Positions 1-64,000 of a DNA stretch of 64,000 nucleotides are shown here, in pieces. Made by a program: the position numbers and the translations under genes. This stretch comes from Psychrobacter sp. DAB_AL43B. Lineage in GTDB: Bacteria; Pseudomonadota; Gammaproteobacteria; Pseudomonadales; Moraxellaceae. Under the pieces are notes generated by a model that saw only the letters and a list, made by a program, of their open reading frames with translations, searched no databases and had not been told where the DNA came from. The stretch is taken from NCBI RefSeq assembly GCF_900168255.1, contig NZ_LT799838.1, positions 2,604,001-2,668,000 of the forward strand, read 5' to 3'. Each line of letters starts with the position of its first letter. Positions within the stretch are counted from its first letter, which is position 1.

Positions 1-80
1 TGCGCCATGCCGATGCAGGTTATGAGCTAGCGATTAAAACTGCTAAAGATTATGGTCTGAATTTACCGATGATTCAGTAG
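1..80 (+). CDS. hutU: Urocanate hydratase, C-terminal end (partial)
   Basis: The frame open from the left edge encodes about 25 residues, beginning RHADAGYELAIKTAKDYG and ending LPMIQ before a TAG stop. This matches the conserved tail of urocanase (RHADAGY...GLNLPMI). Urocanase hydrates urocanate to imidazolonepropionate, step two of histidine degradation. It lies 56 bp upstream of hutH on the same strand, so it is the preceding operon gene. Only the tail is visible, so its integrity cannot be judged. Confidence 0.85.
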   Translation, partial: RHADAGYELAIKTAKDYGLNLPMIQ

Positions 81-136
81 CTCGAACTACTTTTCATTTA
101 TAAAAATAAATAACTAATATAAATAGGGACATTGCT

Positions 137-1699
137 ATGACCGATATTAAGCACCTAACATTAAACCCACGCCAATTAAGCCTTGAGATGCTGCGTGGTA
201 TTTATGATCAGCCAGTCTCATTAACCTTACCTGATAGCGCATATAAGGCAATCGATGCCTCACATGAAGATGTACGTACGATTATTGCTCGCGATAAAAG
301 CGCTTATGGTATAAATACCGGTTTTGGCCTATTAGCAAAGACGCGAATCAGCGATGACCAGCTTGAATTGCTACAGCGCAATCTTATCGTATCGCATTCT
401 GTTGGTACTGGTGAACCCTTACCAGCCGGCGTGGTTCGACTGATTATGGTTATGAAGGTTGCCAGCCTAGCACAAGGTGTCTCTGGCGTGCGCCGCGTCG
501 TGGTCGATGGTTTATTGGCATTGATTAATAATCAAATTACCCCGCTTATTCCAGTTAAAGGCTCCGTCGGTGCATCTGGCGATTTAGCGCCTCTATCGCA
601 TATGACGCTAGCGTTAATGGGCGAAGGGGATGTCTATGTCGATGGTAAATGTATGCCAGCTGCTGACGCTTTAGAACAGCTTGGTCTTGAGCCAATCATC
701 CTCGCCGCTAAAGAAGGGCTAGCATTAATTAACGGCACGCAGGTCTCAACTGCCCTTGCACTACGAGGCTATTTCTTAGCGCGTGACTTATTAGAGTCAG
801 CCACTATCGTCGGCTCACTGTCTATCGATGCGGCAAAAGGCTCGGATGCGCCATTCGATGCTCGTATCCATGAAGTTCGCGGGCATCATGGACAAATTGA
901 AATCGCCAAAGCCCATCGCCAACTGATTAAAGGTAGTGACATTCGCGCCTCTCATAATGGCGAACAAGATGACAGAGTCCAAGACCCTTACTGCTTACGT
1001 TGCCAGCCGCAGGTTATGGGTGCTTGCCTTGATATTATTAACCAAGCAGGAAAGACGCTATTGATTGAATCAAATGCCGTCACGGATAACCCACTTATCT
1101 TTAACAATGAAGATGGGCCTGTCGCTATCTCTGGCGGTAACTTTCACGCTGAGCCAGTAGCTTTTGCTGCCGATATTTTAGCTCTAGCCATTGCTGAGAT
1201 TGGTTCTATGTCTGAGCGCCGTATCGCTTTGCTGATCGATGCTACTTTGTCCGGTGGCTTACCGCCATTCTTGGTTGACAATGCTGGCTTGAACTCCGGC
1301 TTTATGATTGCTCATGTCACTGCAGCGGCACTAGCATCAGAGAACAAGTCCATTGCACATCCAGGTAGTGTTGACAGCATTCCAACTTCTGCCAATCAAG
1401 AAGACCATGTATCAATGGCAACTTATTGTGCGCGCCGCTTATATGAAATGGCGCAAAATACGGCGACCATTATCGGGATTGAGCTGTTGGCAGCTGGTCA
1501 AGGTATTGATTTTCATCGTGGGCTTGAAACATCAGAGCCATTAATAGCCGCTCATAAGCTTTTACGCGCGCAAGTTACTTTTTATGATAAAGATCGCTAC
1601 TTGGCTCCTGATATCGAGGCGGCAAAGCAATTAATACTAAGTCGCACTTTAACTAAACATTGGCAGGAAATACGCAGTGACTGGTACCTTTCTAAATAA
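137..1699 (+). CDS. hutH: Histidine ammonia-lyase (histidase)
   Basis: This enzyme deaminates L-histidine to urocanate, the first step of the Hut pathway, in the cytoplasm. The 520-residue protein has the usual length. It carries the [14 protein letters not shown] signature, in which Ala-Ser-Gly (residues 146-148) cyclises to the electrophilic MIO cofactor. The N-terminal YGINTGFG block and the QDxYxLRCxPQVMG block ([14 protein letters not shown] here) are also present. It sits between hutU and hutG on the same strand. The preceding sequence has a weak GGGAC ribosome-binding element. Identification is secure. Confidence 0.97.
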
Positions 1700-1769
1700 A
1701 GGTTTTTTAAAATAAAAATTCTTTCTAAATAAGTAAATAGCTTGAAATTCATTTTAAAGGAGATCAGCG

Positions 1770-2822
1770 ATGACCATCGCAACCGTTAATCACACTGCTG
1801 CTGATATGAGTCAATGGACTGGTCGCGCTGAGCCATTTGAAAGTGCGCGCGCTTGCTATTGGTATCAGCTAGCGCAGCCTTATGAGCAGCAGCATATTGG
1901 GCTAGTTGGCTTTAACTGTGATCAGGGTGTTAGACGCAATCAAGGACGCGTTGGGGCAAGAGCAGCACCGCCACTGATTCGCAGTACTTTTGCTAAACTG
2001 CCGGTTATCGCTGAGCTCCAAAAACGTTTCGATGGTAAATTGGCGACCTTGCTAGGGGATGCCGGTGATATTCACTGTCAAGATAACGATGATTTTGCCG
2101 AGCAACTACTGGAGCAAGCACAGCAGCAGTATGCCGATGTTATTAGTAGCGTCATTCAACAAGGCAGTCTAGCTATTGGCCTTGGCGGTGGTCATGCGAT
2201 GGCTCATGGTAGTTTTTTAGGGTTATGGCAAGCGCTTCAGCAGGCTGATAATAGTGATATTGGTGAAAAAAATACAGCTGATATACCGACTATCCCCACT
2301 ATCGGCATCATTAACTTTGACGCGCATCTTGATATTCGTCAATCTGATGTTGCCACTTCCGGCACCCCTTTTCGCCAAATTTCTGAGTATCTAACCGAGT
2401 ATCAGCAGCCTTTTCACTATTGCTGTATTGGGGTAAGTCGTTTCTCTAATACCGCAGCGCTTTTTGATCGTGCTAACGAACTAGGTGTCCACGTTATTAG
2501 TGACGAGGACTGTTACTATCAATCGTGGGCAACGCTTGCTGCTCAGATTGATCGTTTTATTAATCAAGTTGATGTACTTTATTTAACGATTGATATGGAC
2601 TGTTTCCCATCGAGCGTGGTACCTGGTGTCAGCGCACCTGCTGCCTACGGTATCGAACTGAGCTTCGTTGAGCGCGCTGTCAAAACTATTATGGCATCCG
2701 GCAAAGTAAAAATAGCGGATATTGCTGAGATTAATCCGACCTATGATAGCGATCAACGCAGCTGTAAAGTGGCTGCTCGGCTTTTAGCCATAATTATAGA
2801 ACAGCATTTATTAATTATATAA
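1770..2822 (+). CDS. hutG: Formimidoylglutamase (arginase family)
   Basis: This enzyme hydrolyses N-formimidoyl-L-glutamate to glutamate and formamide, the last step of the direct Hut branch. The 350-residue protein shows the arginase-fold manganese ligands: GGGHAMAHG, NFDAHLDIR and the late TIDMDCFPSS block. The start follows a strong AAGGAG ribosome-binding site. It lies 70 bp after hutH and 57 bp before hutI on the same strand. The family (agmatinase, arginase, HutG) is clear from motifs. The HutG assignment rests on operon context together with length. Confidence 0.94.
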   Translation: MTIATVNHTAADMSQWTGRAEPFESARACYWYQLAQPYEQQHIGLVGFNCDQGVRRNQGRVGARAAPPLIRSTFAKLPVIAELQKRFDGKLATLLGDAGDIHCQDNDDFAEQLLEQAQQQYADVISSVIQQGSLAIGLGGGHAMAHGSFLGLWQALQQADNSDIGEKNTADIPTIPTIGIINFDAHLDIRQSDVATSGTPFRQISEYLTEYQQPFHYCCIGVSRFSNTAALFDRANELGVHVISDEDCYYQSWATLAAQIDRFINQVDVLYLTIDMDCFPSSVVPGVSAPAAYGIELSFVERAVKTIMASGKVKIADIAEINPTYDSDQRSCKVAARLLAIIIEQHLLII

Positions 2823-2879
2823 GCACGGATTTACCCTATCACGGATATATAAATAGCTACTAACTAGCAGGAGTATATT

Positions 2880-4199
2880 ATGACGAATTCTACAGATTCT
2901 ATTACGAAAACCAACTTGCAAAGACCTATCGATGCCGCAACGATGGCATCGTTTGACAACATTGTTATCAATACCAATTTGGCTACATTTTCAGCCCATT
3001 ATGGCTTTGATAGCAAGGATAAAGATAATGTCCATTATGGGCAGCTAGTAGATGCAGCTATCGGTATCAAAGATGGCAAGATTGCTTGGATTGGGTCGAA
3101 CGAACAGATGACGCCATACCTTTCTCATTACCAAATAGCTCAAATTAAAGATGCTATGGGTAGCTGGATAACGCCAGGCTTAATCGATTGTCATACACAC
3201 TTAGTCTATGCCGGTAACCGCAGCAATGAGTTTGAAGCACGGCTGCATGGTGCTAGTTATCAAGATATTGCAGCGCAAGGCGGTGGTATTGTTGCGACCG
3301 TTAGTGCGACTCGCGCAGCCAGTCAGGAAGAAATCTTTGCGCAAAGTGAAAAACGTCTGTTAGCACTGCTCAAAGAAGGTGTAACCAGTATCGAAATCAA
3401 GTCCGGCTATGGTTTGGATTTCGATACTGAACGCAAAATGCTTACTGTCGCGCGTCAACTGGGTGACAAATACGACGTCCATGTCAGCACTAGCTATTTA
3501 GCTGCCCATGCTTTGCCACCCGAATATAAAGACCGTGCAGACGACTACATTGAGCAAGTCTGCGAGTGGCTACCAATTTTGCATCAAGAAGGCTTGGTAG
3601 ATGCAGTCGATGGGTTTTGTGAAAATATTGCTTTTAGTGCAGAGCAAATTAGACGCGTCTTTGCAGTTGCCAGCTCATTAGATTTGCCCGTCAAGCTCCA
3701 TTCTGAGCAGCTGTCTGATATAGGCGGCAGTGCTTTAGTTGCTGAATATCAAGGGCTATCAAGCGATCACTTAGAGCATTTATCAGAAACAGATATTGAG
3801 AAAATGGCAGTCAGCAATACCGTTGCGGTACTATTGCCCGGCGCATTTTATACGTTGCGTGATACCAAGTTACCTCCAATAGATGCATTACGTAAGCATC
3901 AAGTTGCTATTGCTATTTCGACCGACTGTAATCCAGGCACTTCACCACTAACTTCGCTATTACTGGCAATGAATATGGGCTGTACGCTGTTTTACTTAAC
4001 GCCAGAAGAAGTACTAGCCGGTGCGACTGTTAACGCAGCAAAAGCATTAGGATTATCACATAAAGGTAAAATAGAAATCGGTTGTGATGCTGATTTAGCA
4101 CTGTGGGATATCACTCGCCCTGCGGATCTGTGCTATCAAATTGGACTTAATCCTATTACTGGTATTATGCGTCAAGGTCAGTGGCGCAAGACTTTATAG
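2880..4199 (+). CDS. hutI: Imidazolonepropionase
   Basis: This enzyme opens the ring of 4-imidazolone-5-propionate to give N-formimidoylglutamate, step three of histidine degradation. The 439-residue amidohydrolase-fold protein has the metal-binding TPGLIDCHTHLVYAG block, the SIEIKSGYGLD substrate-binding segment and the late STDCNPGTSP block. The N-terminal extension of about 20 polar residues is longer than in many homologues. A good AGGAG site precedes the ATG. It is the last hut gene here; no hutC regulator or hutF is visible in the window. Confidence 0.96.
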   Translation: MTNSTDSITKTNLQRPIDAATMASFDNIVINTNLATFSAHYGFDSKDKDNVHYGQLVDAAIGIKDGKIAWIGSNEQMTPYLSHYQIAQIKDAMGSWITPGLIDCHTHLVYAGNRSNEFEARLHGASYQDIAAQGGGIVATVSATRAASQEEIFAQSEKRLLALLKEGVTSIEIKSGYGLDFDTERKMLTVARQLGDKYDVHVSTSYLAAHALPPEYKDRADDYIEQVCEWLPILHQEGLVDAVDGFCENIAFSAEQIRRVFAVASSLDLPVKLHSEQLSDIGGSALVAEYQGLSSDHLEHLSETDIEKMAVSNTVAVLLPGAFYTLRDTKLPPIDALRKHQVAIAISTDCNPGTSPLTSLLLAMNMGCTLFYLTPEEVLAGATVNAAKALGLSHKGKIEIGCDADLALWDITRPADLCYQIGLNPITGIMRQGQWRKTL

Positions 4200-4251
4200 C
4201 CTTAATATTATTTCTAAAAATGCTAGATGATTAAAAACAGCAAGAAATCGT

Positions 4252-4294
4252 TAAATAAAAAAAGCCCCAGCCATGACAGTCATGGTTGAGGCTG
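4252..4294 (-). terminator. Hairpin terminator between hutI and metE remnant
   Basis: An imperfect stem (AGCCcCAGCCATGAC with GTCATGGtTGaGGCT) with a one-base loop is preceded on the plus strand by seven A residues. On the minus strand these become a U tract after the stem, so it best terminates the minus-strand metE remnant. It may also help end the convergent hut transcript. Confidence 0.75.
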
Positions 4295-4326
4295 TTACAT
4301 TTATAAGTGCAAGTTTGATTTAGGAT

Positions 4327-5060
4327 TTATGCTACATATTTTTTACGTACAATTTTTGTCATCTCGACCATGTTACGCAGTTGTTGGCGCACTTCTTCCC
4401 AGTTACGCGTTTTTAGACCACAGTCTGGGTTAATCCATAAGCGCTCAATTGGAATATATTTTTGTGCCTCATCAATCATGATCTGCATAGCGTCGCTATC
4501 AGGGGCGCGCGGGCTATGAATGTCATAGACGCCTGGGCCAATGGCATTTTGATAGCTACCTTTTTTTCAATAATGGCTTGAGCATCGCTTACTTGTTTAA
4601 ATACTTGGGTAAAATCAGTATTGCTGAAGTCTTCATCGGCTTCTAATTCAGGCACCAAGTAATGATAGTTGGTATCAAACCACTTGGTCATTTGCCAAGC
4701 CGCATTGTCTTCATACTGACCGGTATGGTCGCGACCACGGGCAAAATAAAACTGACGATCAAAGGTATCTAATGTTTCGGCACCAGCAAAACGTGGTGGC
4801 TGCACACCGAAGGAAACTGCTTGGCTGAGCACTAAATCATAATGAGCAAAGTCGCCAGTGGTGATGATATCAAGACCTGCATCGATTTGATCTTGGATAT
4901 TGGTGGTAAATACTTCTAACAAAGCGGCTTGAGTTGCTTCTTTATCTTTTTTACCTTTCCAGTAATGCTCTAAGGCAAATTTGGTTTGGCGTTTATCACC
5001 AATACGTGGGTAGCCTAGGATATGGCTAGGTACTCTAGATCGTGGGATTGTGGTAGTCAT
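4327..5060 (-). pseudogene. metE: metE remnant: N- and C-terminal pieces with the middle deleted and a frameshift
   Basis: Cobalamin-independent methionine synthase is normally about 755 residues. Here the first about 170 residues (LGYPRIG start, ITTGDFAHYD, NYHYLVPELEA) are recognisable. They are followed at about 4560-4570 by the last about 80 residues, [13 protein letters not shown] through [19 protein letters not shown] to a TAA at 4327. Roughly 500 codons, including most of the catalytic C-terminal barrel, are missing. The two pieces are also out of frame across a run of seven A residues on the coding strand. One extra A would join them. The open frame alone ends at 4476 with nonsense residues. 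The start has a good GGAG site. A non-functional remnant is the simplest reading; a misassembly is the alternative. Confidence 0.88.
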
Positions 5061-5258
5061 GTGTTACTCCATTAATCGTATTCATTATTTTATAGTTAAG
5101 ATAAATAATTTTGATGAAGTAATCATAGCTGATTATATTAATGAATAAAAATCAATTTATTTAACTTAAGATGAATTATACTAATGTTGCAATAGTTTTA
5201 ACAAGCAGCGTTTTTATCTTGCACGGACTATATTGATTAAGCAGTTTTTTATGTGGCA

Positions 5259-5292
5259 TAAAAAACGCGCCTACTATGTAAGTAGGCGCGTT
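5259..5292 (-). terminator. gdhA terminator
   Basis: A perfect 12-bp stem (AACGCGCCTACT / AGTAGGCGCGTT) with a 5-nt loop lies 64 bp beyond the gdhA stop. On the minus strand it runs into a U-rich tract. It separates gdhA from the metE remnant. Confidence 0.85.
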
Positions 5293-5356
5293 AAATATCA
5301 ATCATACCAGTTATTATTGTGATCTGGTGCTATCGCAAAGAGCCATAATGAAAAAT

Positions 5357-6703
5357 TTAGTTCAGGATACCATAGGCAACCAGCGCATCAGCAACACGCT
5401 TAAAGCCAACGATATTTGCGCCTGTCATATAATCGATGTAGCCTTTGTCAGTCTGATGGTATTTTTCTGACGCTTCAGCAGCGCAGTCATGAATATTTCT
5501 CATAATACACTTCAAACGCTCATCAACTTCCTCAAAGGTTTTGTACTGGCGTACTGAGTTTTGTGACATCTCAAGTCCAGATACCGCCACACCACCAGCA
5601 TTTGCCGCTTTGCCCGGTGCATAATGCACACGATGCAAACGAATATGATCAATCGCTTCAGCAGTCAATGGCATATTGGCGCCTTCGACGACATATTTGA
5701 TGCCATTTTCAACCATAAGCTTAGCGTCCTCTTCATCCACTTCGTTTTGTGTGGCTGATGGGATAGCGATGTCACCTTTGATATGCCAAGGTTTTTGCTT
5801 AGCAAGCCACTCACCACCATAGACATCAACGTAATCGGCCAAAGGTTTACTTTTCGCTTTTTGTGCTTTTAACCAGTTAATTTTTTCTTGATTAAGACCT
5901 GCTTCATCATACAAGGTACCTTGTGAGTCTGACACCGTGACTACAACGCCGCCCAGCATATGAGCTTTTTCAGCAGCATGGAGTGAGACGTTACCAGCCC
6001 CTGAAACCAGTACTCTTTTACCGTCTATGTGTTCGTTTTGAGCCGCTAGCATATTTTCTAAAAAATAAACCGCGCCATAACCAGTGGCTTCTGTACGCAT
6101 CAAACTACCACCAAAACCCACCCCTTTACCGGTTAATACACCACCGTATTCACGTGTAAGGTTTTTATACATGGCAAACATATAGCTGATTTCGCGTCCA
6201 CCAACACCGATATCACCAGCGGGTACGTCAATATCCTTATTTATATAAGGATGCAGCTCACGCATAAAAGCGTAGCAAAAACGACGGATTTCATTGTCTG
6301 TTTTGCCCTTTGGATCAAAATCAGAACCGCCTTTGGCACCGCCCATAGGCAAACCGGTCAATGCATTTTTAAATATCTGCTCAAAGCCTAAAAACTTCAA
6401 AACAGACTGATTTACCGTTGGGTGAAACCTGATACCACCTTTATAAGGACCTAGCGCATTACTAAACTGAACGCGCCAGCCGCGATTTACTTGTACTTCA
6501 CCTTGATCGTTTTCCCAATTGATACGAAAAGCCACAACGCGGTCAGGCTCAACAAGGCGCTCAAAAATTTGGAACGTATCATATTCGGGATGAGTGTCGT
6601 ATAGCGGAGCAATCGTGATTGCAACTTCTTTTACCGCCTGAATAAATTCAGGTTGGTGAGCGTAACGTGCTTCAATTTTTTTGATTGCCTGACTGATACT
6701 CAT
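5357..6703 (-). CDS. gdhA: Glutamate dehydrogenase, NADP-type
   Basis: This cytoplasmic enzyme interconverts 2-oxoglutarate plus ammonia and glutamate. The 448-residue length and sequence match the hexameric NADP-specific class (E. coli GdhA is 447). Visible blocks are NRGWRVQFSNALGPYKGG, the active-site PMGGAKGGSDFDPKGK with its catalytic lysine, DIDVPAGDIGVGGREI, and the dinucleotide-binding VLVSGAGNVS. The start follows AAGGA at good spacing. It stands alone with its own terminator. Functionally it links to the neighbouring hut operon, which releases glutamate, although that operon lies on the other strand. Confidence 0.95.
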   Translation of the reverse strand: MSISQAIKKIEARYAHQPEFIQAVKEVAITIAPLYDTHPEYDTFQIFERLVEPDRVVAFRINWENDQGEVQVNRGWRVQFSNALGPYKGGIRFHPTVNQSVLKFLGFEQIFKNALTGLPMGGAKGGSDFDPKGKTDNEIRRFCYAFMRELHPYINKDIDVPAGDIGVGGREISYMFAMYKNLTREYGGVLTGKGVGFGGSLMRTEATGYGAVYFLENMLAAQNEHIDGKRVLVSGAGNVSLHAAEKAHMLGGVVVTVSDSQGTLYDEAGLNQEKINWLKAQKAKSKPLADYVDVYGGEWLAKQKPWHIKGDIAIPSATQNEVDEEDAKLMVENGIKYVVEGANMPLTAEAIDHIRLHRVHYAPGKAANAGGVAVSGLEMSQNSVRQYKTFEEVDERLKCIMRNIHDCAAEASEKYHQTDKGYIDYMTGANIVGFKRVADALVAYGILN

Positions 6704-7414
6704 ATAGATTCCTTAGGGTAAAGATTGTAATCGTGCTGATTTACATCGACATTTTATCGCATAATCACAAACGATAGGATGGCAAACGTTGATGTGGGAT
6801 TGAGGTCGCTCCTATACGCTGTTTGTGTTTGGTATAGAAACTGATGGGATTAGAAGCCAACTGATTGTGTCTCTAAATCTTAAACCCAGAAGCACAAACA
6901 ATTTTTATCTCATATCTATATATCATTTTTTTGGTGTATAAGTCTAGTAAATATCGCCATCATCAAAAGTTATGGGCAAGTTTTTTATAACGATAATCTA
7001 TACATGACCGTGTAATGAAAGCTCGACAGTCAAAAATCCATATCTACTTTTTAACTGTTTTTGCACTACCTTACGATGAAAAACTCACTTTCACCTTATC
7101 GGTTTTAATAACTTATTTTTATGAAGAAATAATCGAAACAAAATATAAAGTAATAATAAAGAAAATTAGAATAAACTTTTATTTACTATTAGAAATAAGT
7201 TAATGATAGAAGGTTATAAAATAGAGATAAAAGGTTAAAAAAACCAATATTTAGCCTTTCATTCATATCCTGCCATATCATTATTAATTGTAAGGGTTTA
7301 TAATATTGCCCATTAATTAGTCAAAAACTATTTAACATATTATTAACCGTTATTTTTTAAAATACTATCAACCGTTATTCTATTCATTTAATAACCCGTC
7401 ATAGAGAAAACGAT
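6704..7414. other. Long AT-rich intergenic region
   Basis: These 711 bp lie between the divergent gdhA and Roadblock genes and should hold both promoters. A TATAAT hexamer is present at 7299-7304, about 110 bp before the Roadblock start, but no convincing -35 sits at 17 bp. The 62-codon frame at 7015-7203 lacks a ribosome-binding site, is very rich in Lys and Ile, and is not called. No RNA gene was recognised. Confidence 0.5.
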
Positions 7415-7777
7415 ATGCGTACTGATTCATTTCAGCAAATCTTGGAAGACCTAAATAGCTCATCAGCCGATGTTGAAGCATCTGCTCTCATTTCTAACGA
7501 TGGTCTTATGATTGCATCTGCGTTACCAGCAGGCGTTGATGAAGACCGCGTTGGCGCTATGTCAGCAGCTTTATTATCACTAGGTGATCGTGCAGGTCGC
7601 GAATTGGCTCGTGGTAGCATTGACCGTATCATGATTCAAGGTGAAAAGGGCTACGTGATCATGACTTCATCGGGTGATGAAGCAGTACTAACCATTATGG
7701 CAAAACCGAATGCCAAACTTGGCTTAATATTCTTAGATATTAAACGTGCCTCTGAAGCGCTTTCGAAACTTATCTAA
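7415..7777 (+). CDS. Roadblock/LC7 domain protein (MglB-like fold)
   Basis: The 120-residue protein is a single Roadblock/LC7 domain. The pattern is an N-terminal helix, ASALISNDGLMIASALP, a long middle helix (MSAALLSLGDRAGRELARGS), IMIQGEKGYVIMTSSGDEAVLTIM, and an amphipathic C-terminal helix. Bacterial members such as MglB often regulate small GTPases or act as dimeric scaffolds; no MglA-type GTPase is in this window. It is first in a run of five plus-strand genes, though 306 bp separate it from the next. The start has a modest GAGAAA site. The partner and role are unknown. Confidence 0.85.
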   Translation: MRTDSFQQILEDLNSSSADVEASALISNDGLMIASALPAGVDEDRVGAMSAALLSLGDRAGRELARGSIDRIMIQGEKGYVIMTSSGDEAVLTIMAKPNAKLGLIFLDIKRASEALSKLI

Positions 7778-8083
7778 TAATTGGTTTTAAAGTGCTAACG
7801 CTACGGTTCTATACCGCGCCTGCAATACAAATGCCTTCTGTGTATAATACTTTAAATGAAAACGGACGCACTGTCTTATAAAAATTATTTAAGGTATTGC
7901 ACACTGTTTAGATTGAATGAGTGATTATTGAATAAGTGATTAAAGCTTCTAAATATCTATGAATTCTAATCCTAGCGAATCACATATCCATACTTATTAA
8001 AAAATAAGCGCGTTAAAAAACAAACGTAAATCAAATAAGTTTTTTAATGACTATCCATACAACAATAAATAAAGGAGATTACG
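7778..8083. other. Intergenic region between Roadblock and PAS genes
   Basis: The 306 bp are AT-rich with no open frame and no recognised RNA or clear terminator. It may contain a second promoter for the PAS gene, so the Roadblock gene and the genes behind it may be separate transcripts. Confidence 0.4.
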
Positions 8084-8578
8084 ATGGGTTCTCCACTACC
8101 TGACGCAATGAAGCCTGACCTGCCAGCCGAGCAGATCACTCTGACTTATCATGACGGTGCATCGCGTACTATTTATGATACTGGTATCGAACGCCCTTAT
8201 CCTGATGGCAAGCTGATTGTTTCGCGTACCGATTTAGACGGTATTTTGACTCACGTTAATGATGCCTTTGTTGAGATTAGTGGCTACGCTGCTGATGAGC
8301 TGATCGGTCAGCCACAATCTATTTTGCGCCATCCTGATATGCCAAAAGCTGCCTATAAAGATTTATGGTCAACCGCAGAGGCTGGACAAAAATGGCATGG
8401 CTACGTTAAAAACTTATGTAAAGATGGCAGCCATTATTGGGTTTACGCGACTGTCGTGCCCAACGTTCGTCGCGGCGAAACCGTTGGCTATACTTCTGTA
8501 CGCCGTAAGCCATCGCGCAGCAAAATTGATGCGGCTATCGCTCAGTATGCCCAAATGAAACAAAACGAGGAAGGTTAA
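8084..8578 (+). CDS. PAS domain protein, Aer-like sensor module
   Basis: The 164-residue protein is essentially one PAS domain (about residues 43-150): LIVSRTDLDGILTHVNDAFVEISGY, then ELIGQPQSILRHPDMP, KAAYKDLWST, WHGYVKNLCKDGSHYWV and GYTSVRRKPSR. This arrangement is that of the PAS domain of Aer-type energy-taxis receptors, which bind FAD. There is no membrane segment, HAMP, kinase or methyl-accepting domain, so any signal must pass by protein contact. AAGGAG gives a strong start. It ends 3 bp before the PhnD-like gene, so the two are translationally close. The bound ligand is not predictable from sequence alone. Confidence 0.85.
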   Translation: MGSPLPDAMKPDLPAEQITLTYHDGASRTIYDTGIERPYPDGKLIVSRTDLDGILTHVNDAFVEISGYAADELIGQPQSILRHPDMPKAAYKDLWSTAEAGQKWHGYVKNLCKDGSHYWVYATVVPNVRRGETVGYTSVRRKPSRSKIDAAIAQYAQMKQNEEG

Positions 8579-8581
8579 ATC

Positions 8582-9331
8582 ATGACGACACATAATATGT
8601 TAATCGCCCCTGATTTTTCGCCTGAGCGTTTTGCAGGCTGGCATATGTTTAATATCTTGATTCAAAAACGTGCCAATCTAAACATGCATCTAAATATGCC
8701 TGCCTCACATGCTGAGCAAGAAGCGCTTATCGACGCAGGCGACATGCAAGTTATTTATGCCAACCCTTTTGATGCAGCAACGCTCATCCGTGAGCAAGGC
8801 TACCGTGCAGTTGCGCGCCCTATCGGTAAATCTGATGAGATGGTCATTGCAGCTTCAGCAAATAGCGATATCAATACTCTAGAGGACTTGGCTAATGGCG
8901 CGACCATTGCTATGGCAAATAACCGTGATGTTAAGCTGATTGGTTTACGCCTACTAGAAGCGGTCGATTTAGAAGAGGCGGACTTGAATTGGTCAGTGAC
9001 CGAAACCTATCAAGCAGCAGCACGCCAAGTTATCAAAGGCGATGCTCAAGCGGCATTCTTTTTAGCTGAAATTTTCCACAGCTTTTCACGCTTAACCAAA
9101 GCGCAGTTAACTGTATTAATCGAAAGTGATTTGGCGGATATTAGCCATGTATTGCTGATTAAAGAGGGTTTTCCTGATACAGAAATTCTGATGAATGCCA
9201 TTCTGAATTTGCATAACGATGATGATGGTAAAGAAGCATTGGCTGAACTTGGTATGCCTCAAGGCTTTGAAGCTATGGACGAAGAAGATGCTGAGTTTAT
9301 GATCGACTTGATGGAAACTTTAATTGACTAG
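8582..9331 (+). CDS. PhnD-like periplasmic-binding-fold protein without signal peptide
   Basis: The 249-residue protein resembles PhnD/TauA-type substrate-binding proteins (MLIAPDFSPERFAGWHMFN, VIYANPFDAATLIREQGYRAVARP, TLEDLANGATIAMAN, GDAQAAFFLAEIF). The N-terminus is polar, with no signal peptide or lipobox, and no ABC permease or ATPase genes are nearby. It is therefore probably a cytoplasmic sensor or adaptor rather than a transporter component. The acidic C-terminus (AMDEEDAEFMIDLMETLID) is distinctive. It follows the PAS gene by 3 bp. The fold is fairly secure; the ligand and role are unknown. Confidence 0.75.
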   Translation: MTTHNMLIAPDFSPERFAGWHMFNILIQKRANLNMHLNMPASHAEQEALIDAGDMQVIYANPFDAATLIREQGYRAVARPIGKSDEMVIAASANSDINTLEDLANGATIAMANNRDVKLIGLRLLEAVDLEEADLNWSVTETYQAAARQVIKGDAQAAFFLAEIFHSFSRLTKAQLTVLIESDLADISHVLLIKEGFPDTEILMNAILNLHNDDDGKEALAELGMPQGFEAMDEEDAEFMIDLMETLID

Positions 9332-9405
9332 CAGGTTCACTGGCATCTGACTTAGGTCATAGCCTATTGCGCTACCATATTGGCTATGACTGACAGGACA
9401 CTATT

Positions 9406-10023
9406 ATGTCTGATTTAGACCTTATCAAAGAAAGTGAAATGGCCGCGCGTGGCGTATATCGTCTCTACTCGCGTAAGATATTTTTGGCACCAAACAATCG
9501 CCATTTTCACGAACAACGTATCAACGCAGCACTGTTATTAAACGAAAAAGAGCCGCTGCAAGGTGCCATCGCAGATTTCTTTTATGGTTGCTGGTATGAT
9601 ATCCCTTACGATGTCACCAACATGTTTACGCGCTTGCAAGGTCGTCTATTGCCTCACATAGAACAAGGTTTTCGCGATTGTATCGATAAAAAAAGCTATA
9701 TCCAAAAAAATAGTACGCTGGCGACCCGCTGGAGCGTACTGGTATCGCCTTCACTAAATGAACAGACCCAGCGTTTACGTATCAGTAGTGATGACGCCAA
9801 AGAAATCGCGAAAGACATCACCGCCGAGCTGATGCTAGCACGTGATAATCAAAACTTGGATACAATAGAACAAATAGAAAATGAATTCTTTGCTCATTGT
9901 ATTGCTCGCAACGACCGTTTGGCATTCTCCTTAGTTTGGTTTCGCTTGGGTAAAAGTGACTGGCAATTTGATGATCGCTGGAATAATTGTCAACAAAAAC
10001 TTGATCAAACCACTAAAGCTTAG
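9406..10023 (+). CDS. Protein of unknown family in the Roadblock-PAS cluster
   Basis: I do not recognise this 205-residue protein. It is soluble, mixed in charge and Trp/Tyr/Phe-rich in places (DFFYGCWYDIPYD, LVWFRLGKSDWQFDDRWNN). It has no signal peptide or membrane helix, and appears mostly helical. AGGA lies upstream of the ATG. It starts 74 bp after the PhnD-like gene and ends 53 bp before the next cluster member, consistent with one operon. A role in the same signalling unit is inferred from position only. Confidence 0.7.
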   Translation: MSDLDLIKESEMAARGVYRLYSRKIFLAPNNRHFHEQRINAALLLNEKEPLQGAIADFFYGCWYDIPYDVTNMFTRLQGRLLPHIEQGFRDCIDKKSYIQKNSTLATRWSVLVSPSLNEQTQRLRISSDDAKEIAKDITAELMLARDNQNLDTIEQIENEFFAHCIARNDRLAFSLVWFRLGKSDWQFDDRWNNCQQKLDQTTKA

Positions 10024-10076
10024 ATTTGCTCTTTTGTTAAAACGACTCATAAAACTTCATTTGAATGGTAGCTGTT

Positions 10077-10691
10077 ATGTCCTCTTATTTAAACGCTGAT
10101 AAAACGTATCTGACCTTGACTCCAGCCGGTATTTTTGAGGCCTTTTCACAAAGTGAGCCAACTGCTGAACAGCTATCATTACAAGATTTATTATCCTATA
10201 ACGAGACTTTGCTAGCCGCTGACTGGCTCGAACGCTATTCTGATGAGTGGTTAGATAGCTTTTTAGAACACGGCTGGATCGAGAAGCTGTCGCTATTCTT
10301 GCCCGCTCCCAATTTGCCATTAGACCAGTTTTTACCTTATGTAGTATCGAGCTTGTCCGGTAAACGCCGTGCAGCGATTGGCTCTGATGAAGGGTTTTGC
10401 CTAGCGCGGATAGGCTATAGCCAAGAAGAAGCAGACATGCTTAGTGTGGCTGCTGCTGACTTTTCGGGCTTTATGCTACGCCAAAAACAACGCGGCTGGG
10501 CCGTAGAAAGTCAAGCTATCTCATTCTTTCAGCAAGTTGATTTACTGATTCCTGAGACCAGCTTTGTGTTCTTATGGATTGATGGTTCAGGCTACGTGCT
10601 CATCATTGATGGCGAACCTTTGACCAATAATCGTGCCTTTGTTGAGCTGGTCTGGGCATTAAAAACTTCTGGGCTTAGATTTCTGAGTTAG
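10077..10691 (+). CDS. Protein of unknown family, last gene of the Roadblock-PAS cluster
   Basis: I do not recognise this protein of about 204 residues. Two in-frame ATGs exist at 10065 and 10077; the second, giving MSSYLNADKTYL, is preferred only because its N-terminus looks more natural, and neither has a strong ribosome-binding site. It is soluble and acidic. An N-terminal helical half (LSLQDLLSYNETLLAADWLERYSD-type residues) precedes a C-terminal alternating strand region. A strong hairpin terminator 68 bp downstream closes the cluster. Confidence 0.65.
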   Translation: MSSYLNADKTYLTLTPAGIFEAFSQSEPTAEQLSLQDLLSYNETLLAADWLERYSDEWLDSFLEHGWIEKLSLFLPAPNLPLDQFLPYVVSSLSGKRRAAIGSDEGFCLARIGYSQEEADMLSVAAADFSGFMLRQKQRGWAVESQAISFFQQVDLLIPETSFVFLWIDGSGYVLIIDGEPLTNNRAFVELVWALKTSGLRFLS

Positions 10692-10759
10692 AACTCATAA
10701 ATTAATACTACCGAATGAAGTCAACTGCATTAAAAAGTCCGAAAATCTAAGCTATTAAG

Positions 10760-10793
10760 TGCGCCTTATTATAAATAATAGGCGCATTTTTTT
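10760..10793 (+). terminator. Terminator of the Roadblock-PAS cluster
   Basis: The stem TGCGCCT-(T)-ATTA pairs with TAATAGGCGCA, with one bulged T, and is followed directly by a seven-T run. Confidence 0.85.
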
Positions 10794-10850
10794 ATGGGAT
10801 TAAAAAATGTATTAATGAAATTGAAGCCTTTATTAATAACGTACAAGCAC

Positions 10851-10890
10851 AAAAAAGACCCCATTTTAAGGAGTCTTTTAATATTTTTTA
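10851..10890. terminator. Second hairpin, possibly bidirectional
   Basis: AAAAAGACCCC pairs with GGAGTCTTTT with one mismatch around a short loop. A residues precede the stem and T-rich sequence follows, so it could stop transcription from either side, including read-through from the minus-strand HdeD-like gene. Confidence 0.5.
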
Positions 10891-11038
10891 TATAGTCGAT
10901 TCAATTTGAAAAGAATACAGTGCAACTGAGATAAATTTTGCGAAGCCTCTGGAGTGCGAAGCACACAGCAAGCGAGGAAGATTTATCCCAGTATAACGCT
11001 ATTTTTAACGTACCTCTTTTATATTGAATTGGGTATAA
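10891..11038. repeat. MITE-like imperfect palindromic element, about 148 bp
   Basis: The ends are inverted repeats: TATAgtcgATTCAATttgAAAAGA on the left matches the complement of the right end, TATAcccaATTCAATataAAAGAG. A second inner pair is ACTGaGATAAAT against ACTGgGATAAAT. The core contains TGCGAAGC twice and CCTC...GAGG arms. No transposase is encoded. It lies 8 bp past the stop of the HdeD-like gene. From memory, very similar palindromes occur many times between genes in Psychrobacter, but that was not checked here. Confidence 0.6.
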
Positions 11039-11045
11039 CCGAAAC

Positions 11046-11567
11046 CTACATGTTTCGAACCAAAGGCGGTTGTACACGTGAATACATGATGAGTGATATG
11101 CCATTAGAGATCAGCTCAACTGCCAATAGCACACCAAGGATATAAGTCGCTGACTGCGGATAGCCGATAAATATCATAATAGCTAAAGCAATCGAGATAA
11201 GTCCTGAGATTAATAAGGGTATGAAAGCCACTGTCTTGCGTAGCCCAAAAGCGACAATGACTCTAACAATACCTGTTGCCATAAACAAAATAGCAATCAC
11301 CATCGTCAAAGTTAATATGCCTTGCAACGGGTTTTGTAGTAGCTCAATACCAATCAATATACCCAATACACCACCGATGGCAGCAAGTACTTTACCAGTC
11401 GTACTATGCGCACGAAATAGTGCGATAAACTGTAAAATACCGACGAGAAGGAAGGTAAACCCTGCTAATTGTTCAGCGGCGAAAGTGGCACTAAGAGGAT
11501 TAAAAAACGCAAATATACCGCCAAGGATACTGATAATACCAACCACCAGCCACAATGTACGACTCAT
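11046..11567 (-). CDS. HdeD/DUF308 family membrane protein
   Basis: The 173-residue protein has about six hydrophobic helices in pairs: LWLVVGIISILGGIFAFF, FTFLLVGILQFIALF, LAAIGGVLGILIGI, LTMVIAILFMATGIV, LISGLISIALAIMIF and ILGVLLAVELISNGISL. This is the DUF308 repeat architecture of HdeD, an inner-membrane protein linked in E. coli to acid resistance. I chose the ATG at 11567 (MSRTLW), which has AAGGTG upstream. A longer frame reaching 11624 adds an unlikely basic leader. It stands alone, and its 3' end abuts the MITE-like repeat. Confidence 0.8.
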   Translation of the reverse strand: MSRTLWLVVGIISILGGIFAFFNPLSATFAAEQLAGFTFLLVGILQFIALFRAHSTTGKVLAAIGGVLGILIGIELLQNPLQGILTLTMVIAILFMATGIVRVIVAFGLRKTVAFIPLLISGLISIALAIMIFIGYPQSATYILGVLLAVELISNGISLIMYSRVQPPLVRNM

Positions 11568-11729
11568 AAAACACCTTACTTTATGTTTAATAGAAAGTAT
11601 ATTATATCGTAGCGCGTTTTTCATCTTGTATGACGGTGGTAATATATTCGAATAGTCCTGTTAAGATCAAGGTCTGGGCGTTGTATTATATTCATAAGCC
11701 TGCTAACTGTTTATGATGGTTTATCAAAA

Positions 11730-12296
11730 TCAGTCCATACTATTCCACTGCTGACGCGTAATTTTATACAGTACATGCTCAGCAAGCGGATGCTTAGATT
11801 TGAGCGCAGGATGGTAAAAATTGTCCTGCGTATCAGTCATGCCGATACGCTCCATAATAAGTTGTGAGCGCTGATTAATCACAGCAGTAAATACAACTAC
11901 CTCATCAAGTGCCAGCTCAGTAAAAGCGAAATCCAAAGACGCACGCGCGGCTTCAGTAGCATAGCCTCGTCCCCAAAAATCTTTGCGCAGTCGCCAAGCG
12001 ATCTCGACACAAGGTGCAAAAGACATATCAGCATGCGTCTGATTCAAGCCGACAAAACCGATAAAGACATCACTGTTTTCTGAACAGTCTTTTAAACTTA
12101 GCGCCCAAAATCCCCAACCGTTATCTTTAATCAGCTGCTGGCATTTAGTCGCAATGATATCACTCACGGTAGCTGACAATAATTTGGCGAAATACTTCAT
12201 CACTTCTGGATCAGCGTTCATCTTAGCAAATATTGCAAAATCGCTTGATTGCCATTGTCTAAGATAAAGCCGCTCTGTTTCTATATAGCATGTCAT
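11730..12296 (-). CDS. GNAT acetyltransferase, RimJ/RimL type
   Basis: The 188-residue protein begins IETERLYLRQWQSSDF and has FIGFVGL, IAWRLRKDFWGRGYATEAA (acetyl-CoA pyrophosphate-binding loop RxxxxGxG/A) and QLIMERIGM. These are hallmarks of the RimJ/RimL-like GNAT subfamily, which acetylates protein N-termini or small amines. The substrate is unknown. It follows the MocA-type gene by 38 bp on the same strand and might be co-transcribed, but nothing ties it functionally to molybdenum enzymes. Confidence 0.85.
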   Translation of the reverse strand: MTCYIETERLYLRQWQSSDFAIFAKMNADPEVMKYFAKLLSATVSDIIATKCQQLIKDNGWGFWALSLKDCSENSDVFIGFVGLNQTHADMSFAPCVEIAWRLRKDFWGRGYATEAARASLDFAFTELALDEVVVFTAVINQRSQLIMERIGMTDTQDNFYHPALKSKHPLAEHVLYKITRQQWNSMD

Positions 12297-12334
12297 TTAG
12301 TACTCGATAGCGCTCATTAAAGTGCTCATTACTC

Positions 12335-13120
12335 TTATTTATCAATCCAGCCTTGTTGCTTGGCATAAGCAAGTTGTTCAGGCGTATCGATATCATAATT
12401 GAGCTGATGATTGATAACTACCTGTATTTGCTTGGGTGGCAATCCTCGAATGAGATGACGCAGTCCCTTATCACCAACTAATTCTGACTGCCATTGTTTA
12501 AGTAGCTCATAATTAATCACCAAAGGTACGCCGATGATATTTTTTTTAGGTGGTTTATCGAATGGCATTTTATTTAGTGGCAACTTATCAAAGTACTGCC
12601 AGTCACTATCGCCACTATAGCTGCTTGCCACCACAGCCTGCTTACCTGCTAATAATTCGATTAAATGCTGCTGATCTAAGAGTACTTGGTCAATCCCCAT
12701 GATTAATACTCGATTTAAAAGACGATTATCAAGGTCAGTTAATGCATCGACACCTAAACGCAAGCTCTGCGCCATACCCATTTTAGGTGTTGGATTGATG
12801 ACCGTATGAATCATTGGGTGCTGAGCGGCTAACGGTTCAATTGCATTAGCAATGCACAGGTTTTCTCTAGGAATGACAACGATGATAGTTTGTGGCTGAG
12901 TGCTCAATGCCAATTTAAGCATATGACTGATTAATGGCTCGCCATTTTTGCAAAGTAATTGCTTAGCTTGACCAAGACGGCGACTCAAGCCACTTGCTAA
13001 TATAATGATGGCGTGGCTGTTATGTGGTGGATGGGTTTTATGTTGAGTATAGCTTTGCTGTTGCACACCATTTAGCTGCTGTGTTTTAGCTTCTACTGTT
13101 GTCGATTTATCCTTATTCAT
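12335..13120 (-). CDS. MocA-like molybdopterin nucleotidyltransferase
   Basis: The 261-residue protein has an NTP-transferase fold: AIIILASGLSRRLGQAKQLL (nucleotide-binding loop), GEPLISHML, LIMGIDQVLL and a C-terminal IDTPEQLAYAKQQ tail. MocA converts molybdenum cofactor to the cytosine dinucleotide form required by xanthine-oxidase-family enzymes of the PaoC type. Its start overlaps the xdhC-type stop by 4 bp (ATGA), and it lies downstream of the PaoABC-like genes. It has an extra N-terminal polar stretch of about 35 residues and a poly-Pro/Lys segment near residue 190. Confidence 0.85.
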   Translation of the reverse strand: MNKDKSTTVEAKTQQLNGVQQQSYTQHKTHPPHNSHAIIILASGLSRRLGQAKQLLCKNGEPLISHMLKLALSTQPQTIIVVIPRENLCIANAIEPLAAQHPMIHTVINPTPKMGMAQSLRLGVDALTDLDNRLLNRVLIMGIDQVLLDQQHLIELLAGKQAVVASSYSGDSDWQYFDKLPLNKMPFDKPPKKNIIGVPLVINYELLKQWQSELVGDKGLRHLIRGLPPKQIQVVINHQLNYDIDTPEQLAYAKQQGWIDK

Positions 13121-14397
13121 ACGCAGCTCAGCGTTGCAATACTGCTCATGGCTGCGGTATCTGAAAGTTCGTTAGCTGAAAACTCTGCTGGTGCCTTTTG
13201 ACCATACATCACTGCATTTACTTGTGCCATGATACCTAGTGCCAATGCTTCAGGTCCGTCTCCACCTAACTTATAGCCGATAGGATAGTGTAGTTTGCTA
13301 ATACCATCCTTTAAGGCAGTAGGATTTTTTTTGACGGCATTAATCTCATTAATTAGGCGTTCAGTACGATAACGCGGACCTAATTGACCAAGGTATTTAT
13401 AATGGGTCGAATGCTCCAATAATACTGAAAGACGAGCACGATCTTGAGTAAGACTATGTGACATCAAAGCTACCGCTGCATTATCACTCAGTTTAAGCAA
13501 TTGTTCGTGATCATCTAATGACAGTGGCATTACGATATCAGCTTGAGGAAAGTGTAGACGAGATGCATATTGTGCGCGGCTATCGATGATAGTGACATGC
13601 CAGTCTTGCAGCTTTGCCATGGTCACCAGTGGCATCACATCGTTACCGGCACCGCAAATAAGCAAACGTAGTTGTGGTTGTAAACGTTGTAGTAGCCACT
13701 CTGTCGTTAAACCACCATTTTTCAAGATAACATATTCAGTATTTTTATCAGACACTTCATACGTTGATAGCGCTTCAACTGTATCTCTAAGCACATGAGT
13801 AACAGTACTTGACCCCTCACCCTCAGATAAAGCTTGATTAGAAATACTATCACCATCAATAACCGTTATTTTTCCACTATCGATATAAGTCTCTATATCA
13901 ACTCGCATACCAATTGGTAACTGTTCAATATCATTGCTACCCGAGCGAATTAAAGTCGCTATCGTTGCCGGCTGCTGGGTACGGCGAACGTGGCGAATGA
14001 TATCTAATAAGGGCAGCGCAGCTTTTAAACGCTCAAATAATACGTGTACCTTTCCATTACAGCCTAAACCAAAATTTAGCTCATTGTCTAAATAACTATT
14101 ACCACTAAGTTCATGCTCTTCAATTTCATGGTCTTCATCCGCCTGTTCGTCACCCGTTTGGTAAACCTGCACATTTGCACCGTTGCGAGTCAACCAAAAG
14201 GCGCGTTTGATGATATGTGGCTCAAGGCAACCGCCACTAATCATGCCAACAGAGCGTCCATCTGCGCAGATAAGCATCATCGCGCCCGTACGGCGATATG
14301 CCGAGCCTTCCGTACGCACCACTGTCGCCAGCACTGCGTCAACATTTTTCTCCTGCGCTGTGCTTGCCAGCTTAAGAATATCAGCGACCTGATTCAT
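13117..14397 (-). CDS. XdhC/CoxI family maturation factor (PaoD-like)
   Basis: XdhC-family proteins bind the molybdenum cofactor, help sulfurate it and insert it into the apo-enzyme. The 426-residue protein has an N-terminal XdhC domain (VLATVVRTEGSAYRRTGAMMLI, SGGCLEPHI, GLGCNGKVHVLFE). A C-terminal Rossmann-like domain follows (LLICGAGNDVMPLVTMAKLQDWHVTIIDSR, MSHSLTQDRARLS, YLGQLGPRYR). AGAGGAAA precedes the ATG. It sits 103 bp downstream of the large-subunit gene, with a hairpin between, and overlaps the MocA-like gene by 4 bp. Confidence 0.9.
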   Translation of the reverse strand: MNQVADILKLASTAQEKNVDAVLATVVRTEGSAYRRTGAMMLICADGRSVGMISGGCLEPHIIKRAFWLTRNGANVQVYQTGDEQADEDHEIEEHELSGNSYLDNELNFGLGCNGKVHVLFERLKAALPLLDIIRHVRRTQQPATIATLIRSGSNDIEQLPIGMRVDIETYIDSGKITVIDGDSISNQALSEGEGSSTVTHVLRDTVEALSTYEVSDKNTEYVILKNGGLTTEWLLQRLQPQLRLLICGAGNDVMPLVTMAKLQDWHVTIIDSRAQYASRLHFPQADIVMPLSLDDHEQLLKLSDNAAVALMSHSLTQDRARLSVLLEHSTHYKYLGQLGPRYRTERLINEINAVKKNPTALKDGISKLHYPIGYKLGGDGPEALALGIMAQVNAVMYGQKAPAEFSANELSDTAAMSSIATLSCV

Positions 14398-14439
14398 ATT
14401 TCCTCTTATTTTCTATCTAGAACTATAATCATCAGTTTA

Positions 14440-14470
14440 TAAAACCCGCTAACTGCTATAGCTAACGGGC
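14440..14470 (-). terminator. Intra-operon hairpin between large subunit and XdhC genes
   Basis: An imperfect stem (CCCGTTAGC / GTTAGCGGG on the minus strand) is followed by TTTTAT. It could act as a partial terminator so that maturation proteins are made in smaller amounts than the enzyme subunits. Confidence 0.5.
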
Positions 14471-14500
14471 TTCTTTAATTACTCTGTTTGACTAATACAC

Positions 14501-16921
14501 CTACTCTGGTAGCTCATAAAGCAGCTTATCAAGCGTGATGGGAAAATCATAAACACGAACCCCAACCGCATTATAGATAGCGTTGGCAATAGCCGCAGCC
14601 GCGCCTGATATTGCAGTCTCGCCTATTCCTTTGATATGCATGGGGTTAGTATAAGGGTCATCTTCTTCGACTAATATAACCTCCAATTGCGGTACGTCAG
14701 CATTGACTGGAATATGATATTCAGCAAGGTCATGGTTACATAAGCGACCGTCACGCTTATCATGGATGACCTCTTCCATCAAAGCTGAACCAATGCCAAA
14801 CACCATACCGCCGTAGCACTGTGAGGTGGCCGTTTTATGATTAAGAATACGCCCAGCGGCGAATGCACCGGTCATTCGTTTGACTCGAATCTCACCGGTG
14901 ACTCTATGCACTGCTACTTCTGCGAAGTTAGCACCAAAAGATGCTTGGCGATGGCTTTTGGCATTTTTACCAGGTTTGATTTGTCCTTTGGCGCTAATCT
15001 TTTGTTCATCGTATGTCGCAACGATATCGGCTAAGGCATAAGACTGGAAGTTCCTAAAGTCGTATTTTTCATTGAAAGCTTTTGGTAGGGATAAACCTGT
15101 TTTTTCGGTTACTGTATTTTTTAAATCTTCTGCTCTATCTTTAACGGTCTCGATAGCAGCTTCTGTCATGCTGGGATTATGGTCGCCTGCTTGCTTGATT
15201 TGCCCGTTATCAAACTGGATGGTATCGGGATAAAGACCGACTTTGTCTGCCAGCATTTCACGCAGTTGCTCACAAGCTAAATAAACACCACTACCAGCAC
15301 TTGCTGCGCCCACACTACCACCCGAACCTGAAGCAGGCGGCAGTTCACTATCGCCCAACTTCATCTCGATATGATCTATCGGTAAACCCAACAAATCAGC
15401 CGCTACCTGAGAGAATACCGTATAAGAGCCAGTACCAATATCTGTCATATCGGTTTCGATGATAGCCTTGATGCCAAGCTCTTTTGAGTCATCAACTTGC
15501 AAAGTTGCCCGCGCTTCCGAAGGTTTTAACTGGTTACCACGAGCAGATGCCGCCATTCCTGTGCCAATCCACCAATCCCCCTCCAATTGACTAGCAGGTT
15601 TGGCATTGCGCTTATCCCAGCCGAACTGCTCTGCCCCTTGCTCCATACAGGCAACGAGCTGGCGCGTCGAAAACGGAATATCTTGGCTCGGGTCTTGCTC
15701 AGGCTCATTACGGCGGCGCAGCTCAATGGGATCGATATTCAACTGAGAGGCCAATTCGTCCATCGCACATTCAACGGCAATCATACCTACTGCTTCACCG
15801 GGGGCACGCATTGAGCCTGATAGTACTTGGTTCATATCTACTTTTTTATAATTTACCCGACGATTTTCACCGCGGTATAAATACTTAGTAGACAAAGCAG
15901 TGGGTTCAAAAAATGCCTCTCCGGGTAAATTACTGGTAACAGTATCGTGAATCATGGTATTGATGACACCATCTTTATCACAGCCAATAGCAATACGCTG
16001 ACGGGTGTTTGAGCGTCTTACTGTCGCTTCCATGACTTGCGGGCGCGTCATACTAATTAGCACAGGGCGACCCAACTCTTTTGCAGAAATAGCGGCCGCA
16101 ATTGATTCAGGGGCAATACCGAGCTTACTGCCAAAGCCGCCACCGACATAATAAGAAATAAGTTGTACTTGGTCCTTATTCAAGTCTAAGGCGTCCATAA
16201 CTTGCTGTTTGCAAGGCGCAATCATTTGGTTTGAGGTGTACATGATGAGCTTATCATCTTCCCAATAAGCCAAAGTAGCATGTGGTTCCATAGGAGAATT
16301 ACTTTGGCTTGGGGTATGATAAAAGCGATCAAGGGTAACGGCTGAATCAGCCAGTCCTTGCTCTGGGTCACCGTTTATCGCATTTTTATCTGAGCCTTTT
16401 TTCTCATCAATATCATGAGCATTAGTAAGCTCTTTGGTAAAATTTAAGGCCGCTTGCTCAGTCTCATCTTTATAACTAACCTTCAGGGCATTTGCGCCTT
16501 CTGTCGCTGCTTCAAAGGTTTCAGCAACTACCACGGCAATCGGCTGACCATGATAAAAAATCTCACTAACGCCCTGTGTTGGGGCTTTGGTTTCGCCGCC
16601 TTGCTGAGCATTACGCAAAAAGTGCTTGGGATCAGTCACCACTTTGATAATGCCAGGAATATCGTCTAAAGCGCTACTATCGATATTCTTAATCTGACCT
16701 CTGGCAATCTTGGCACTGACTAACACACCATAAACTTGATTTTCTCGATAAATCTCTGCCGAATAAGGCGCTTGTCCGCTAACCTTTAATGAGCCGTCGA
16801 CACGGTTAATGGGTTTACCAACCAAATTGCTTGCCGTTTTGTTAAACAAGGTTTCGACAGGCTCATTCATCATCATTTTTTTGGTGGGTTCTGATGGAAG
16901 TACTGAGTCTAGTAATGACAT
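14501..16921 (-). CDS. Molybdopterin-binding large subunit of a PaoC-like aldehyde oxidoreductase
   Basis: This is the catalytic subunit of a xanthine-oxidase-family molybdenum hydroxylase that probably oxidises aldehydes. The 806-residue protein shows VGKPINRVDGSLKVSGQAPYSAE, YVGGGFGSKLG, GSMRAPGEAVG, GSGGSVGAASAGSG and the IKGIGETAISG block with the catalytic glutamate (about residue 768). It is about 70 residues longer than E. coli PaoC. The surplus lies around residues 570-640 as a charged helical insertion (MTEAAIETVKDRAEDLKNTV). GGGAG precedes the start, 2 bp after the FAD-subunit stop. The exact substrate cannot be read from sequence. Confidence 0.9.
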   Translation of the reverse strand: MSLLDSVLPSEPTKKMMMNEPVETLFNKTASNLVGKPINRVDGSLKVSGQAPYSAEIYRENQVYGVLVSAKIARGQIKNIDSSALDDIPGIIKVVTDPKHFLRNAQQGGETKAPTQGVSEIFYHGQPIAVVVAETFEAATEGANALKVSYKDETEQAALNFTKELTNAHDIDEKKGSDKNAINGDPEQGLADSAVTLDRFYHTPSQSNSPMEPHATLAYWEDDKLIMYTSNQMIAPCKQQVMDALDLNKDQVQLISYYVGGGFGSKLGIAPESIAAAISAKELGRPVLISMTRPQVMEATVRRSNTRQRIAIGCDKDGVINTMIHDTVTSNLPGEAFFEPTALSTKYLYRGENRRVNYKKVDMNQVLSGSMRAPGEAVGMIAVECAMDELASQLNIDPIELRRRNEPEQDPSQDIPFSTRQLVACMEQGAEQFGWDKRNAKPASQLEGDWWIGTGMAASARGNQLKPSEARATLQVDDSKELGIKAIIETDMTDIGTGSYTVFSQVAADLLGLPIDHIEMKLGDSELPPASGSGGSVGAASAGSGVYLACEQLREMLADKVGLYPDTIQFDNGQIKQAGDHNPSMTEAAIETVKDRAEDLKNTVTEKTGLSLPKAFNEKYDFRNFQSYALADIVATYDEQKISAKGQIKPGKNAKSHRQASFGANFAEVAVHRVTGEIRVKRMTGAFAAGRILNHKTATSQCYGGMVFGIGSALMEEVIHDKRDGRLCNHDLAEYHIPVNADVPQLEVILVEEDDPYTNPMHIKGIGETAISGAAAAIANAIYNAVGVRVYDFPITLDKLLYELPE

Positions 16922-16923
16922 GA

Positions 16924-17916
16924 TTATGCTCCCTCGCCCGCTAAGGCGCGCTGAATAACTTGTTTTAATAGACGGCGTGTCAGTGGTATTTTAAAGTCGT
17001 TTTGCCCATGACCTTTGGCTTCTTTTAGTAATAAATCTGCTGCCTGCTCAATAGTATCGTTATCGCCTTTAGTATCCGTTAATAAGGCTTCAACCGCTTC
17101 ATTACGCCACGGCTGAGTGCCAATACCGCCAAACGCCAAACGTACTGTTTCTAAATCACCTTTATCATTAACATTTATCACGGCAGCGCACGATATCAAT
17201 GCAAAAGCATAAGAGGCGCGGTCGCGAACTTTGTCATAAGTGTGGCTGCCTTTTATAGGCGCTGGCAGGACTACATGCGTAATAAGCTCGCCAGACTCTA
17301 AAACAGTTTCGATATTAGGCGTGTCTTTTGGCAGGCAATAAAAGTCTTTGATCGCAATGTTGCGTTTACTACCATCCGCTTTAATCGTTTCAATTGTCGC
17401 ATCGAGTAAACGCATCGCAACAGCCATATCGGAGGGGTGCTGAGCAATACAAGCGTCGCTCGTACCCAATATGGCAAGGGTGCGGTTCTCGCCATTGATA
17501 GCCGGACAACCAGTACCAGGATTGCGCTTATTACAAGGACTGTCAGTCTGATAAAAGTAATAGCAACGGGTACGCTGTAAAAAATTGCCGCCCGTGGTGG
17601 CTTTATTACGCAGTTGCCCAGTCGCGCCAGCCAGTATCGCTCGTGATAATATCGGATAATTGGCAATCACTTGCGGATGCGCTGCCAAATCGCTATTAGT
17701 TACCAGCGTACCGATACGTAGCCCACCGTCATTAGTCGTTTCTACTTGCTGTAGTTCTAAGCGAGTCACATCGACCAGCTTGATAGGGGTTTCAATCTCT
17801 AGCTTCATTAAATCTAATAAATTGGTGCCACCTGCAATAAACGAAGCCTCTTTTGGACTGGCCGAAATCGCGGCGTGTTCGGGTGCATCAGCACGGATAT
17901 ATTCAAAGCGTTTCAT
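16924..17916 (-). CDS. FAD-binding subunit with extra Fe-S loop (PaoB-like)
   Basis: This medium subunit passes electrons from the 2Fe-2S centres to FAD. The 330-residue protein has the FAD-binding FIAGGTNLLDLMKLEIETP and ATTGGNFLQRTRCYYF blocks. A cysteine-rich loop (Cys-Tyr-Tyr-Phe, CNKRNPGTGCPA) closely resembles the 4Fe-4S-binding insertion of PaoB and of 4-hydroxybenzoyl-CoA reductase. That loop is why I favour the PaoABC type over ordinary xanthine dehydrogenase. The start overlaps the stop of the small-subunit gene by 4 bp. Confidence 0.9.
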   Translation of the reverse strand: MKRFEYIRADAPEHAAISASPKEASFIAGGTNLLDLMKLEIETPIKLVDVTRLELQQVETTNDGGLRIGTLVTNSDLAAHPQVIANYPILSRAILAGATGQLRNKATTGGNFLQRTRCYYFYQTDSPCNKRNPGTGCPAINGENRTLAILGTSDACIAQHPSDMAVAMRLLDATIETIKADGSKRNIAIKDFYCLPKDTPNIETVLESGELITHVVLPAPIKGSHTYDKVRDRASYAFALISCAAVINVNDKGDLETVRLAFGGIGTQPWRNEAVEALLTDTKGDNDTIEQAADLLLKEAKGHGQNDFKIPLTRRLLKQVIQRALAGEGA

Positions 17917-18563
17917 GAACGATCTCCTGCTACAGTCATACTGGCTTTATTTTGCGACGGCTTGCTGAGCTGCGCTTCACTAGGCGGCGGCGACCAAATA
18001 CCGCTGACATCCGAGCCTTTCGTTATCGTCGCTTTCGAAGCAGTTTTACCTTTTATCTCATTCTCCAAAACCTGCGAGATAGCATTAATAATATTTGGAT
18101 AGGCAGAACAGCGACAAATATTACCGCTCATACGCTCAGAGATTTCTTGTACCAACAGACCATCAGGATTTTGCAAATCGGTCGTCACATAGCTTGGCCA
18201 GTTTTGTTTAATCTCCTCTATCAAAGCAGTCGCCGAACATATTTGCCCAGGCGTACAGTAACCGCACTGGAAAGCATCGTGGTCTTTAAAGGCTTGTTGT
18301 AATTCTGAAAGCGATTCCGGCAAGCCAATCCCTTCGATCGTCGTAATCTCATCACCGTCATGCATGACTGCAAGTGTCAGACAAGAATTAACCCGTCGTC
18401 CATTAATGAGCATGGTACAGGCACCACATTGACCGTGGTCGCAGCCTTTTTTTGGTCCAGTAATTTGCAGATGCTGACGACAGAGATCGAGCAATGTCGT
18501 GCGTGGGTCAAGATTATCGAGCTGATAATCCTGCTTATTAATTGATAACGTCAAAGTAGACAT
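17913..18563 (-). CDS. 2Fe-2S small subunit of the PaoABC-like enzyme
   Basis: The 216-residue protein carries two 2Fe-2S clusters. A plant-ferredoxin-type site (GCDHGQCGACTMLINGRRV then C) is followed by a helical-domain site (CGYCTPGQICSA and GNICRCSAYPNI). I use the ATG at 18563 (MSTLTLSINKQ), because the upstream ATG at 18590 lacks any ribosome-binding site. E. coli PaoA carries a Tat signal for periplasmic export; none is present here with either start, so the enzyme is probably cytoplasmic. First gene of the operon small-medium-large-xdhC-mocA. Confidence 0.9.
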   Translation of the reverse strand: MSTLTLSINKQDYQLDNLDPRTTLLDLCRQHLQITGPKKGCDHGQCGACTMLINGRRVNSCLTLAVMHDGDEITTIEGIGLPESLSELQQAFKDHDAFQCGYCTPGQICSATALIEEIKQNWPSYVTTDLQNPDGLLVQEISERMSGNICRCSAYPNIINAISQVLENEIKGKTASKATITKGSDVSGIWSPPPSEAQLSKPSQNKASMTVAGDRS

Positions 18564-18907
18564 GCTGGCTTCTCGCTGGCAGAAAAACATAAAAGAGATA
18601 AAATAAACGCCCGTTAAAATAGCGCTAACCGATTTATTATGTCTTATTAAAAATGTCGATTTGTTTTTACTTTGTAGTCATTGCAGGGTAGTTTTTTAAC
18701 CAGACCTAGGTTTATAAAAATTTCTCTTGAGTCATATTGATAATAATTAAAGGCACAGTACGTTGGTAACTTAGCGCACATTGTAATCGCTGCATCTTTA
18801 ACCTAGTATTAATGAACTTAGCGTTTATCAAAGAAGCGTTAATAACTATTTAGACAATAAACGCCAAAAAAACATGTAAACATAAATAATAAATTAGGTA
18901 GAAAAAT
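18564..18907. other. Divergent promoter region, PaoA-like and FrnE-like genes
   Basis: The 344 bp are AT-rich and contain no gene. They should carry the promoter of the molybdenum-enzyme operon (minus) and of the DsbA-like gene (plus). I could not identify an operator. Confidence 0.4.
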
Positions 18908-19561
18908 ATGAATCAGTTAAAAAAACCACTCCGCATAGACATTGTCTCAGATGTGGTTTGTCCTTGGTGTGTCGTCGGGTATAAACAACTCGCAGAAGCA
19001 CTTAAGAAGACCAATACTGCCCATGAGATACACTGGCATCCGTTTGAGCTAAACCCTAACATGCCAAGCGAGGGTCAAAACATGCGTGAACATATCACAG
19101 AAAAATATGGCTCAAGTAAAGCGGAGTCAGACGCCAGCCGCGCTCAAATAACAAAGGTAGGTTCTGATGTCGGCTTTGAGTTTAATTTTACTGATGAGCT
19201 GCGTATGCACAATACCTTTAATTTGCATCAGCTTTTGCACTGGGCTGAGCAGCAAGGGCGCATGCATGAGTTGAAGCAGGCGTTATTTACCGCGCACTTT
19301 ACCGATAATAGGAATATCTCTGATATCGAAGTGCTTGCTGATATTGCCGCTGAGGCTGGACTCAATCGCGAGGAAGCACTGGCAGTTTTAGAAGACCAAC
19401 GCTTTGCCAATGATGTACGTGAGGTAGAGCAGCATTGGCAGCGGCAAGGTATTCAAAGCGTCCCTGCAATCATTTTTAATGAGCAGCACTTGGTTAGCGG
19501 CGCGCAAGGCGTAGAAAATTATGTCAATATTTTAGAGCAATTAGCCAATATGCAAGATTAA
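18908..19561 (+). CDS. DsbA-family oxidoreductase, FrnE-like
   Basis: The 217-residue protein has a thioredoxin-fold CPWC active site (Cys18 and Cys21 in DVVCPWCVVG), then HWHPFELNPNMPSEGQ and GIQSVPAIIFNEQHLVSGAQG with the cis-proline. This is the FrnE/2-hydroxychromene-isomerase-like branch of DsbA proteins. These lack signal peptides and act in the cytoplasm, some in oxidative-stress defence. There is no signal peptide here. The DUF2164 gene follows 27 bp later on the same strand. Confidence 0.88.
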   Translation: MNQLKKPLRIDIVSDVVCPWCVVGYKQLAEALKKTNTAHEIHWHPFELNPNMPSEGQNMREHITEKYGSSKAESDASRAQITKVGSDVGFEFNFTDELRMHNTFNLHQLLHWAEQQGRMHELKQALFTAHFTDNRNISDIEVLADIAAEAGLNREEALAVLEDQRFANDVREVEQHWQRQGIQSVPAIIFNEQHLVSGAQGVENYVNILEQLANMQD

Positions 19562-19588
19562 ATCAATATTTTTAGTAGGATTATTTAT

Positions 19589-19837
19589 ATGAGCAAAGAT
19601 AAACTGATGACATTGTCAGATGAGGCGGAAGTCCTCGTTTTAGACGAGTTAAGGGTTTATATGAGTGATGAATTCGATGTCGATATCGGTAACTTACCGG
19701 CTAAGTTCTTATTGGATTTTATCATCGAAAAGATAGGCCCGCATTTATACAATCAAATGATTGATGATAATGAACCTTGGTTGTACGATAGGTTTACGGC
19801 TATCTTAGAAGATATGCATAGCTTTAAAAAAGACTAG
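19589..19837 (+). CDS. DUF2164 family small protein
   Basis: The 82-residue acidic protein matches the DUF2164 pattern: an N-terminal LSDEAEVLVLDELRVYMSDEF helix, then IGNLPAKFLLDFIIEKIGPHLYNQMIDD. The function is unknown. AGGA precedes the start. It is probably co-transcribed with the FrnE-like gene and is followed by a bidirectional terminator. Confidence 0.85.
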   Translation: MSKDKLMTLSDEAEVLVLDELRVYMSDEFDVDIGNLPAKFLLDFIIEKIGPHLYNQMIDDNEPWLYDRFTAILEDMHSFKKD

Positions 19838-19935
19838 AGCATATTGCTAAGGTAATTTCCTCAAAATTTCGGCATCATGATAAATATATTAAAGCTGCCT
19901 TTTCAGCTCAACTTTTAAAATGACTCTGCTAAAAT

Positions 19936-19970
19936 ACAAAATGCTGCGTCCATTAGGCGCAGCATTTTTA
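19936..19970. terminator. Bidirectional terminator
   Basis: AAATGCTGCG pairs with CGCAGCATTT around an about 9-nt loop, flanked by A and T runs. It lies between the convergent DUF2164 and formaldehyde dehydrogenase genes. Confidence 0.85.
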
Positions 19971-20001
19971 TATTTAAAAAACTAATAATGAGTATTATAG
20001 C

Positions 20002-21156
<1,155 letters not shown>

Positions 21157-21328
21157 TTATTGGTTATTAAACACAGACCTCTTCAGCTTATCTTGCTTGC
21201 CGAATGGAGGCAAGCGACAGTTGTAGCAGTCTGTAAAATATTTAATTTTATGCTGACCATTATAGTTTTTTCTATAAGGATAACAATATGCTATATTTGC
21301 AAATATCTTTTACACACTGGTAATAATC

Positions 21329-22207
21329 ATGCGCTGGGATGGAATTAGCGAGTTCGTTTACGTGGCAGAATATGAGAGCTTTACGCGCGCTGCAAAAGAG
21401 TTGGGCATTTCTACCGCACAAGTCAGTCGTCAGATTAGCGCTTTAGAGAAGCGACTTGATATTAAACTACTCTATCGCACCACGCGCAAAGTATCACTCA
21501 CCGAAGAAGGACGTGTGTTTTATCAGCATTGTCGCGGGGTGCTCGATGGCTTAGATGCCGCCGAACAAGCTGTCAGTAATTTACAATCAAAACCGCAAGG
21601 TAGGATTAAGCTGACCGCACCTGTGACTTATGGTGAGCAGCAACTGTTGCCGCTGATCAATGATTTCATGGTGCAATATAGCGATATCGAAGTGACGGCT
21701 TTTTTAAGCAATCAAAAGATTGACTTGATTGAAGGCGGTTATGATTTAGCGATTCGTATTGGTAAATTAAACGACTCAACGATGATGGCAAAAAAACTCA
21801 GCCATCGCACCAACTTTGTCTGTGCTTCTCCTGCTTATTTGAATAAATATGGTATTCCAAAAACTCTAAACGAGCTGAGTACACATAACTGTTTACTTGG
21901 CACTCACAACTATTGGCGTTTTATAGAGACTGGGGAAGCATCTGGTAAAGAAAGAAATCTGCGCGTTTTTGGTAGCGTACAATATAATAGCGGTTATGGT
22001 TTAGTCGATGCTGCTTTAAAAGGCTTAGGTATCGTCCAGTTACCTGATTATTATGTGCAAAAACATTTAGAATCCGGTCAGCTCATTAGCTTATTGGACA
22101 AATATAGAGAACCCGAAGAAGGTATTTGGGCTATCTATCCGCATAACCGTCATTTATCGCCAAAGATTAGACTACTTGTCGATTATCTAGCAGAGCGTTT
22201 GGATTAA
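21329..22207 (+). CDS. LysR-family transcriptional regulator
   Basis: The 292-residue protein has an N-terminal winged helix (FVYVAEYESFTRAAKELGISTAQVSRQISALEKRL region) and a LysR effector-binding domain (GRIKLTAPVTYGEQQLLPLINDFM). Its divergent position next to frmA suggests it controls that gene, following the usual LysR pattern, but the effector is unknown. It belongs to the branch that often carries the RIKLTAP motif after the linker. The ribosome-binding site is weak. Confidence 0.9.
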   Translation: MRWDGISEFVYVAEYESFTRAAKELGISTAQVSRQISALEKRLDIKLLYRTTRKVSLTEEGRVFYQHCRGVLDGLDAAEQAVSNLQSKPQGRIKLTAPVTYGEQQLLPLINDFMVQYSDIEVTAFLSNQKIDLIEGGYDLAIRIGKLNDSTMMAKKLSHRTNFVCASPAYLNKYGIPKTLNELSTHNCLLGTHNYWRFIETGEASGKERNLRVFGSVQYNSGYGLVDAALKGLGIVQLPDYYVQKHLESGQLISLLDKYREPEEGIWAIYPHNRHLSPKIRLLVDYLAERLD

Positions 22208-22248
22208 TGCAGTAAGAACAAAGCGTTTTTATCCGTTAATTTAAGTCT

Positions 22249-22539
22249 TTACTGAGAAAAGTCGGACAGCGCTATTTGTTCATATAACTCTACTTTCAAC
22301 TTCTTTGCACACTCGATAATCTTTTTACGATTGGCAGGGATAGCACCGTGCTCGATCGCTGTTTCGCGCATTTGTACCGTGACGTCATAGTGAGGATAGC
22401 TGGCGTTTCGATGGAATAAGCGCTCATCTACATCAATCAACGCCGCAAACTCATGTAACTCTTGCAAAGTATCCGCCAGCATGTGGCACCACTTATAGCC
22501 TTTAAATTCTATCTGCATAAAATCTACATATATCGCCAT
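22249..22539 (-). CDS. DUF4031 domain protein
   Basis: The 96-residue protein (MAIYVDFMQIEFKGYKWCHM...LHEFAALIDVDERLFHRNASYPHYDVT) fits the DUF4031 family of unknown function, in which the conserved His, Tyr and Asp residues suggest a small enzyme. I use the ATG at 22539, 7 bp after AAGGAG, instead of the upstream in-frame ATG at 22572. It is convergent with the LysR gene, 41 bp apart. Confidence 0.8.
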   Translation of the reverse strand: MAIYVDFMQIEFKGYKWCHMLADTLQELHEFAALIDVDERLFHRNASYPHYDVTVQMRETAIEHGAIPANRKKIIECAKKLKVELYEQIALSDFSQ

Positions 22540-22706
22540 ATAGCAGCTCCTTTTATTCCTTCTATAAAACATTTTAAATCGTTTTTTTTACTCTAGTACA
22601 TTTGCTATTAGCTAATCTATTTAGCATTGGTAAATGAGTCTTAGTAAATAAACGGTGCTGAATGAGAATTTACTATCAAACACAACTCATTTTCTTATGG
22701 CAAATT

Positions 22707-23126
22707 TTAACTGTTTGTAGGGATAGGAAATACTTTGTCATAAACCCAGTTGTAGATAAAGGCATAGATGAGATAAAAAGTCGCCATCGCGATATCCATC
22801 TTAAACGCTTCCCAAAGGCTGATATTTAAATACCAGGCGATGACAGGTAGAAATAATAACAACAATCCACCTTCAAATAACAACGCATGTAGCACGCGTA
22901 TCAGAACTGTTTTTTGCACCGCACCGCGTAACCTGAGCATGGCACGGTCAAACAAAATATTATAAAAGTAGTTCCAAAATGTGGCGACGATAGAGCCGAC
23001 CAACGCCATAACTCCCATCAGATGTAGCTCAAAACCAAATACTAAGCTTGCTAGGGGGGCAAAGATAAGCAGACCTATAATCTCAAACCCTAAGGCGTGG
23101 CGAATCCGGTCTTTTTTGTTACGCAT
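22707..23126 (-). CDS. PACE-family efflux protein (AceI-like)
   Basis: The 139-residue protein contains four hydrophobic helices in two repeats. The characteristic PACE residues are R(I)RHALGFEIIGLLIFAPLA near the N-terminus and FWNYFYN followed by R-x-x-HALLFEGGLLLL in the second half, ending AFIYNWVYDKVFP. AceI of Acinetobacter exports chlorhexidine and short diamines. AGGAA precedes the start. It is a single gene in the inner membrane; the substrate is not predictable. Confidence 0.88.
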   Translation of the reverse strand: MRNKKDRIRHALGFEIIGLLIFAPLASLVFGFELHLMGVMALVGSIVATFWNYFYNILFDRAMLRLRGAVQKTVLIRVLHALLFEGGLLLLFLPVIAWYLNISLWEAFKMDIAMATFYLIYAFIYNWVYDKVFPIPTNS

Positions 23127-23246
23127 GAAACTTCCTAATTGATTTGTTTATCGACTTACTTTATTTCTTGAATACTCTATATCACTCGCATTATTTACGT
23201 GCCATTATGTTCTGTTTTTACTGGCTAAGACTTTCAATAACTGCCA

Positions 23247-25451
23247 TTAAAGTAATTCACGCACATTTTTCTTTAGCTGTTTGAGCAATTTTTGGTACTC
23301 ACTATCACGAGTTTCAAGTGTGCTTAAGCGTCCATAGCGTAGCTGGCGATAGTCTTGTTGAATTTGCACAATTTTTGCTTGAGCAGCTTTCGAATCAATA
23401 GCGGTTGCCAAACGTTCAAGCCACGCTAACTGTCCTTCATTTTCTGTGCGCGCTAATGATTTATCACTTTTGCCAATACGCTTTGATAATTGCGCAAGTG
23501 GCAAGTCTGCTGGGTGCCAGCGTTTGCGGCGACGTTGCCAAATAATAAATACTAAAATAGCCATGACCGTAATAGCACTTATCGCTAACCAAGTAATTTG
23601 CTGCATGATTGAGCGGATGTTAAACCACTTTAATAGCGAGTCCGCTTGCTTGTCCTGATCGTAGCCGACGACGTCTTTTTGCCAATAGTAGCTGGCTTGG
23701 TCTGATAAGCGCCGTAAGGTTTGTAGCATTTGATACTGCTGATAGCTGATTTGTGCACTAGCGCCATCTCCAAACATGGCTGCCCCTTGCGCTTGTGTCA
23801 GTGCATCCATGCCTTGTTCTACCCGTTCAGGCGCTACAAACGCAGTCGGGTCAACACGTACCCAGCCTTGACCCTCAAGCCAAACCTCCGTCCAAGCGTG
23901 CGCATCCATCTGCCGTACTTCCCAGACATTGCCGCTACGACTTAGCTCGCCACCTTGATAGCCCGCCACTACTCGCGCCGGAATACCCGCTGCCCGTAGC
24001 ATAAAGGTAAAGCTTGAAGAGTAATGCTCACAAAACCCTGCTTTAGTCTGAAACAAAAACTCGTCAATACGGTTATTCTTCAGCCGTGGTGGGGATAGCG
24101 TATAGCGAAAATCCGTTTGATTAATCCAGCGCTCAATAGCCGCCATATAGCGTACAGGGTCTGAATCTGACTGTGTAAAAAGCTGCTGAGCCAGCGCTCG
24201 TGCTTGGGGGTTGCCATCTTTGGGCAATGCAAGATTTAGACGCCGCGACTCATCATTTAAAATAGGGTCAATACGCATGGGCGCAAATTGCAATACATCG
24301 TAGCGCAGCTGCTGGGTAACAGGCTGATCTTTTAATAAGGTAAAGTCTGAGGTGATACTGACATCTTGCTGCTGGGCAAAAGGGTAATCAAGTCCAAATA
24401 GCCAGTTTTGCTGCGTAGGCTCTAAGATAATCTGATAGCTATTCGGTGCAACTTTTGCTTCATCGGGAACGGTAGCAAATGCATTTTCGATCCAAACCGG
24501 CGTTTGTAGTTCAGGTCGCCATTGTCGTTGCTGAGGGCTAGGACGCCAAGTAACCCCATCGAAGTCACTAAACACTAAGCCACGCCAATACAGTTGCTGC
24601 TGCGCTGGGCGACTGTCTTTAAATTCTACGCGAAAAGCCAGCTCGGTCGATTGCCCCAAATTGGCAAAGTCGCCGGGGGACATGCTGTCAGAAACACCCG
24701 TGGTCGCTTGCTGACCAGATAACTGTACTGACCATAGCGGTGGCAAGCGCGGGAAGAATAAAAACAGCACTAACAACAATGGCAACGCTCCAATGCCTAA
24801 CATCCCTAAGGTACGCAGACGGCCATCACCGCGAGTATTGCCATCGTCATTTAGCGCAATGAACGCCAATAATACAATGACCACCCCTACTATCACCTCT
24901 AGCGTTGTGACAATACCTTGATCCATCAGGAACAGCGCCGCCAGTACAAACAACGATAAGTTGAGCACGACGTAAGCATCACGGCGTTTGTACAATTCCC
25001 ACAGCTTACTAACAAGACATAGTACTAAAAACGCCACGCCCATATCGAGTCCAAACGCCGTATTATAAGTCAGCCACAGACCTGCTAGCCCTAATAAGAA
25101 GCCAAGCATTTGCATGCCTTGATAAACACGTTTTAAATGACGACCTTTTTTGAACTTCACTTTAATACGCGGCAGCTGGGCAGTAATACTAACAACAGCA
25201 AAACCCATTAACCATAATGGCAAATGCGCAGCGTGAGGTAAAATAACGATAATTTGAGCGATTAACACCCAATAATAGGCTGGCAATGCCAATAGCTTAC
25301 GATACCATTTATTATCGGCAGTCATATCCGTATGAGCACTGACATTTTGACCCAATGCTAAGCGCTCAAAGCTGGCTGTAGATGCTTCCACAGATGCTTG
25401 TATAGATAGCTTCTTAGAGGAGGGTTTAATTGAGCGTTGAGAGTCGTTCAT
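23247..25451 (-). CDS. TgpA-family membrane transglutaminase-like protease
   Basis: The protein of about 734 residues has about five to seven N-terminal membrane helices, then a periplasmic transglutaminase-like domain with the Cys-His-Asp triad. The Cys is in AGFCEHYSSSFTFMLRAAG, the His in DAHAWTEVW and the Asp in VRVDPTA. A further membrane helix (WLAISAITVMAILVFII) and a cytoplasmic tail follow. It matches DUF3488/TgpA; P. aeruginosa TgpA is an essential inner-membrane protein. The start at 25451 overlaps the DUF58 stop by 4 bp (ATGA); a longer frame to 25478 is less likely. Confidence 0.88.
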   Translation of the reverse strand: MNDSQRSIKPSSKKLSIQASVEASTASFERLALGQNVSAHTDMTADNKWYRKLLALPAYYWVLIAQIIVILPHAAHLPLWLMGFAVVSITAQLPRIKVKFKKGRHLKRVYQGMQMLGFLLGLAGLWLTYNTAFGLDMGVAFLVLCLVSKLWELYKRRDAYVVLNLSLFVLAALFLMDQGIVTTLEVIVGVVIVLLAFIALNDDGNTRGDGRLRTLGMLGIGALPLLLVLFLFFPRLPPLWSVQLSGQQATTGVSDSMSPGDFANLGQSTELAFRVEFKDSRPAQQQLYWRGLVFSDFDGVTWRPSPQQRQWRPELQTPVWIENAFATVPDEAKVAPNSYQIILEPTQQNWLFGLDYPFAQQQDVSITSDFTLLKDQPVTQQLRYDVLQFAPMRIDPILNDESRRLNLALPKDGNPQARALAQQLFTQSDSDPVRYMAAIERWINQTDFRYTLSPPRLKNNRIDEFLFQTKAGFCEHYSSSFTFMLRAAGIPARVVAGYQGGELSRSGNVWEVRQMDAHAWTEVWLEGQGWVRVDPTAFVAPERVEQGMDALTQAQGAAMFGDGASAQISYQQYQMLQTLRRLSDQASYYWQKDVVGYDQDKQADSLLKWFNIRSIMQQITWLAISAITVMAILVFIIWQRRRKRWHPADLPLAQLSKRIGKSDKSLARTENEGQLAWLERLATAIDSKAAQAKIVQIQQDYRQLRYGRLSTLETRDSEYQKLLKQLKKNVRELL

Positions 25452-26497
25452 GGTGCTTTTGCCAACCTTAATAAGCAAGCTTGTGCAAAGCCATCGCCTT
25501 CACCCATCGCTGCAGCAGAAGGCGCCTCATTAGCTAAGCGCATTTTAAATGGCACCCCTAGTTGACCCAGTGTCATCGCACCATACGCTAATTGCGCAAG
25601 CTTCTGCTCGTGATGTGCCGCTGGCATATCGGCATAATCTAAGGTTTGCTCATGACCGACAGGATCCGCAAAATGCTTGGTAAGCATTCCCTGACCTCGC
25701 GCTACATGACCCCAAGATACCCGTGCCAGCGACTCACCTTCGATATAATTATCGAGCCGTTCAAAATCATCTTGACCTTGACGATACTGACCGCCTAATG
25801 GCAAATCCTCCAAGCTTACGGTTGAATACTGATCTTGCCAGTCAAATACTTCAGGCTTAGGATAGACCCACGCGGTACGCGCAAAATAGACATATGACCA
25901 TGCGCGCATGATACCTAAAGGATAAACCGTTTTTATCTTTAATCGCGGTAATTCAAGCTGACCGCGATTAAAGGTTTGAACGGGAAGGTGAATAACATGC
26001 TCACCTTGTAGCCGTGTCACCAGCACTGGATACTGATCATCAACGCTAGTTTTGATTTTTTTATTAGCTTTCTTATTCGTTTTTTGGTCAACTTTTTTGT
26101 CAGGCTGCTCAAAGCTAAATAATAGCTGCCGCCTTGGTTGTCGGCTGTCACTCTTTAGCTGCAAGGTGACCCAAACAGGAGCGCCCGCTTCTGCCATCGT
26201 CACTTCCAGCAGGCGTACTTGTAGCCCTGAGATATGGGCAAAGGTCACATGAAAACTGATGAGCCAAATACTGATGAGATAAAAACATAAGCCCAATACC
26301 AAGTTATTGCCATAGTTGATACCAGCAATAAAAGTAATGATTAATAGCACCGCAAACAGCATACCCTCACGGCTAAAAAAGATATAAACGTTACGCAAAT
26401 TGAGTTTGGCGCTGTCATTTTTGGGCGCGCGCGAAGCAAACCAACGGCTAACTGCTGAGGTGATTGGGTCGGTAAAGGCTTTTGGTAAAAGGCTCAT
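25448..26497 (-). CDS. DUF58 domain membrane protein
   Basis: The 349-residue protein has two membrane helices (AVLLIITFIAGINYGNNLVL and LCFYLISIWLISFHVTF) and then a soluble region with YPLGIMRAWSYVYFA, VYPKPE and GGQYRQGQDDFERLDNYIEGES. This is the DUF58 signature of MoxR-linked proteins. It lies 33 bp after the MoxR gene and overlaps the TgpA start. A Lys-rich linker (KKVDQKTNKKANKK) near residues 130-150 is unusual. Confidence 0.88.
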   Translation of the reverse strand: MSLLPKAFTDPITSAVSRWFASRAPKNDSAKLNLRNVYIFFSREGMLFAVLLIITFIAGINYGNNLVLGLCFYLISIWLISFHVTFAHISGLQVRLLEVTMAEAGAPVWVTLQLKSDSRQPRRQLLFSFEQPDKKVDQKTNKKANKKIKTSVDDQYPVLVTRLQGEHVIHLPVQTFNRGQLELPRLKIKTVYPLGIMRAWSYVYFARTAWVYPKPEVFDWQDQYSTVSLEDLPLGGQYRQGQDDFERLDNYIEGESLARVSWGHVARGQGMLTKHFADPVGHEQTLDYADMPAAHHEQKLAQLAYGAMTLGQLGVPFKMRLANEAPSAAAMGEGDGFAQACLLRLAKAP

Positions 26498-26530
26498 GAT
26501 TACCCTATCCTCACCATAGAATCGAAAATA

Positions 26531-27490
26531 TCATTGGTATACCGCCACTTCAGCCAAAATACGTTGTGCGATAGTCTGCGTTGCTTGTCCACCAGTTATA
26601 TGCGCGGGTACAAAGCGCTGACCAAGACGATGATCGGTGACCGCAGCAAATACTGCTTGGACATCTTCAGGAGTCATCTCCATGTGCCCCGATACATAAG
26701 CATAAGCCTGTGCGGCACGCTGTAGCGACAGCACACCACGCGGTGATAAACCATGATACTCGTGGCTTGCTCGTGTTTTTGCGACCAGTCTTTGCAGATA
26801 GTCCAAAACCACATCCGCGACATAAACTTGCTTGACCCCTTGCTGAGCTAATAAAACCGCCTCTGTATCAAGCACCGCATCCAACTCTTTTAGCAGCTCG
26901 CGACGATCCCGACCTTTTAATAGTTCGCGCTCTGCCGCAGGCGATGGATAACCAAGCGACAAACATAATAAGAATCGATCTAACTGCGACTCAGGAAGGG
27001 GATATACACCTGCTTGCTGCAATGGATTTTGGGTTGCTATCACAAAGAACGGCTGCGGTAATGGGTAGGTTTGCCCATCTTGGGTCACCTGCCGCTCCTC
27101 CATTGCTTCGAGTAAAGCACTTTGGGTCTTAGGACTAGAGCGATTGATCTCATCGGCAAGCAACAGCTGAGTAAAAATAGGACCGCGACGAAACTCAAAT
27201 TGTAGCTTGCTTTGGTCGTAGATACTCATACCTAAAATATCTGCAGGCAGCATATCATTGGTAAACTGTACACGGCTGAAGCTTAGCCCTAATAATTGTG
27301 CCAATCCTTGCGCTAAGGTGGTTTTACCCATACCCGGTAAATCTTGCAACAGTAAATGCCCACCAGCGAAGATGCCACTGAGCGCAAGCTTGACCACCTG
27401 TGGTTTATCCAGCACGATGTGATTTAATTGTGCCATTAACTGGGCGATTTTTTGCTGATTATGCCGATAGTCGGTAGCTGCATGGGTCAT
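26531..27490 (-). CDS. MoxR-family AAA+ ATPase
   Basis: The 319-residue ATPase has Walker A at residues 53-60 (GMGKTTLA), Walker B plus sensor in LLADEINRSSPKTQSALLEAMEE, ATQNPL, and the C-terminal GLSPRGVLSLQRAAQAYA lid. MoxR proteins act as chaperone-like ATPases for their neighbouring DUF58/von Willebrand-type partners. First gene of the moxR-DUF58-tgpA module common in gammaproteobacteria. Confidence 0.93.
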   Translation of the reverse strand: MTHAATDYRHNQQKIAQLMAQLNHIVLDKPQVVKLALSGIFAGGHLLLQDLPGMGKTTLAQGLAQLLGLSFSRVQFTNDMLPADILGMSIYDQSKLQFEFRRGPIFTQLLLADEINRSSPKTQSALLEAMEERQVTQDGQTYPLPQPFFVIATQNPLQQAGVYPLPESQLDRFLLCLSLGYPSPAAERELLKGRDRRELLKELDAVLDTEAVLLAQQGVKQVYVADVVLDYLQRLVAKTRASHEYHGLSPRGVLSLQRAAQAYAYVSGHMEMTPEDVQAVFAAVTDHRLGQRFVPAHITGGQATQTIAQRILAEVAVYQ

Positions 27491-27533
27491 GGTAAATTAC
27501 TGGCTCATTTTTTATAGGGATAATGATTGGAAG

Positions 27534-27992
27534 TTAATTTGCATTATCTTCACCTATCGGCGCAGCAGCCCGAAGGGTGGACAAGTAAGCAATCACGTCA
27601 GCACGCTCTTTAGCATCGGGCATGGGATCTGCTAGCATTTTTGAATCTGGCATGGTTTTTTCAGCATCGGCGATATACGGGTCAAGCGTCTTAGCATCCC
27701 ATACCCAACCTGAGGTTTGCAAGCCTTCACTATAAGTATAATCTGCTAGCTCCGCCGCTTGTGCACCATAAATATTCATCAGCTGTGGGCCTTTTTTATT
27801 CAGACCTGGGTTTAGCTGATGACATTGACTACAAGCGTCTTTATATATTAGAGCGCCGTTATCAGCATCACCTTCTGTATATAGTGGCAGCGTAACAGGC
27901 GCACGATAATCAGGAGGCGTACGCTCACAAGCAGCAAGCAATAAAACAGCAGCAAATACGCCGCCCAGTTGATATTTATTAATCATAGACAT
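27534..27992 (-). CDS. Lipoprotein c-type cytochrome, monohaem
   Basis: The 152-residue protein has a signal peptide with a lipobox (VLLLAAC, Cys22) and one haem site CSQCH (residues 54-58). Candidate distal methionines lie in MPDSKMLADPMPD, and the DVIAYLSTL helix at the end is typical of class I cytochrome c. It should be anchored to a membrane and face the periplasm as an electron carrier. The ribosome-binding site is weak, and an alternative ATG lies two codons downstream. It ends 43 bp before the MoxR gene. Confidence 0.87.
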   Translation of the reverse strand: MSMINKYQLGGVFAAVLLLAACERTPPDYRAPVTLPLYTEGDADNGALIYKDACSQCHQLNPGLNKKGPQLMNIYGAQAAELADYTYSEGLQTSGWVWDAKTLDPYIADAEKTMPDSKMLADPMPDAKERADVIAYLSTLRAAAPIGEDNAN

Positions 27993-28021
27993 GTTGTTGT
28001 AATCTTTAATTGAGGGGCATT

Positions 28022-28082
28022 GGCTATGTATGCGTCCACATCAACTATAATGCAATGCAAATAGTGATGGACATACATAGCC
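28022..28082. promoter_or_regulatory. Inverted repeat upstream of the cytochrome gene
   Basis: GGCTATGTATGcgTCCA at 28022-28038 is the inverse of TGGACATACATAGCC at 28068-28082, apart from a 2-nt bulge, with a 29-bp spacer. It begins about 30 bp upstream of the cytochrome start. It could be an operator or an mRNA leader hairpin. Confidence 0.5.
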
Positions 28083-28215
28083 GTACGTAGACAATAAACG
28101 AATTATTGCTGATGAGAATAAAATAAGATAAAAAAACAGTTTATTAATATTTAAAAAGCGACAGTCGATTCACTTTAAAAGCGAGGCTGTGCTGCTGGTA
28201 TAAATGGTCTTAAGC

Positions 28216-30309
28216 TTAAGTCTCGCTAGATACTTTTATGGTATTACTAGGCGCTTCTAGATAATAGCCTTGCAGGTAGCGCGCACCCACACTCCATGCA
28301 ACGGACATGGTCGCAGCATCCTCAATATAAGGCATCAATACATCGACTTTAATCTCATTGGTGCGGACGATAAGCGATTTGACCGTTTCTAGATTTTCGG
28401 CTGCATCAATTCCTTCTATATAGCTACGGGCTAAACGCACCATATCGGGCTGCACAAAATTGGCAAGCTCAATCGACTTCGCAGATGAGCCAAAATTATT
28501 GATACCAAGTTGACAGCTCACTTGGTTGAGCGCTGAAAACTGAGATTTCGCCACCGTTAAATGATCGGCGATATCTTTTTCATTGAACTGTAACGTCAAG
28601 GCGCCAGCTTTACCACCGACTGCATTGATCAACTGACTGGCGACACTGGGTAGCTTTTTATCAATCAAGGAAGCACTGGTCAACTGTACTAGCAACCGCG
28701 CTTCAGGATGTGATTTACGTACTTCATTGATTTTTTTACAGGCGTTAATCAGTATCCAGCGGTCAATTTTTTCAAGCAGTTCGTGGGATTTGGCAACCGC
28801 CATAAACTGGTCGGGCGTCAATACGGTATTGTCCGCATCAGCCAGTGGTAGCTGTAGATACACTTCAAATAAGTCGCTACGATCATTATTAATGTCATAT
28901 ATTGGCTGGAATAACAATTCAAAGCGATTATTGGTAATCGCATCGACCAGAGATTCTGCAAGCGCATGATCGTCACTATTGGCATGTTCGCTAGCATCGT
29001 ACAGATGATACTTGCCACCATGATTGGATGTCTCAATCATAATTTGACTGATGGCATCCATCGCCCGCTCAAGCAACACTCTCGGCTCAGGAGTGTTTTT
29101 TTCAATTTTAACGATAGCAATACTTGCCGTAGTATTGGTTGTACGCTTATCAACTTCGATAAACATCTTGCTGATATTCAAACCAATTTGTTCAGCCAGC
29201 TTCTCAAGCTCTACCGTTGTTCGATTTTCTACTAAGACGGTAAATGCGGTATCACTAAAACGGCTCACATGACCATCTGCCACGAGCTCATCTAACGCCT
29301 GAGCGACTTGTTTAACCGTACTATCAATACCTTGCAGACCCAAACTGCTTCTAATTTTACCAATATTATCGAGCTGAACATATAAAAGACCCGCCGTCAA
29401 AGAGCCCAGTCTTGCTTGCTGATATAATTCTGTCAACTGCTCTTCAAAGCCGCGGCGGTTATCAATGCCTGTTAAGCTGTCTTTACGCTCAGCCTCAGCC
29501 AAACGTTTGGCAACGTCAGCGCTGTTACTGTGATTTTGTTGAATGATAATCTGGGTAACCGGTTCGCCATCTAGTGTCGCGACGGCCAACTGTAGCTTTG
29601 CCTCAAACGTACTACCGTCAGTACGCCGACTCTCAAAATTAAACTCTACGTCTTTACGGCTGCCTTTATCAAATTGACGTAAAAACTGTTTGAAGCCTTT
29701 GACGTTGTCGCCACCTGCAATCAAATCAATAATAGGTATGCCAATGATGTCGTTCATTGCCTCAAAACCAAATAACTGCAGATACGGATCATTGGCGAAA
29801 ATATGAATACCTTGATCGATATAAGCGACTGCACTTTTGGAATTTTTAATCAGTACATTTGCCCGTTGTTCTGCCTCAGACAGCACATGACGCAAGGCTT
29901 TAAGTTGGCGGCGACTACGTAAATTATCATGCTGCAAACAAATTGCCATGACGACAGGCATCTCTTGGTCAACGCAAAGTGCTTTGACCATCGTGCCACT
30001 CACGACAGCAGGAAGCCCTTCTTCATTATGCGCGGTGGCTGCCGTTTCTTTGTTAATCAAGCAAATTAAGGGTAAGTCAATACTTTGTTCTTGGATGATG
30101 CCAACCACATCAGTAAAGCTCATATCGTACGCTTGACCAAAAACCAACACATCCCATGACTGTCGTAGCGATTTTAACAACTCGTCTTTATCATCCAAAA
30201 AACCTAAGTTTACACTGTCATAGTACGAACCTAACAAGTGTACGAGTCGCTCAGCATAAAGCTGGTCGTCATCGATAACCAATAAGTTTAAGATGGACTG
30301 AGTACGCAT
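28216..30309 (-). CDS. fimX: FimX-like c-di-GMP effector (REC-PAS-GGDEF-EAL, degenerate)
   Basis: The protein of about 697 residues has a receiver-like domain (LNLLVIDDDQLYAERL), a PAS domain (about 140-260), a GGDEF domain and an EAL domain. All output sites are degenerate. The usual GGDEF is FSDTAF, the EAL motif is EVY in LFEVYLQL, and the phosphoacceptor position of the receiver reads FGQAYD. This matches FimX, which binds c-di-GMP without making or cleaving it and promotes type IV pilus assembly at a cell pole. I chose the ATG at 30309 (MRTQSILNLL). A FimW-like gene lies upstream on the same strand. Confidence 0.85.
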   Translation of the reverse strand: MRTQSILNLLVIDDDQLYAERLVHLLGSYYDSVNLGFLDDKDELLKSLRQSWDVLVFGQAYDMSFTDVVGIIQEQSIDLPLICLINKETAATAHNEEGLPAVVSGTMVKALCVDQEMPVVMAICLQHDNLRSRRQLKALRHVLSEAEQRANVLIKNSKSAVAYIDQGIHIFANDPYLQLFGFEAMNDIIGIPIIDLIAGGDNVKGFKQFLRQFDKGSRKDVEFNFESRRTDGSTFEAKLQLAVATLDGEPVTQIIIQQNHSNSADVAKRLAEAERKDSLTGIDNRRGFEEQLTELYQQARLGSLTAGLLYVQLDNIGKIRSSLGLQGIDSTVKQVAQALDELVADGHVSRFSDTAFTVLVENRTTVELEKLAEQIGLNISKMFIEVDKRTTNTTASIAIVKIEKNTPEPRVLLERAMDAISQIMIETSNHGGKYHLYDASEHANSDDHALAESLVDAITNNRFELLFQPIYDINNDRSDLFEVYLQLPLADADNTVLTPDQFMAVAKSHELLEKIDRWILINACKKINEVRKSHPEARLLVQLTSASLIDKKLPSVASQLINAVGGKAGALTLQFNEKDIADHLTVAKSQFSALNQVSCQLGINNFGSSAKSIELANFVQPDMVRLARSYIEGIDAAENLETVKSLIVRTNEIKVDVLMPYIEDAATMSVAWSVGARYLQGYYLEAPSNTIKVSSET

Positions 30310-30546
30310 AGAAAGCCTTTTTAATCTGATAAAATGATTTAATGGGTCGTCGCATGGCGACAGCCAATACACAAAAGAACAACAGCGTCGCCATTATAAA
30401 CAATAATTTAACCGACTGCTGCTTAACTTACAATGGCAATTATTAAATAATATGAATCAATGATGATGCTTTAAAGCGCCAGTTAAATTTATATGGTCGC
30501 GCCTATACCTATACCTGCATATTGGTAGCGATGAAATTTATACCAA

Positions 30547-32262
30547 TTAAGCTTGCACCACTTCATATTGACTAAACTCATCAGTCGTCATTAAGCTACG
30601 TATTAAGCGCAAAGATTTTTGTTTATCCTTGATACGCATCATGACTTTATCACCCGTCTGGAAACGAGAGGTCGGTAATAATAAACTATCAGCAGTTTGT
30701 AGACACTCATCGCCTCCGACGATGAACGCTGGCACAAAATGCCGACTGCGAGCCCCTCTATCCTGTAGACGAATCCCGCAGGCGATGAGCTTGTGCCCAA
30801 GGACTTGCCATTCCAGCTCGGGTTTTTCGGTATCCAAAGTGAGCCAGCGCACGACCCCAACTGACCAATTAGGAGAGTTAGAAATATCAGGACGACATAA
30901 TAGAAAAAGACTCATTAGTCGTAATGGTGGCGGTGTGATAGAAACAAGCATGTCATTTTCATCACTAAAATTCGGCTCATCTGAATCAGATAGCAGGCGT
31001 AGCGTACGAAAGTGCGACAACTCATTATCACGATCAAAAATTTCGACCGCCACCTCTTTACTGGCAGATTGCTTTTTCGGCAAAGTATCATAGCGAGGCT
31101 GCTGATGTTTTGGCAGCGTTTTAGCTTCAATCAGGCTTGTTAGGCTCTGTGCGTTACTAATACGGTAATGAATCTCATTAAACCCAGTCATGACTTGCGC
31201 ATTTTGTTTTGCACTATATTTAATAGGTAGCGTGAGCTTTGGTTGAATATAACGATAGCTTAACGCCATCGAGATATGATTAGTTAAACAATACTCCACC
31301 CCGACTCTACCTACATCGCTTAATTCTTCAATACGCGATTTTAAATAGCTAATCATAGGCGCAAGTTCTATAAACAAGCACGCATGATGCGCGTCGTAAG
31401 GGTTAATACTAGAATGGGCAGTCAAATAAGTCGGCGGCTCTTTACTATACAAATTTACAAACACTCGTGTTGCCGTACGCGGCTCTATGGTTGCGACCAG
31501 ATGTTCATTCCACTGCGGTAGTAAACGCTGTACCAATAAAACATGAGATCGACGCATCGCTCGTACATTTAATAAGCTGTGCAAGCATATTTGACAATAT
31601 AATTGATGGATAGTATCAGCGCGATTAGTCACAATATGGACACTCAAATCGGTATCAACTGCCTGCTGCTGATAAGCCACGCGGTATAGCTGATTGATGT
31701 TAGACCATATATATGGCAATGGCTTTTGATAGCACAGTGCGTCTTCAAACAGCAATTTTTGATACATCAGTAGCGTTTGATAAATGGCAATCGCTAAAGT
31801 GATAGGCGACGATCTTTCGCTGGTAAAATAGCGCTGCCAAAGACTGCTTGAAGGTTGCTGCTGCTTGTCATTTAAAAAAGCAGTTTCGCGATGTATGACA
31901 CCGTTGAACGCCATAACTATTAAATAATACAGCGACTTCACTTGAGCAACATAACCAAGCTGAGCGACATTAAAAGCTTTTGTCTCATAGATATAATACT
32001 GGCGTAACGTTGCAATCAATTGATTGGCAGCGTCAATCACAATACTGGTTAATGTCAAACGTTGCCGATCATCTATAGTAGCCACACGCAACTCGGCCAG
32101 CACTCGTTCTATTTGCTCTGCTTGCTGAATTTCTGTTTGCGCGGGCAGTAGTGCCGCCCATTTACGCAGGTGCGGCTCATTGCTGCTCACAGAATTATTT
32201 AACGTCTGTACTAAGGGTGTATCAGCTGCTAAAAATGCTTGGAACGTCGATAAATTTACCAT
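30547..32262 (-). CDS. Large cytoplasmic protein, FimW-like (tentative)
   Basis: The protein of about 571 residues has a mostly helical N-terminal half. The C-terminal about 120 residues (SVGVVRWLTLD, LGHKLIACGIRLQDRG, LPTSRFQTGDKVMMRI, SQYEV at the end) look like a small beta-barrel region of PilZ type. From memory, P. aeruginosa has the c-di-GMP receptor FimW (PA4958) beside fimX (PA4959), and this gene holds the equivalent place, so I propose a FimW homologue. The classic PilZ RxxxR motif is not obvious. I use the ATG at 32262, which has AAGGAT upstream; the ATG at 32313 does not. Confidence 0.55.
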   Translation of the reverse strand: MVNLSTFQAFLAADTPLVQTLNNSVSSNEPHLRKWAALLPAQTEIQQAEQIERVLAELRVATIDDRQRLTLTSIVIDAANQLIATLRQYYIYETKAFNVAQLGYVAQVKSLYYLIVMAFNGVIHRETAFLNDKQQQPSSSLWQRYFTSERSSPITLAIAIYQTLLMYQKLLFEDALCYQKPLPYIWSNINQLYRVAYQQQAVDTDLSVHIVTNRADTIHQLYCQICLHSLLNVRAMRRSHVLLVQRLLPQWNEHLVATIEPRTATRVFVNLYSKEPPTYLTAHSSINPYDAHHACLFIELAPMISYLKSRIEELSDVGRVGVEYCLTNHISMALSYRYIQPKLTLPIKYSAKQNAQVMTGFNEIHYRISNAQSLTSLIEAKTLPKHQQPRYDTLPKKQSASKEVAVEIFDRDNELSHFRTLRLLSDSDEPNFSDENDMLVSITPPPLRLMSLFLLCRPDISNSPNWSVGVVRWLTLDTEKPELEWQVLGHKLIACGIRLQDRGARSRHFVPAFIVGGDECLQTADSLLLPTSRFQTGDKVMMRIKDKQKSLRLIRSLMTTDEFSQYEVVQA

Positions 32263-32446
32263 TACTATCCTTAGTAAATTGCACAAATTATTCATAGGTA
32301 TGTATGGATTCATTCTTAAATATGAATATTAATCTCATACATGACCATTCACTGACCTATTTATGCTTGGTTAATTAGGCATTGTTGATTAGTTACTTTT
32401 ATTCACTCTTTGTTTGCTAAAATTTTAATACATCATATTGCCCACT

Positions 32447-33454
32447 TTACATAGCGTTGTAAATATTAATCGGCACCTTAAAAGGTTTGTTTGGCAACTC
32501 CCTGACCAATTTAGGGACTAGATAGCCGGGCAATTCTGCCAATAATGACCAATAAAGCTCAATTGCTGAGCGCTCGTCACTGTCAAAATGGGCGGCACCG
32601 GCAACTTTATCTAGCAGATGTAAATAATAAGGCAGTACGCCCGCCGTAAATAAGCGTTGACTTAACATCGTTTGCGCAGCAACGCTATCATTAATATCCT
32701 TTAAAAGTACTGCTTGATTTAATAAGGTAATTCCAGCAGCTCGAGCACGTTGTAAATACTCTGCGGTGAGCACATCTATCTCATTGGCATGGTTACAATG
32801 AATCACCATCACAATTTGACAGCGGCTTTGTGACAAACGCTCTAATAGCGCATCGTCCAGCCTTGCTGGAATCACCAATGGCAAACGGGTATGTATTCGA
32901 ATGGTTGTCAGTTGCGCAATCGCCTCCAAAGTCTCTAGCCAAGCAAATAGACGTCTATTGGTCACATTTAACGGGTCGCCACCACTCAAAATTACCTCGT
33001 TAATCTCAGGATGGTTGCTGATATAATCGATGATGCTTTGTTTTGCACTAGCCGTTGGCATATTGGCACTATAGTCAAAATGCTGACGAAAGCAGTAACG
33101 ACAATGAATCGCACAAGCACCAGTAATCGTTAACAACACTCTTGATTGATATTTATGCAGTAAGCCTTTGACCGGATTATGGGCGTTTTCCGCTAACGGA
33201 TCTGCCACATAGCCAGTGACTGCGATTTGCTCTTTTTGATTGGGCAATACTTGTCTTAACAAAGGATCATTACGATCACCGACTGTCATTTTTGCCACAA
33301 AAGCACGCGGCACTCGTAGCTCAAAATGCTCAGGCACATAGACCTCTGCGCGCAGTGATTCAAGCTTTAATATGTCAAGCAGCTCATCAATAGAGGTGAT
33401 GGCTTCGGATAATTGCGTTTGCCAGTTTTTTTGTGTGATTAAATGGTTTATCAT
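32447..33454 (-). CDS. epmB: EF-P beta-lysylation protein EpmB (radical SAM)
   Basis: EpmB is a lysine 2,3-aminomutase-like enzyme that makes (R)-beta-lysine for attachment to elongation factor P. The 335-residue protein has the radical-SAM cysteines in CAIHCRYC (Cys114, 118, 121). It also has VILSGGDPL and a C-terminal region shorter than that of catabolic KamA. AGGTT precedes the start. It is divergent from efp, its target, which supports the assignment. The ligase EpmA is not in the window. Confidence 0.93.
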   Translation of the reverse strand: MINHLITQKNWQTQLSEAITSIDELLDILKLESLRAEVYVPEHFELRVPRAFVAKMTVGDRNDPLLRQVLPNQKEQIAVTGYVADPLAENAHNPVKGLLHKYQSRVLLTITGACAIHCRYCFRQHFDYSANMPTASAKQSIIDYISNHPEINEVILSGGDPLNVTNRRLFAWLETLEAIAQLTTIRIHTRLPLVIPARLDDALLERLSQSRCQIVMVIHCNHANEIDVLTAEYLQRARAAGITLLNQAVLLKDINDSVAAQTMLSQRLFTAGVLPYYLHLLDKVAGAAHFDSDERSAIELYWSLLAELPGYLVPKLVRELPNKPFKVPINIYNAM

Positions 33455-33618
33455 GACAACCTAATACCTGTAGCCAAAAGTCGATATTATACGCTCTTAG
33501 TGCGTAGCCTATCAAAGCATACGACCTATCCTTTAAACACTGAGGGAGATAATGACTTTTAGCACTACTTTATCACTACAAGTTTAATATCCAATTCTCG
33601 TTGACAATATTTATAATC

Positions 33619-33674
33619 CTTACTCATAAACCTTTATTCATAAACACTTATTCATAAACACTTATTCATAAACA
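33619..33674 (+). repeat. Four 14-bp tandem repeats in the efp leader
   Basis: Units at 33619, 33633, 33647 and 33661 read CTTACTCATAAACC, TTTATTCATAAACA, CTTATTCATAAACA and CTTATTCATAAACA. They end 14 bp before the efp start codon. A change in copy number would alter leader length or spacing. Confidence 0.8.
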
Positions 33675-33688
33675 CTTAGGAGTCTTCC

Positions 33689-34261
33689 GTGGCAAGTTTT
33701 TCTACCAATGAATTTAAAGCTGGTCTCAAAGTCATGCTTGATGGCAATCCTTACTCCATCCTCGAAAATGAGTTCGTCAAACCGGGTAAAGGACAAGCCT
33801 TTAACCGCGTCAAAATGCGCAATCTACGCAGTGGCAGACAGCTCGAGCAGACTTTCAAATCAGGCGAGAGCTTAGAGGCGGCAGATGTTATAGATACTGA
33901 AATGAACTATCTGTACAACGATGGTGAGTTTTGGCACTTTATGCATCCTGAGAGTTTTGAGCAGCTGCAAGCAGATAAAACGGCTGTTAGTGATGCGGTA
34001 AAATGGTTAAAAGACAACAGTAACGCCCTATGCGTGATTACTTTGTTTAATGGTGTGCCGTTATCAATTACTCCGCCGAACTTCGTTGAGTTGCAAATTA
34101 CCGAAACGGATCCTGGCTTACGCGGCGATACCTCAGGTGGCGGCGGCAAACCTGCAACGTTAGAAACGGGTGCCGTGGTTCGTGTACCATTATTTGTACA
34201 GCAAGGTGAAATAGTCCGTGTCGATACCCGTACCGGTGATTACCAAACGCGCGTCAGCTGA
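33689..34261 (+). CDS. efp: Elongation factor P
   Basis: EF-P binds ribosomes stalled at polyproline stretches and promotes peptide-bond formation. The 190-residue length is typical. The modified lysine is present: Lys34 in [14 protein letters not shown], the beta-lysylated type in agreement with the divergent epmB. The C-terminal OB domain has the [16 protein letters not shown] signature. The start is GTG, with TAGGAG eight bases upstream. A tandem repeat array lies in the leader, and a strong bidirectional terminator follows the gene. Confidence 0.96.
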
Positions 34262-34287
34262 TAGATTTTATTCGTTATCAGATTAGT

Positions 34288-34326
34288 AAAAAAGCTTAAC
34301 CACTCATAGAATGGTTAAGCTTTTTT
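34288..34326. terminator. Bidirectional terminator, efp and hybrid kinase
   Basis: AAAAAAGCTTAACCA pairs with TGGTTAAGCTTTTTT around a 9-nt loop, between two convergent genes. Confidence 0.92.
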
Positions 34327-34359
34327 AATGACTTATGATTGGCTATTTTAAACGGCAAT

Positions 34360-36195
34360 CTACTCTTCTGACGACCGCTTATGCATCAGCCAATACTGTA
34401 CCAACGCATTGAGTTGCTCTTGCTTGAATGGCTTGGTGCAATAATCCTGCATACCAACATCGAGGTATTTTTTGCGTTCGCCATCCATCGCATTGGCGGT
34501 TAAAGCGATAATTGGTGGTAATGTTTGCGGATCATAAAGCTCATGCAGTTTAATGGTTGCCTGTACGCCATCCATAATTGGCATATGATGATCCATCAAA
34601 ATGACATCATAAATTTCAGGGTTCAAGGCAAAAATCTCGATCGCTTGTTGCCCATCAGTCACATGAGTGACGGTATGACCACTATTATTGAGTGCTTTTT
34701 TGGCGATCATGGCGTTGACACTATCATCTTCGACCAATAAGATATGACCGATAAGATCGTCACTGGGTATTGTCATGGCAAAGTCATTAGAATCTTGCCA
34801 TGTCTCATAGCTTTCCTCATCAATAGGTGGCAATGGTAATAATACCCTAAAAGTAGTACCGAAACCGACCGTACTATCTACTTCAATATAGCCACCCATT
34901 AAACCAACCAAAGATTTACAAACAGACAATCCGAGTCCTGTACCACCATAAAGGCGATGGGTAGATTTATCTGCTTGATCATAAGCATCAAATATCGCAT
35001 CCAATGACTCCGGCTTAATACCTACACCCGTATCTGTGACCTCAATACACAGCGTCATATCTTTATGAGCAACCAAATTAACATCATCAGCCACGCCATA
35101 AATGCCGTGCTCTACGCTACTGTTTTGACCTTTCATAGCATTGTGACCCATAGCACTGTAGCAATCATCGCCATCTTCACAAGGATTGTGTGGCATATGC
35201 TTAACATCAATCGTCACGCGACCGCCTTCACGGGTAAATTTAATGGCATTATTAACCAGATTTACCATGACTTGTTTGAGCCGTACCGGATCCCCTTTGA
35301 CATAAGGCGATAATGATTCGGTATAATGATAATCTAAAATTAAGCTACGCTGACGGGCTTTGATCGCAAATAAGTTAACAACCTCATTACATAAACTCGA
35401 TAAGTTCATCGGAATAGAATCGATGGTCATTTTGCCCGCTTCGACTTTCGATAAATCTAAAATACCGTTGATAATGGCGAGCAAATGCTCGTTTGAGACT
35501 TTTATATTATGGACATACTCTTGTTGTTCAGCGCTAAGCTCAGTTTCACTCAACATCTCAACCATACCAATAATGCCATTCATTGGCGTCCGTATTTCAT
35601 GGCTCATATTGGCCAAAAACTCTGATTTCATCTCATTGGCATGCTTAGCATTACGTTGCTGATCTTGTAGTTGTAAAGCATCGGCAGCCATCACCGCAAA
35701 CTGCGTTAATATTTTTGCTTGCTCGTCACTAAAGTCATGATGAGGTTGCATATCCATCAAACACAGAGAGCCCAGACGATAGGTTTTACCATCTTCTTGC
35801 ATGATGATGGGAGCGCCGGCATAAAACCTCAGATGAGGTGACTCTGTAATCAATGGGTTTTGGCTAAAACGGCTGTCTTTTGTTAAATCTGGTACCACAA
35901 AAACCTCATTAGAGAGCACCGTATAATTACAAATAGCAACTTTGCGCACCGTCGTACAAACACCGCCAAGTCCATGGACAGATTTTAGATACTGAGTTTC
36001 CTCATCCATAAAGGTAATGGCAACCACAGGCATATTAAAAAACAGTTTCGCCAGCTGCGTTAAGCGCGCAAAAGCAGGCTCTTCATTAGTATTGAGTACC
36101 TGATATTTTTTAAGCTTATTGATACGCTCAACTTCATCTATTGCGATGGGATAACTATTCTCTAGCAAGTTGGATGTAGACAAGATGGACTCCAT
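34360..36195 (-). CDS. Soluble hybrid sensor histidine kinase (GAF-HisKA-HATPase-REC)
   Basis: The 611-residue protein has an N-terminal GAF domain (about 30-175). A HisKA domain carries the phospho-acceptor histidine in [17 protein letters not shown]. The ATPase domain has [14 protein letters not shown] and [11 protein letters not shown]-terminal receiver domain has its aspartate in [13 protein letters not shown]. No membrane helix or signal peptide is present, so it senses an internal cue. There is no adjacent response regulator or Hpt gene, so its output partner is unknown. It lies 9 bp downstream of tcdA on the same strand. Confidence 0.92.
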
Positions 36196-36204
36196 TAATT
36201 CATA

Positions 36205-37095
36205 TCAGACGCTTGGCTTAACAGCCGCCTGCTTGAGCAATAATTGTAATGCCTCACTCACCATAAGCATTGCTACTACCGAGGTGACGACTACGGCCGA
36301 ACCATAACCACCACAGTGCAAACCACCTGTCTGACTGCTTTTGTCTACCCGCGGTGGTTCTATCGAATAGACACACTTGATACCAAATTTTTCTTTTAAA
36401 GCACTATTAATGCCTTTTTCATGGCGTAATTTATTACGTAGTTTAGCAAGTAGTGGATCTTGATAGCTATCGCGTAAATCGCCGATTCTAATTTGGCTTG
36501 GGTCTATCTTACCGCCCGCCCCACCTGCGCAGACCAGTTTTAATTTGTTAAACCGGCAATGCAGCGCAATGGCAAGTTTGGCATTCATATCATCAACACA
36601 ATCTAAAATCACAATCGGACTGTTTTGCGCAGCAGCCTTGGCTTCCTCACGACTGGGTAATAGTGTGGCTACATTTTCAACGGTCAAGAAGTCATCAATC
36701 AAATGCAGCGTTACTTTTGGATTGATCTCACGGATACGCGTCGCCATCGCCGCAATTTTACTTTGCCCAAAAGTGCTATCTAAAGCAGGCAGCTGCCGAT
36801 TGACGTTAGAGGCAACCAATATATCCAAATCAATCAACGTAATGTTACCCACTGCCGTTCGAGACAAGGCTTCTGCTGCCCAAGAACCTACCCCGCCAAC
36901 ACCAATCACATAAACATGCGCTGCGGCAAATGTATCCACTGCTGAAACGCCATACAGCGTCTTTGTGCCTTTAAAACGGCGCTCATACTGCTCATCTGCA
37001 TCATCTAACATCTGTGATTCTTCAATATCAGATTGCTGTTGTGCAGTAGTATTCGGCTGGTTAATGGTTTGCTGCCATTGCATATCTTCAGTCAT
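36205..37095 (-). CDS. tcdA: tRNA threonylcarbamoyladenosine dehydratase
   Basis: TcdA (CsdL) uses ATP to convert t6A37 of tRNA to the cyclic form ct6A. The 296-residue E1-like protein has YGVSAVDTFAAAHVYVIGVGGVGSWAAEAL, NRQLPALDSTFGQSK, VDDMNAKLAIALHCR, AGGAGGKIDPSQI, and a C-terminal hydrophobic segment (SAVVVTSVVAMLMVSEALQLLL). The N-terminus is about 30 residues longer than in E. coli and is Gln/Asp-rich. The ribosome-binding site is weak, so the start may be internal. Confidence 0.92.
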   Translation of the reverse strand: MTEDMQWQQTINQPNTTAQQQSDIEESQMLDDADEQYERRFKGTKTLYGVSAVDTFAAAHVYVIGVGGVGSWAAEALSRTAVGNITLIDLDILVASNVNRQLPALDSTFGQSKIAAMATRIREINPKVTLHLIDDFLTVENVATLLPSREEAKAAAQNSPIVILDCVDDMNAKLAIALHCRFNKLKLVCAGGAGGKIDPSQIRIGDLRDSYQDPLLAKLRNKLRHEKGINSALKEKFGIKCVYSIEPPRVDKSSQTGGLHCGGYGSAVVVTSVVAMLMVSEALQLLLKQAAVKPSV

Positions 37096-37167
37096 AACAG
37101 GTTAAAGGCTCTTTTAAAGAATTTCATTGTTTATTCATCAGCTTATTAATGAGTATGAGCTAATTTT

Positions 37168-38196
37168 TTAGGTTGGATAACGCCATTTCATTTGTAGAGC
37201 TGTGCAACTATTGTGCCACAATTGCTGAGCAAGAGTAGATGGCTGCACCTCAAGTAACTCACTCAGAGTTAGTAACACATAAGATAAATTAGCAGGGACG
37301 TTTCTATTATGAGCAGGCGTATCACCCCATTCATTATCTGGGCTTTGTCCGAGTGCTGACGCATTACCGTATAAAGTGCTGTCTAAGGTGTTATCTGAAG
37401 TCTGGCACATAATAGGTGTCATATCTGGACAGTCAGTTTCAATGACCAAACATTCAATACCATAACTATCAACAGCTGCCTGAATAGCAAGGCGCAACTT
37501 TTTCGCATTGGGATTGGTTATTTGCCCAGTAACGCCAAGCTTAAAACCTAATTTCGCAAACGCTTTGGCTTCTTGCATACCACCACTGAAGCTATGCGCA
37601 ATACCACCCAGCTTATGTGCGTCATAAGCATGAGCTTTTAGTAACGCTAACGCTTCAGCATGGGCTTTACGAATATGGAGCATGACCGGTAGCTGATGAG
37701 CTACTGCCATATCCAGCTGAGCATTAAAAAAACGCTGTTGTTTGGCAATCATTTCAGGCTGCTTCATGACATCCGTAAAACTATCTAAACCGATTTCACC
37801 GATGGCCAGCGGACGCTTGTCATTGAGCATCTGCGCCATCTTCTCTAAATGCGCTTCAGTATGCTGCTCGATATAAAAAGGATGCAAGCCTAACGCAATA
37901 TGCGCCTTGGGAAGTGACTGTTTTTGGTTGTCATCCTTCCCTATAATGGCTGGCAGTTCTTCATTTAGGAGTAATCCCTTATTTAATAATTTCTCAGTTT
38001 CGTATAGCCGATCGAAATGTCGATGTAAATAACCGACTAATACCAGATGACGTATCCCCTGATCATAAGCAAGATGTGCCTGCTCGCTTCTATCAGAATC
38101 AAACACAGGTGCGTCGAAATGAGTATGTGTGTCAATTAGAGGGAAAATAGGAGGTAGCGTCTCATCATCGATAAAGGATGCCCTAATAGCAGTCAT
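37168..38196 (-). CDS. TatD-family metal-dependent hydrolase
   Basis: The 342-residue protein has the metal ligands of the TatD nuclease family: LIDTHTHFD, AIGEIGLDS, VMLHIRKA, GIAHSFSGG and VIETDCPDM. It is about 80 residues longer than E. coli TatD (260). The extra length includes insertions near the N-terminus (LLNKGLLLNEELPAIIGKDD) and after the ETD motif. TatD proteins are Mg-dependent DNases or deacylases. The ATG at 38196 follows GGAG; one extra upstream TTG codon is not used. Confidence 0.85.
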   Translation of the reverse strand: MTAIRASFIDDETLPPIFPLIDTHTHFDAPVFDSDRSEQAHLAYDQGIRHLVLVGYLHRHFDRLYETEKLLNKGLLLNEELPAIIGKDDNQKQSLPKAHIALGLHPFYIEQHTEAHLEKMAQMLNDKRPLAIGEIGLDSFTDVMKQPEMIAKQQRFFNAQLDMAVAHQLPVMLHIRKAHAEALALLKAHAYDAHKLGGIAHSFSGGMQEAKAFAKLGFKLGVTGQITNPNAKKLRLAIQAAVDSYGIECLVIETDCPDMTPIMCQTSDNTLDSTLYGNASALGQSPDNEWGDTPAHNRNVPANLSYVLLTLSELLEVQPSTLAQQLWHNSCTALQMKWRYPT

Positions 38197-38369
38197 CAAT
38201 AGACTCCAAAATTAATAATTGGTACAACAACTTTTCTTTTTAAATAATGAGCTTTAAAGCGTTAGTTTTAAAAAACCATCTTTAAACGATAAGCTTTCGT
38301 AATCTCTAAACAGATAGATTCTCTACTTTAAAGCGCATTTATTTTGACTATTAATTTTAATCGCCCGCT

Positions 38370-38507
38370 TTAACCGCTATCTTTATTCTTAGCTTTATTC
38401 GACAACGCTCTATCTGCCTTTTTACTACTGCGCCGCGGAACGAGTAATAGAATAATGCCAGCTGCGCTTAAGGTAAGCCACTTTTTTTTATTGGTAGATA
38501 CTGTCAT
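38370..38507 (-). CDS. Small single-helix membrane protein, 45 residues
   Basis: This short frame reads MTVSTNKKKWLTLSAAGIIL then LLVPRR and a Lys/Ser-rich tail ending NKDSG. AAAGG sits 8 bp before the ATG. The layout is a basic N-terminus, one hydrophobic helix and a basic C-terminus, with no cysteine. It lies alone between the TatD-like gene and gspD. I do not know a family; a real small inner-membrane protein is plausible but unproven. Confidence 0.45.
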   Translation of the reverse strand: MTVSTNKKKWLTLSAAGIILLLVPRRSSKKADRALSNKAKNKDSG

Positions 38508-38761
38508 TGTGTTTGCCTTTTTAAATGAGTAGGCTGTGACTTTATAATTATAATTATATCAATATTTATGCATTGCTATAAGCAGTGCTGTAATTAAAAG
38601 CCTGATACACATAGGTTATCTGTTTTTATTGTACTCGTATACGAAACGCACTGTGTTTATCTGTGTTAACAATACGCAAGCTAATGTACAGTATATTTAT
38701 TACACCGTACATTTGGCTATGATAACCACTTAGAATTCGTATTTTACGGTATGCTTTGACA

Positions 38762-38787
38762 GGCTTTTAACAAAGTGAATAAAAGCC
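38762..38787 (-). terminator. Possible gspD terminator hairpin
   Basis: GGCTTTTA pairs with TAAAAGCC around a 10-nt loop right after the gspD stop. It lacks a U tract on the minus strand, so the call is weak. Confidence 0.35.
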
Positions 38788-38788
38788 A

Positions 38789-41044
38789 TTAACGATTTAA
38801 TGGATAGGTAGTGATACCACTGCTTGGACTATCGACTCTCGTAAAACCTTGCGACGTCGATTTCGGTGTTTGATCGCGCTTAGGAATAAGGGGATTGAGT
38901 GGCATCAATTCATAATCTGCACTGACGCTACCATTCCAACCTTCCGTCCCGCTTAATGGCAGCTGTTTAATCGTACCGTTTTTATCGATGACCAGCTGGA
39001 GCACACGCATTTGGTTATATTTACGCTCTGTAACGCTGGCTACTGCGCCGCCATCACGTAAAATAGTCGGTTGTAAAAATATGATCAAGTTACTCTTTTG
39101 GGTGTTGTCATTGTCCGAGCGGAACAATCGACCGATGAGGGGTACATTACCCAGACCTGGGACTTTCTGTTGGCGCGTAGTAGAGTTATCACGCATCAAA
39201 CCACCTAAAGCAATAGTCTGCTGATCGTCTGCCAAAATGGTGGTATTAATCAAGCTTTTATTGGTGATAAGACCACTGGCGTTTCCAGCACTGCCTGGTA
39301 CAACTGACGAAACCTCTTGTGAGACCTCCAACCGTACAGTGCCGTTTTCACCAATATGTGGGATGACGTTTAGATTAATACCAATATCTTGGCGATCAAT
39401 CGTCTGAAATGGATTAGTCGAAGAGTCACTACCAGTGGTATAAGAACCTGTGACAAAAGGCACGTTCTGGCCCACTAAAATACTGGCTTTTTCGTTGTCC
39501 AACGTCAAAATCGAGGGCATAGACAGCAGATTGGCACTGGTTGAAGAATCAAGCGCCTGTAAGATAGCCCCATAAAACTGTGCATTACCTTGGCTGTCTT
39601 TACTACTACTGCCAATACCAACCAAAGCACCAACGATAGAGCTGGCAGCAGCACTAATAGCTCCTCCTCCTCCTAACGCTGCTGCTGCCAGGCTGGTTGC
39701 ACTCGCGCCGACATTGTTAAAGTTGACCACGCCATAGCCACTATTGGCATTACCTAGCGCCCATTGCACCCCAAGCTGAGTGGCATCATCGCCTGAAACC
39801 TCGACAATTGCAGCTTGAATCAAGACCTGAGCGCGGCGACTATCCAACTGATTAACAGCATCTTCAATTTCAAACATTAGCTCAGGTGCCGCATTGACGA
39901 TGACGGCGTTCTGAGTTTCATCAGCGATGATACTAAAGGGTCGACCACCGACACCTGTACTTGCACCACCTGAACTACTATTCGATAAAGCTGCGGTACT
40001 TGTATTACCCACACTGTTACTACCAACACTACCGTTAGCACCGCTATTTAGCGTCGATCCTGTCGTGGCGGCATCGTTCAATGACGCAGATTCTAATGTT
40101 GACGAAGCGCCGGCGCTATTGATAGATTGGCTAGCAAGTAGGCCGCGAAGCATTTCTGCAATATGACCGGCGCTGGCATATTTTAAGCGGAAGACACGTA
40201 GACCACTCAAACGCCTTGTAGGTGTAGTATCCAACTGATTGACCATCTCTAGAACTTTAGCAATCATCTCAGGGCTGCCTTTAACCAGCAGTCTATCGCT
40301 AGCCGTGTCAGCGATGACCTTAAGCTGATTGTTGCCGCCTTGGGCTTGCCCGCTACCAGCGCTCGCAACCAGCGCGCTAATCAACTCCATCATACGCTCG
40401 GCATCGACATGACGTAGTGGAATCACTTGCAAACTGTCATTCACATTGCTGTCTAAATCACGGATGAGCGCTGTCAACTGGTTTAGGCTATCAGCACGAT
40501 CAGACAGTACCAAGGCATTGACCCCAGGCACAGCCGCGGCATGTGCGGACGGCGGCATCAGCGGTCGGATAACTCCTAATACTTCTGCCGCTTGGGTATT
40601 GGTCAAATAAATCACGCGCGTTGCTAAGGCTTCACCAACACTATCACCGCGTAAATCCACAGCGACACCGGTTTGTTTGGCGACATTATCTGGTACCAGT
40701 TTAATCGTTGTTCCTGAATCGATAGCGGCAATACCATTGACCTGCATCACACTCAAAAACAACTGATAAATCTCATCACGCGACAATGGTTTATTAGAAA
40801 TAACCGTCACATTACCGTTGATGCGCGGATCAAGAACGAAGTTTTGATTGGTAATGGTCGCCACTTCATTAATAAACGCTTTGATATCAGCATCTTGTAA
40901 ATTGACCTTCCAGCTCTCAGCACTGACCAGTCCGGTACTAGCCGCCCATAGTGGCACTGCTAAACAAAGAGGACGACACAGCCGCATCAAACGCTGCAAG
41001 ATATGATGCAAAGGCGTGACTGAAAAATTATAAAGACTGACCAT
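38789..41044 (-). CDS. gspD: Type II secretion secretin GspD
   Basis: GspD forms the outer-membrane channel of the type II secretion system. The 751-residue protein has a signal peptide (VPLWAASTGLVSA), N-domains starting SWKVNLQDADIKAFINEVA, repeated ring modules, and the secretin core (VPFVTGSYTT, LNVIPHIGENGTVRLEVSQEVSSV, VPGLGNVPLIGRLF). A Ser/Gly/Asn-rich loop of about 55 residues (about 305-360) interrupts the N2/N3 region. A second Ala/Gly-rich stretch lies near residue 460. It is 139 bp after gspC on the same strand. Confidence 0.94.
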   Translation of the reverse strand: MVSLYNFSVTPLHHILQRLMRLCRPLCLAVPLWAASTGLVSAESWKVNLQDADIKAFINEVATITNQNFVLDPRINGNVTVISNKPLSRDEIYQLFLSVMQVNGIAAIDSGTTIKLVPDNVAKQTGVAVDLRGDSVGEALATRVIYLTNTQAAEVLGVIRPLMPPSAHAAAVPGVNALVLSDRADSLNQLTALIRDLDSNVNDSLQVIPLRHVDAERMMELISALVASAGSGQAQGGNNQLKVIADTASDRLLVKGSPEMIAKVLEMVNQLDTTPTRRLSGLRVFRLKYASAGHIAEMLRGLLASQSINSAGASSTLESASLNDAATTGSTLNSGANGSVGSNSVGNTSTAALSNSSSGGASTGVGGRPFSIIADETQNAVIVNAAPELMFEIEDAVNQLDSRRAQVLIQAAIVEVSGDDATQLGVQWALGNANSGYGVVNFNNVGASATSLAAAALGGGGAISAAASSIVGALVGIGSSSKDSQGNAQFYGAILQALDSSTSANLLSMPSILTLDNEKASILVGQNVPFVTGSYTTGSDSSTNPFQTIDRQDIGINLNVIPHIGENGTVRLEVSQEVSSVVPGSAGNASGLITNKSLINTTILADDQQTIALGGLMRDNSTTRQQKVPGLGNVPLIGRLFRSDNDNTQKSNLIIFLQPTILRDGGAVASVTERKYNQMRVLQLVIDKNGTIKQLPLSGTEGWNGSVSADYELMPLNPLIPKRDQTPKSTSQGFTRVDSPSSGITTYPLNR

Positions 41045-41183
41045 ATTGATAATTACCTACAGTGATGGCGCTTGGTATGTACTGAGTTTAATGTGTACTA
41101 AATATTGTTGGTTATCATATTGCTAACGATAGCATTCATCAAATAACCATGGAAAAGAATGCCTTTAAGCCACCCTATATTAC

Positions 41184-42086
41184 CTAAAACTGCTGACGAA
41201 TCGTAATCACTTGATCGCCACGTTGTACCTCTATCTGTGCCTCACCTGCTTGTTTGGCTTGTTGCAATACATTAGCATCCTGTCCAGGATTACTACCAAC
41301 ACTTTGCCCATTTACCGTCAGCACCCGATCACCGGGTTCAAGTCCTAAGCGATTACGCAGATTGGCAGGCATGGCTGCCGTGACTTGATAGCTGTCGCCA
41401 CCAGCCATAACGCCCATTCTACTCAAATAACTGGCAGGATTTTCTTGCAATTCAGTGACCGCCTCATCAATGGCAGATTGGGGAGCACTTTCGCCAGTCG
41501 CTTCGGTAGCTAGTTGATTATCGCTATTGGTTTGGTCAGGCAAAGGGGCATTAGGTAACATGTTACCATCTTGCAAACGCTGATTACTGACGGCACCAGC
41601 CATCATAGCACTTTGGTCAAGTGGCATTGCTTCTGGCATCCTAATTACCGTTTCTTTATCAGTGGCATCGGCAATGATAACCTCATTCCAAGCGACAGCG
41701 ACTAGGGTATAATCACTGTCTTTTAGAGTATCACCAATTCGGTAGTTTTTAACCTCACCATTGACGTCTAATAATGCTGAAGACAGACTCTCTGGTATGG
41801 CGAGTAAGACGCCTTTCAATAAAATATTAGGCGGCGGCTGTACCGCAGCAGCGATTGGGTCAGGATCGGCAAAAATGGCGAATAGACTGCTATAATCTGT
41901 GCTGGATGTGGCGTTATTCTGTAAAGGCACGAGCGGTAATGTTGGAGCTAAAGGGGGCGCGAGCAGCAACCATAGTAGCCGCGCGGCGGTCCAGCATAAC
42001 CAAGCAATCGCCAATAACAGCAACCAAGCTGAAAATCGATTCAAAATATTGAGCACAGGTTTTAAACTTGTGGAGACAGTCATCAT
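41184..42086 (-). CDS. gspC: Type II secretion protein GspC
   Basis: GspC links the inner-membrane platform to the GspD secretin. The 300-residue protein has one N-terminal membrane helix, then the homology region (SLFAIFADPDP, ILLKGVLLAIPESLSSALLDVNGEVKNYRIGDTL) and a C-terminal PDZ domain (LGLEPGDRVLTVNGQSVG). A low-complexity acidic linker joins them. The ATG follows the gspN stop immediately (TAGATG), so the two are coupled. Confidence 0.92.
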   Translation of the reverse strand: MMTVSTSLKPVLNILNRFSAWLLLLAIAWLCWTAARLLWLLLAPPLAPTLPLVPLQNNATSSTDYSSLFAIFADPDPIAAAVQPPPNILLKGVLLAIPESLSSALLDVNGEVKNYRIGDTLKDSDYTLVAVAWNEVIIADATDKETVIRMPEAMPLDQSAMMAGAVSNQRLQDGNMLPNAPLPDQTNSDNQLATEATGESAPQSAIDEAVTELQENPASYLSRMGVMAGGDSYQVTAAMPANLRNRLGLEPGDRVLTVNGQSVGSNPGQDANVLQQAKQAGEAQIEVQRGDQVITIRQQF

Positions 42087-42911
42087 CTAGCGTGCCCCTA
42101 ACCCATTCATCAGCGGCTGACGCACACTAACGACTGGCGTATCTTGCGGCGCTTGTCCTTTATATTCTGGCATATTTTCTAACAGACGCTGCGTCAAGCT
42201 CACATCTAGCATATTGTCGCCATCGATATATAAGTCGCCTAAACGCTTATCCTGATTGTTTACTAGATTAATATGCAGCAGCTTTTTATTATTCTTCTGC
42301 TCAGCACTTAGCTCGGCACGCAGCGCTGGTATGGTGATATAAAAAACTTTACCGCCACTAGGATAGCCTACTTCACCGCCAACCCATGTCAACTGTCCAT
42401 CTGCTTGACTAAAACCAGATAGATTTTCACCTGAATCCTTGTCTGCGGCACTTGAGTCAGACTGACGTTTTAACGATACGTTGTTGACCTGAATCGGTGT
42501 ATTCGGCAATTGCCAATCAACCACACTGGCCAAAGTCTCAGGCGCAATCTTACCACTCATGTCATTCACCTCCCATGAGCCTAGGCCTACTTTTACTTGG
42601 CCATTGAGGCGTGTTGGCTCGGAATTGATACTGACCTCTGCACCAAGCTTGCCTAATAACAAATACCATGGCTGCCAAGACCATTCAGCAGCACCTGTCA
42701 ACGGTGTCGATGATAAAGGTATTTGCCAAATCGCTGAACCTTGCCACAAATTACCTGACACGTGCTGGACATAAGGCGATTCTGGTGCATATTTTTCAAG
42801 TAACCACGCCGCTGGCATTTGCAAGACGGCAAATAGCGCAAATAATATAAGCCCAATCAGCCACCACAGCTTACGGGGACGCTTATGAGACGACGCAGAT
42901 ACTTGGGGCAC
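42087..42911 (-). CDS. gspN: Type II secretion protein GspN
   Basis: GspN is an accessory inner-membrane protein of type II secretion. The region has one membrane helix (LWWLIGLILFALFAVLQMPAAWLL) and a periplasmic domain with AEWSWQPWYLLLGKLGAEVSI. No ATG precedes the helix in frame. A TTG at 43004 would open a longer frame, but it lies inside an intrinsic terminator, so I propose the GTG at 42911 (MPQVSASSHKRPRK, about 274 residues), with AAGAG about ten bases upstream. The start remains uncertain. First gene of gspN-gspC-gspD. Confidence 0.82.
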   Translation of the reverse strand: MPQVSASSHKRPRKLWWLIGLILFALFAVLQMPAAWLLEKYAPESPYVQHVSGNLWQGSAIWQIPLSSTPLTGAAEWSWQPWYLLLGKLGAEVSINSEPTRLNGQVKVGLGSWEVNDMSGKIAPETLASVVDWQLPNTPIQVNNVSLKRQSDSSAADKDSGENLSGFSQADGQLTWVGGEVGYPSGGKVFYITIPALRAELSAEQKNNKKLLHINLVNNQDKRLGDLYIDGDNMLDVSLTQRLLENMPEYKGQAPQDTPVVSVRQPLMNGLGAR

Positions 42912-42978
42912 GGTTGCATAACTCTTATATAAGACAAAAACGTCATTATCATAGCAAACAATAGCATACAGATGACAG

Positions 42979-43013
42979 AAAAAAAGCCAGTATCTTTTCG
43001 CCAAAATACTGGC
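42979..43013 (-). terminator. Terminator between hns and gspN
   Basis: On the minus strand GCCAGTAT pairs with ATACTGGC around a 12-nt loop, followed by seven T residues. It ends the H-NS transcript and precedes the gspN promoter region. Confidence 0.88.
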
Positions 43014-43097
43014 AATAAAGATAATGGCTTCGGTTTACTTATAAGCTTTCGATCTAATCATGATTAAACGCACTGATTATAAAGCTTAATCATATCG

Positions 43098-43145
43098 ATA
43101 AGTCAGGCAACGTAGACAGAGCGTTAGCTACGTTGCCTGACTTAT
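43098..43145 (-). other. 18-bp perfect hairpin in the hns 3' untranslated region
   Basis: ATAAGTCAGGCAACGTAG at 43098-43115 and its exact inverse at 43128-43145 flank a 12-nt loop, starting 17 bp after the H-NS stop. No U tract follows, so it is either an RNA-stability element or part of a two-hairpin end with the terminator at 42979-43013. Confidence 0.7.
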
Positions 43146-43161
43146 GTTATTAGATAAAAAA

Positions 43162-43485
43162 TTAGATAGCAAAATCTTCGAGTTTACGACCGGCGCCTAA
43201 CGCGTCTACCAACCATGTTGGTTTACGACCACGGCCAGTCCAAGTTTCTTCGTTATTATCGGTATTACGATACTTAATGCTACGCTTTTTTTCTAGTTTC
43301 TCGCCTGCTTGTAAAATCTCTTCAATACTGGCATCACTTTCTTCCGCAATTTTCTCAAACTGCGTATAAGCATCATACAAACGCTGGTGTTGCTTTTGCG
43401 CAATAAGTTGCTGCGCATTTTCAGTAATGGCGCGTAACTCATCAACATTTAAATCATTTAAATCAATAACATTATTTTTATTCAT
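43162..43485 (-). CDS. H-NS family nucleoid-associated protein
   Basis: The 107-residue protein has an N-terminal oligomerisation coiled coil (LNDLNVDELRAITENAQQLI through KLEKKRSIKY). A C-terminal AT-hook-like DNA-binding region follows: TWTGRGRKPTWLVDALGAGRKLEDFAI, where GRGRKP is the minor-groove loop. H-NS proteins silence AT-rich and horizontally acquired DNA. I use the ATG at 43485 (MNKNNVIDL), preceded by GGAAA; the ATG at 43497 lacks a site. A long AT-rich upstream region may allow autoregulation. Confidence 0.9.
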   Translation of the reverse strand: MNKNNVIDLNDLNVDELRAITENAQQLIAQKQHQRLYDAYTQFEKIAEESDASIEEILQAGEKLEKKRSIKYRNTDNNEETWTGRGRKPTWLVDALGAGRKLEDFAI

Positions 43486-43906
43486 AGTATTTTCCATATT
43501 AAAATAAGGGATATAAAGTAAATAGAATCTCTATTAATAGCTGATTACTAAAAACTGAGTGATTCTCAAATAACTAATCTTGTGAACGTTAATAATCAAT
43601 TGATTGGTTAATGATTGATCTTCTATTAACATTTAAAACCGCAAGTAGCGACAATATAAACAAAAAAAATATCTATAACAATGACTAATTACTGTTAACA
43701 ATGACTGGCTGGTGTTTCTATCCACAATAATAGGTAAGAGAATTAAATAAACAACTATTTTTATAGCTCATTATAAATAAAATCACATATGTGATAATGC
43801 CTTAAAATAAAAATAGCTATCTTCACCCTATAACAAGTATTCAAAATACAGCATTCAGACATCTTTCTTTGTATACGTTTTACGTCATTTCATTAATGTA
43901 AATAAA
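43486..43906. other. AT-rich region upstream of the H-NS gene
   Basis: About 420 bp with no coding frame and several A/T runs. It is expected to hold the H-NS gene promoter. I could not single out one -10/-35 pair. Confidence 0.45.
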
Positions 43907-43933
43907 GGAAACCCCGCTAATAGCGAGGTTTCA
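43907..43933 (-). terminator. ssb terminator
   Basis: GAAACCcCGCT pairs with AGCGaGGTTTC around a 3-nt loop. On the minus strand it is followed by a T-rich stretch. It lies 36 bp past the ssb stop. Confidence 0.7.
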
Positions 43934-43968
43934 GATTGAATTCTTTACAGGTAACTCTGAGGTGTATC

Positions 43969-44640
43969 CTAGAACGGGATATCATCATCTACAGGACCGT
44001 CAGGCATGGCGGTAGGCTTAGACTGCGCCGGTGCTTGAGTCGGCTTATTAAATTGGTTCTGCTGAGCGGGCGCATTCTGATTGTTAAAGCTGTTTTGATT
44101 GCTACCTTGTGACATACCTTGAGCTGCACCACCACCTTGGTTATAACCGCCTTGTTGAGCTGGCTGATTGTTTGCTGGTTGACCATAACTGTTCTGGCCA
44201 CCTTGACCTTGGTTTTGACCACCAAACCCACCGCCCTGATTGCCATAGCTACCTTGACCTTGGTTCTGACCGCCACCAAATCCGCCACCATCATTACTAC
44301 CGCCAGTCGCACCGTCTAGCATTTGCATTTGTTCAGCGCGAATCTCAGTGATATAACGGTCTTGTCCATTTGGATCCTGATATTTACGCGTACGCAAGCT
44401 ACCTTCGATATAAACTTTACTACCTTTACGAAGATACTGCGCGGCGATTTCGCCTAAACGATTGAACAATGAAATACGATGCCATTCAGTTGCTTCTCTT
44501 TTTTCACCGCTCTGCTTGTCTGTCCACTGCTCAGAAGTGGCGACCGAAATATTGGTTACGCCACCGCCATTGTTGAATTGACGTGCCTCAGGGTCTGCAC
44601 CGAGGTTACCGATGATGATAACTTTATTTACACCGCGCAT
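43969..44640 (-). CDS. ssb: Single-stranded DNA-binding protein
   Basis: SSB coats single-stranded DNA in replication and repair. The 223-residue protein has the OB fold at about 1-110 ([48 protein letters not shown]). A Gly/Gln/Asn-rich linker of about 95 residues follows, ending in the acidic tip DDDIPF that recruits partner proteins. The linker contains several near-repeats of [17 protein letters not shown]. It is downstream of the YajR-like gene, with uvrA further upstream on the other strand. Confidence 0.96.
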
Positions 44641-44748
44641 AATACCGTCCTTTTACTTATGAATAATGTGATTACCAGCTTTAATCGAGTATTTAATATA
44701 AACTATTAATTCTAGCAGTAATATGGTTTTACTTTAACTATTTTTCTG

Positions 44749-46113
44749 TTAAATATCTAGAGGGCTTTGGGCTAAATGCGACAGCTCCTGTCGCGAAGTA
44801 TCTGTGAGCTGTGTCTTGTCCAATTTTAAATAAGCCACTTGCTCTTTTGCCATGACCACCAACTCATCAACACCATCGACTGCCAGCATTTGCCGTGACC
44901 AGTCCTGAATATTAATATTCTTAGGTATTGTCACAGTGGTACTTGCTAAATACGGTGGATCGGTAATAGGAATAATAATGAGTAACGCTACACCCATGAT
45001 GGCAGCCAATATGCCCCATGCCAAAAGATTGGGCTGACTTAATAATAATCCGCCCATTGCCCCGCCGACAAAAGCACCAAAGAACTGGCTGGAGGAATTC
45101 AATCCCATCGCGGTCGCTTTATTGGCGACTGGGGCGCGCTTAGATATCCACGAAGGAATCGTTGCCTCAAGCAAATTAAAGCCCATAAAATATAATAATA
45201 AGCCTAATATAATACCGACACCGACCTGACTACCTAATGCCAATATGGCTAAAGCGGCGGTCATTAATGCAATCGCTGCCAAGAATACTTGGCGCATTTT
45301 ACGTTTCTTTTCTGCGATTATAATAAATGGTATTGCGACGGCAAAGCCAATAAACAATAAAGGCAAATACACCAAACCTTGCTGGCGTACCGACAGACCC
45401 ATTACCTCACTAAGCTGGTGCGGCAAAATGACAAAAATGGCGGTCATGGTCAGATGTAGGGCAAAAATACCAATGTGCAAACGGTTTAAATCACCAATTT
45501 TTAGGACTGTTGCTAACTGCTGACCAATCGATTTATTGTCTAAATTATGCTTAAGCACGCGCATGGGCGAAGGTACGACAAGCAGCAGTAGCATTGCCAA
45601 CACTGCAAATCCGGCAGTCAACCAAAACAGCCCAGAAATACCAAGCGAGCCGACTAGTAAGGGACCAAAGGCAAAAGCGAGCATGATAGAGGTCGCAATG
45701 GTCAAACCCATCGTCGCCATCGCTTTGGTGCGCATCTCTTCACGAGTGACATCTGCTAGTAACGCCATCAATACCGCAGAGACTGCCCCACTACCTGCCA
45801 GCGCTCGACCAATAATCACCTCATAAATATCCGTTGCATTTGCTGCGATGATACCGCCGACGGCAAATAAGATAAGACCTAAAAATATAATAGGCTTACG
45901 CGGAAATTTATCCGCCGCCAAACTCATTGGAATTTGAAATATCGCCTGCCCTAGCCCATAAATACCGACCGCCAAACCAATCAGAAACGGTGTCGCATGC
46001 GCATAATTATTACCATACACAGAAAATACTGGCACAATCATAAACAAACCAATCATCCGCAAGGCAAAAATACCACCTACCCCGAGGATTGCCCGTTTTT
46101 CTACGCTATTCAT
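44749..46113 (-). CDS. MFS transporter, YajR-like
   Basis: The 454-residue protein has 12 predicted membrane helices and the MFS motif A near LAADKFPRKPIIFLGLILF. The C-terminal about 65 residues (STTVTIPKNINIQDWSRQML...AKEQVAYLKLDK) resemble the ferredoxin-like YAM domain of E. coli YajR, which is also 454 residues. It is probably a proton-coupled drug or metabolite exporter of unknown substrate. GAGG precedes the start. Confidence 0.87.
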   Translation of the reverse strand: MNSVEKRAILGVGGIFALRMIGLFMIVPVFSVYGNNYAHATPFLIGLAVGIYGLGQAIFQIPMSLAADKFPRKPIIFLGLILFAVGGIIAANATDIYEVIIGRALAGSGAVSAVLMALLADVTREEMRTKAMATMGLTIATSIMLAFAFGPLLVGSLGISGLFWLTAGFAVLAMLLLLVVPSPMRVLKHNLDNKSIGQQLATVLKIGDLNRLHIGIFALHLTMTAIFVILPHQLSEVMGLSVRQQGLVYLPLLFIGFAVAIPFIIIAEKKRKMRQVFLAAIALMTAALAILALGSQVGVGIILGLLLYFMGFNLLEATIPSWISKRAPVANKATAMGLNSSSQFFGAFVGGAMGGLLLSQPNLLAWGILAAIMGVALLIIIPITDPPYLASTTVTIPKNINIQDWSRQMLAVDGVDELVVMAKEQVAYLKLDKTQLTDTSRQELSHLAQSPLDI

Positions 46114-46726
46114 ACTTGCCTCACTGGTTCATCATTGCTGGTTTAACACAGCTGTGCTACTGATTTATTATTACCGTTCTATCAAGGCGTTGACCACAAA
46201 TTAAGCTCACTAGTATAAGACATTCGCCGTTTGCTTGCCGAGACTTTTACCCTGCTGCTTCACCATCATAGCGGACACTGACTCAAGCTATTCATTTTAC
46301 GCGATAATTTTGTTACTAAGTGCATTTCATGCGTTATAGCACCTTGAATAATGCCGCTATCATGACAATAAAGTAAGACGTCGGAAATGTTATTGTCCGA
46401 AAATATTGTATGACAAATATTTTTATAAAAAAACGTTGTTCGACTAAATCTATAACAAACTGCTCATATTAGTTAACCTTTATTTAGCTTACCTTTATCC
46501 ATTTCAAGTACTAAAAGCATAATATAAAAGAGACAATCATTACTATCGCTTTGTGAAAACCACTTATTTTTATAAAGCCATATTAATTTGAATAGTATTT
46601 TTAAACATATCCACGCTTTTGATTCATCATTGCTTTTAATTAAGCATTTAACTCAACTTTATTTAGCTCTTTAAAATTCTAAACATTTTTTATATACCCT
46701 TTTATCAAATAGGAAATCTATCACCG
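46114..46726. other. Intergenic region between yajR-like and uvrA genes
   Basis: The 613 bp separate two divergent genes and should carry both promoters. It is strongly AT-rich towards uvrA. I saw no open frame, no CTGT-N8-ACAG type LexA box and no recognised RNA. Confidence 0.45.
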
Positions 46727-49633
46727 ATGGCACACGAGTATATTAAGGTTCGCGGCGCACGCACTCATAATCTAAAAAATATCGACTTAGACATTCCACG
46801 CGATAAATTTGTGGTGATTACTGGTTTATCAGGCTCTGGTAAATCGTCGTTGGCATTCGATACCCTTTATGCCGAAGGGCAACGCCGTTATGTCGAGAGC
46901 TTATCGGCGTATGCGCGTCAGTTCCTCTCACAGATGGAAAAACCTGACGTCGATAGTATCGAAGGTTTATCGCCAGCGATTGCTATCGAGCAAAAATCCA
47001 CCAACCATAACCCACGCTCAACGGTCGGTACGATTACCGAGATTTATGACTATCTGCGTCTGCTCTATGCGCGTATTGGTACGCCTTATTGCCCAGAGCA
47101 TGGCGAACCAATGGTCGCCCAGTCGGTCACTGAAATGGTCGATCAAGTGATGGCATTGCCCGATGATACGAAAATCATGATTCTTGCACCAGTCATCCGT
47201 GAGCGTAAAGGCGAACATACGGTCTTACTTGAGCAGCTAATTGGTCAAGGCTTTGTGCGCGTACGCGTCGATGGTGATGTTTATGATACCGACGAGCTGC
47301 CGACATTGGATAAAAAGAAAAAGCATACCATCGAAGTGGTGGTTGATCGCTTTAAAGTCCGTGATGACTTAGGTAATCGTGTTGCAGAAAGTTTGGAGAC
47401 TGCGCTACGTTTAGGTCAAGGGCTTGTCACGCTACACTTTATGGATGGCAATCCAAAAGAAGGCGGCGACGCCAATCAAGTGATGTCAGCCAAGCACTCA
47501 TGCCCTGTTTGTGATCGTGCGGTCTCTGAGCTTGAGCCGCGTATGTTCAGTTTTAATAATCCATACGGTGCTTGCCCAAGCTGTGATGGTCTCGGTAAAC
47601 GTCAGTATTTTTCTGCCGAAAAGCTGATTACCCATCATGAAAAATCGCTCAATCAAGGCGCGATTAATGGTTGGGATAAGCGTCATGCCTATTACTTTGG
47701 TTTGCTATCTACCGTTTGCAATCATTTTAAAATCGATATGGATGCACCATGGCAAGAGCTGCCGAAAGAACAGCAAGATATTATCATGCAAGGCTCTGGT
47801 AAAGAAAAGCTGACTTTTAACTTTACTGATGAGCGCGGTCGTAAAACCAATAAGACTGTGCCATTTGAAGGCGTATTACCTTATTTAGAGCGCCGTTATG
47901 CCAAAACCCAAAGCAATCTCGTCCGTGATGAGCTGGCTAAATATCTAGCTGATACTACTTGTAACGTTTGTGATGGCGCGCGTCTTAACGAGATTTCACG
48001 TAATGTCCGTGTTGAGGATCACACCATCGCCGAAATCGTTAAACTGTCTATCGGTGACGCGGCTGACTATTATAAAACCCTGAAAATTGGCGGTCATAAA
48101 GGCGAAGTTGCAGAAAAAATCTTTAAAGAGATTAACGAGCGTCTAAACTTCCTCGTCAGTGTCGGGCTTGATTATCTATCCCTTGCCCGATCTGCTGAAA
48201 CGCTATCAGGCGGTGAAGCGCAGCGTATTCGTTTAGCCAGCCAAATCGGTGCTGGTCTGATGGGCGTTATGTATGTACTCGATGAGCCGTCGATTGGTCT
48301 GCATCAGCGTGACAATGATCGCTTGCTAAAAACTCTAACGCGCTTGCGTGATTTGGGTAATACGGTACTGGTCGTTGAACATGATGAAGATGCCATTCGC
48401 CAAGCGGATCACGTCATCGATATCGGTGTCGGCGCAGGCGTACATGGTGGACACATCATCGCTCAGGGTACGGTCGATGACATCATGGCGAATAAAGAAT
48501 CGCTGACTGGACAATATATGTCTGGTAAGAAAAGAATCGAGATTCCAAGTATTCGTCATAAAGCCAAAACTATCAAGTTGGAAGTCAAAGGTAAAGCCAA
48601 GCCTAAACAAGTACCGATGACTATTGAGCTCAAAGGCGCGTCCGGTAACAACTTACACGATGTTGATTTGTCTTTACCAATCGGGATTATGACTTGTATT
48701 ACTGGCGTCTCGGGTTCTGGTAAATCGACCCTGATTAATCGTACCTTAATGCCATTAGCCGCGACGCAGTTAAATAATGCCTCAACGCTGATCGCGGATA
48801 AGCATGACAGCATCAGTGGTCTTGAGCATTTGGATAAAATGGTCGATATTGATCAAAGTCCGATTGGTCGTACACCGCGCTCAAACCCAGCGACTTATAC
48901 CGGTGTATTTACGCCAGTACGTGAAATGTTTGCGCAAACACAAGAAGCACGTGCTCGTGGCTATAAAGCGGGTCGCTTTAGCTTTAACGTCAAAGGTGGA
49001 CGCTGTGAGATGTGCCAAGGTGATGGTCTTATCAAAGTCGAAATGCATTTCTTACCTGATATGTATGTGCCGTGTGATACCTGTGAAGGCAAGCGCTATA
49101 ACCGCGAGACCTTGGAGATTCACTATAAAGGTAAAAACATCGCCGATGTCCTAGATATGACTGTGGAAGATGCCACTGAATTCTTCTCAGCGATTCCAGC
49201 GATTTATCGTCGTCTGCAAGCGTTGATGGATGTCGGTCTTAGCTATATTCGCCTTGGTCAGTCTGCACCGACGCTATCAGGCGGTGAGGCGCAACGTGTC
49301 AAACTGGCGCGTGAGCTTGCCAAACGTGATACCGGACAGACGCTCTATATCTTGGATGAGCCAACCACTGGTTTGCATTTCCATGATATCGATAAGCTAC
49401 TACATATCTTGCATACCCTACGCGATAAAGGCAATACCATCGTAGTCATCGAGCATAACTTGGATGTCATCAAAACTGCAGATTGGGTGATTGATTTGGG
49501 TCCTGAAGGTGGTAAAGGTGGTGGACTGATTATCGCTGAAGGTACACCTGAGGAAGTAGCGGAAGTGAAAGGCTCGTATACTGGTGAATTCTTAAAGCCG
49601 ATGCTTAAGCAGGCGATGAAAGAAGTGAGCTAA
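46727..49633 (+). CDS. uvrA: Excinuclease ABC subunit A
   Basis: UvrA recognises DNA lesions in nucleotide excision repair and loads UvrB. The 968-residue protein has two ABC ATPase modules: Walker [16 protein letters not shown] and [15 protein letters not shown], and signatures [16 protein letters not shown] and [17 protein letters not shown]. The zinc-finger cysteines lie in CEMCQGDG and [16 protein letters not shown]. It is about 28 residues longer than E. coli UvrA (940), with an insertion of about 20 residues around 635-650 and others near residue 250. Its own terminator follows. Confidence 0.97.
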
Positions 49634-49651
49634 CAGAAATTAGTTAATTAT

Positions 49652-49685
49652 TGAAAGGCTACTCTTTAGGGAGTGGCCTTTTTTG
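49652..49685 (+). terminator. uvrA terminator
   Basis: AAAGGCtACTC pairs with GAGTgGCCTTT around a short loop, followed by a T run. Confidence 0.85.
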
Positions 49686-49955
49686 TTGGGTTGAGTTTGG
49701 TTGTTGTAGCCAATCCCGCTTTTGTCATTATTTACTGTAGACGTAAGATGCACTTCATCCTTTAAGGGAGAAATGTTTTTTAATACTTGCTGTACGAGAC
49801 GAACTCTATTCATTTAAATGATCACTTCCGATACATGACCAAAAATTTAATTGATATTTGTTGACTTTCCTGCTTAACTAAGTCTAAGTTTAATTTCTTA
49901 ATAATAAACCTTGTTTGCAAACAAGGTTTTAGAATAATAATTTTAGGACAGTATT
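49686..49955. other. Region upstream of the PAAR effector gene
   Basis: About 270 AT-rich bp with no gene. The only clear structure is the palindrome at 49906-49929. Confidence 0.4.
49906..49929. promoter_or_regulatory. 24-bp perfect palindrome upstream of the PAAR effector
   Basis: AAACCTTGTTTG is followed directly by its exact inverse, ending 26 bp before the effector ATG. As RNA it folds into a 10-bp stem with a TGCA loop and then TTTT, so it may attenuate; as DNA it may be an operator. Confidence 0.6.
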
Positions 49956-50882
49956 ATGGTAGCTTATATCACAGTGGGCGCAACCACCACTCATGGTGGC
50001 AAAGTCATCACTGGTTCACCATATACCACGCATAATGGTGTTCAAGTCTCGCGTAAAGGCGATAAGGTCATTTGTAAGAAGTGCAAAAAGCTCACTACTA
50101 TTCTCACAGGTGATCCTACTTTTATTGTAGATGGTGCGCCTATTGCACGTGGTGGCGATGTCACCAGTTGCGGCGCTAAGCTAATAGCTATTCAGCATTC
50201 GTTCGCAGAGTCGGGCTTTGAGGGGTCTGGGGTTGAGCAACCTGAGCCTTTGGTATTTCCGAAGTCTGATCCAGATAGTTTGTTTGCTAGCTTGGCGGGT
50301 CCTGGAGATCAAATAGAGCACTATCAACCACAATCTATAAGACGCGATCTGACATCTGGCGAACTAACAATCGCTAAAAGTGTGTTTAAGGATGCTATTA
50401 ATTTTGGGGGAAAAGGAGAAGGAAATGGAGTAGGTATCTATGACGGAAAATGGAAGCCTGTTCAACAGGACAATAGAGCTATGGCACCGAATGGAAATAT
50501 ATATTTTCCAGGAACTGCTTATAAGCAAGATTTTTCAAGTGCATCCGATGAAAATAGACGCACTTTCATACATGAAATGGTTCATGTCTGGCAGCACCAA
50601 CACGGCAAAGCCGTTAAAACTCGCGGGCTTACTTTAGGAGTATTAGCTGCTGTAGGAGATCCTTATATCTATAAACTCTATATCTCAGGAGCCATAACTA
50701 ATCGTAAAGACTTAAGTGACTACGGGTTAGAACAACAGGCTGCTATCGTTGGAGATTATTATGCAATACGTGAAAAACTTAATCTTCCACTTGACGCTAC
50801 TAATAGTGCACCTCCTAGTTTACAAGACTATGAAGCAGTCATAGGAGATAACTTTAAAAAACCTAGCCCGAAAGTATGGTAG
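49956..50882 (+). CDS. PAAR-domain metallopeptidase, putative type VI secretion effector
   Basis: The N-terminal about 95 residues form a PAAR domain (GATTTHGGKVITGSPYTTHNG, VSRKGDKVICKKC, FIVDGAPIARGGDVTSCGAKL), the cone that tips the type VI secretion spike. The C-terminal part (about 130-308) has a zincin motif HEMVH at residues 206-210 within FIHEMVHVWQHQHGK. LEQQAAIVGDYYA follows, with Glu259 a candidate third zinc ligand. Together these make a 'specialised' effector delivered by fusion to PAAR. No T6SS structural genes, VgrG or chaperone lie nearby. The next gene is a lipoprotein that may give immunity. Confidence 0.85.
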   Translation: MVAYITVGATTTHGGKVITGSPYTTHNGVQVSRKGDKVICKKCKKLTTILTGDPTFIVDGAPIARGGDVTSCGAKLIAIQHSFAESGFEGSGVEQPEPLVFPKSDPDSLFASLAGPGDQIEHYQPQSIRRDLTSGELTIAKSVFKDAINFGGKGEGNGVGIYDGKWKPVQQDNRAMAPNGNIYFPGTAYKQDFSSASDENRRTFIHEMVHVWQHQHGKAVKTRGLTLGVLAAVGDPYIYKLYISGAITNRKDLSDYGLEQQAAIVGDYYAIREKLNLPLDATNSAPPSLQDYEAVIGDNFKKPSPKVW

Positions 50883-50939
50883 AAATAAGCAGTTTTTACT
50901 GTATTGAAACTTCTACCGACATCATCAAAAGGATTCTAA

Positions 50940-51431
50940 ATGTTTATGAGTAATCTGTCGAAGCCATTTGTATCTTGTCTTGCATTACCGATCTGTTCGT
51001 TACTGATAGTAAGTATCTCTGGCTGTTTTAAAACTCCTCATCCTTCTTCTGCAATAGAAGGTGATATCGAAATATCAACCAATGATAAGGGTGATTTGTG
51101 TTTTGAACCCTTGTTTGCAACAACAGTATTACATGATCAGCCTATACAAATAAAATATATAAGAATGAGAAGATTAGAGATATATAATTACGATGTTCCT
51201 GACGATCAAAGTCGTACAATGCTAACTATAGCGCCTATAGATGAAGAATATTATATTATAGAAAAAGGACAAAAGATCTGTTTGGATACCGACAATCCAA
51301 ACTTAAAACAAAGAATTTTTAGACCTTTTAAAACACAATCTGTAGTGGTTGCAATTGGAGGAATAGACGATAAAAAAGAGGAATACGTAGACTTTCATCG
51401 TGAGTTTGACTATCCTTATATTGCTGAGTGA
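50940..51431 (+). CDS. Putative T6SS immunity periplasmic lipoprotein
   Basis: The 163-residue protein has a signal peptide with a lipobox (SISGC, Cys29), then a beta-rich domain with GDIEISTNDKGDLCFEP, YYIIEKGQKICLD and two conserved-looking cysteines. Small lipoproteins of this look are found directly behind PAAR or other T6SS effectors in Acinetobacter-type genomes and are thought to neutralise them in the periplasm. It starts 57 bp after the effector with AAAGGA upstream. The coding region appears more AT-rich than the neighbours, in line with transfer. Function is inferred from position. Confidence 0.7.
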   Translation: MFMSNLSKPFVSCLALPICSLLIVSISGCFKTPHPSSAIEGDIEISTNDKGDLCFEPLFATTVLHDQPIQIKYIRMRRLEIYNYDVPDDQSRTMLTIAPIDEEYYIIEKGQKICLDTDNPNLKQRIFRPFKTQSVVVAIGGIDDKKEEYVDFHREFDYPYIAE

Positions 51432-51607
51432 TTAGAAATCTTAAAACGCATTGTTTGTTCCTTAAGGTAACTCAACGAGTAAAATCCAACTGCACAATAT
51501 CAATAAGACTATCTAGTTGAGTATCTTTCTTTAACACCAACCTACCTTATATTAATAATGGTTGACGTAAGATAAAAATCAAACAGCCACCTTTAGATAT
51601 TCCTTCG

Positions 51608-51641
51608 CAAAAAAAGGTAAGTCGTTTGACTTACCTTTTTT
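51608..51641. terminator. Bidirectional terminator
   Basis: AAAAAAAGGTAAGTC pairs with GACTTACCTTTTTT around a 4-nt loop, between the immunity-like gene and the convergent M48 peptidase gene. Confidence 0.92.
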
Positions 51642-51675
51642 GTTAGTATTTACTGATTTAATAGCATTTACTGAG

Positions 51676-52518
51676 TTATTTACGTTTAATTGTTCTAGTA
51701 GTTACTCCAGTAGTTGTACTAGTAGGCGCTTTAGCAGCCGCTTTATAAACTGGCATAACTTCAGGTAAGAGTGCTTGAATTTTAGCGATACGCTGCCCAG
51801 AGTTTGGATGCGTAGACATCAACGTGACTAGGGTGTTGCTACGACCATTTGCAGCCTCCATTTTTTCCCATACTGAAACGGCAGATTCTGGATTGTAGCC
51901 TGCCTGCGCCATTAAGCGTAGACCACCAGCATCGGCTTGTGATTCTTGACTACGAGAAAATGGCTTGTCAAGTCCGTAGTCACTAATCAAACCCAACGCC
52001 TCATCATTTAACCCTGTTTTTTGCTGTATCGCAGCACCACCTAACTGAAGCGCTAAGCCTGTCAGAATTTTTTGCCCAGCATCTTTTTTGCTGTGCTCAG
52101 ATAACGCATGGGTCATTTCGTGTCCCATGATTGCAGCGATCTCTGCATCCGTTAACTTTAACTTTTCTACAATACCGGTGTAAAAAGCCATCTTACCACC
52201 AGGCATTGCCCAAGCATTTAATTCAGGTGAACGTATCACAGTGACCTGCCAATCAAAAGGAACGCCTGTTGTATTAGCGCTAACGGCGTAGGGCTTCATA
52301 CGATTAAAGACTCTTTTAACTCGAATGGCGGTGGCAGACGTATTATCTACTGCGCCTTGACTATTAGCGCTAGAAACCACTTGAGAGTAATTTTTAGCCG
52401 CATCGGTATTTAATGTAGCCGTATCGTACCCTGCCATATCGGCTACAGTAGTACAGCCCGCTAAAGTAGTAATCGTAGTAAGTAATAGAGCATTTTTTAT
52501 TTTGTTAAAAGTGGTCAT
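51676..52518 (-). CDS. M48-family metallopeptidase lipoprotein (LoiP/YggG-like)
   Basis: The 280-residue protein has a lipobox (TLAGC, Cys22), then a peptidase domain with NAWAMPGGKMAFYTGI, the zinc motif HEMTH (133-137) and the third ligand region SRSQESQADAGGLRLMAQAGYNP. STHPNSGQRI follows. This resembles E. coli LoiP/YcaL-type periplasmic quality-control proteases. AGGAC precedes the start. It is probably monocistronic. Confidence 0.92.
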   Translation of the reverse strand: MTTFNKIKNALLLTTITTLAGCTTVADMAGYDTATLNTDAAKNYSQVVSSANSQGAVDNTSATAIRVKRVFNRMKPYAVSANTTGVPFDWQVTVIRSPELNAWAMPGGKMAFYTGIVEKLKLTDAEIAAIMGHEMTHALSEHSKKDAGQKILTGLALQLGGAAIQQKTGLNDEALGLISDYGLDKPFSRSQESQADAGGLRLMAQAGYNPESAVSVWEKMEAANGRSNTLVTLMSTHPNSGQRIAKIQALLPEVMPVYKAAAKAPTSTTTGVTTRTIKRK

Positions 52519-52849
52519 TAGACGTCCTAGTTGAGAGATACAGTTAAACAGCTAAACTAAAGGTAATGCACTGATAAATTTAAAATTCCACTACCGAAAT
52601 TTATATCATGCACGTCACTAATTAAGAGCAACATATATTTAATAATGTAACTAATATGTAATTGCAATGTAAGTAATGTGTCTGAATTATCGAGGGAGAG
52701 ATTATCACTATAGAAAACAAAAGTCTATTAAATATACAGTATATTGTTTGTTTGGAGTCGCAAGCTCCACCCAACCTACATTTGAAGCATCCAACTTTAT
52801 TATTTTAATTAGAGTCGCTGCTCAGAGAGCATCCTGCAATAAAGCCCAC
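52519..52849. other. Intergenic region
   Basis: The 331 bp contain part of a plus-strand frame (52676-52951) that I reject as coding. I see no RNA gene or clear hairpin. Confidence 0.4.
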
Positions 52850-53131
52850 CTAAATAAACTCTCTCTCAACATTCATCACCCGCGCATCTACCGTCCGTTC
52901 TATTTTGTCTTCGATTTGACTGCACTGCGACTCAACCTCACGTTTAGATAACCCGACTATCACAAACGTCCACTCGCTGGCGTCATGCCGATCACGCTCG
53001 CCGCTCTCACATACCGCGACACTTGGACTATTACCAAAGCGTGCATGCAAGCCGCCCATGCGCTGGCACTTCTCTTTCAAAGAGCCACATCCGGACAAGG
53101 AAAAAGTCAGAGTTAGGATGCCAACATGCAT
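52850..53131 (-). CDS. Small hypothetical lipoprotein
   Basis: The 93-residue protein begins MHVGILTLTFSLSGCGSLKE, a short signal peptide with lipobox LSGC (Cys15). A Cys/Arg/Glu-rich domain of four further cysteines follows. I do not recognise a family. The signal sequence is short and the purine-rich GGGGG upstream is an acceptable binding site. It precedes another small lipoprotein gene by being on the same strand 94 bp upstream of nothing shared; co-function is not implied. Confidence 0.5.
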   Translation of the reverse strand: MHVGILTLTFSLSGCGSLKEKCQRMGGLHARFGNSPSVAVCESGERDRHDASEWTFVIVGLSKREVESQCSQIEDKIERTVDARVMNVEREFI

Positions 53132-53225
53132 TTTATCCCCCTTATTAAAATACCATGTCTACGTTATCTGGTTATTTACGTTTAATACACCGCTGCCAAA
53201 ACCAAATAAACTGACGGTCTGGCTG

Positions 53226-53594
53226 CTAATTACCCAACACCCACTCATCATTGACCTGATAAACTTTAAAATTCGTCTTATTGGTACGACTAGTACCCGC
53301 AATCGTCTGCGTGATATCAGCGGTACACATATACGTATTATCGCCTTCAGTGGTATCACAATTTATATTCTCTACACCTTCAAGCTTTGGCATCATACCT
53401 TCCATCATGCCGCTCATGGCTTTTGCCATTTCATCATTCCCTGCATTCGCCATCGCATCATCCATCATGCTGTTGGCTTGCTCATATTGCGCTTCGATTA
53501 GTCCTTCGACCGTACTTTCAGAAGGTGCATTTGAGCAGGCGACAAATAGTGGGGTTAACAATGCTATCGCAGCCAATTTCTTTAAATGGTTCAT
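53226..53594 (-). CDS. Small hypothetical lipoprotein
   Basis: The 122-residue protein has a clear signal peptide and lipobox (TPLFVAC, Cys20). A Met/Ala-rich helical stretch (EQANSMMDDAMANAGNDEMA, MSGMMEGMMPKLEG) comes next, then a beta-rich end with a likely disulfide (INCDTTEGDNTYMC) closing NDEWVLGN. The end resembles small DUF4878-like folds, which I cannot confirm. The function is unknown. GAGCG precedes the start. Confidence 0.72.
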   Translation of the reverse strand: MNHLKKLAAIALLTPLFVACSNAPSESTVEGLIEAQYEQANSMMDDAMANAGNDEMAKAMSGMMEGMMPKLEGVENINCDTTEGDNTYMCTADITQTIAGTSRTNKTNFKVYQVNDEWVLGN

Positions 53595-53846
53595 ATCACG
53601 CTCGCTGTATTTATAAAATTAATGTGGCTATTTTTTGTGTCTAGAAGGTTACTTGAACTATACAGAATTATTTCATTTAGCCCAACTGAATTCACGCTAT
53701 TTGCTTAAGTTTATTTAATAACACTTATTATGATGTTCAAATAGCTTATGTTAAATAACGTTAGAGTATTTGAATTTGAGCTGATACAGACAGTGCCATC
53801 AAGATACTGCTATGATGCGATTAACAATGACCGTTGAGGGATAACC

Positions 53847-54056
53847 ATGTGGCAGGTGTATTTTTTTATTTTACCGATTGGTCTAGGTATCATGACCTTG
53901 GCAGCAAGCTTGTTGTTTTTGTTCGCCTACCTGATGTCCAATGACAATGCCACGCGCTTGCCAGCGTTTAACTGGTTTAAGCGCTTAATCATTGTGGCAT
54001 TTATCTTACTGAGTGTTGGTCTATTTATGACTTTTGGACATTTTTGGGGTCAATAA
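53847..54056 (+). CDS. Small two-helix membrane protein
   Basis: The 69-residue protein has two hydrophobic helices (IGLGIMTLAASLLFLFAYLM and LIIVAFILLSVGLFMTF) joined by a short loop. The start follows GAGGGATAACC, a good site. No family recognised. It is convergent with the GNAT gene, whose stop lies 10 bp away. Confidence 0.65.
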   Translation: MWQVYFFILPIGLGIMTLAASLLFLFAYLMSNDNATRLPAFNWFKRLIIVAFILLSVGLFMTFGHFWGQ

Positions 54057-54065
54057 AAGCAGACT

Positions 54066-54677
54066 TTATGTGTTAACTATTTTTTCTAACTCTAATAACT
54101 CTAAATCCTGACGTTTTGGCTCACCATTATTACCATCCATTGGAAACGGCATTTTATTGCCATTTAGCTGATAACCGCGGCGTTGATAATACGCCAATAG
54201 CTCAGGACGATGGCTTAAAATAGACATAGTAAGACGCGCAGGTTTTTCATCAGTTGCTTCTATATCTGATTGTAAATGGCGCTGGGCAAAAGTTTCTGCG
54301 GCCTGTAATATCTGGTGACCAACCCCATGTCCTTGCAGCTCTGGATGTACCGCAAACATACCGATATAAGCTTTTTTATTACCGTCACCTTTATTAGCAG
54401 CAGCATCGACTTTTATATCGACAGCGATACAGCCTAATAGCTCGCCCGTTTCTTCGCCCTCACGTTCACCAGTGGTGGTTTTTGGGTAAACAAAAAGATA
54501 GTGTTTTGGATTAGCGATGGTATTAGCCAGCTCATCTTGAGTGATACGAATACCACCAACCAAATCTGCTTCATTGGTCCAGCCTTCTGTCTGCCGGTAG
54601 CAGCGGTTTAATAACTGTTCAAGCGCGTCAATATCACTTGCTTCAGCTTGACGTAAAAATACAGCATTTTTCTTCAT
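54066..54677 (-). CDS. GNAT-family N-acetyltransferase
   Basis: The 203-residue protein has FLRQAEASDIDALEQLL at the start. The acetyl-CoA loop is IGMFAVHPELQGHGVGHQILQAAE (Q-x-x-G-x-G), and LAYYQRRGYQLNG closes the fold. An Asp/Asn/Lys insertion lies before the loop. The substrate is unknown. AAGGGA precedes the start. Confidence 0.85.
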   Translation of the reverse strand: MKKNAVFLRQAEASDIDALEQLLNRCYRQTEGWTNEADLVGGIRITQDELANTIANPKHYLFVYPKTTTGEREGEETGELLGCIAVDIKVDAAANKGDGNKKAYIGMFAVHPELQGHGVGHQILQAAETFAQRHLQSDIEATDEKPARLTMSILSHRPELLAYYQRRGYQLNGNKMPFPMDGNNGEPKRQDLELLELEKIVNT

Positions 54678-54769
54678 ATTGTCAGTTATCCCTTTCTTAT
54701 AAACATATTATTAGGGCTGCCCTAATTGAATAGACCAGCCTTAATAATAATACGTATCAGTTTTGACTA

Positions 54770-56458
54770 CTAGCGCGATAATGCCTGCGCTTGTTCGATA
54801 ATATCAAATCCTGCGTTAATCTGTGCTCGTGTTGGGGCATGACCACGGCGCAATAGCTCAGAAAAGGCGACTAACGCTTTGTCGCGACCAAGCGAGCTTG
54901 CTGCACGGGCGCGCGTGTCTTCACCCTCATCATCGAAATAATATTCGATATAATCAAAGCTGTCTGGTGTACCAAGTAGAATGCCATAGTCTGGCGTCGC
55001 AGCATGTCCGCTATAGCGGAGGCTTTTGCCGTATTGCATCGTCCAAAAGAAAGGAATACGCTCCGCCAGCGAGTTGACGTTATCTTCATTTAAGATAGCA
55101 GCCGCCGTTACTATGCCATGCTGCAAGGCGACGCGCCAATGCTCGATACGCATACGCCCCATTTGATTAGTCGCTTTGGCGATATCGCCAAGCGCATAGA
55201 CACCATCGCGCAGTTGTAGATGTTCATCAACTTGTACGCCATCTGGATGATTTGTGTCATTCAATAACTCGATACGCGGTGCGACGCCTGTCCCTAAAAT
55301 CACGATATCAGCGTCTATCTGCTCACCATTTGCTAATTTAACGCCACCAACTTGCGAGAAATCCGCCTCTTTTAAGCTATCATCACTCGCACTGTTGTCA
55401 CTCGCACTATTGTCATTGGCGCTGTCATCAGTAGCTTTTTCGGTTGCTGTAATTTCAGCGACGCTGGCATTAAAGATAAACTTAACGCCGTTATCTTCAT
55501 GCAGCTTAATAAGCGCATTACTGACGGTTTCAGAAACAATATTACCCATCACGCGATGGTCTTGTCCGATGATAGTAATAGAAGCGGTCGTGCCTGCTTG
55601 CACTAATGCTGAAGCGACTTCCATACCGATAAAACCTGTACCAACAATGACCACACGCTGGTCATGACTGGCAGCTTTAATCAATTTGGCATCATCCATA
55701 CTGCGTAAGGTGTAGACACCATCAAGCTTAACACCTTTAAAAGGCGGTATTTTTGGCTCAGCACCCGTTGCCACAACTAAGAAATCGGCTGTTTGTTTAT
55801 CCCTATTACCATCTTTATCTTTAATGACAATCGTACGTTCATTGGGCAACACTTCACTAACGGTTTGGTTTAAGCGTAAGTCAATATCGCTTTTACTCGC
55901 CCAATCTGCGCCGCCAAGTAAGAGCTTTTCTTCAGGCATATTCCCTGCCAAAAACGCTTTAGACAATAAAGGACGATTATAAGGAGCTTTGTCATCAGCA
56001 CTAATCAAGGTAATCTTGCCGCCGTAACCCGTATGACGTAGCTGATTGGCCGTCATAAATCCTGCACCGCCTCCGCCTACAATAATAGTATGAGTGTCAG
56101 TCATTTTGTCTTTTTTGATCTGTTTGTCTATTTTAGCGGCTGTATTAACGGTCAAATTATCGCCATTATCGACGATTTCGTATTGAGTCAATCCTGTCAT
56201 AGCAACTGGTTCTAATAGCGAGCCGTCGCTGCTATCAAAAGTACCGTGATGCCACGGGCAGATGACTCGATTGCCACAACGTAAACCATTACCCAAATCT
56301 GCCCCTGCGTGCGGGCATTTACCATCGAACGCATGAAATGTACTGTCGTCGCGGGTAATTAAAATGATACTATCGTCATCCTGTTTATAGGATTTCATAC
56401 CGCCATTTGGAATATCGTCTTTACTAATGGTGACGGTGTTAATTGTTGTGTTGCTCAT
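54770..56458 (-). CDS. Rieske-FAD/NAD reductase fusion (AIFL-like)
   Basis: The 562-residue protein begins with a Rieske 2Fe-2S domain (about 1-110), ligands in CPHAGADLG and CPWHHGTFD. A pyridine-nucleotide-disulfide-type reductase follows: FAD site HTIIVGGGGAGFMTANQL, NAD site VVIVGTGFIGMEVASAL, and GVYALGDIA. The fusion resembles animal AIFL proteins and bacterial ferredoxin reductases of oxygenase systems. A low-complexity Asp/Ser/Asn repeat (SANDNSASDNSASDDS) is inserted near residue 360. No oxygenase is adjacent, so the electron acceptor is unknown. Confidence 0.9.
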   Translation of the reverse strand: MSNTTINTVTISKDDIPNGGMKSYKQDDDSIILITRDDSTFHAFDGKCPHAGADLGNGLRCGNRVICPWHHGTFDSSDGSLLEPVAMTGLTQYEIVDNGDNLTVNTAAKIDKQIKKDKMTDTHTIIVGGGGAGFMTANQLRHTGYGGKITLISADDKAPYNRPLLSKAFLAGNMPEEKLLLGGADWASKSDIDLRLNQTVSEVLPNERTIVIKDKDGNRDKQTADFLVVATGAEPKIPPFKGVKLDGVYTLRSMDDAKLIKAASHDQRVVIVGTGFIGMEVASALVQAGTTASITIIGQDHRVMGNIVSETVSNALIKLHEDNGVKFIFNASVAEITATEKATDDSANDNSASDNSASDDSLKEADFSQVGGVKLANGEQIDADIVILGTGVAPRIELLNDTNHPDGVQVDEHLQLRDGVYALGDIAKATNQMGRMRIEHWRVALQHGIVTAAAILNEDNVNSLAERIPFFWTMQYGKSLRYSGHAATPDYGILLGTPDSFDYIEYYFDDEGEDTRARAASSLGRDKALVAFSELLRRGHAPTRAQINAGFDIIEQAQALSR

Positions 56459-56700
56459 AAGTCTTCCTTAACGATTATGATTATTTCCTGATGAAAACGG
56501 GGTGATATGACTTTATCAAATCAGTCATATCTCATAAAAAATTCTATATTTAAAAAATCAGATTAATTGATAGTAGCAAGCCCACTCAGCTCGCGATGTT
56601 TCTTTGTATATTCGCTGCGTTGCAAAACGTAATTTTGTGGCTTTTTATCTGGGCATTTGCTACTTCAAACCACCGCTTTTAAACAAAAAAAGACCCCCTT

Positions 56701-57993
56701 ATGACTTCTCAAGATGACAACTTAAACGTTACCGCGACTTCTGAGTCTGCTTTTAAGAATGCTGCCTATGACAACGAAATATTCGCCAACGAGCAGCCCA
56801 ATCTCTCAAGTATCGATATTACCGCAGCGACTGATACTGCCAAATTACCGCAGCCTATACAACCACCTTTAAAGCGCGCAACTTATAAAGCCCAGACAAC
56901 CGACTTTATCGTTAATGAGATATTGCCGCTCGACTTTACAGGCGAAGGTGAGCATTTATGGCTGCATATAGAAAAGTCAGGAATGAACACCGCTTATCTT
57001 GCCAAATTACTCTCTGAGTGGGCAGAAATACCATTACGCGATGTCGGTTATTCTGGGCTGAAAGACCGTCATGCATTAACGACACAATGGTTTAGCCTGC
57101 GGATACCAAAAAAGCAATTGCCAGAATCAGAATTTGCGCCAATAGATATCGGTGTTGATGAGTCAGTCACTATTCTCGCCCAGCAGTGGCACAATAAAAA
57201 GCTCAATCGCGGCACGCATCGCGCCAACCAATTTATCATTACCTTGCGTGATATCGAGTTTGCCGACCTAGCAATCGAAACGTCTGAGCAGGATTTATCT
57301 GCTAAGCAAAGTGCCAAGAGCAGCATCGAGCAGCGGTTAGCAAATATCAGTCACAGCGGCGTGCCCAATTATTTTGGTCCACAGCGTTTTGGACGTAACG
57401 GCAATAATATTAGAACCGCTTTGGCATTGTTTGCCCGTCCACCACAGCAAAGTCGACCACAACCAAAAAAGAGTAAACGTAAAATTACGCCGCGAGAACA
57501 AAATACCATGGAGCTCTCTGCCGCACGTAGTTTGATATTCAATGAGATATTGGCAGCACGCGTACGTGATGGTAGTTGGGATATAGGACTGGCAGGCGAA
57601 GTATTTAACTTAGATGGTTCAGGCTCGATATTTGCTAGTGAAGAATTAGACGACACTTTACAGGCGCGAGTTAAGACCGGCGACATTCATCCAACAGGTG
57701 TTTTGTGGGGCGTGGGTAATGATAAAGTTAGTGGCGCTGCGGCAGCAATTGAAACTGATATCGTAGATCAAAGCCCACTATTAACTCAGCTAGCGGCAGG
57801 ATTAGAGCAGCGCGATATTAAGGCGCAAAGACGAGCGCTGCGCTTACCTATTGAAGCATTGAGTTGGGAATGGCATGATAAAGATGATGAACAAGCGCTA
57901 GTATTAAACTTTACTTTGACGACAGGTAGCTTTGCCACCAGCGTATTGGCAAGTTTGGTGCAAGAATTAAGTACATCGCCATTATCTATGTAG
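56701..57993 (+). CDS. truD: tRNA pseudouridine synthase D
   Basis: TruD makes pseudouridine at position 13 of tRNA-Glu and others. The 430-residue protein has the TruD signature VGYSGLKDRHALTTQWF with catalytic Asp122, then GVPNYFGPQRFGRNGNN and the FNEILAARV block. The first about 55 residues are a polar extension absent from E. coli TruD (349 residues). With a weak ribosome-binding site, the true start might be one of the downstream codons. Confidence 0.93.
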   Translation: MTSQDDNLNVTATSESAFKNAAYDNEIFANEQPNLSSIDITAATDTAKLPQPIQPPLKRATYKAQTTDFIVNEILPLDFTGEGEHLWLHIEKSGMNTAYLAKLLSEWAEIPLRDVGYSGLKDRHALTTQWFSLRIPKKQLPESEFAPIDIGVDESVTILAQQWHNKKLNRGTHRANQFIITLRDIEFADLAIETSEQDLSAKQSAKSSIEQRLANISHSGVPNYFGPQRFGRNGNNIRTALALFARPPQQSRPQPKKSKRKITPREQNTMELSAARSLIFNEILAARVRDGSWDIGLAGEVFNLDGSGSIFASEELDDTLQARVKTGDIHPTGVLWGVGNDKVSGAAAAIETDIVDQSPLLTQLAAGLEQRDIKAQRRALRLPIEALSWEWHDKDDEQALVLNFTLTTGSFATSVLASLVQELSTSPLSM

Positions 57994-58041
57994 CAACTGA
58001 TTGAATGCTCAAAATGCTCAAAAGGTCAGAGTGCTGAGTTG

Positions 58042-59574
58042 CTAGATGATGGCATAAAGTGAGGTAGCCTTACTACTTTCTGCAGCTAACATATCATTGG
58101 CACTGACAACTTGATTGCGACCACGATCCTTAGCCTCATATAAGGCTTTATCGGCAATACAGATTAAACGCTGGCAAATATCAATGGGCAATTGTGCCTT
58201 TGCGATTTCTGTGGCGACTCGTTTTCTTCTATGCGCAACTCTTTTTTGCGAACTACTTTGCTTCGAGCTGGATTGCTTCGAACCATTGTCTTGCGAGTCT
58301 TTGATATTTGCGTTTTGTTTTTGTGAGCTTGTTAACGGCGGTGTGCTCTCTTTTAGCGCTACCGCTTTATACTCACTTTGGATTCGAGCGCGCTCATCGT
58401 GAGTCAAGGTATAAACCCCTAAACTGGCAGTGACGTTAAAATCTGTATTGTCATCACTACTGATCACATGCTGAGCAATATCTCGACGCAGCTGCTCAGC
58501 AATGCTCATCGCCCTATCATGCTGAGTATCAGGCAGCACAATCAAAAATTCTTCTCCGCCATAGCGACTTACAATCGCATCTTCTGTTAACGACTTTGAT
58601 AGCGTTTGTGCAACTTCGGACAATACTTGATCGCCAACATCATGACCATAATTGTCATTAATATTTTTAAACCAGTCTAAGTCTAATAAAATAACACTGA
58701 AATCCTGCTTATCTCCCATTGCCAAAAGCGCCTGCTGCATTTGCGTCAAGCCGTAGCGGCGACTTTTTAGCTGAGTCAACTCATCTTGATTGGCATACTG
58801 CATTATCTCAGCTTTACTATTATCTAATATCAATAACAGTGTGCGAAACATATAGATGATAAAAATCGCTTTTGGTAGCGCCATATAAATATGGGTGCTG
58901 CGCCAAAAAAATGCTGAGGAAAAGCGTAGTTGATTGAGGGTATCCCAACTTAGTGTACCGTTTTTGAAAATAGAGGCGGAGATGGCATTTTCGATAGCTG
59001 TCGTTTCGCTATAGGTGAGATAGCTATAAGTATCTAAAGGAAAAGAGGTGATGGTCATGTGGCGCAGATTGGGTATGGTAAAGCCAAAATAGGGAATCAG
59101 AGTGACCAAAAAAATTAATACGATATGCCCTAAAAAGGCTTTCCATACATAGCGTCGCCGTATGAGCATCATTCCTAGCATTGCTCCACCGACTAGCGAG
59201 ATCCCAGCGACCAAACTACTGTGCCCCATAACCAAAATAACCACAGCAATGTAAACGCTATAGAGCGCTACTAAAATGGCCTGCCACTTATGTAGTGAGC
59301 CATTGTCTTTTCTCATCGGTGATAAACGGCTGACCATCCATATAAAGAAGATACCCAGCAGGGTAACCCCAATCCACAAAGGGTAAAACAATTCCATATC
59401 TACGTAGGAACCATAAGTATCTTGGCGCCACCAGACAAATAAACACCAGAACCAATGTGATGTGATTTCCATCAAAACAAACAATGCCAGCAGTAATGCC
59501 CTATCAGCAGCTTGCCACTCAAAAATCACTCGAGAGAGTTTTCTGTAGCCTAGATGAGATATCGATAAAGCCAT
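58042..59574 (-). CDS. Membrane diguanylate cyclase (GGDEF) with an insertion
   Basis: The 510-residue protein has about six or seven membrane helices (1-255) and a C-terminal GGDEF domain. The DELTQLKSRRYGL start and active GGEEF (residues 339-343 in RYGGEEFLIVLP) are intact, so it should make c-di-GMP. The inhibitory RxxD site is absent (LTED in its place). Between the last strand and the ADKALYEAKDRGRN helix is an about 60-residue Ser/Lys/Gln-rich insertion (about 395-455), including SKQSSSKQSSSQKR and RRKRV. The external signal is unknown. Confidence 0.9.
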   Translation of the reverse strand: MALSISHLGYRKLSRVIFEWQAADRALLLALFVLMEITSHWFWCLFVWWRQDTYGSYVDMELFYPLWIGVTLLGIFFIWMVSRLSPMRKDNGSLHKWQAILVALYSVYIAVVILVMGHSSLVAGISLVGGAMLGMMLIRRRYVWKAFLGHIVLIFLVTLIPYFGFTIPNLRHMTITSFPLDTYSYLTYSETTAIENAISASIFKNGTLSWDTLNQLRFSSAFFWRSTHIYMALPKAIFIIYMFRTLLLILDNSKAEIMQYANQDELTQLKSRRYGLTQMQQALLAMGDKQDFSVILLDLDWFKNINDNYGHDVGDQVLSEVAQTLSKSLTEDAIVSRYGGEEFLIVLPDTQHDRAMSIAEQLRRDIAQHVISSDDNTDFNVTASLGVYTLTHDERARIQSEYKAVALKESTPPLTSSQKQNANIKDSQDNGSKQSSSKQSSSQKRVAHRRKRVATEIAKAQLPIDICQRLICIADKALYEAKDRGRNQVVSANDMLAAESSKATSLYAII

Positions 59575-59826
59575 AATGGGCTACCGCAAATAATGAAAGT
59601 TATTGAGCTAAAACCAGAACAGTCAACCAAGCGTCATGACTTATAGTAAATCTAAACTTACTCATTGAGTGTGGCAATTTTTATCTTATTTATCAATCCG
59701 TTTAAGTGATTTATGCGTCAATAAATGATGCCTTAATTTAGCAATCATTTAACCAACATTTTAATGAATACTGGCATTCATGCGACGTTTGCGACTTAGC
59801 AATATTTAGTGATGAAAATTTTTAGG

Positions 59827-60708
59827 CTACGATAAGGCTGCAAAAGACTGCCAAATACCTTGCTGCTCAGGATGCAAGTTTGGCACATCGCCTATACGGC
59901 GCCATGGCATATTGCTACCATGAAAGTCGCTACCTATCGATGTAACAAGATTGTGCTCAGCGATACTACGATCAACCATTCTACGAGTGCTTACAGGTTC
60001 ACTATTGGCAGGTAGCTCACAGGCATCGCCGCCAAGCTGGGCAAACTCTTCGATAAGCTTACGTACTCGTGTCGCTGAAAGCTGATAGCGCGTGGGGTGT
60101 GCTAGCACAGCTTTACCACCGCAAGCATGTATCAGCTCAATACCGTGCTGCATCGTCAACGCTTCAATCGCCACATAAGCAGGCTTATTATCAGCCAGAT
60201 ATTTATCAAAGGCTTTTTGTACGGTCTTAACCTCACCGCGCTCAAATAAAACTTGTCCAATATGCGCACGCCCAACTGCTTGTGGATTGTTACCCGCTTT
60301 ATAAAGAACGGCTTGCCATAGTTCATCATAATCAATGTCTAGCAACTCACTGAGTTTTTCAGTGATGCGTTGACCACGAGTAGCACGACTGTCTTGCAAC
60401 TGTTGTAAGGTCGCATGCATTTTTTCGCGATCGGTAAAATCTAATCCAAGTACATGAATGATTTTATTAGTGGATTTATTTTTACCATAGCCGCCGCTGA
60501 GCGTGTGCTCACAGCTAATTTCAACGCCATTAATTAATTGTATATTGCAAGCTTCAGCCGCCGCGCGTGCCTCATCGATACCCAATAAGGTATCATGATC
60601 GGTCAAAGCCAACACGTTAATTCCCGCACTATGGGCGCGCTGTACCACTTCTGCAGGCGCATAAGTACCGTCAGAACAGGTACTGTGGCAATGTAAGTCG
60701 ATTTTCAT
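59827..60708 (-). CDS. PHP-domain phosphoesterase (RNase AM / YciV type)
   Basis: The 293-residue protein has PHP metal ligands: IDLHCHSTCSDGTYAPAEVV, VLALTDHDTLLGI, GVEISCEH, VLAHPTRY and SIGSDFHG. E. coli YciV (Rnm, RNase AM) is a 5'-3' exonuclease acting on short RNA and rRNA 5' ends, and 5'-nucleotidase activity is also known in this family. AAGG precedes the start. It is divergent from yciB, as in many gammaproteobacteria. Confidence 0.9.
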   Translation of the reverse strand: MKIDLHCHSTCSDGTYAPAEVVQRAHSAGINVLALTDHDTLLGIDEARAAAEACNIQLINGVEISCEHTLSGGYGKNKSTNKIIHVLGLDFTDREKMHATLQQLQDSRATRGQRITEKLSELLDIDYDELWQAVLYKAGNNPQAVGRAHIGQVLFERGEVKTVQKAFDKYLADNKPAYVAIEALTMQHGIELIHACGGKAVLAHPTRYQLSATRVRKLIEEFAQLGGDACELPANSEPVSTRRMVDRSIAEHNLVTSIGSDFHGSNMPWRRIGDVPNLHPEQQGIWQSFAALS

Positions 60709-60898
60709 AAAGCTGGCCTTAAGGTTTTGAATGTATTGTCAATTTAAATGTGTCTTCGATAATGAATATGGTAGCAGTAAAATGAGGTAAAAATGGCTAA
60801 GGCGTGCCATATAAGACGATTATCGTGTTGATTGCTTTTTTTTGGCGCAGTAGACGTGTAAACTACCCCATACGTTTTTGTTGGACACCCTATTTGCT

Positions 60899-61450
60899 AT
60901 GAAAGCCTTATTAGACTTCATTCCCTTAATCGCGTTTTTTATTGCCGCTCGTTACAATGGTATTTTAGCAGCAGCAGGCGCATTGCTCGTTGCCACTATC
61001 ATCATCTATGCTATCCACTTTGTGCGTCAAAAAGGCAAGTTTGATAAACAACAATGGGTCGTTCTATTATTAACCATCGTCTTTTGCGGTGGCACACTGC
61101 TATTGCGTGACGACATCTACCTACGTTGGAAGTCACCGATTATTAACGGTATCTTTGCTATAACGCTTTTGGTGAGTGCTGCTATTAATAAGCCACTGAT
61201 GCAATTGGCCATGAAAGATGTTTTTTCGCTGACGATGAGTGGCTGGAAGAAGTTAACTGTCGCTTGGGCATTGTTTTTTGCCTTTATGGGCGTGCTGCAT
61301 TATATCACGGCATTTACGATGTCAGACGAAGCTTGGATTAACTTTAAAACCTATGGCTGGATTCCAATTATGCTGGTATTTGTGGTCGCCCAATTTTTAG
61401 TGTTAAAAAAGCACCTCAATCCCGCACTAACCGACAAAGCAGCTAAGTAA
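60899..61450 (+). CDS. yciB: Inner-membrane septation protein A
   Basis: The 183-residue protein has five membrane helices, beginning MKALLDFIPLIAFFIAARYNGI. It contains QKWVV-like (KQQWVVLLLTIVFCGGTLLL) and the conserved WKKLTVAWALFFAFMGVLHYI...NFKTYGW blocks. YciB (IspZ/IspA) helps cell-envelope integrity and septation. I use ATG at 60899; an upstream TTG at 60878 would add seven residues without a better site. Confidence 0.92.
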   Translation: MKALLDFIPLIAFFIAARYNGILAAAGALLVATIIIYAIHFVRQKGKFDKQQWVVLLLTIVFCGGTLLLRDDIYLRWKSPIINGIFAITLLVSAAINKPLMQLAMKDVFSLTMSGWKKLTVAWALFFAFMGVLHYITAFTMSDEAWINFKTYGWIPIMLVFVVAQFLVLKKHLNPALTDKAAK

Positions 61451-61625
61451 AAGACCATCAAATAGAAAGCCATCACATAATATTTATTATTTTATAATAA
61501 ACAACCACTTATTTCTAAATTCCAATTGTGACAATGATTAATCATATAGTCTAATTAGGTAGAGTGATTAAAAATATTGTTATTGATTATAGCGCTTTAT
61601 TCTTACTATTAATTGAGGAAGCAAT

Positions 61626-61967
61626 ATGTCCTTATTTGCCATTATTGGTTACGATGTTGCGGGTAGCAGCGCCCAACGTCAGATGACGCGCGCTGAACAT
61701 CTTGAACGCTTACAAGTATTGAGTCGTGAGCAGCGACTGATTATCGCCGGTCCAACGCCTATTGAGCACGGCAAAAGTGAGATGTCGGGCAGCCTTATTA
61801 TTGCTGACTTTGACTCTCTTGAGGCGGCTCAAGCTTGGGCAAGCGCTGATCCATACTTGCGTGACGGTGTATACAGTCATGTAGATATCAAGCCGTTTAT
61901 TCAAGCATTACCAGCAGCTACTGACCGTTCGGCAAATAAGCCATCAGACAAGGTAGCAGCATCGTGA
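61626..61967 (+). CDS. yciI: YciI-family protein
   Basis: The 113-residue protein has the YciI ferredoxin-like fold: FAIIGYDVAGSSAQRQMTRAEHLERL, IIAGPTPIEH, GSLIIADFDSLEAAQAWASADPYLRDGVY and VDIKPF. The His-Asp pair is the presumed catalytic dyad of the family; the reaction is unknown. GAGGAAG precedes the start. It overlaps the next gene by 4 bp. Confidence 0.92.
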   Translation: MSLFAIIGYDVAGSSAQRQMTRAEHLERLQVLSREQRLIIAGPTPIEHGKSEMSGSLIIADFDSLEAAQAWASADPYLRDGVYSHVDIKPFIQALPAATDRSANKPSDKVAAS

Positions 61968-62428
61968 TTCAGCAGTTATTTTCATTAAATAGTCATATCT
62001 ATAAAACTGGCTTTACTAGCATTATATTACTCGCTGCCATATCGGTACAAGCTGCGCCAACGGTTACCACTGCCGATCCAGCAGCAGTGACTATAACAGC
62101 GCCCAACGAGGTTGCCCCAACAACGACTGCGACCACCGCTACAAATACCGCGCCAGCGACGAATATTAACGATACCTTAAAGTTTAACGACACCTTGGCG
62201 GCACAGTTGCAACCATCAAATAAAGCTCTATCCGCCGCCAATCAGGAATTACTTAGCCGCAATGCCCAGCTGCAGCGCCAAGTCAACGATTTGCAGACTC
62301 AAGCAAACGTTTTGGTGTACGAGAGTAAAGGTCAAATATTTTTATATGGGGCATTTACCGTCTTGATTAGTTTATTAGTCGGTATTTTTATCTCATGGTT
62401 GGTTTTTGTGCGCCGTGAACGCTGGTAG
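61964..62428 (+). CDS. Membrane-anchored protein with Ala/Thr-rich region and coiled coil
   Basis: The 154-residue protein starts at GTG, which overlaps the yciI stop (GTGA). It has an N-terminal hydrophobic segment (FTSIILLAAISVQA), possibly a signal peptide. A long Ala/Thr/Pro-rich stretch (about 30-70) and a coiled coil (ANQELLSRNAQLQRQVNDLQ) come next. A C-terminal membrane helix (LYGAFTVLISLLVGIFISWLVFV) ends the protein in RRERW. I do not recognise the family. It is probably translated with yciI. Confidence 0.7.
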   Translation: MIQQLFSLNSHIYKTGFTSIILLAAISVQAAPTVTTADPAAVTITAPNEVAPTTTATTATNTAPATNINDTLKFNDTLAAQLQPSNKALSAANQELLSRNAQLQRQVNDLQTQANVLVYESKGQIFLYGAFTVLISLLVGIFISWLVFVRRERW

Positions 62429-62498
62429 CACCATTTTTTATCGACTTGCTCTATCTGTTTACCTGATGCCTGTTTGATCACTAATTGAGGACTTCTCC

Positions 62499-64000
62499 AT
62501 GCCCAAGCCCTCTTCTGCCACTATTAATGTACCTCTTCCTGCTACTAACGCTCTTAAACATGCTGAACGACCAAACGTTATTGTGCCTGCTAAGATCGAA
62601 TGGCAAACGGATGATGCTGGTAACAAAGTGCCGGTATCAGGGGAGTTTGGCGATGTCTATTTTTCACATGCAGATGGTTTAGCAGAGTCACGCCATGTAT
62701 TTTTGGCGCATAACCAATTGCCGGAGCGATTGGCAAACCTTGTGCCCCAGCAATGTTTTACCATTGCTGAATTGGGTTTTGGTACAGGGCTTAATTTTCT
62801 AGCGACGTGGCAACTATGGCGACAGCTTCGGTTAACACATTCGCACTTAGACAGCGCTCATTTGCACTTTATTACCACCGAAAAATATCCCATACCACTG
62901 ACAGACTTAAAACAGATACTCGCATTGTGGGCACAGCGTGCGCCTGAACTAGCAGAATTGATTGAGCAGCTTTTAGCCAGCTACCCACCGCTGATTGCCG
63001 GTTGTCATCGGTTGAATTTCTTTGCGGACAATATAACGCTTGATATTTGGTTAGGCGATGCAGGCGACAGCTTAGCAAGTTTAGGCTTTGAGACAGCTAT
63101 TCAACGCCCTTATATTGATGCATGGTTTTTAGATGGCTTTGCCCCTTCTTGTAATGAGATATTGTGGGCAGCAAGTATATTTATGCAGATACAGCGCTTA
63201 TCGCGCGCTGATACGACTGCCGCCACTTATAGCTGTGCCGGTATCGTCAAACGCGGACTACAAGCTCATGGGTTTGCCATTAAAAAAGTCAAAGGCTTTG
63301 GGCGCAAGCGCGAGATGCTCACCGCTGTCATGACTGAGCCCTTACCACTGGATGACCATCCCACCTTATATACCCATCCGAATCACACAGTCGTTATTGG
63401 TGCTGGCGTAGCAGGACTACTTACTGCTTGGACGCTGGCCAATCGTGGTATCAATGTCACTATTTTAGACAAAAGCGCACCGCTATCTGGCGCATCTGGT
63501 AATCCACGTGCCCTCCTCGCCCCCAACATGACGCCTATTCATCACGTCTATGAGCACCTTCATTCTATTGGCTATTTATATAGTGGCAGATTATATCGTG
63601 ACTTTAATAAGCAAGCCGCGATTCAAAGGACGCCGCTGATACTTGAGCAGACCGGCACTCTAGATTTATTAGTAAAAACCAATATTGGTACTGAGCAGAT
63701 TGCAGACTATCCAAATGCGATGGCAGCTACGATTACTACTGAAGAAGCGCGGCGGTTAAGCGGCTTAAAAGCTAAAGACTTAGCAGACAATTTATATTTA
63801 CCGCAATCTGGTTTGGTCAATCCACAAGCTTTAAAAACTGTCACCCTTGCGCATTCGAATATCAATTATCAGCAGTTTAGTGTTACCGATATTAAAGAAA
63901 CAGAAGATAAAGTTACGGTAAGTGGTAATAATAGTCAAAGCCCTATCACTATAATCGCTGACAATGTCGTGATTTGTGCTGCTTACGAAAGCCATCAACT
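62499..64000 (+). CDS. mnmC: Bifunctional tRNA modification enzyme MnmC (5' part, runs off the window)
   Basis: MnmC completes mnm5s2U34 in tRNA wobble positions; its N-terminal domain is the methyltransferase and its C-terminal domain the FAD-dependent demodification domain. About 500 residues are visible. The first domain shows [43 protein letters not shown] (SAM site) and [17 protein letters not shown]. The second domain begins [20 protein letters not shown], then [21 protein letters not shown] lies upstream of the ATG. The coding frame is still open at the right edge. Confidence 0.95.

What the first reader, a model, noticed from the sequence alone, without database searches (positions are those of the whole stretch)
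7415..10691. Uncharacterised five-gene signalling-like cluster: Roadblock, PAS, PhnD-like, two orphans
Five plus-strand genes end at a strong terminator (10760-10793). They combine an MglB-type Roadblock protein, a single soluble Aer-like PAS domain, a PhnD-like binding protein with no signal peptide, and two proteins I cannot place in any family. No kinase, GTPase, receptor or transporter is present. The parts are those of a ligand- or redox-sensing scaffold, yet the set matches no named pathway I know. Seen: order, spacing (3 bp between PAS and PhnD-like), domain motifs. Inferred: that they work together.
Basis: partly seen in the sequence, partly recalled or inferred. Interest (0 to 1): 0.72.

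Follow-up and report, generated by a model that had tools for sequence, protein, structure and literature searches.

The report
Roadblock sensing cluster without its GTPase
Five neighbouring bacterial genes that are inherited together look like a soluble sensing module built on a Roadblock protein, the usual partner of a small GTPase switch, and in this branch of bacteria the switch gene seems to have been lost while the Roadblock protein stays almost unchanged.

Summary
In detail: five plus-strand genes (Roadblock, Aer-like PAS, PhnD-like, two orphans) end at a good terminator, and they form a unit. Of 119 same-family genomes, 34 carry all five, 2 keep only the two orphans (one with a truncated Roadblock remnant) and 83 none. 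Of 77 named loci, 74 have the full set in one order. The last orphan is predicted to hold a second, divergent Roadblock domain; the other is all-helical and matched nothing. In Moraxella and a few Psychrobacter, two more genes sit between the orphans: an MglA-type small GTPase with Group 3 motifs and its usual partner. So the window's set looks like a Group 3 MglA/MglB-type system that shed its GTPase (two changes on the trees). Eight of 18 five-gene genomes of this genus have no detectable MglA-type GTPase, yet Roadblock has the lowest dN/dS (0.010) of nine genes compared. Best reading: a cytoplasmic redox/ligand-sensing Roadblock scaffold that no longer needs its GTPase. Mechanism and output are inferred or unknown; a link to the Chp/pilus system had no support once kinship was allowed for, in a weak test.

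The parts
7415..7777 (+). Roadblock/LC7 (MglB-like) protein, 120 aa
   Evidence: PF03259 64.8 bits; closest solved relative by sequence 7f8m (Thorarchaeota Roadblock) 1e-27, Myxococcus MglB only 2.5e-4; 77 of 120 columns invariant over 73 rows; dN/dS 0.010
8084..8578 (+). single soluble Aer-like PAS protein, 164 aa; putative FAD redox sensor
   Evidence: E 9.8e-37 to the Aer PAS domain 8dik; positions of Aer R57, H58, W70, W79, N85 identical in 75 of 75 rows (residue list and numbering recalled)
8582..9331 (+). PhnD-like binding-fold protein without signal peptide, 249 aa
   Evidence: PF12974 118.9 bits; low hydropathy of the first 45 residues in 76 orthologues and the window (a simple hydropathy measure); 3 bp after the PAS gene, median 3 over 74 loci
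9406..10023 (+). ORF1, all-helical orphan, 205 aa
   Evidence: No family above cut-off and no convincing PDB sequence hit; model pLDDT 83.8, pTM 0.56; no fold match better than E 0.32; relatives with a given name are Psychrobacter, Moraxella or Faucicola (120 of 128 listed)
10077..10691 (+). ORF2: acidic winged-helix-like N-domain (about 1-79) plus predicted divergent Roadblock domain (79-203)
10757..10794 (+). intrinsic terminator closing the set
   Evidence: -16.5 kcal/mol, z -3.08, followed by a T run

Best explanation
The five genes encode one cytoplasmic sensing complex derived from a Group 3 MglA/MglB-type system. SHOWN: the genes are co-inherited in fixed order; relatives hold two more genes at a fixed place (a small GTPase and a Group 3-like partner); eight of 18 five-gene genomes of this genus have no detectable MglA-type GTPase; the Roadblock gene is nevertheless the most constrained of the nine compared. 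INFERRED: the two genes were lost on the line to this genome and once more elsewhere. The PAS protein binds FAD and reads redox state, and the PhnD-like protein binds a cytoplasmic solute. They act on a Roadblock assembly (Robl dimers and/or Robl with the Roadblock domain of ORF2). That assembly switches the ORF1/ORF2 pair, whose acidic winged-helix-like domain contacts a protein target. The GTPase was an optional input or output of this scaffold, not its core.
For: Co-inheritance: 34 of 119 family genomes have matches to all five, 2 have only ORF1+ORF2 (G033 also a truncated Robl remnant), 83 have none. Order: 60 of 77 named loci five-gene, 14 seven-gene, 3 incomplete. The GTPase lies between ORF1 and ORF2 in 14 of 36 cluster genomes (places); where the interval was read, the partner gene accompanies it (8 of 8 loci, 15 of 15). 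GTPase presence changes twice on a PilQ tree and twice on two cluster trees. No GTPase match in 8 of 18 five-gene g1 genomes with two different queries, while Robl there is 97-98% identical to the window's. Robl dN/dS 0.010 against 0.032-0.051 for its four neighbours and 0.026-0.120 for four flanking genes. Only 2 of 120 Robl columns separate five-gene from seven-gene sets. Predicted second Roadblock fold in ORF2. Aer-type PAS residues kept. The cluster seems to have moved as a unit into G101: PilQ puts it in genus g15, its cluster (4 proteins used) with the g10 rows at 99/96.
Confidence: 0.5

Rival explanations
1. Robl still serves a GTPase in trans: the cluster's Roadblock regulates another MglA-type GTPase, such as the one in the BLUF-GTPase-Roadblock cluster elsewhere in this genome, and the PAS/PhnD proteins tune that GTPase.
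For: This genome and 9 more of 18 five-gene g1 genomes carry an MglA-type GTPase elsewhere. Roadblock/MglB proteins are classically GTPase regulators (PMC4316618, section 18 and passages read).
Against: Eight of 18 have no match with either query, and their Robl is 97-98% identical to the window's. The BLUF-linked GTPase has its own adjacent Roadblock.
Confidence: 0.2
2. The module controls type IV pili / twitching, as MglA/MglB do in Myxococcus and as an orphan mglB is reported to do in Snodgrassella. This concerns the output and can hold together with the best explanation.
For: A ChpA orthologue (at least 500 bits) is in 35 of 36 cluster genomes against 59 of 83 others, Fisher p 0.001. In Snodgrassella an orphan mglB mutation is proposed to alter T4P-dependent motility (PMC11112851, passages read).
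Against: With kinship allowed for there is no support: independent pairs, median p 1; the test has only 5-6 pairs and little power. Chp and cluster are missing together in one 11-row Moraxella-type clade. In g15, 22 of the 24 genomes other than G101 have ChpA without the cluster. PilQ is nearly universal (111 of 119 over the cut-off), so it does not discriminate. No pilus gene lies in the cluster.
Confidence: 0.3
3. Two separate functions share one locus: a Robl-PAS-PhnD sensor set and an ORF1-ORF2 pair, kept adjacent by co-transfer rather than by a joint complex.
For: The two decayed loci (G023, G033) both kept ORF1+ORF2 (G023's ORF1 matches from residue 36 only) and both lost PAS and PhnD, with Robl lost or truncated.
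Against: ORF1+ORF2 lack the full Robl-PAS-PhnD set in only 2 of 36 genomes, and the reverse was not seen in the 119. Order is fixed across genera whose flanks differ.
Confidence: 0.15
4. A decaying remnant of a GTPase system with no present role.
For: GTPase and partner are absent; two loci are visibly decaying.
Against: dN/dS 0.010-0.051 for all five genes over 60 five-gene rows; 74 of 77 named loci complete.
Confidence: 0.03

Closest known systems
Group 3 MglA/MglB systems of beta/gamma-Proteobacteria (Wuichet and Sogaard-Andersen, PMC4316618; section 18 and passages read)
   Same: Seven-gene relatives have an MglA-type GTPase with the DAR G5 motif (14 of 14 rows) and a TH[AS]E-type G4 without lysine (11 of 14 matched that pattern), a partner whose C-terminal part matches proteins beside other MglA-type GTPases of this family (hhalign 91.9%, E 7e-7), and Roadblock proteins.
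   Different: The window's version has neither GTPase nor partner, and adds an Aer-like PAS, a cytoplasmic PhnD-like protein, a helical orphan and a winged-helix-like/Roadblock protein. Group 3 assignment was not tested on a tree.
Actinobacterial conservons (CvnA-D; PMC4316618 section 18)
   Same: Multi-gene locus around an MglB-type Roadblock and, in relatives, an MglA-type GTPase; sensing proposed as the input.
   Different: No histidine kinase and no CvnC-type family hit among the five products; the likely sensors are soluble PAS and PhnD-like proteins.
MglC and other orphan (uncoupled) Roadblock proteins
   Same: Roadblock proteins not encoded beside a GTPase. PMC4316618 counts 328 of 749 MglB homologues as uncoupled and says none had then been characterised (passages).
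   Different: Here a whole conserved gene set persists, in some genomes with no detectable MglA-type GTPase. MglC works in a cell that has MglA and MglB (recalled; PMC7949163 seen as search listing and two passages).
Aer aerotaxis receptor
   Same: PAS domain closest to Aer (8dik, E 9.8e-37); 7 of 9 recalled FAD-site residues identical in the window, the other two H to Q and F to Y.
   Different: 164 aa, no hydrophobic segment, no HAMP or chemotaxis signalling domain.

Membership tests
Group 3 MglA/MglB system | MglA-type GTPase encoded in the locus | tested here: not met
   Absent from the window's cluster; present in the cluster in 14 of 36 cluster genomes
Group 3 MglA/MglB system | conserved partner with receiver-like N-terminus and winged-helix C-terminus | tested here: not met
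   Absent here; in seven-gene relatives the C-terminal part of c6 matches such partners (hhalign 91.9%); its N-terminal fold was not tested
Group 3 MglA/MglB system | GTPase of relatives branches with reference Group 3 MglA | not tested
   Only motifs and neighbourhood were compared; no tree with reference members
Group 3 MglA/MglB system | one or two MglB/Roadblock proteins | tested here: met
   Robl by Pfam; a second only by predicted fold
Roadblock/LC7 family | PF03259 above its cut-off | tested here: met
   7415-7777 product: 64.8 bits, cut-off 23
Roadblock/LC7 family | ORF2 (10077-10691): Roadblock fold | tested here: met
MglB equivalog | NCBIfam NF052242 cut-off | tested here: not met
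   15.8 bits against 200
MglB equivalog | GAP activity on a cognate GTPase | not testable with these tools
   Needs purified proteins
Aer-type FAD-PAS | cofactor-site residues | tested here: met
   R57, H58, W70, W79, N85 positions identical in 75 of 75 rows; the residue list is recalled
Aer receptor | membrane anchor and chemotaxis signalling domain | tested here: not met
   164 aa, no hydrophobic segment, PAS families only above cut-off
PhnD ABC binding protein | export signal and adjacent permease/ATPase | tested here: not met
   No hydrophobic N-terminus; no transporter gene inside the set; PhnD equivalog 12.1 bits against 261
Conservon | histidine kinase CvnA and CvnC | tested here: not met
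   No such family among the five products
HEPN/AbiU2-like (UniProt name of one ORF1 relative, P0145) | conserved Rx4-6H motif | tested here: not met
   Commonest column has it in 35 of 78 rows; no Pfam hit above cut-off

The most novel reading that the evidence does not exclude
A bacterial Roadblock signalling scaffold that works without any GTPase: soluble flavin-PAS and PhnD-fold sensors feed a Robl/ORF2 Roadblock assembly. The ancestral GTPase was an add-on that two lineages dropped without altering the Roadblock protein.
Probability: 0.4. Interest if true: 0.75.

Novelty: new variant of a known kind. Interest (0 to 1): 0.55.

Why it matters
Bacterial Roadblock proteins are explained mostly as GTPase regulators. 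A conserved gene set in which the Roadblock gene is the most constrained member while the GTPase is gone, in some genomes with no MglA-type replacement found, is a natural experiment on what Roadblock proteins do on their own, in culturable environmental bacteria. It also proposes a fold for one orphan family and links 60 listed five-gene loci with 'hypothetical proteins' to the MglA/MglB world.

Tried and rejected
Chp/type IV pilus co-occurrence: the raw count looked strong (35 of 36 against 59 of 83, p 0.001) but independent pairs on a PilQ tree gave no support, with only 5-6 pairs and so little power; kept as an output guess. A first look with PF02895 was too insensitive: no match in G080 or G105, where the ChpA query found orthologues. 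PF03029 as a GTPase test missed this genome's own GTPase, so it is not used as evidence of absence; searches are. HEPN reading of ORF1: rejected. ORF1 fold search: nothing significant, best E 0.32. Sequence link of ORF2 to Roadblock, to c6 or to the BLUF protein, and of c6 to the BLUF protein: none by hhalign. DNA-binding role for the ORF2 N-domain: unlikely at a median charge of -8, but that domain was not folded alone. Literature: searches listed no paper on this cluster, judged from titles and abstract starts; several lists were capped (20 of 75, 6 of 6, 20 of 43, 8 of 8, 12 of 11,816 and 10 of 30 shown; one search showed 7 of 7; one search found 0). The library lacks most subscription papers and holds no bioRxiv preprints of its own.

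My ORF picker missed ORF1 in L041 because of a longer antisense frame; one search shows it there. For dN/dS only pairs within the stated dS limits were used, L139 was left out of the five-gene set, and glutamate dehydrogenase, tried as a further flanking gene, gave no usable rows.
Full report
What is there. Five plus-strand ORFs at 7415-10691 encode a Roadblock/LC7 protein (120 aa), a PAS protein (164 aa), a PhnD-like protein (249 aa) and two proteins of 205 and 204-208 aa. Pfam gives Robl_LC7 at 64.8 bits, PAS_3 at 57.2 and Phosphonate-bd at 118.9, all above cut-off; the last two proteins have no family above cut-off and no convincing solved relative by sequence. PAS and PhnD-like are 3 bp apart. 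The set ends at a hairpin with a T run at about 10757-10794 (z -3.08).

It is a unit. In 119 genomes of the same family, matches to all five occur together in 34. Two more genomes (G023, G033) keep only ORF1 and ORF2, G033 with a truncated Roadblock remnant, and 83 have none. Paralogues of PAS (up to 54% identity) and Roadblock (up to 49%) elsewhere were not counted. The PAS gene is cut by a contig end in G100, split in G025, and shows a stop in G112. Of 77 named loci found with an ORF2 alignment, 60 have the five genes in this order, 14 have seven, and 3 are incomplete, two of these at contig starts. The flanking genes differ between genera. The PAS-PhnD spacing has median 3 bp over 74 loci.

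The missing GTPase. In Moraxella-type genomes, and in Psychrobacter pygoscelis, I-STPA6b and I-STPA10, two genes sit between ORF1 and ORF2: c6 (about 380-470 aa, no Pfam hit in the three scanned) and a small GTPase (PF03029, 44 and 35 bits in the two scanned). The GTPase has GxxGxGKT, YGTPGQ and DAR motifs in 14 of 14 rows, and a TH[AS]E-type G4 without lysine in the 11 of 14 that matched my pattern. PMC4316618 gives the DAR G5 and the missing G4 lysine as features of Group 2 and Group 3 MglA, and describes the Group 3 partner as a protein with a receiver-like N-terminus and a winged-helix C-terminus (section 18 and passages read). The C-terminal half of c6 matches four proteins that sit beside other MglA-type GTPases of this family (hhalign 91.9%, E 7e-7). 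I did not place the GTPases on a tree with reference Group 3 members, so the label rests on motifs and neighbourhood. On a PilQ tree and on two cluster trees, presence of the GTPase changes twice: once on the line to core Psychrobacter, once on the line to G006/G042/G033 (L139 among the named loci). The GTPase is on both sides of the deepest split of the midpoint-rooted trees, so loss is the simpler reading, but the root is not independently fixed.

No replacement found in many genomes. With a Moraxella cluster GTPase as query and with this genome's own paralogue as query, the same 8 of 18 five-gene g1 genomes have no match (G051, G074, G077, G091, G096, G099, G114, G116). Seven of 18 have the BLUF-linked GTPase at 78-99% identity, and three have a more distant one (one of these showed a stop). 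This genome is among the seven. Robl in the eight is 97-98% identical to the window's.

Constraint. Over 60 five-gene rows, median dN/dS is 0.010 for Robl, 0.032 ORF2, 0.045 ORF1, 0.047 PhnD-like and 0.051 PAS; four flanking genes give 0.026-0.120 (with 11-47 rows for the flanking genes). In the 14 seven-gene rows the values are 0.061, 0.078, 0.127, 0.147 and 0.103, from few pairs within the dS limits (4-41 of 91), so the five-gene lineage is lower throughout. Robl is invariant at 77 of 120 columns over 73 rows, and only two columns separate five-gene from seven-gene sets. So the absence of the GTPase left no visible mark on Robl. I infer that what constrains Robl is shared by both forms and is not the GTPase.

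The sensors. The PAS domain is closest to the Aer aerotaxis receptor. Of nine Aer FAD-site residues (list and numbering recalled, not read here), the window keeps seven, and five are identical in 75 of 75 rows. The PhnD-like protein has no hydrophobic start in orthologues, so both sensors should be cytoplasmic. No ligand is known.

Function and output. The Mgl analogy suggests type IV pili, and one 2024 paper on Snodgrassella (PMC11112851, passages) proposes that an orphan mglB mutation alters pilus-dependent motility. I tested co-occurrence: ChpA is in 35 of 36 cluster genomes and 59 of 83 others (Fisher p 0.001), but independent pairs on the PilQ tree give no support, in a test of only 5-6 pairs; one Moraxella-type clade lacks both. 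I therefore leave the output open.

Movement. G101 belongs to genus g15 by its PilQ (support 100), yet its cluster (Robl, PAS, PhnD-like and ORF2 used) groups with the g10, Moraxella-type rows (99/96). It holds all seven genes (L052), so the set seems to have been transferred whole, which also argues for a unit.

Verdict. It is a new variant of a known kind. Whether it truly signals without a GTPase is the open and testable point.

Noticed in passing
L002 (G000:C1:2462146-2465361), outside the window: A second Roadblock in this genome lies in a three-gene BLUF protein - Ras-like GTPase - Roadblock set; the BLUF protein has a C-terminal extension without a Pfam hit.
   Followed up: partly
L054 (G020:C47:46000-59000); L053 (G012) looks alike by eye, not scanned: In another genus a GTPase sits with an ABC ATPase fused to a tyrosine-phosphatase-type domain, two Roadblock proteins, a 2Fe-2S ferredoxin-globin fusion and a PAS histidine kinase: a larger Roadblock-centred redox cluster.
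   Followed up: partly
L056 (G013:C2:336000-348000); L055 (G059) looks alike, not scanned: GTPase and Roadblock genes followed by a metallophosphatase-domain protein and a double-globin protein.
   Followed up: no
window 7840-7905: Long imperfect hairpin between the Roadblock and PAS genes (z -2.89 for the 131-nt stretch 7775-7905), not followed by a T run; none of the 16-mers sampled from it recurs in the window.
   Followed up: partly
window 4476-5060 (-): A 194-aa ORF that reads like the N-terminal part of a MetE-type methionine synthase (recalled, not scanned) and stops early; possibly a broken gene.
   Followed up: no
L139 (BMPS01000005.1): Record titled Streptomyces cinereus carries a Moraxella-type cluster and groups with Moraxella atlantae, macacae and boevrei; the title or the assembly looks wrong.
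   Followed up: partly
L042 (G023) and L048 (G033): Two decayed loci in different genera kept ORF1+ORF2 and lost PAS and PhnD, with Roadblock gone or truncated, which hints at two sub-modules.
   Followed up: partly
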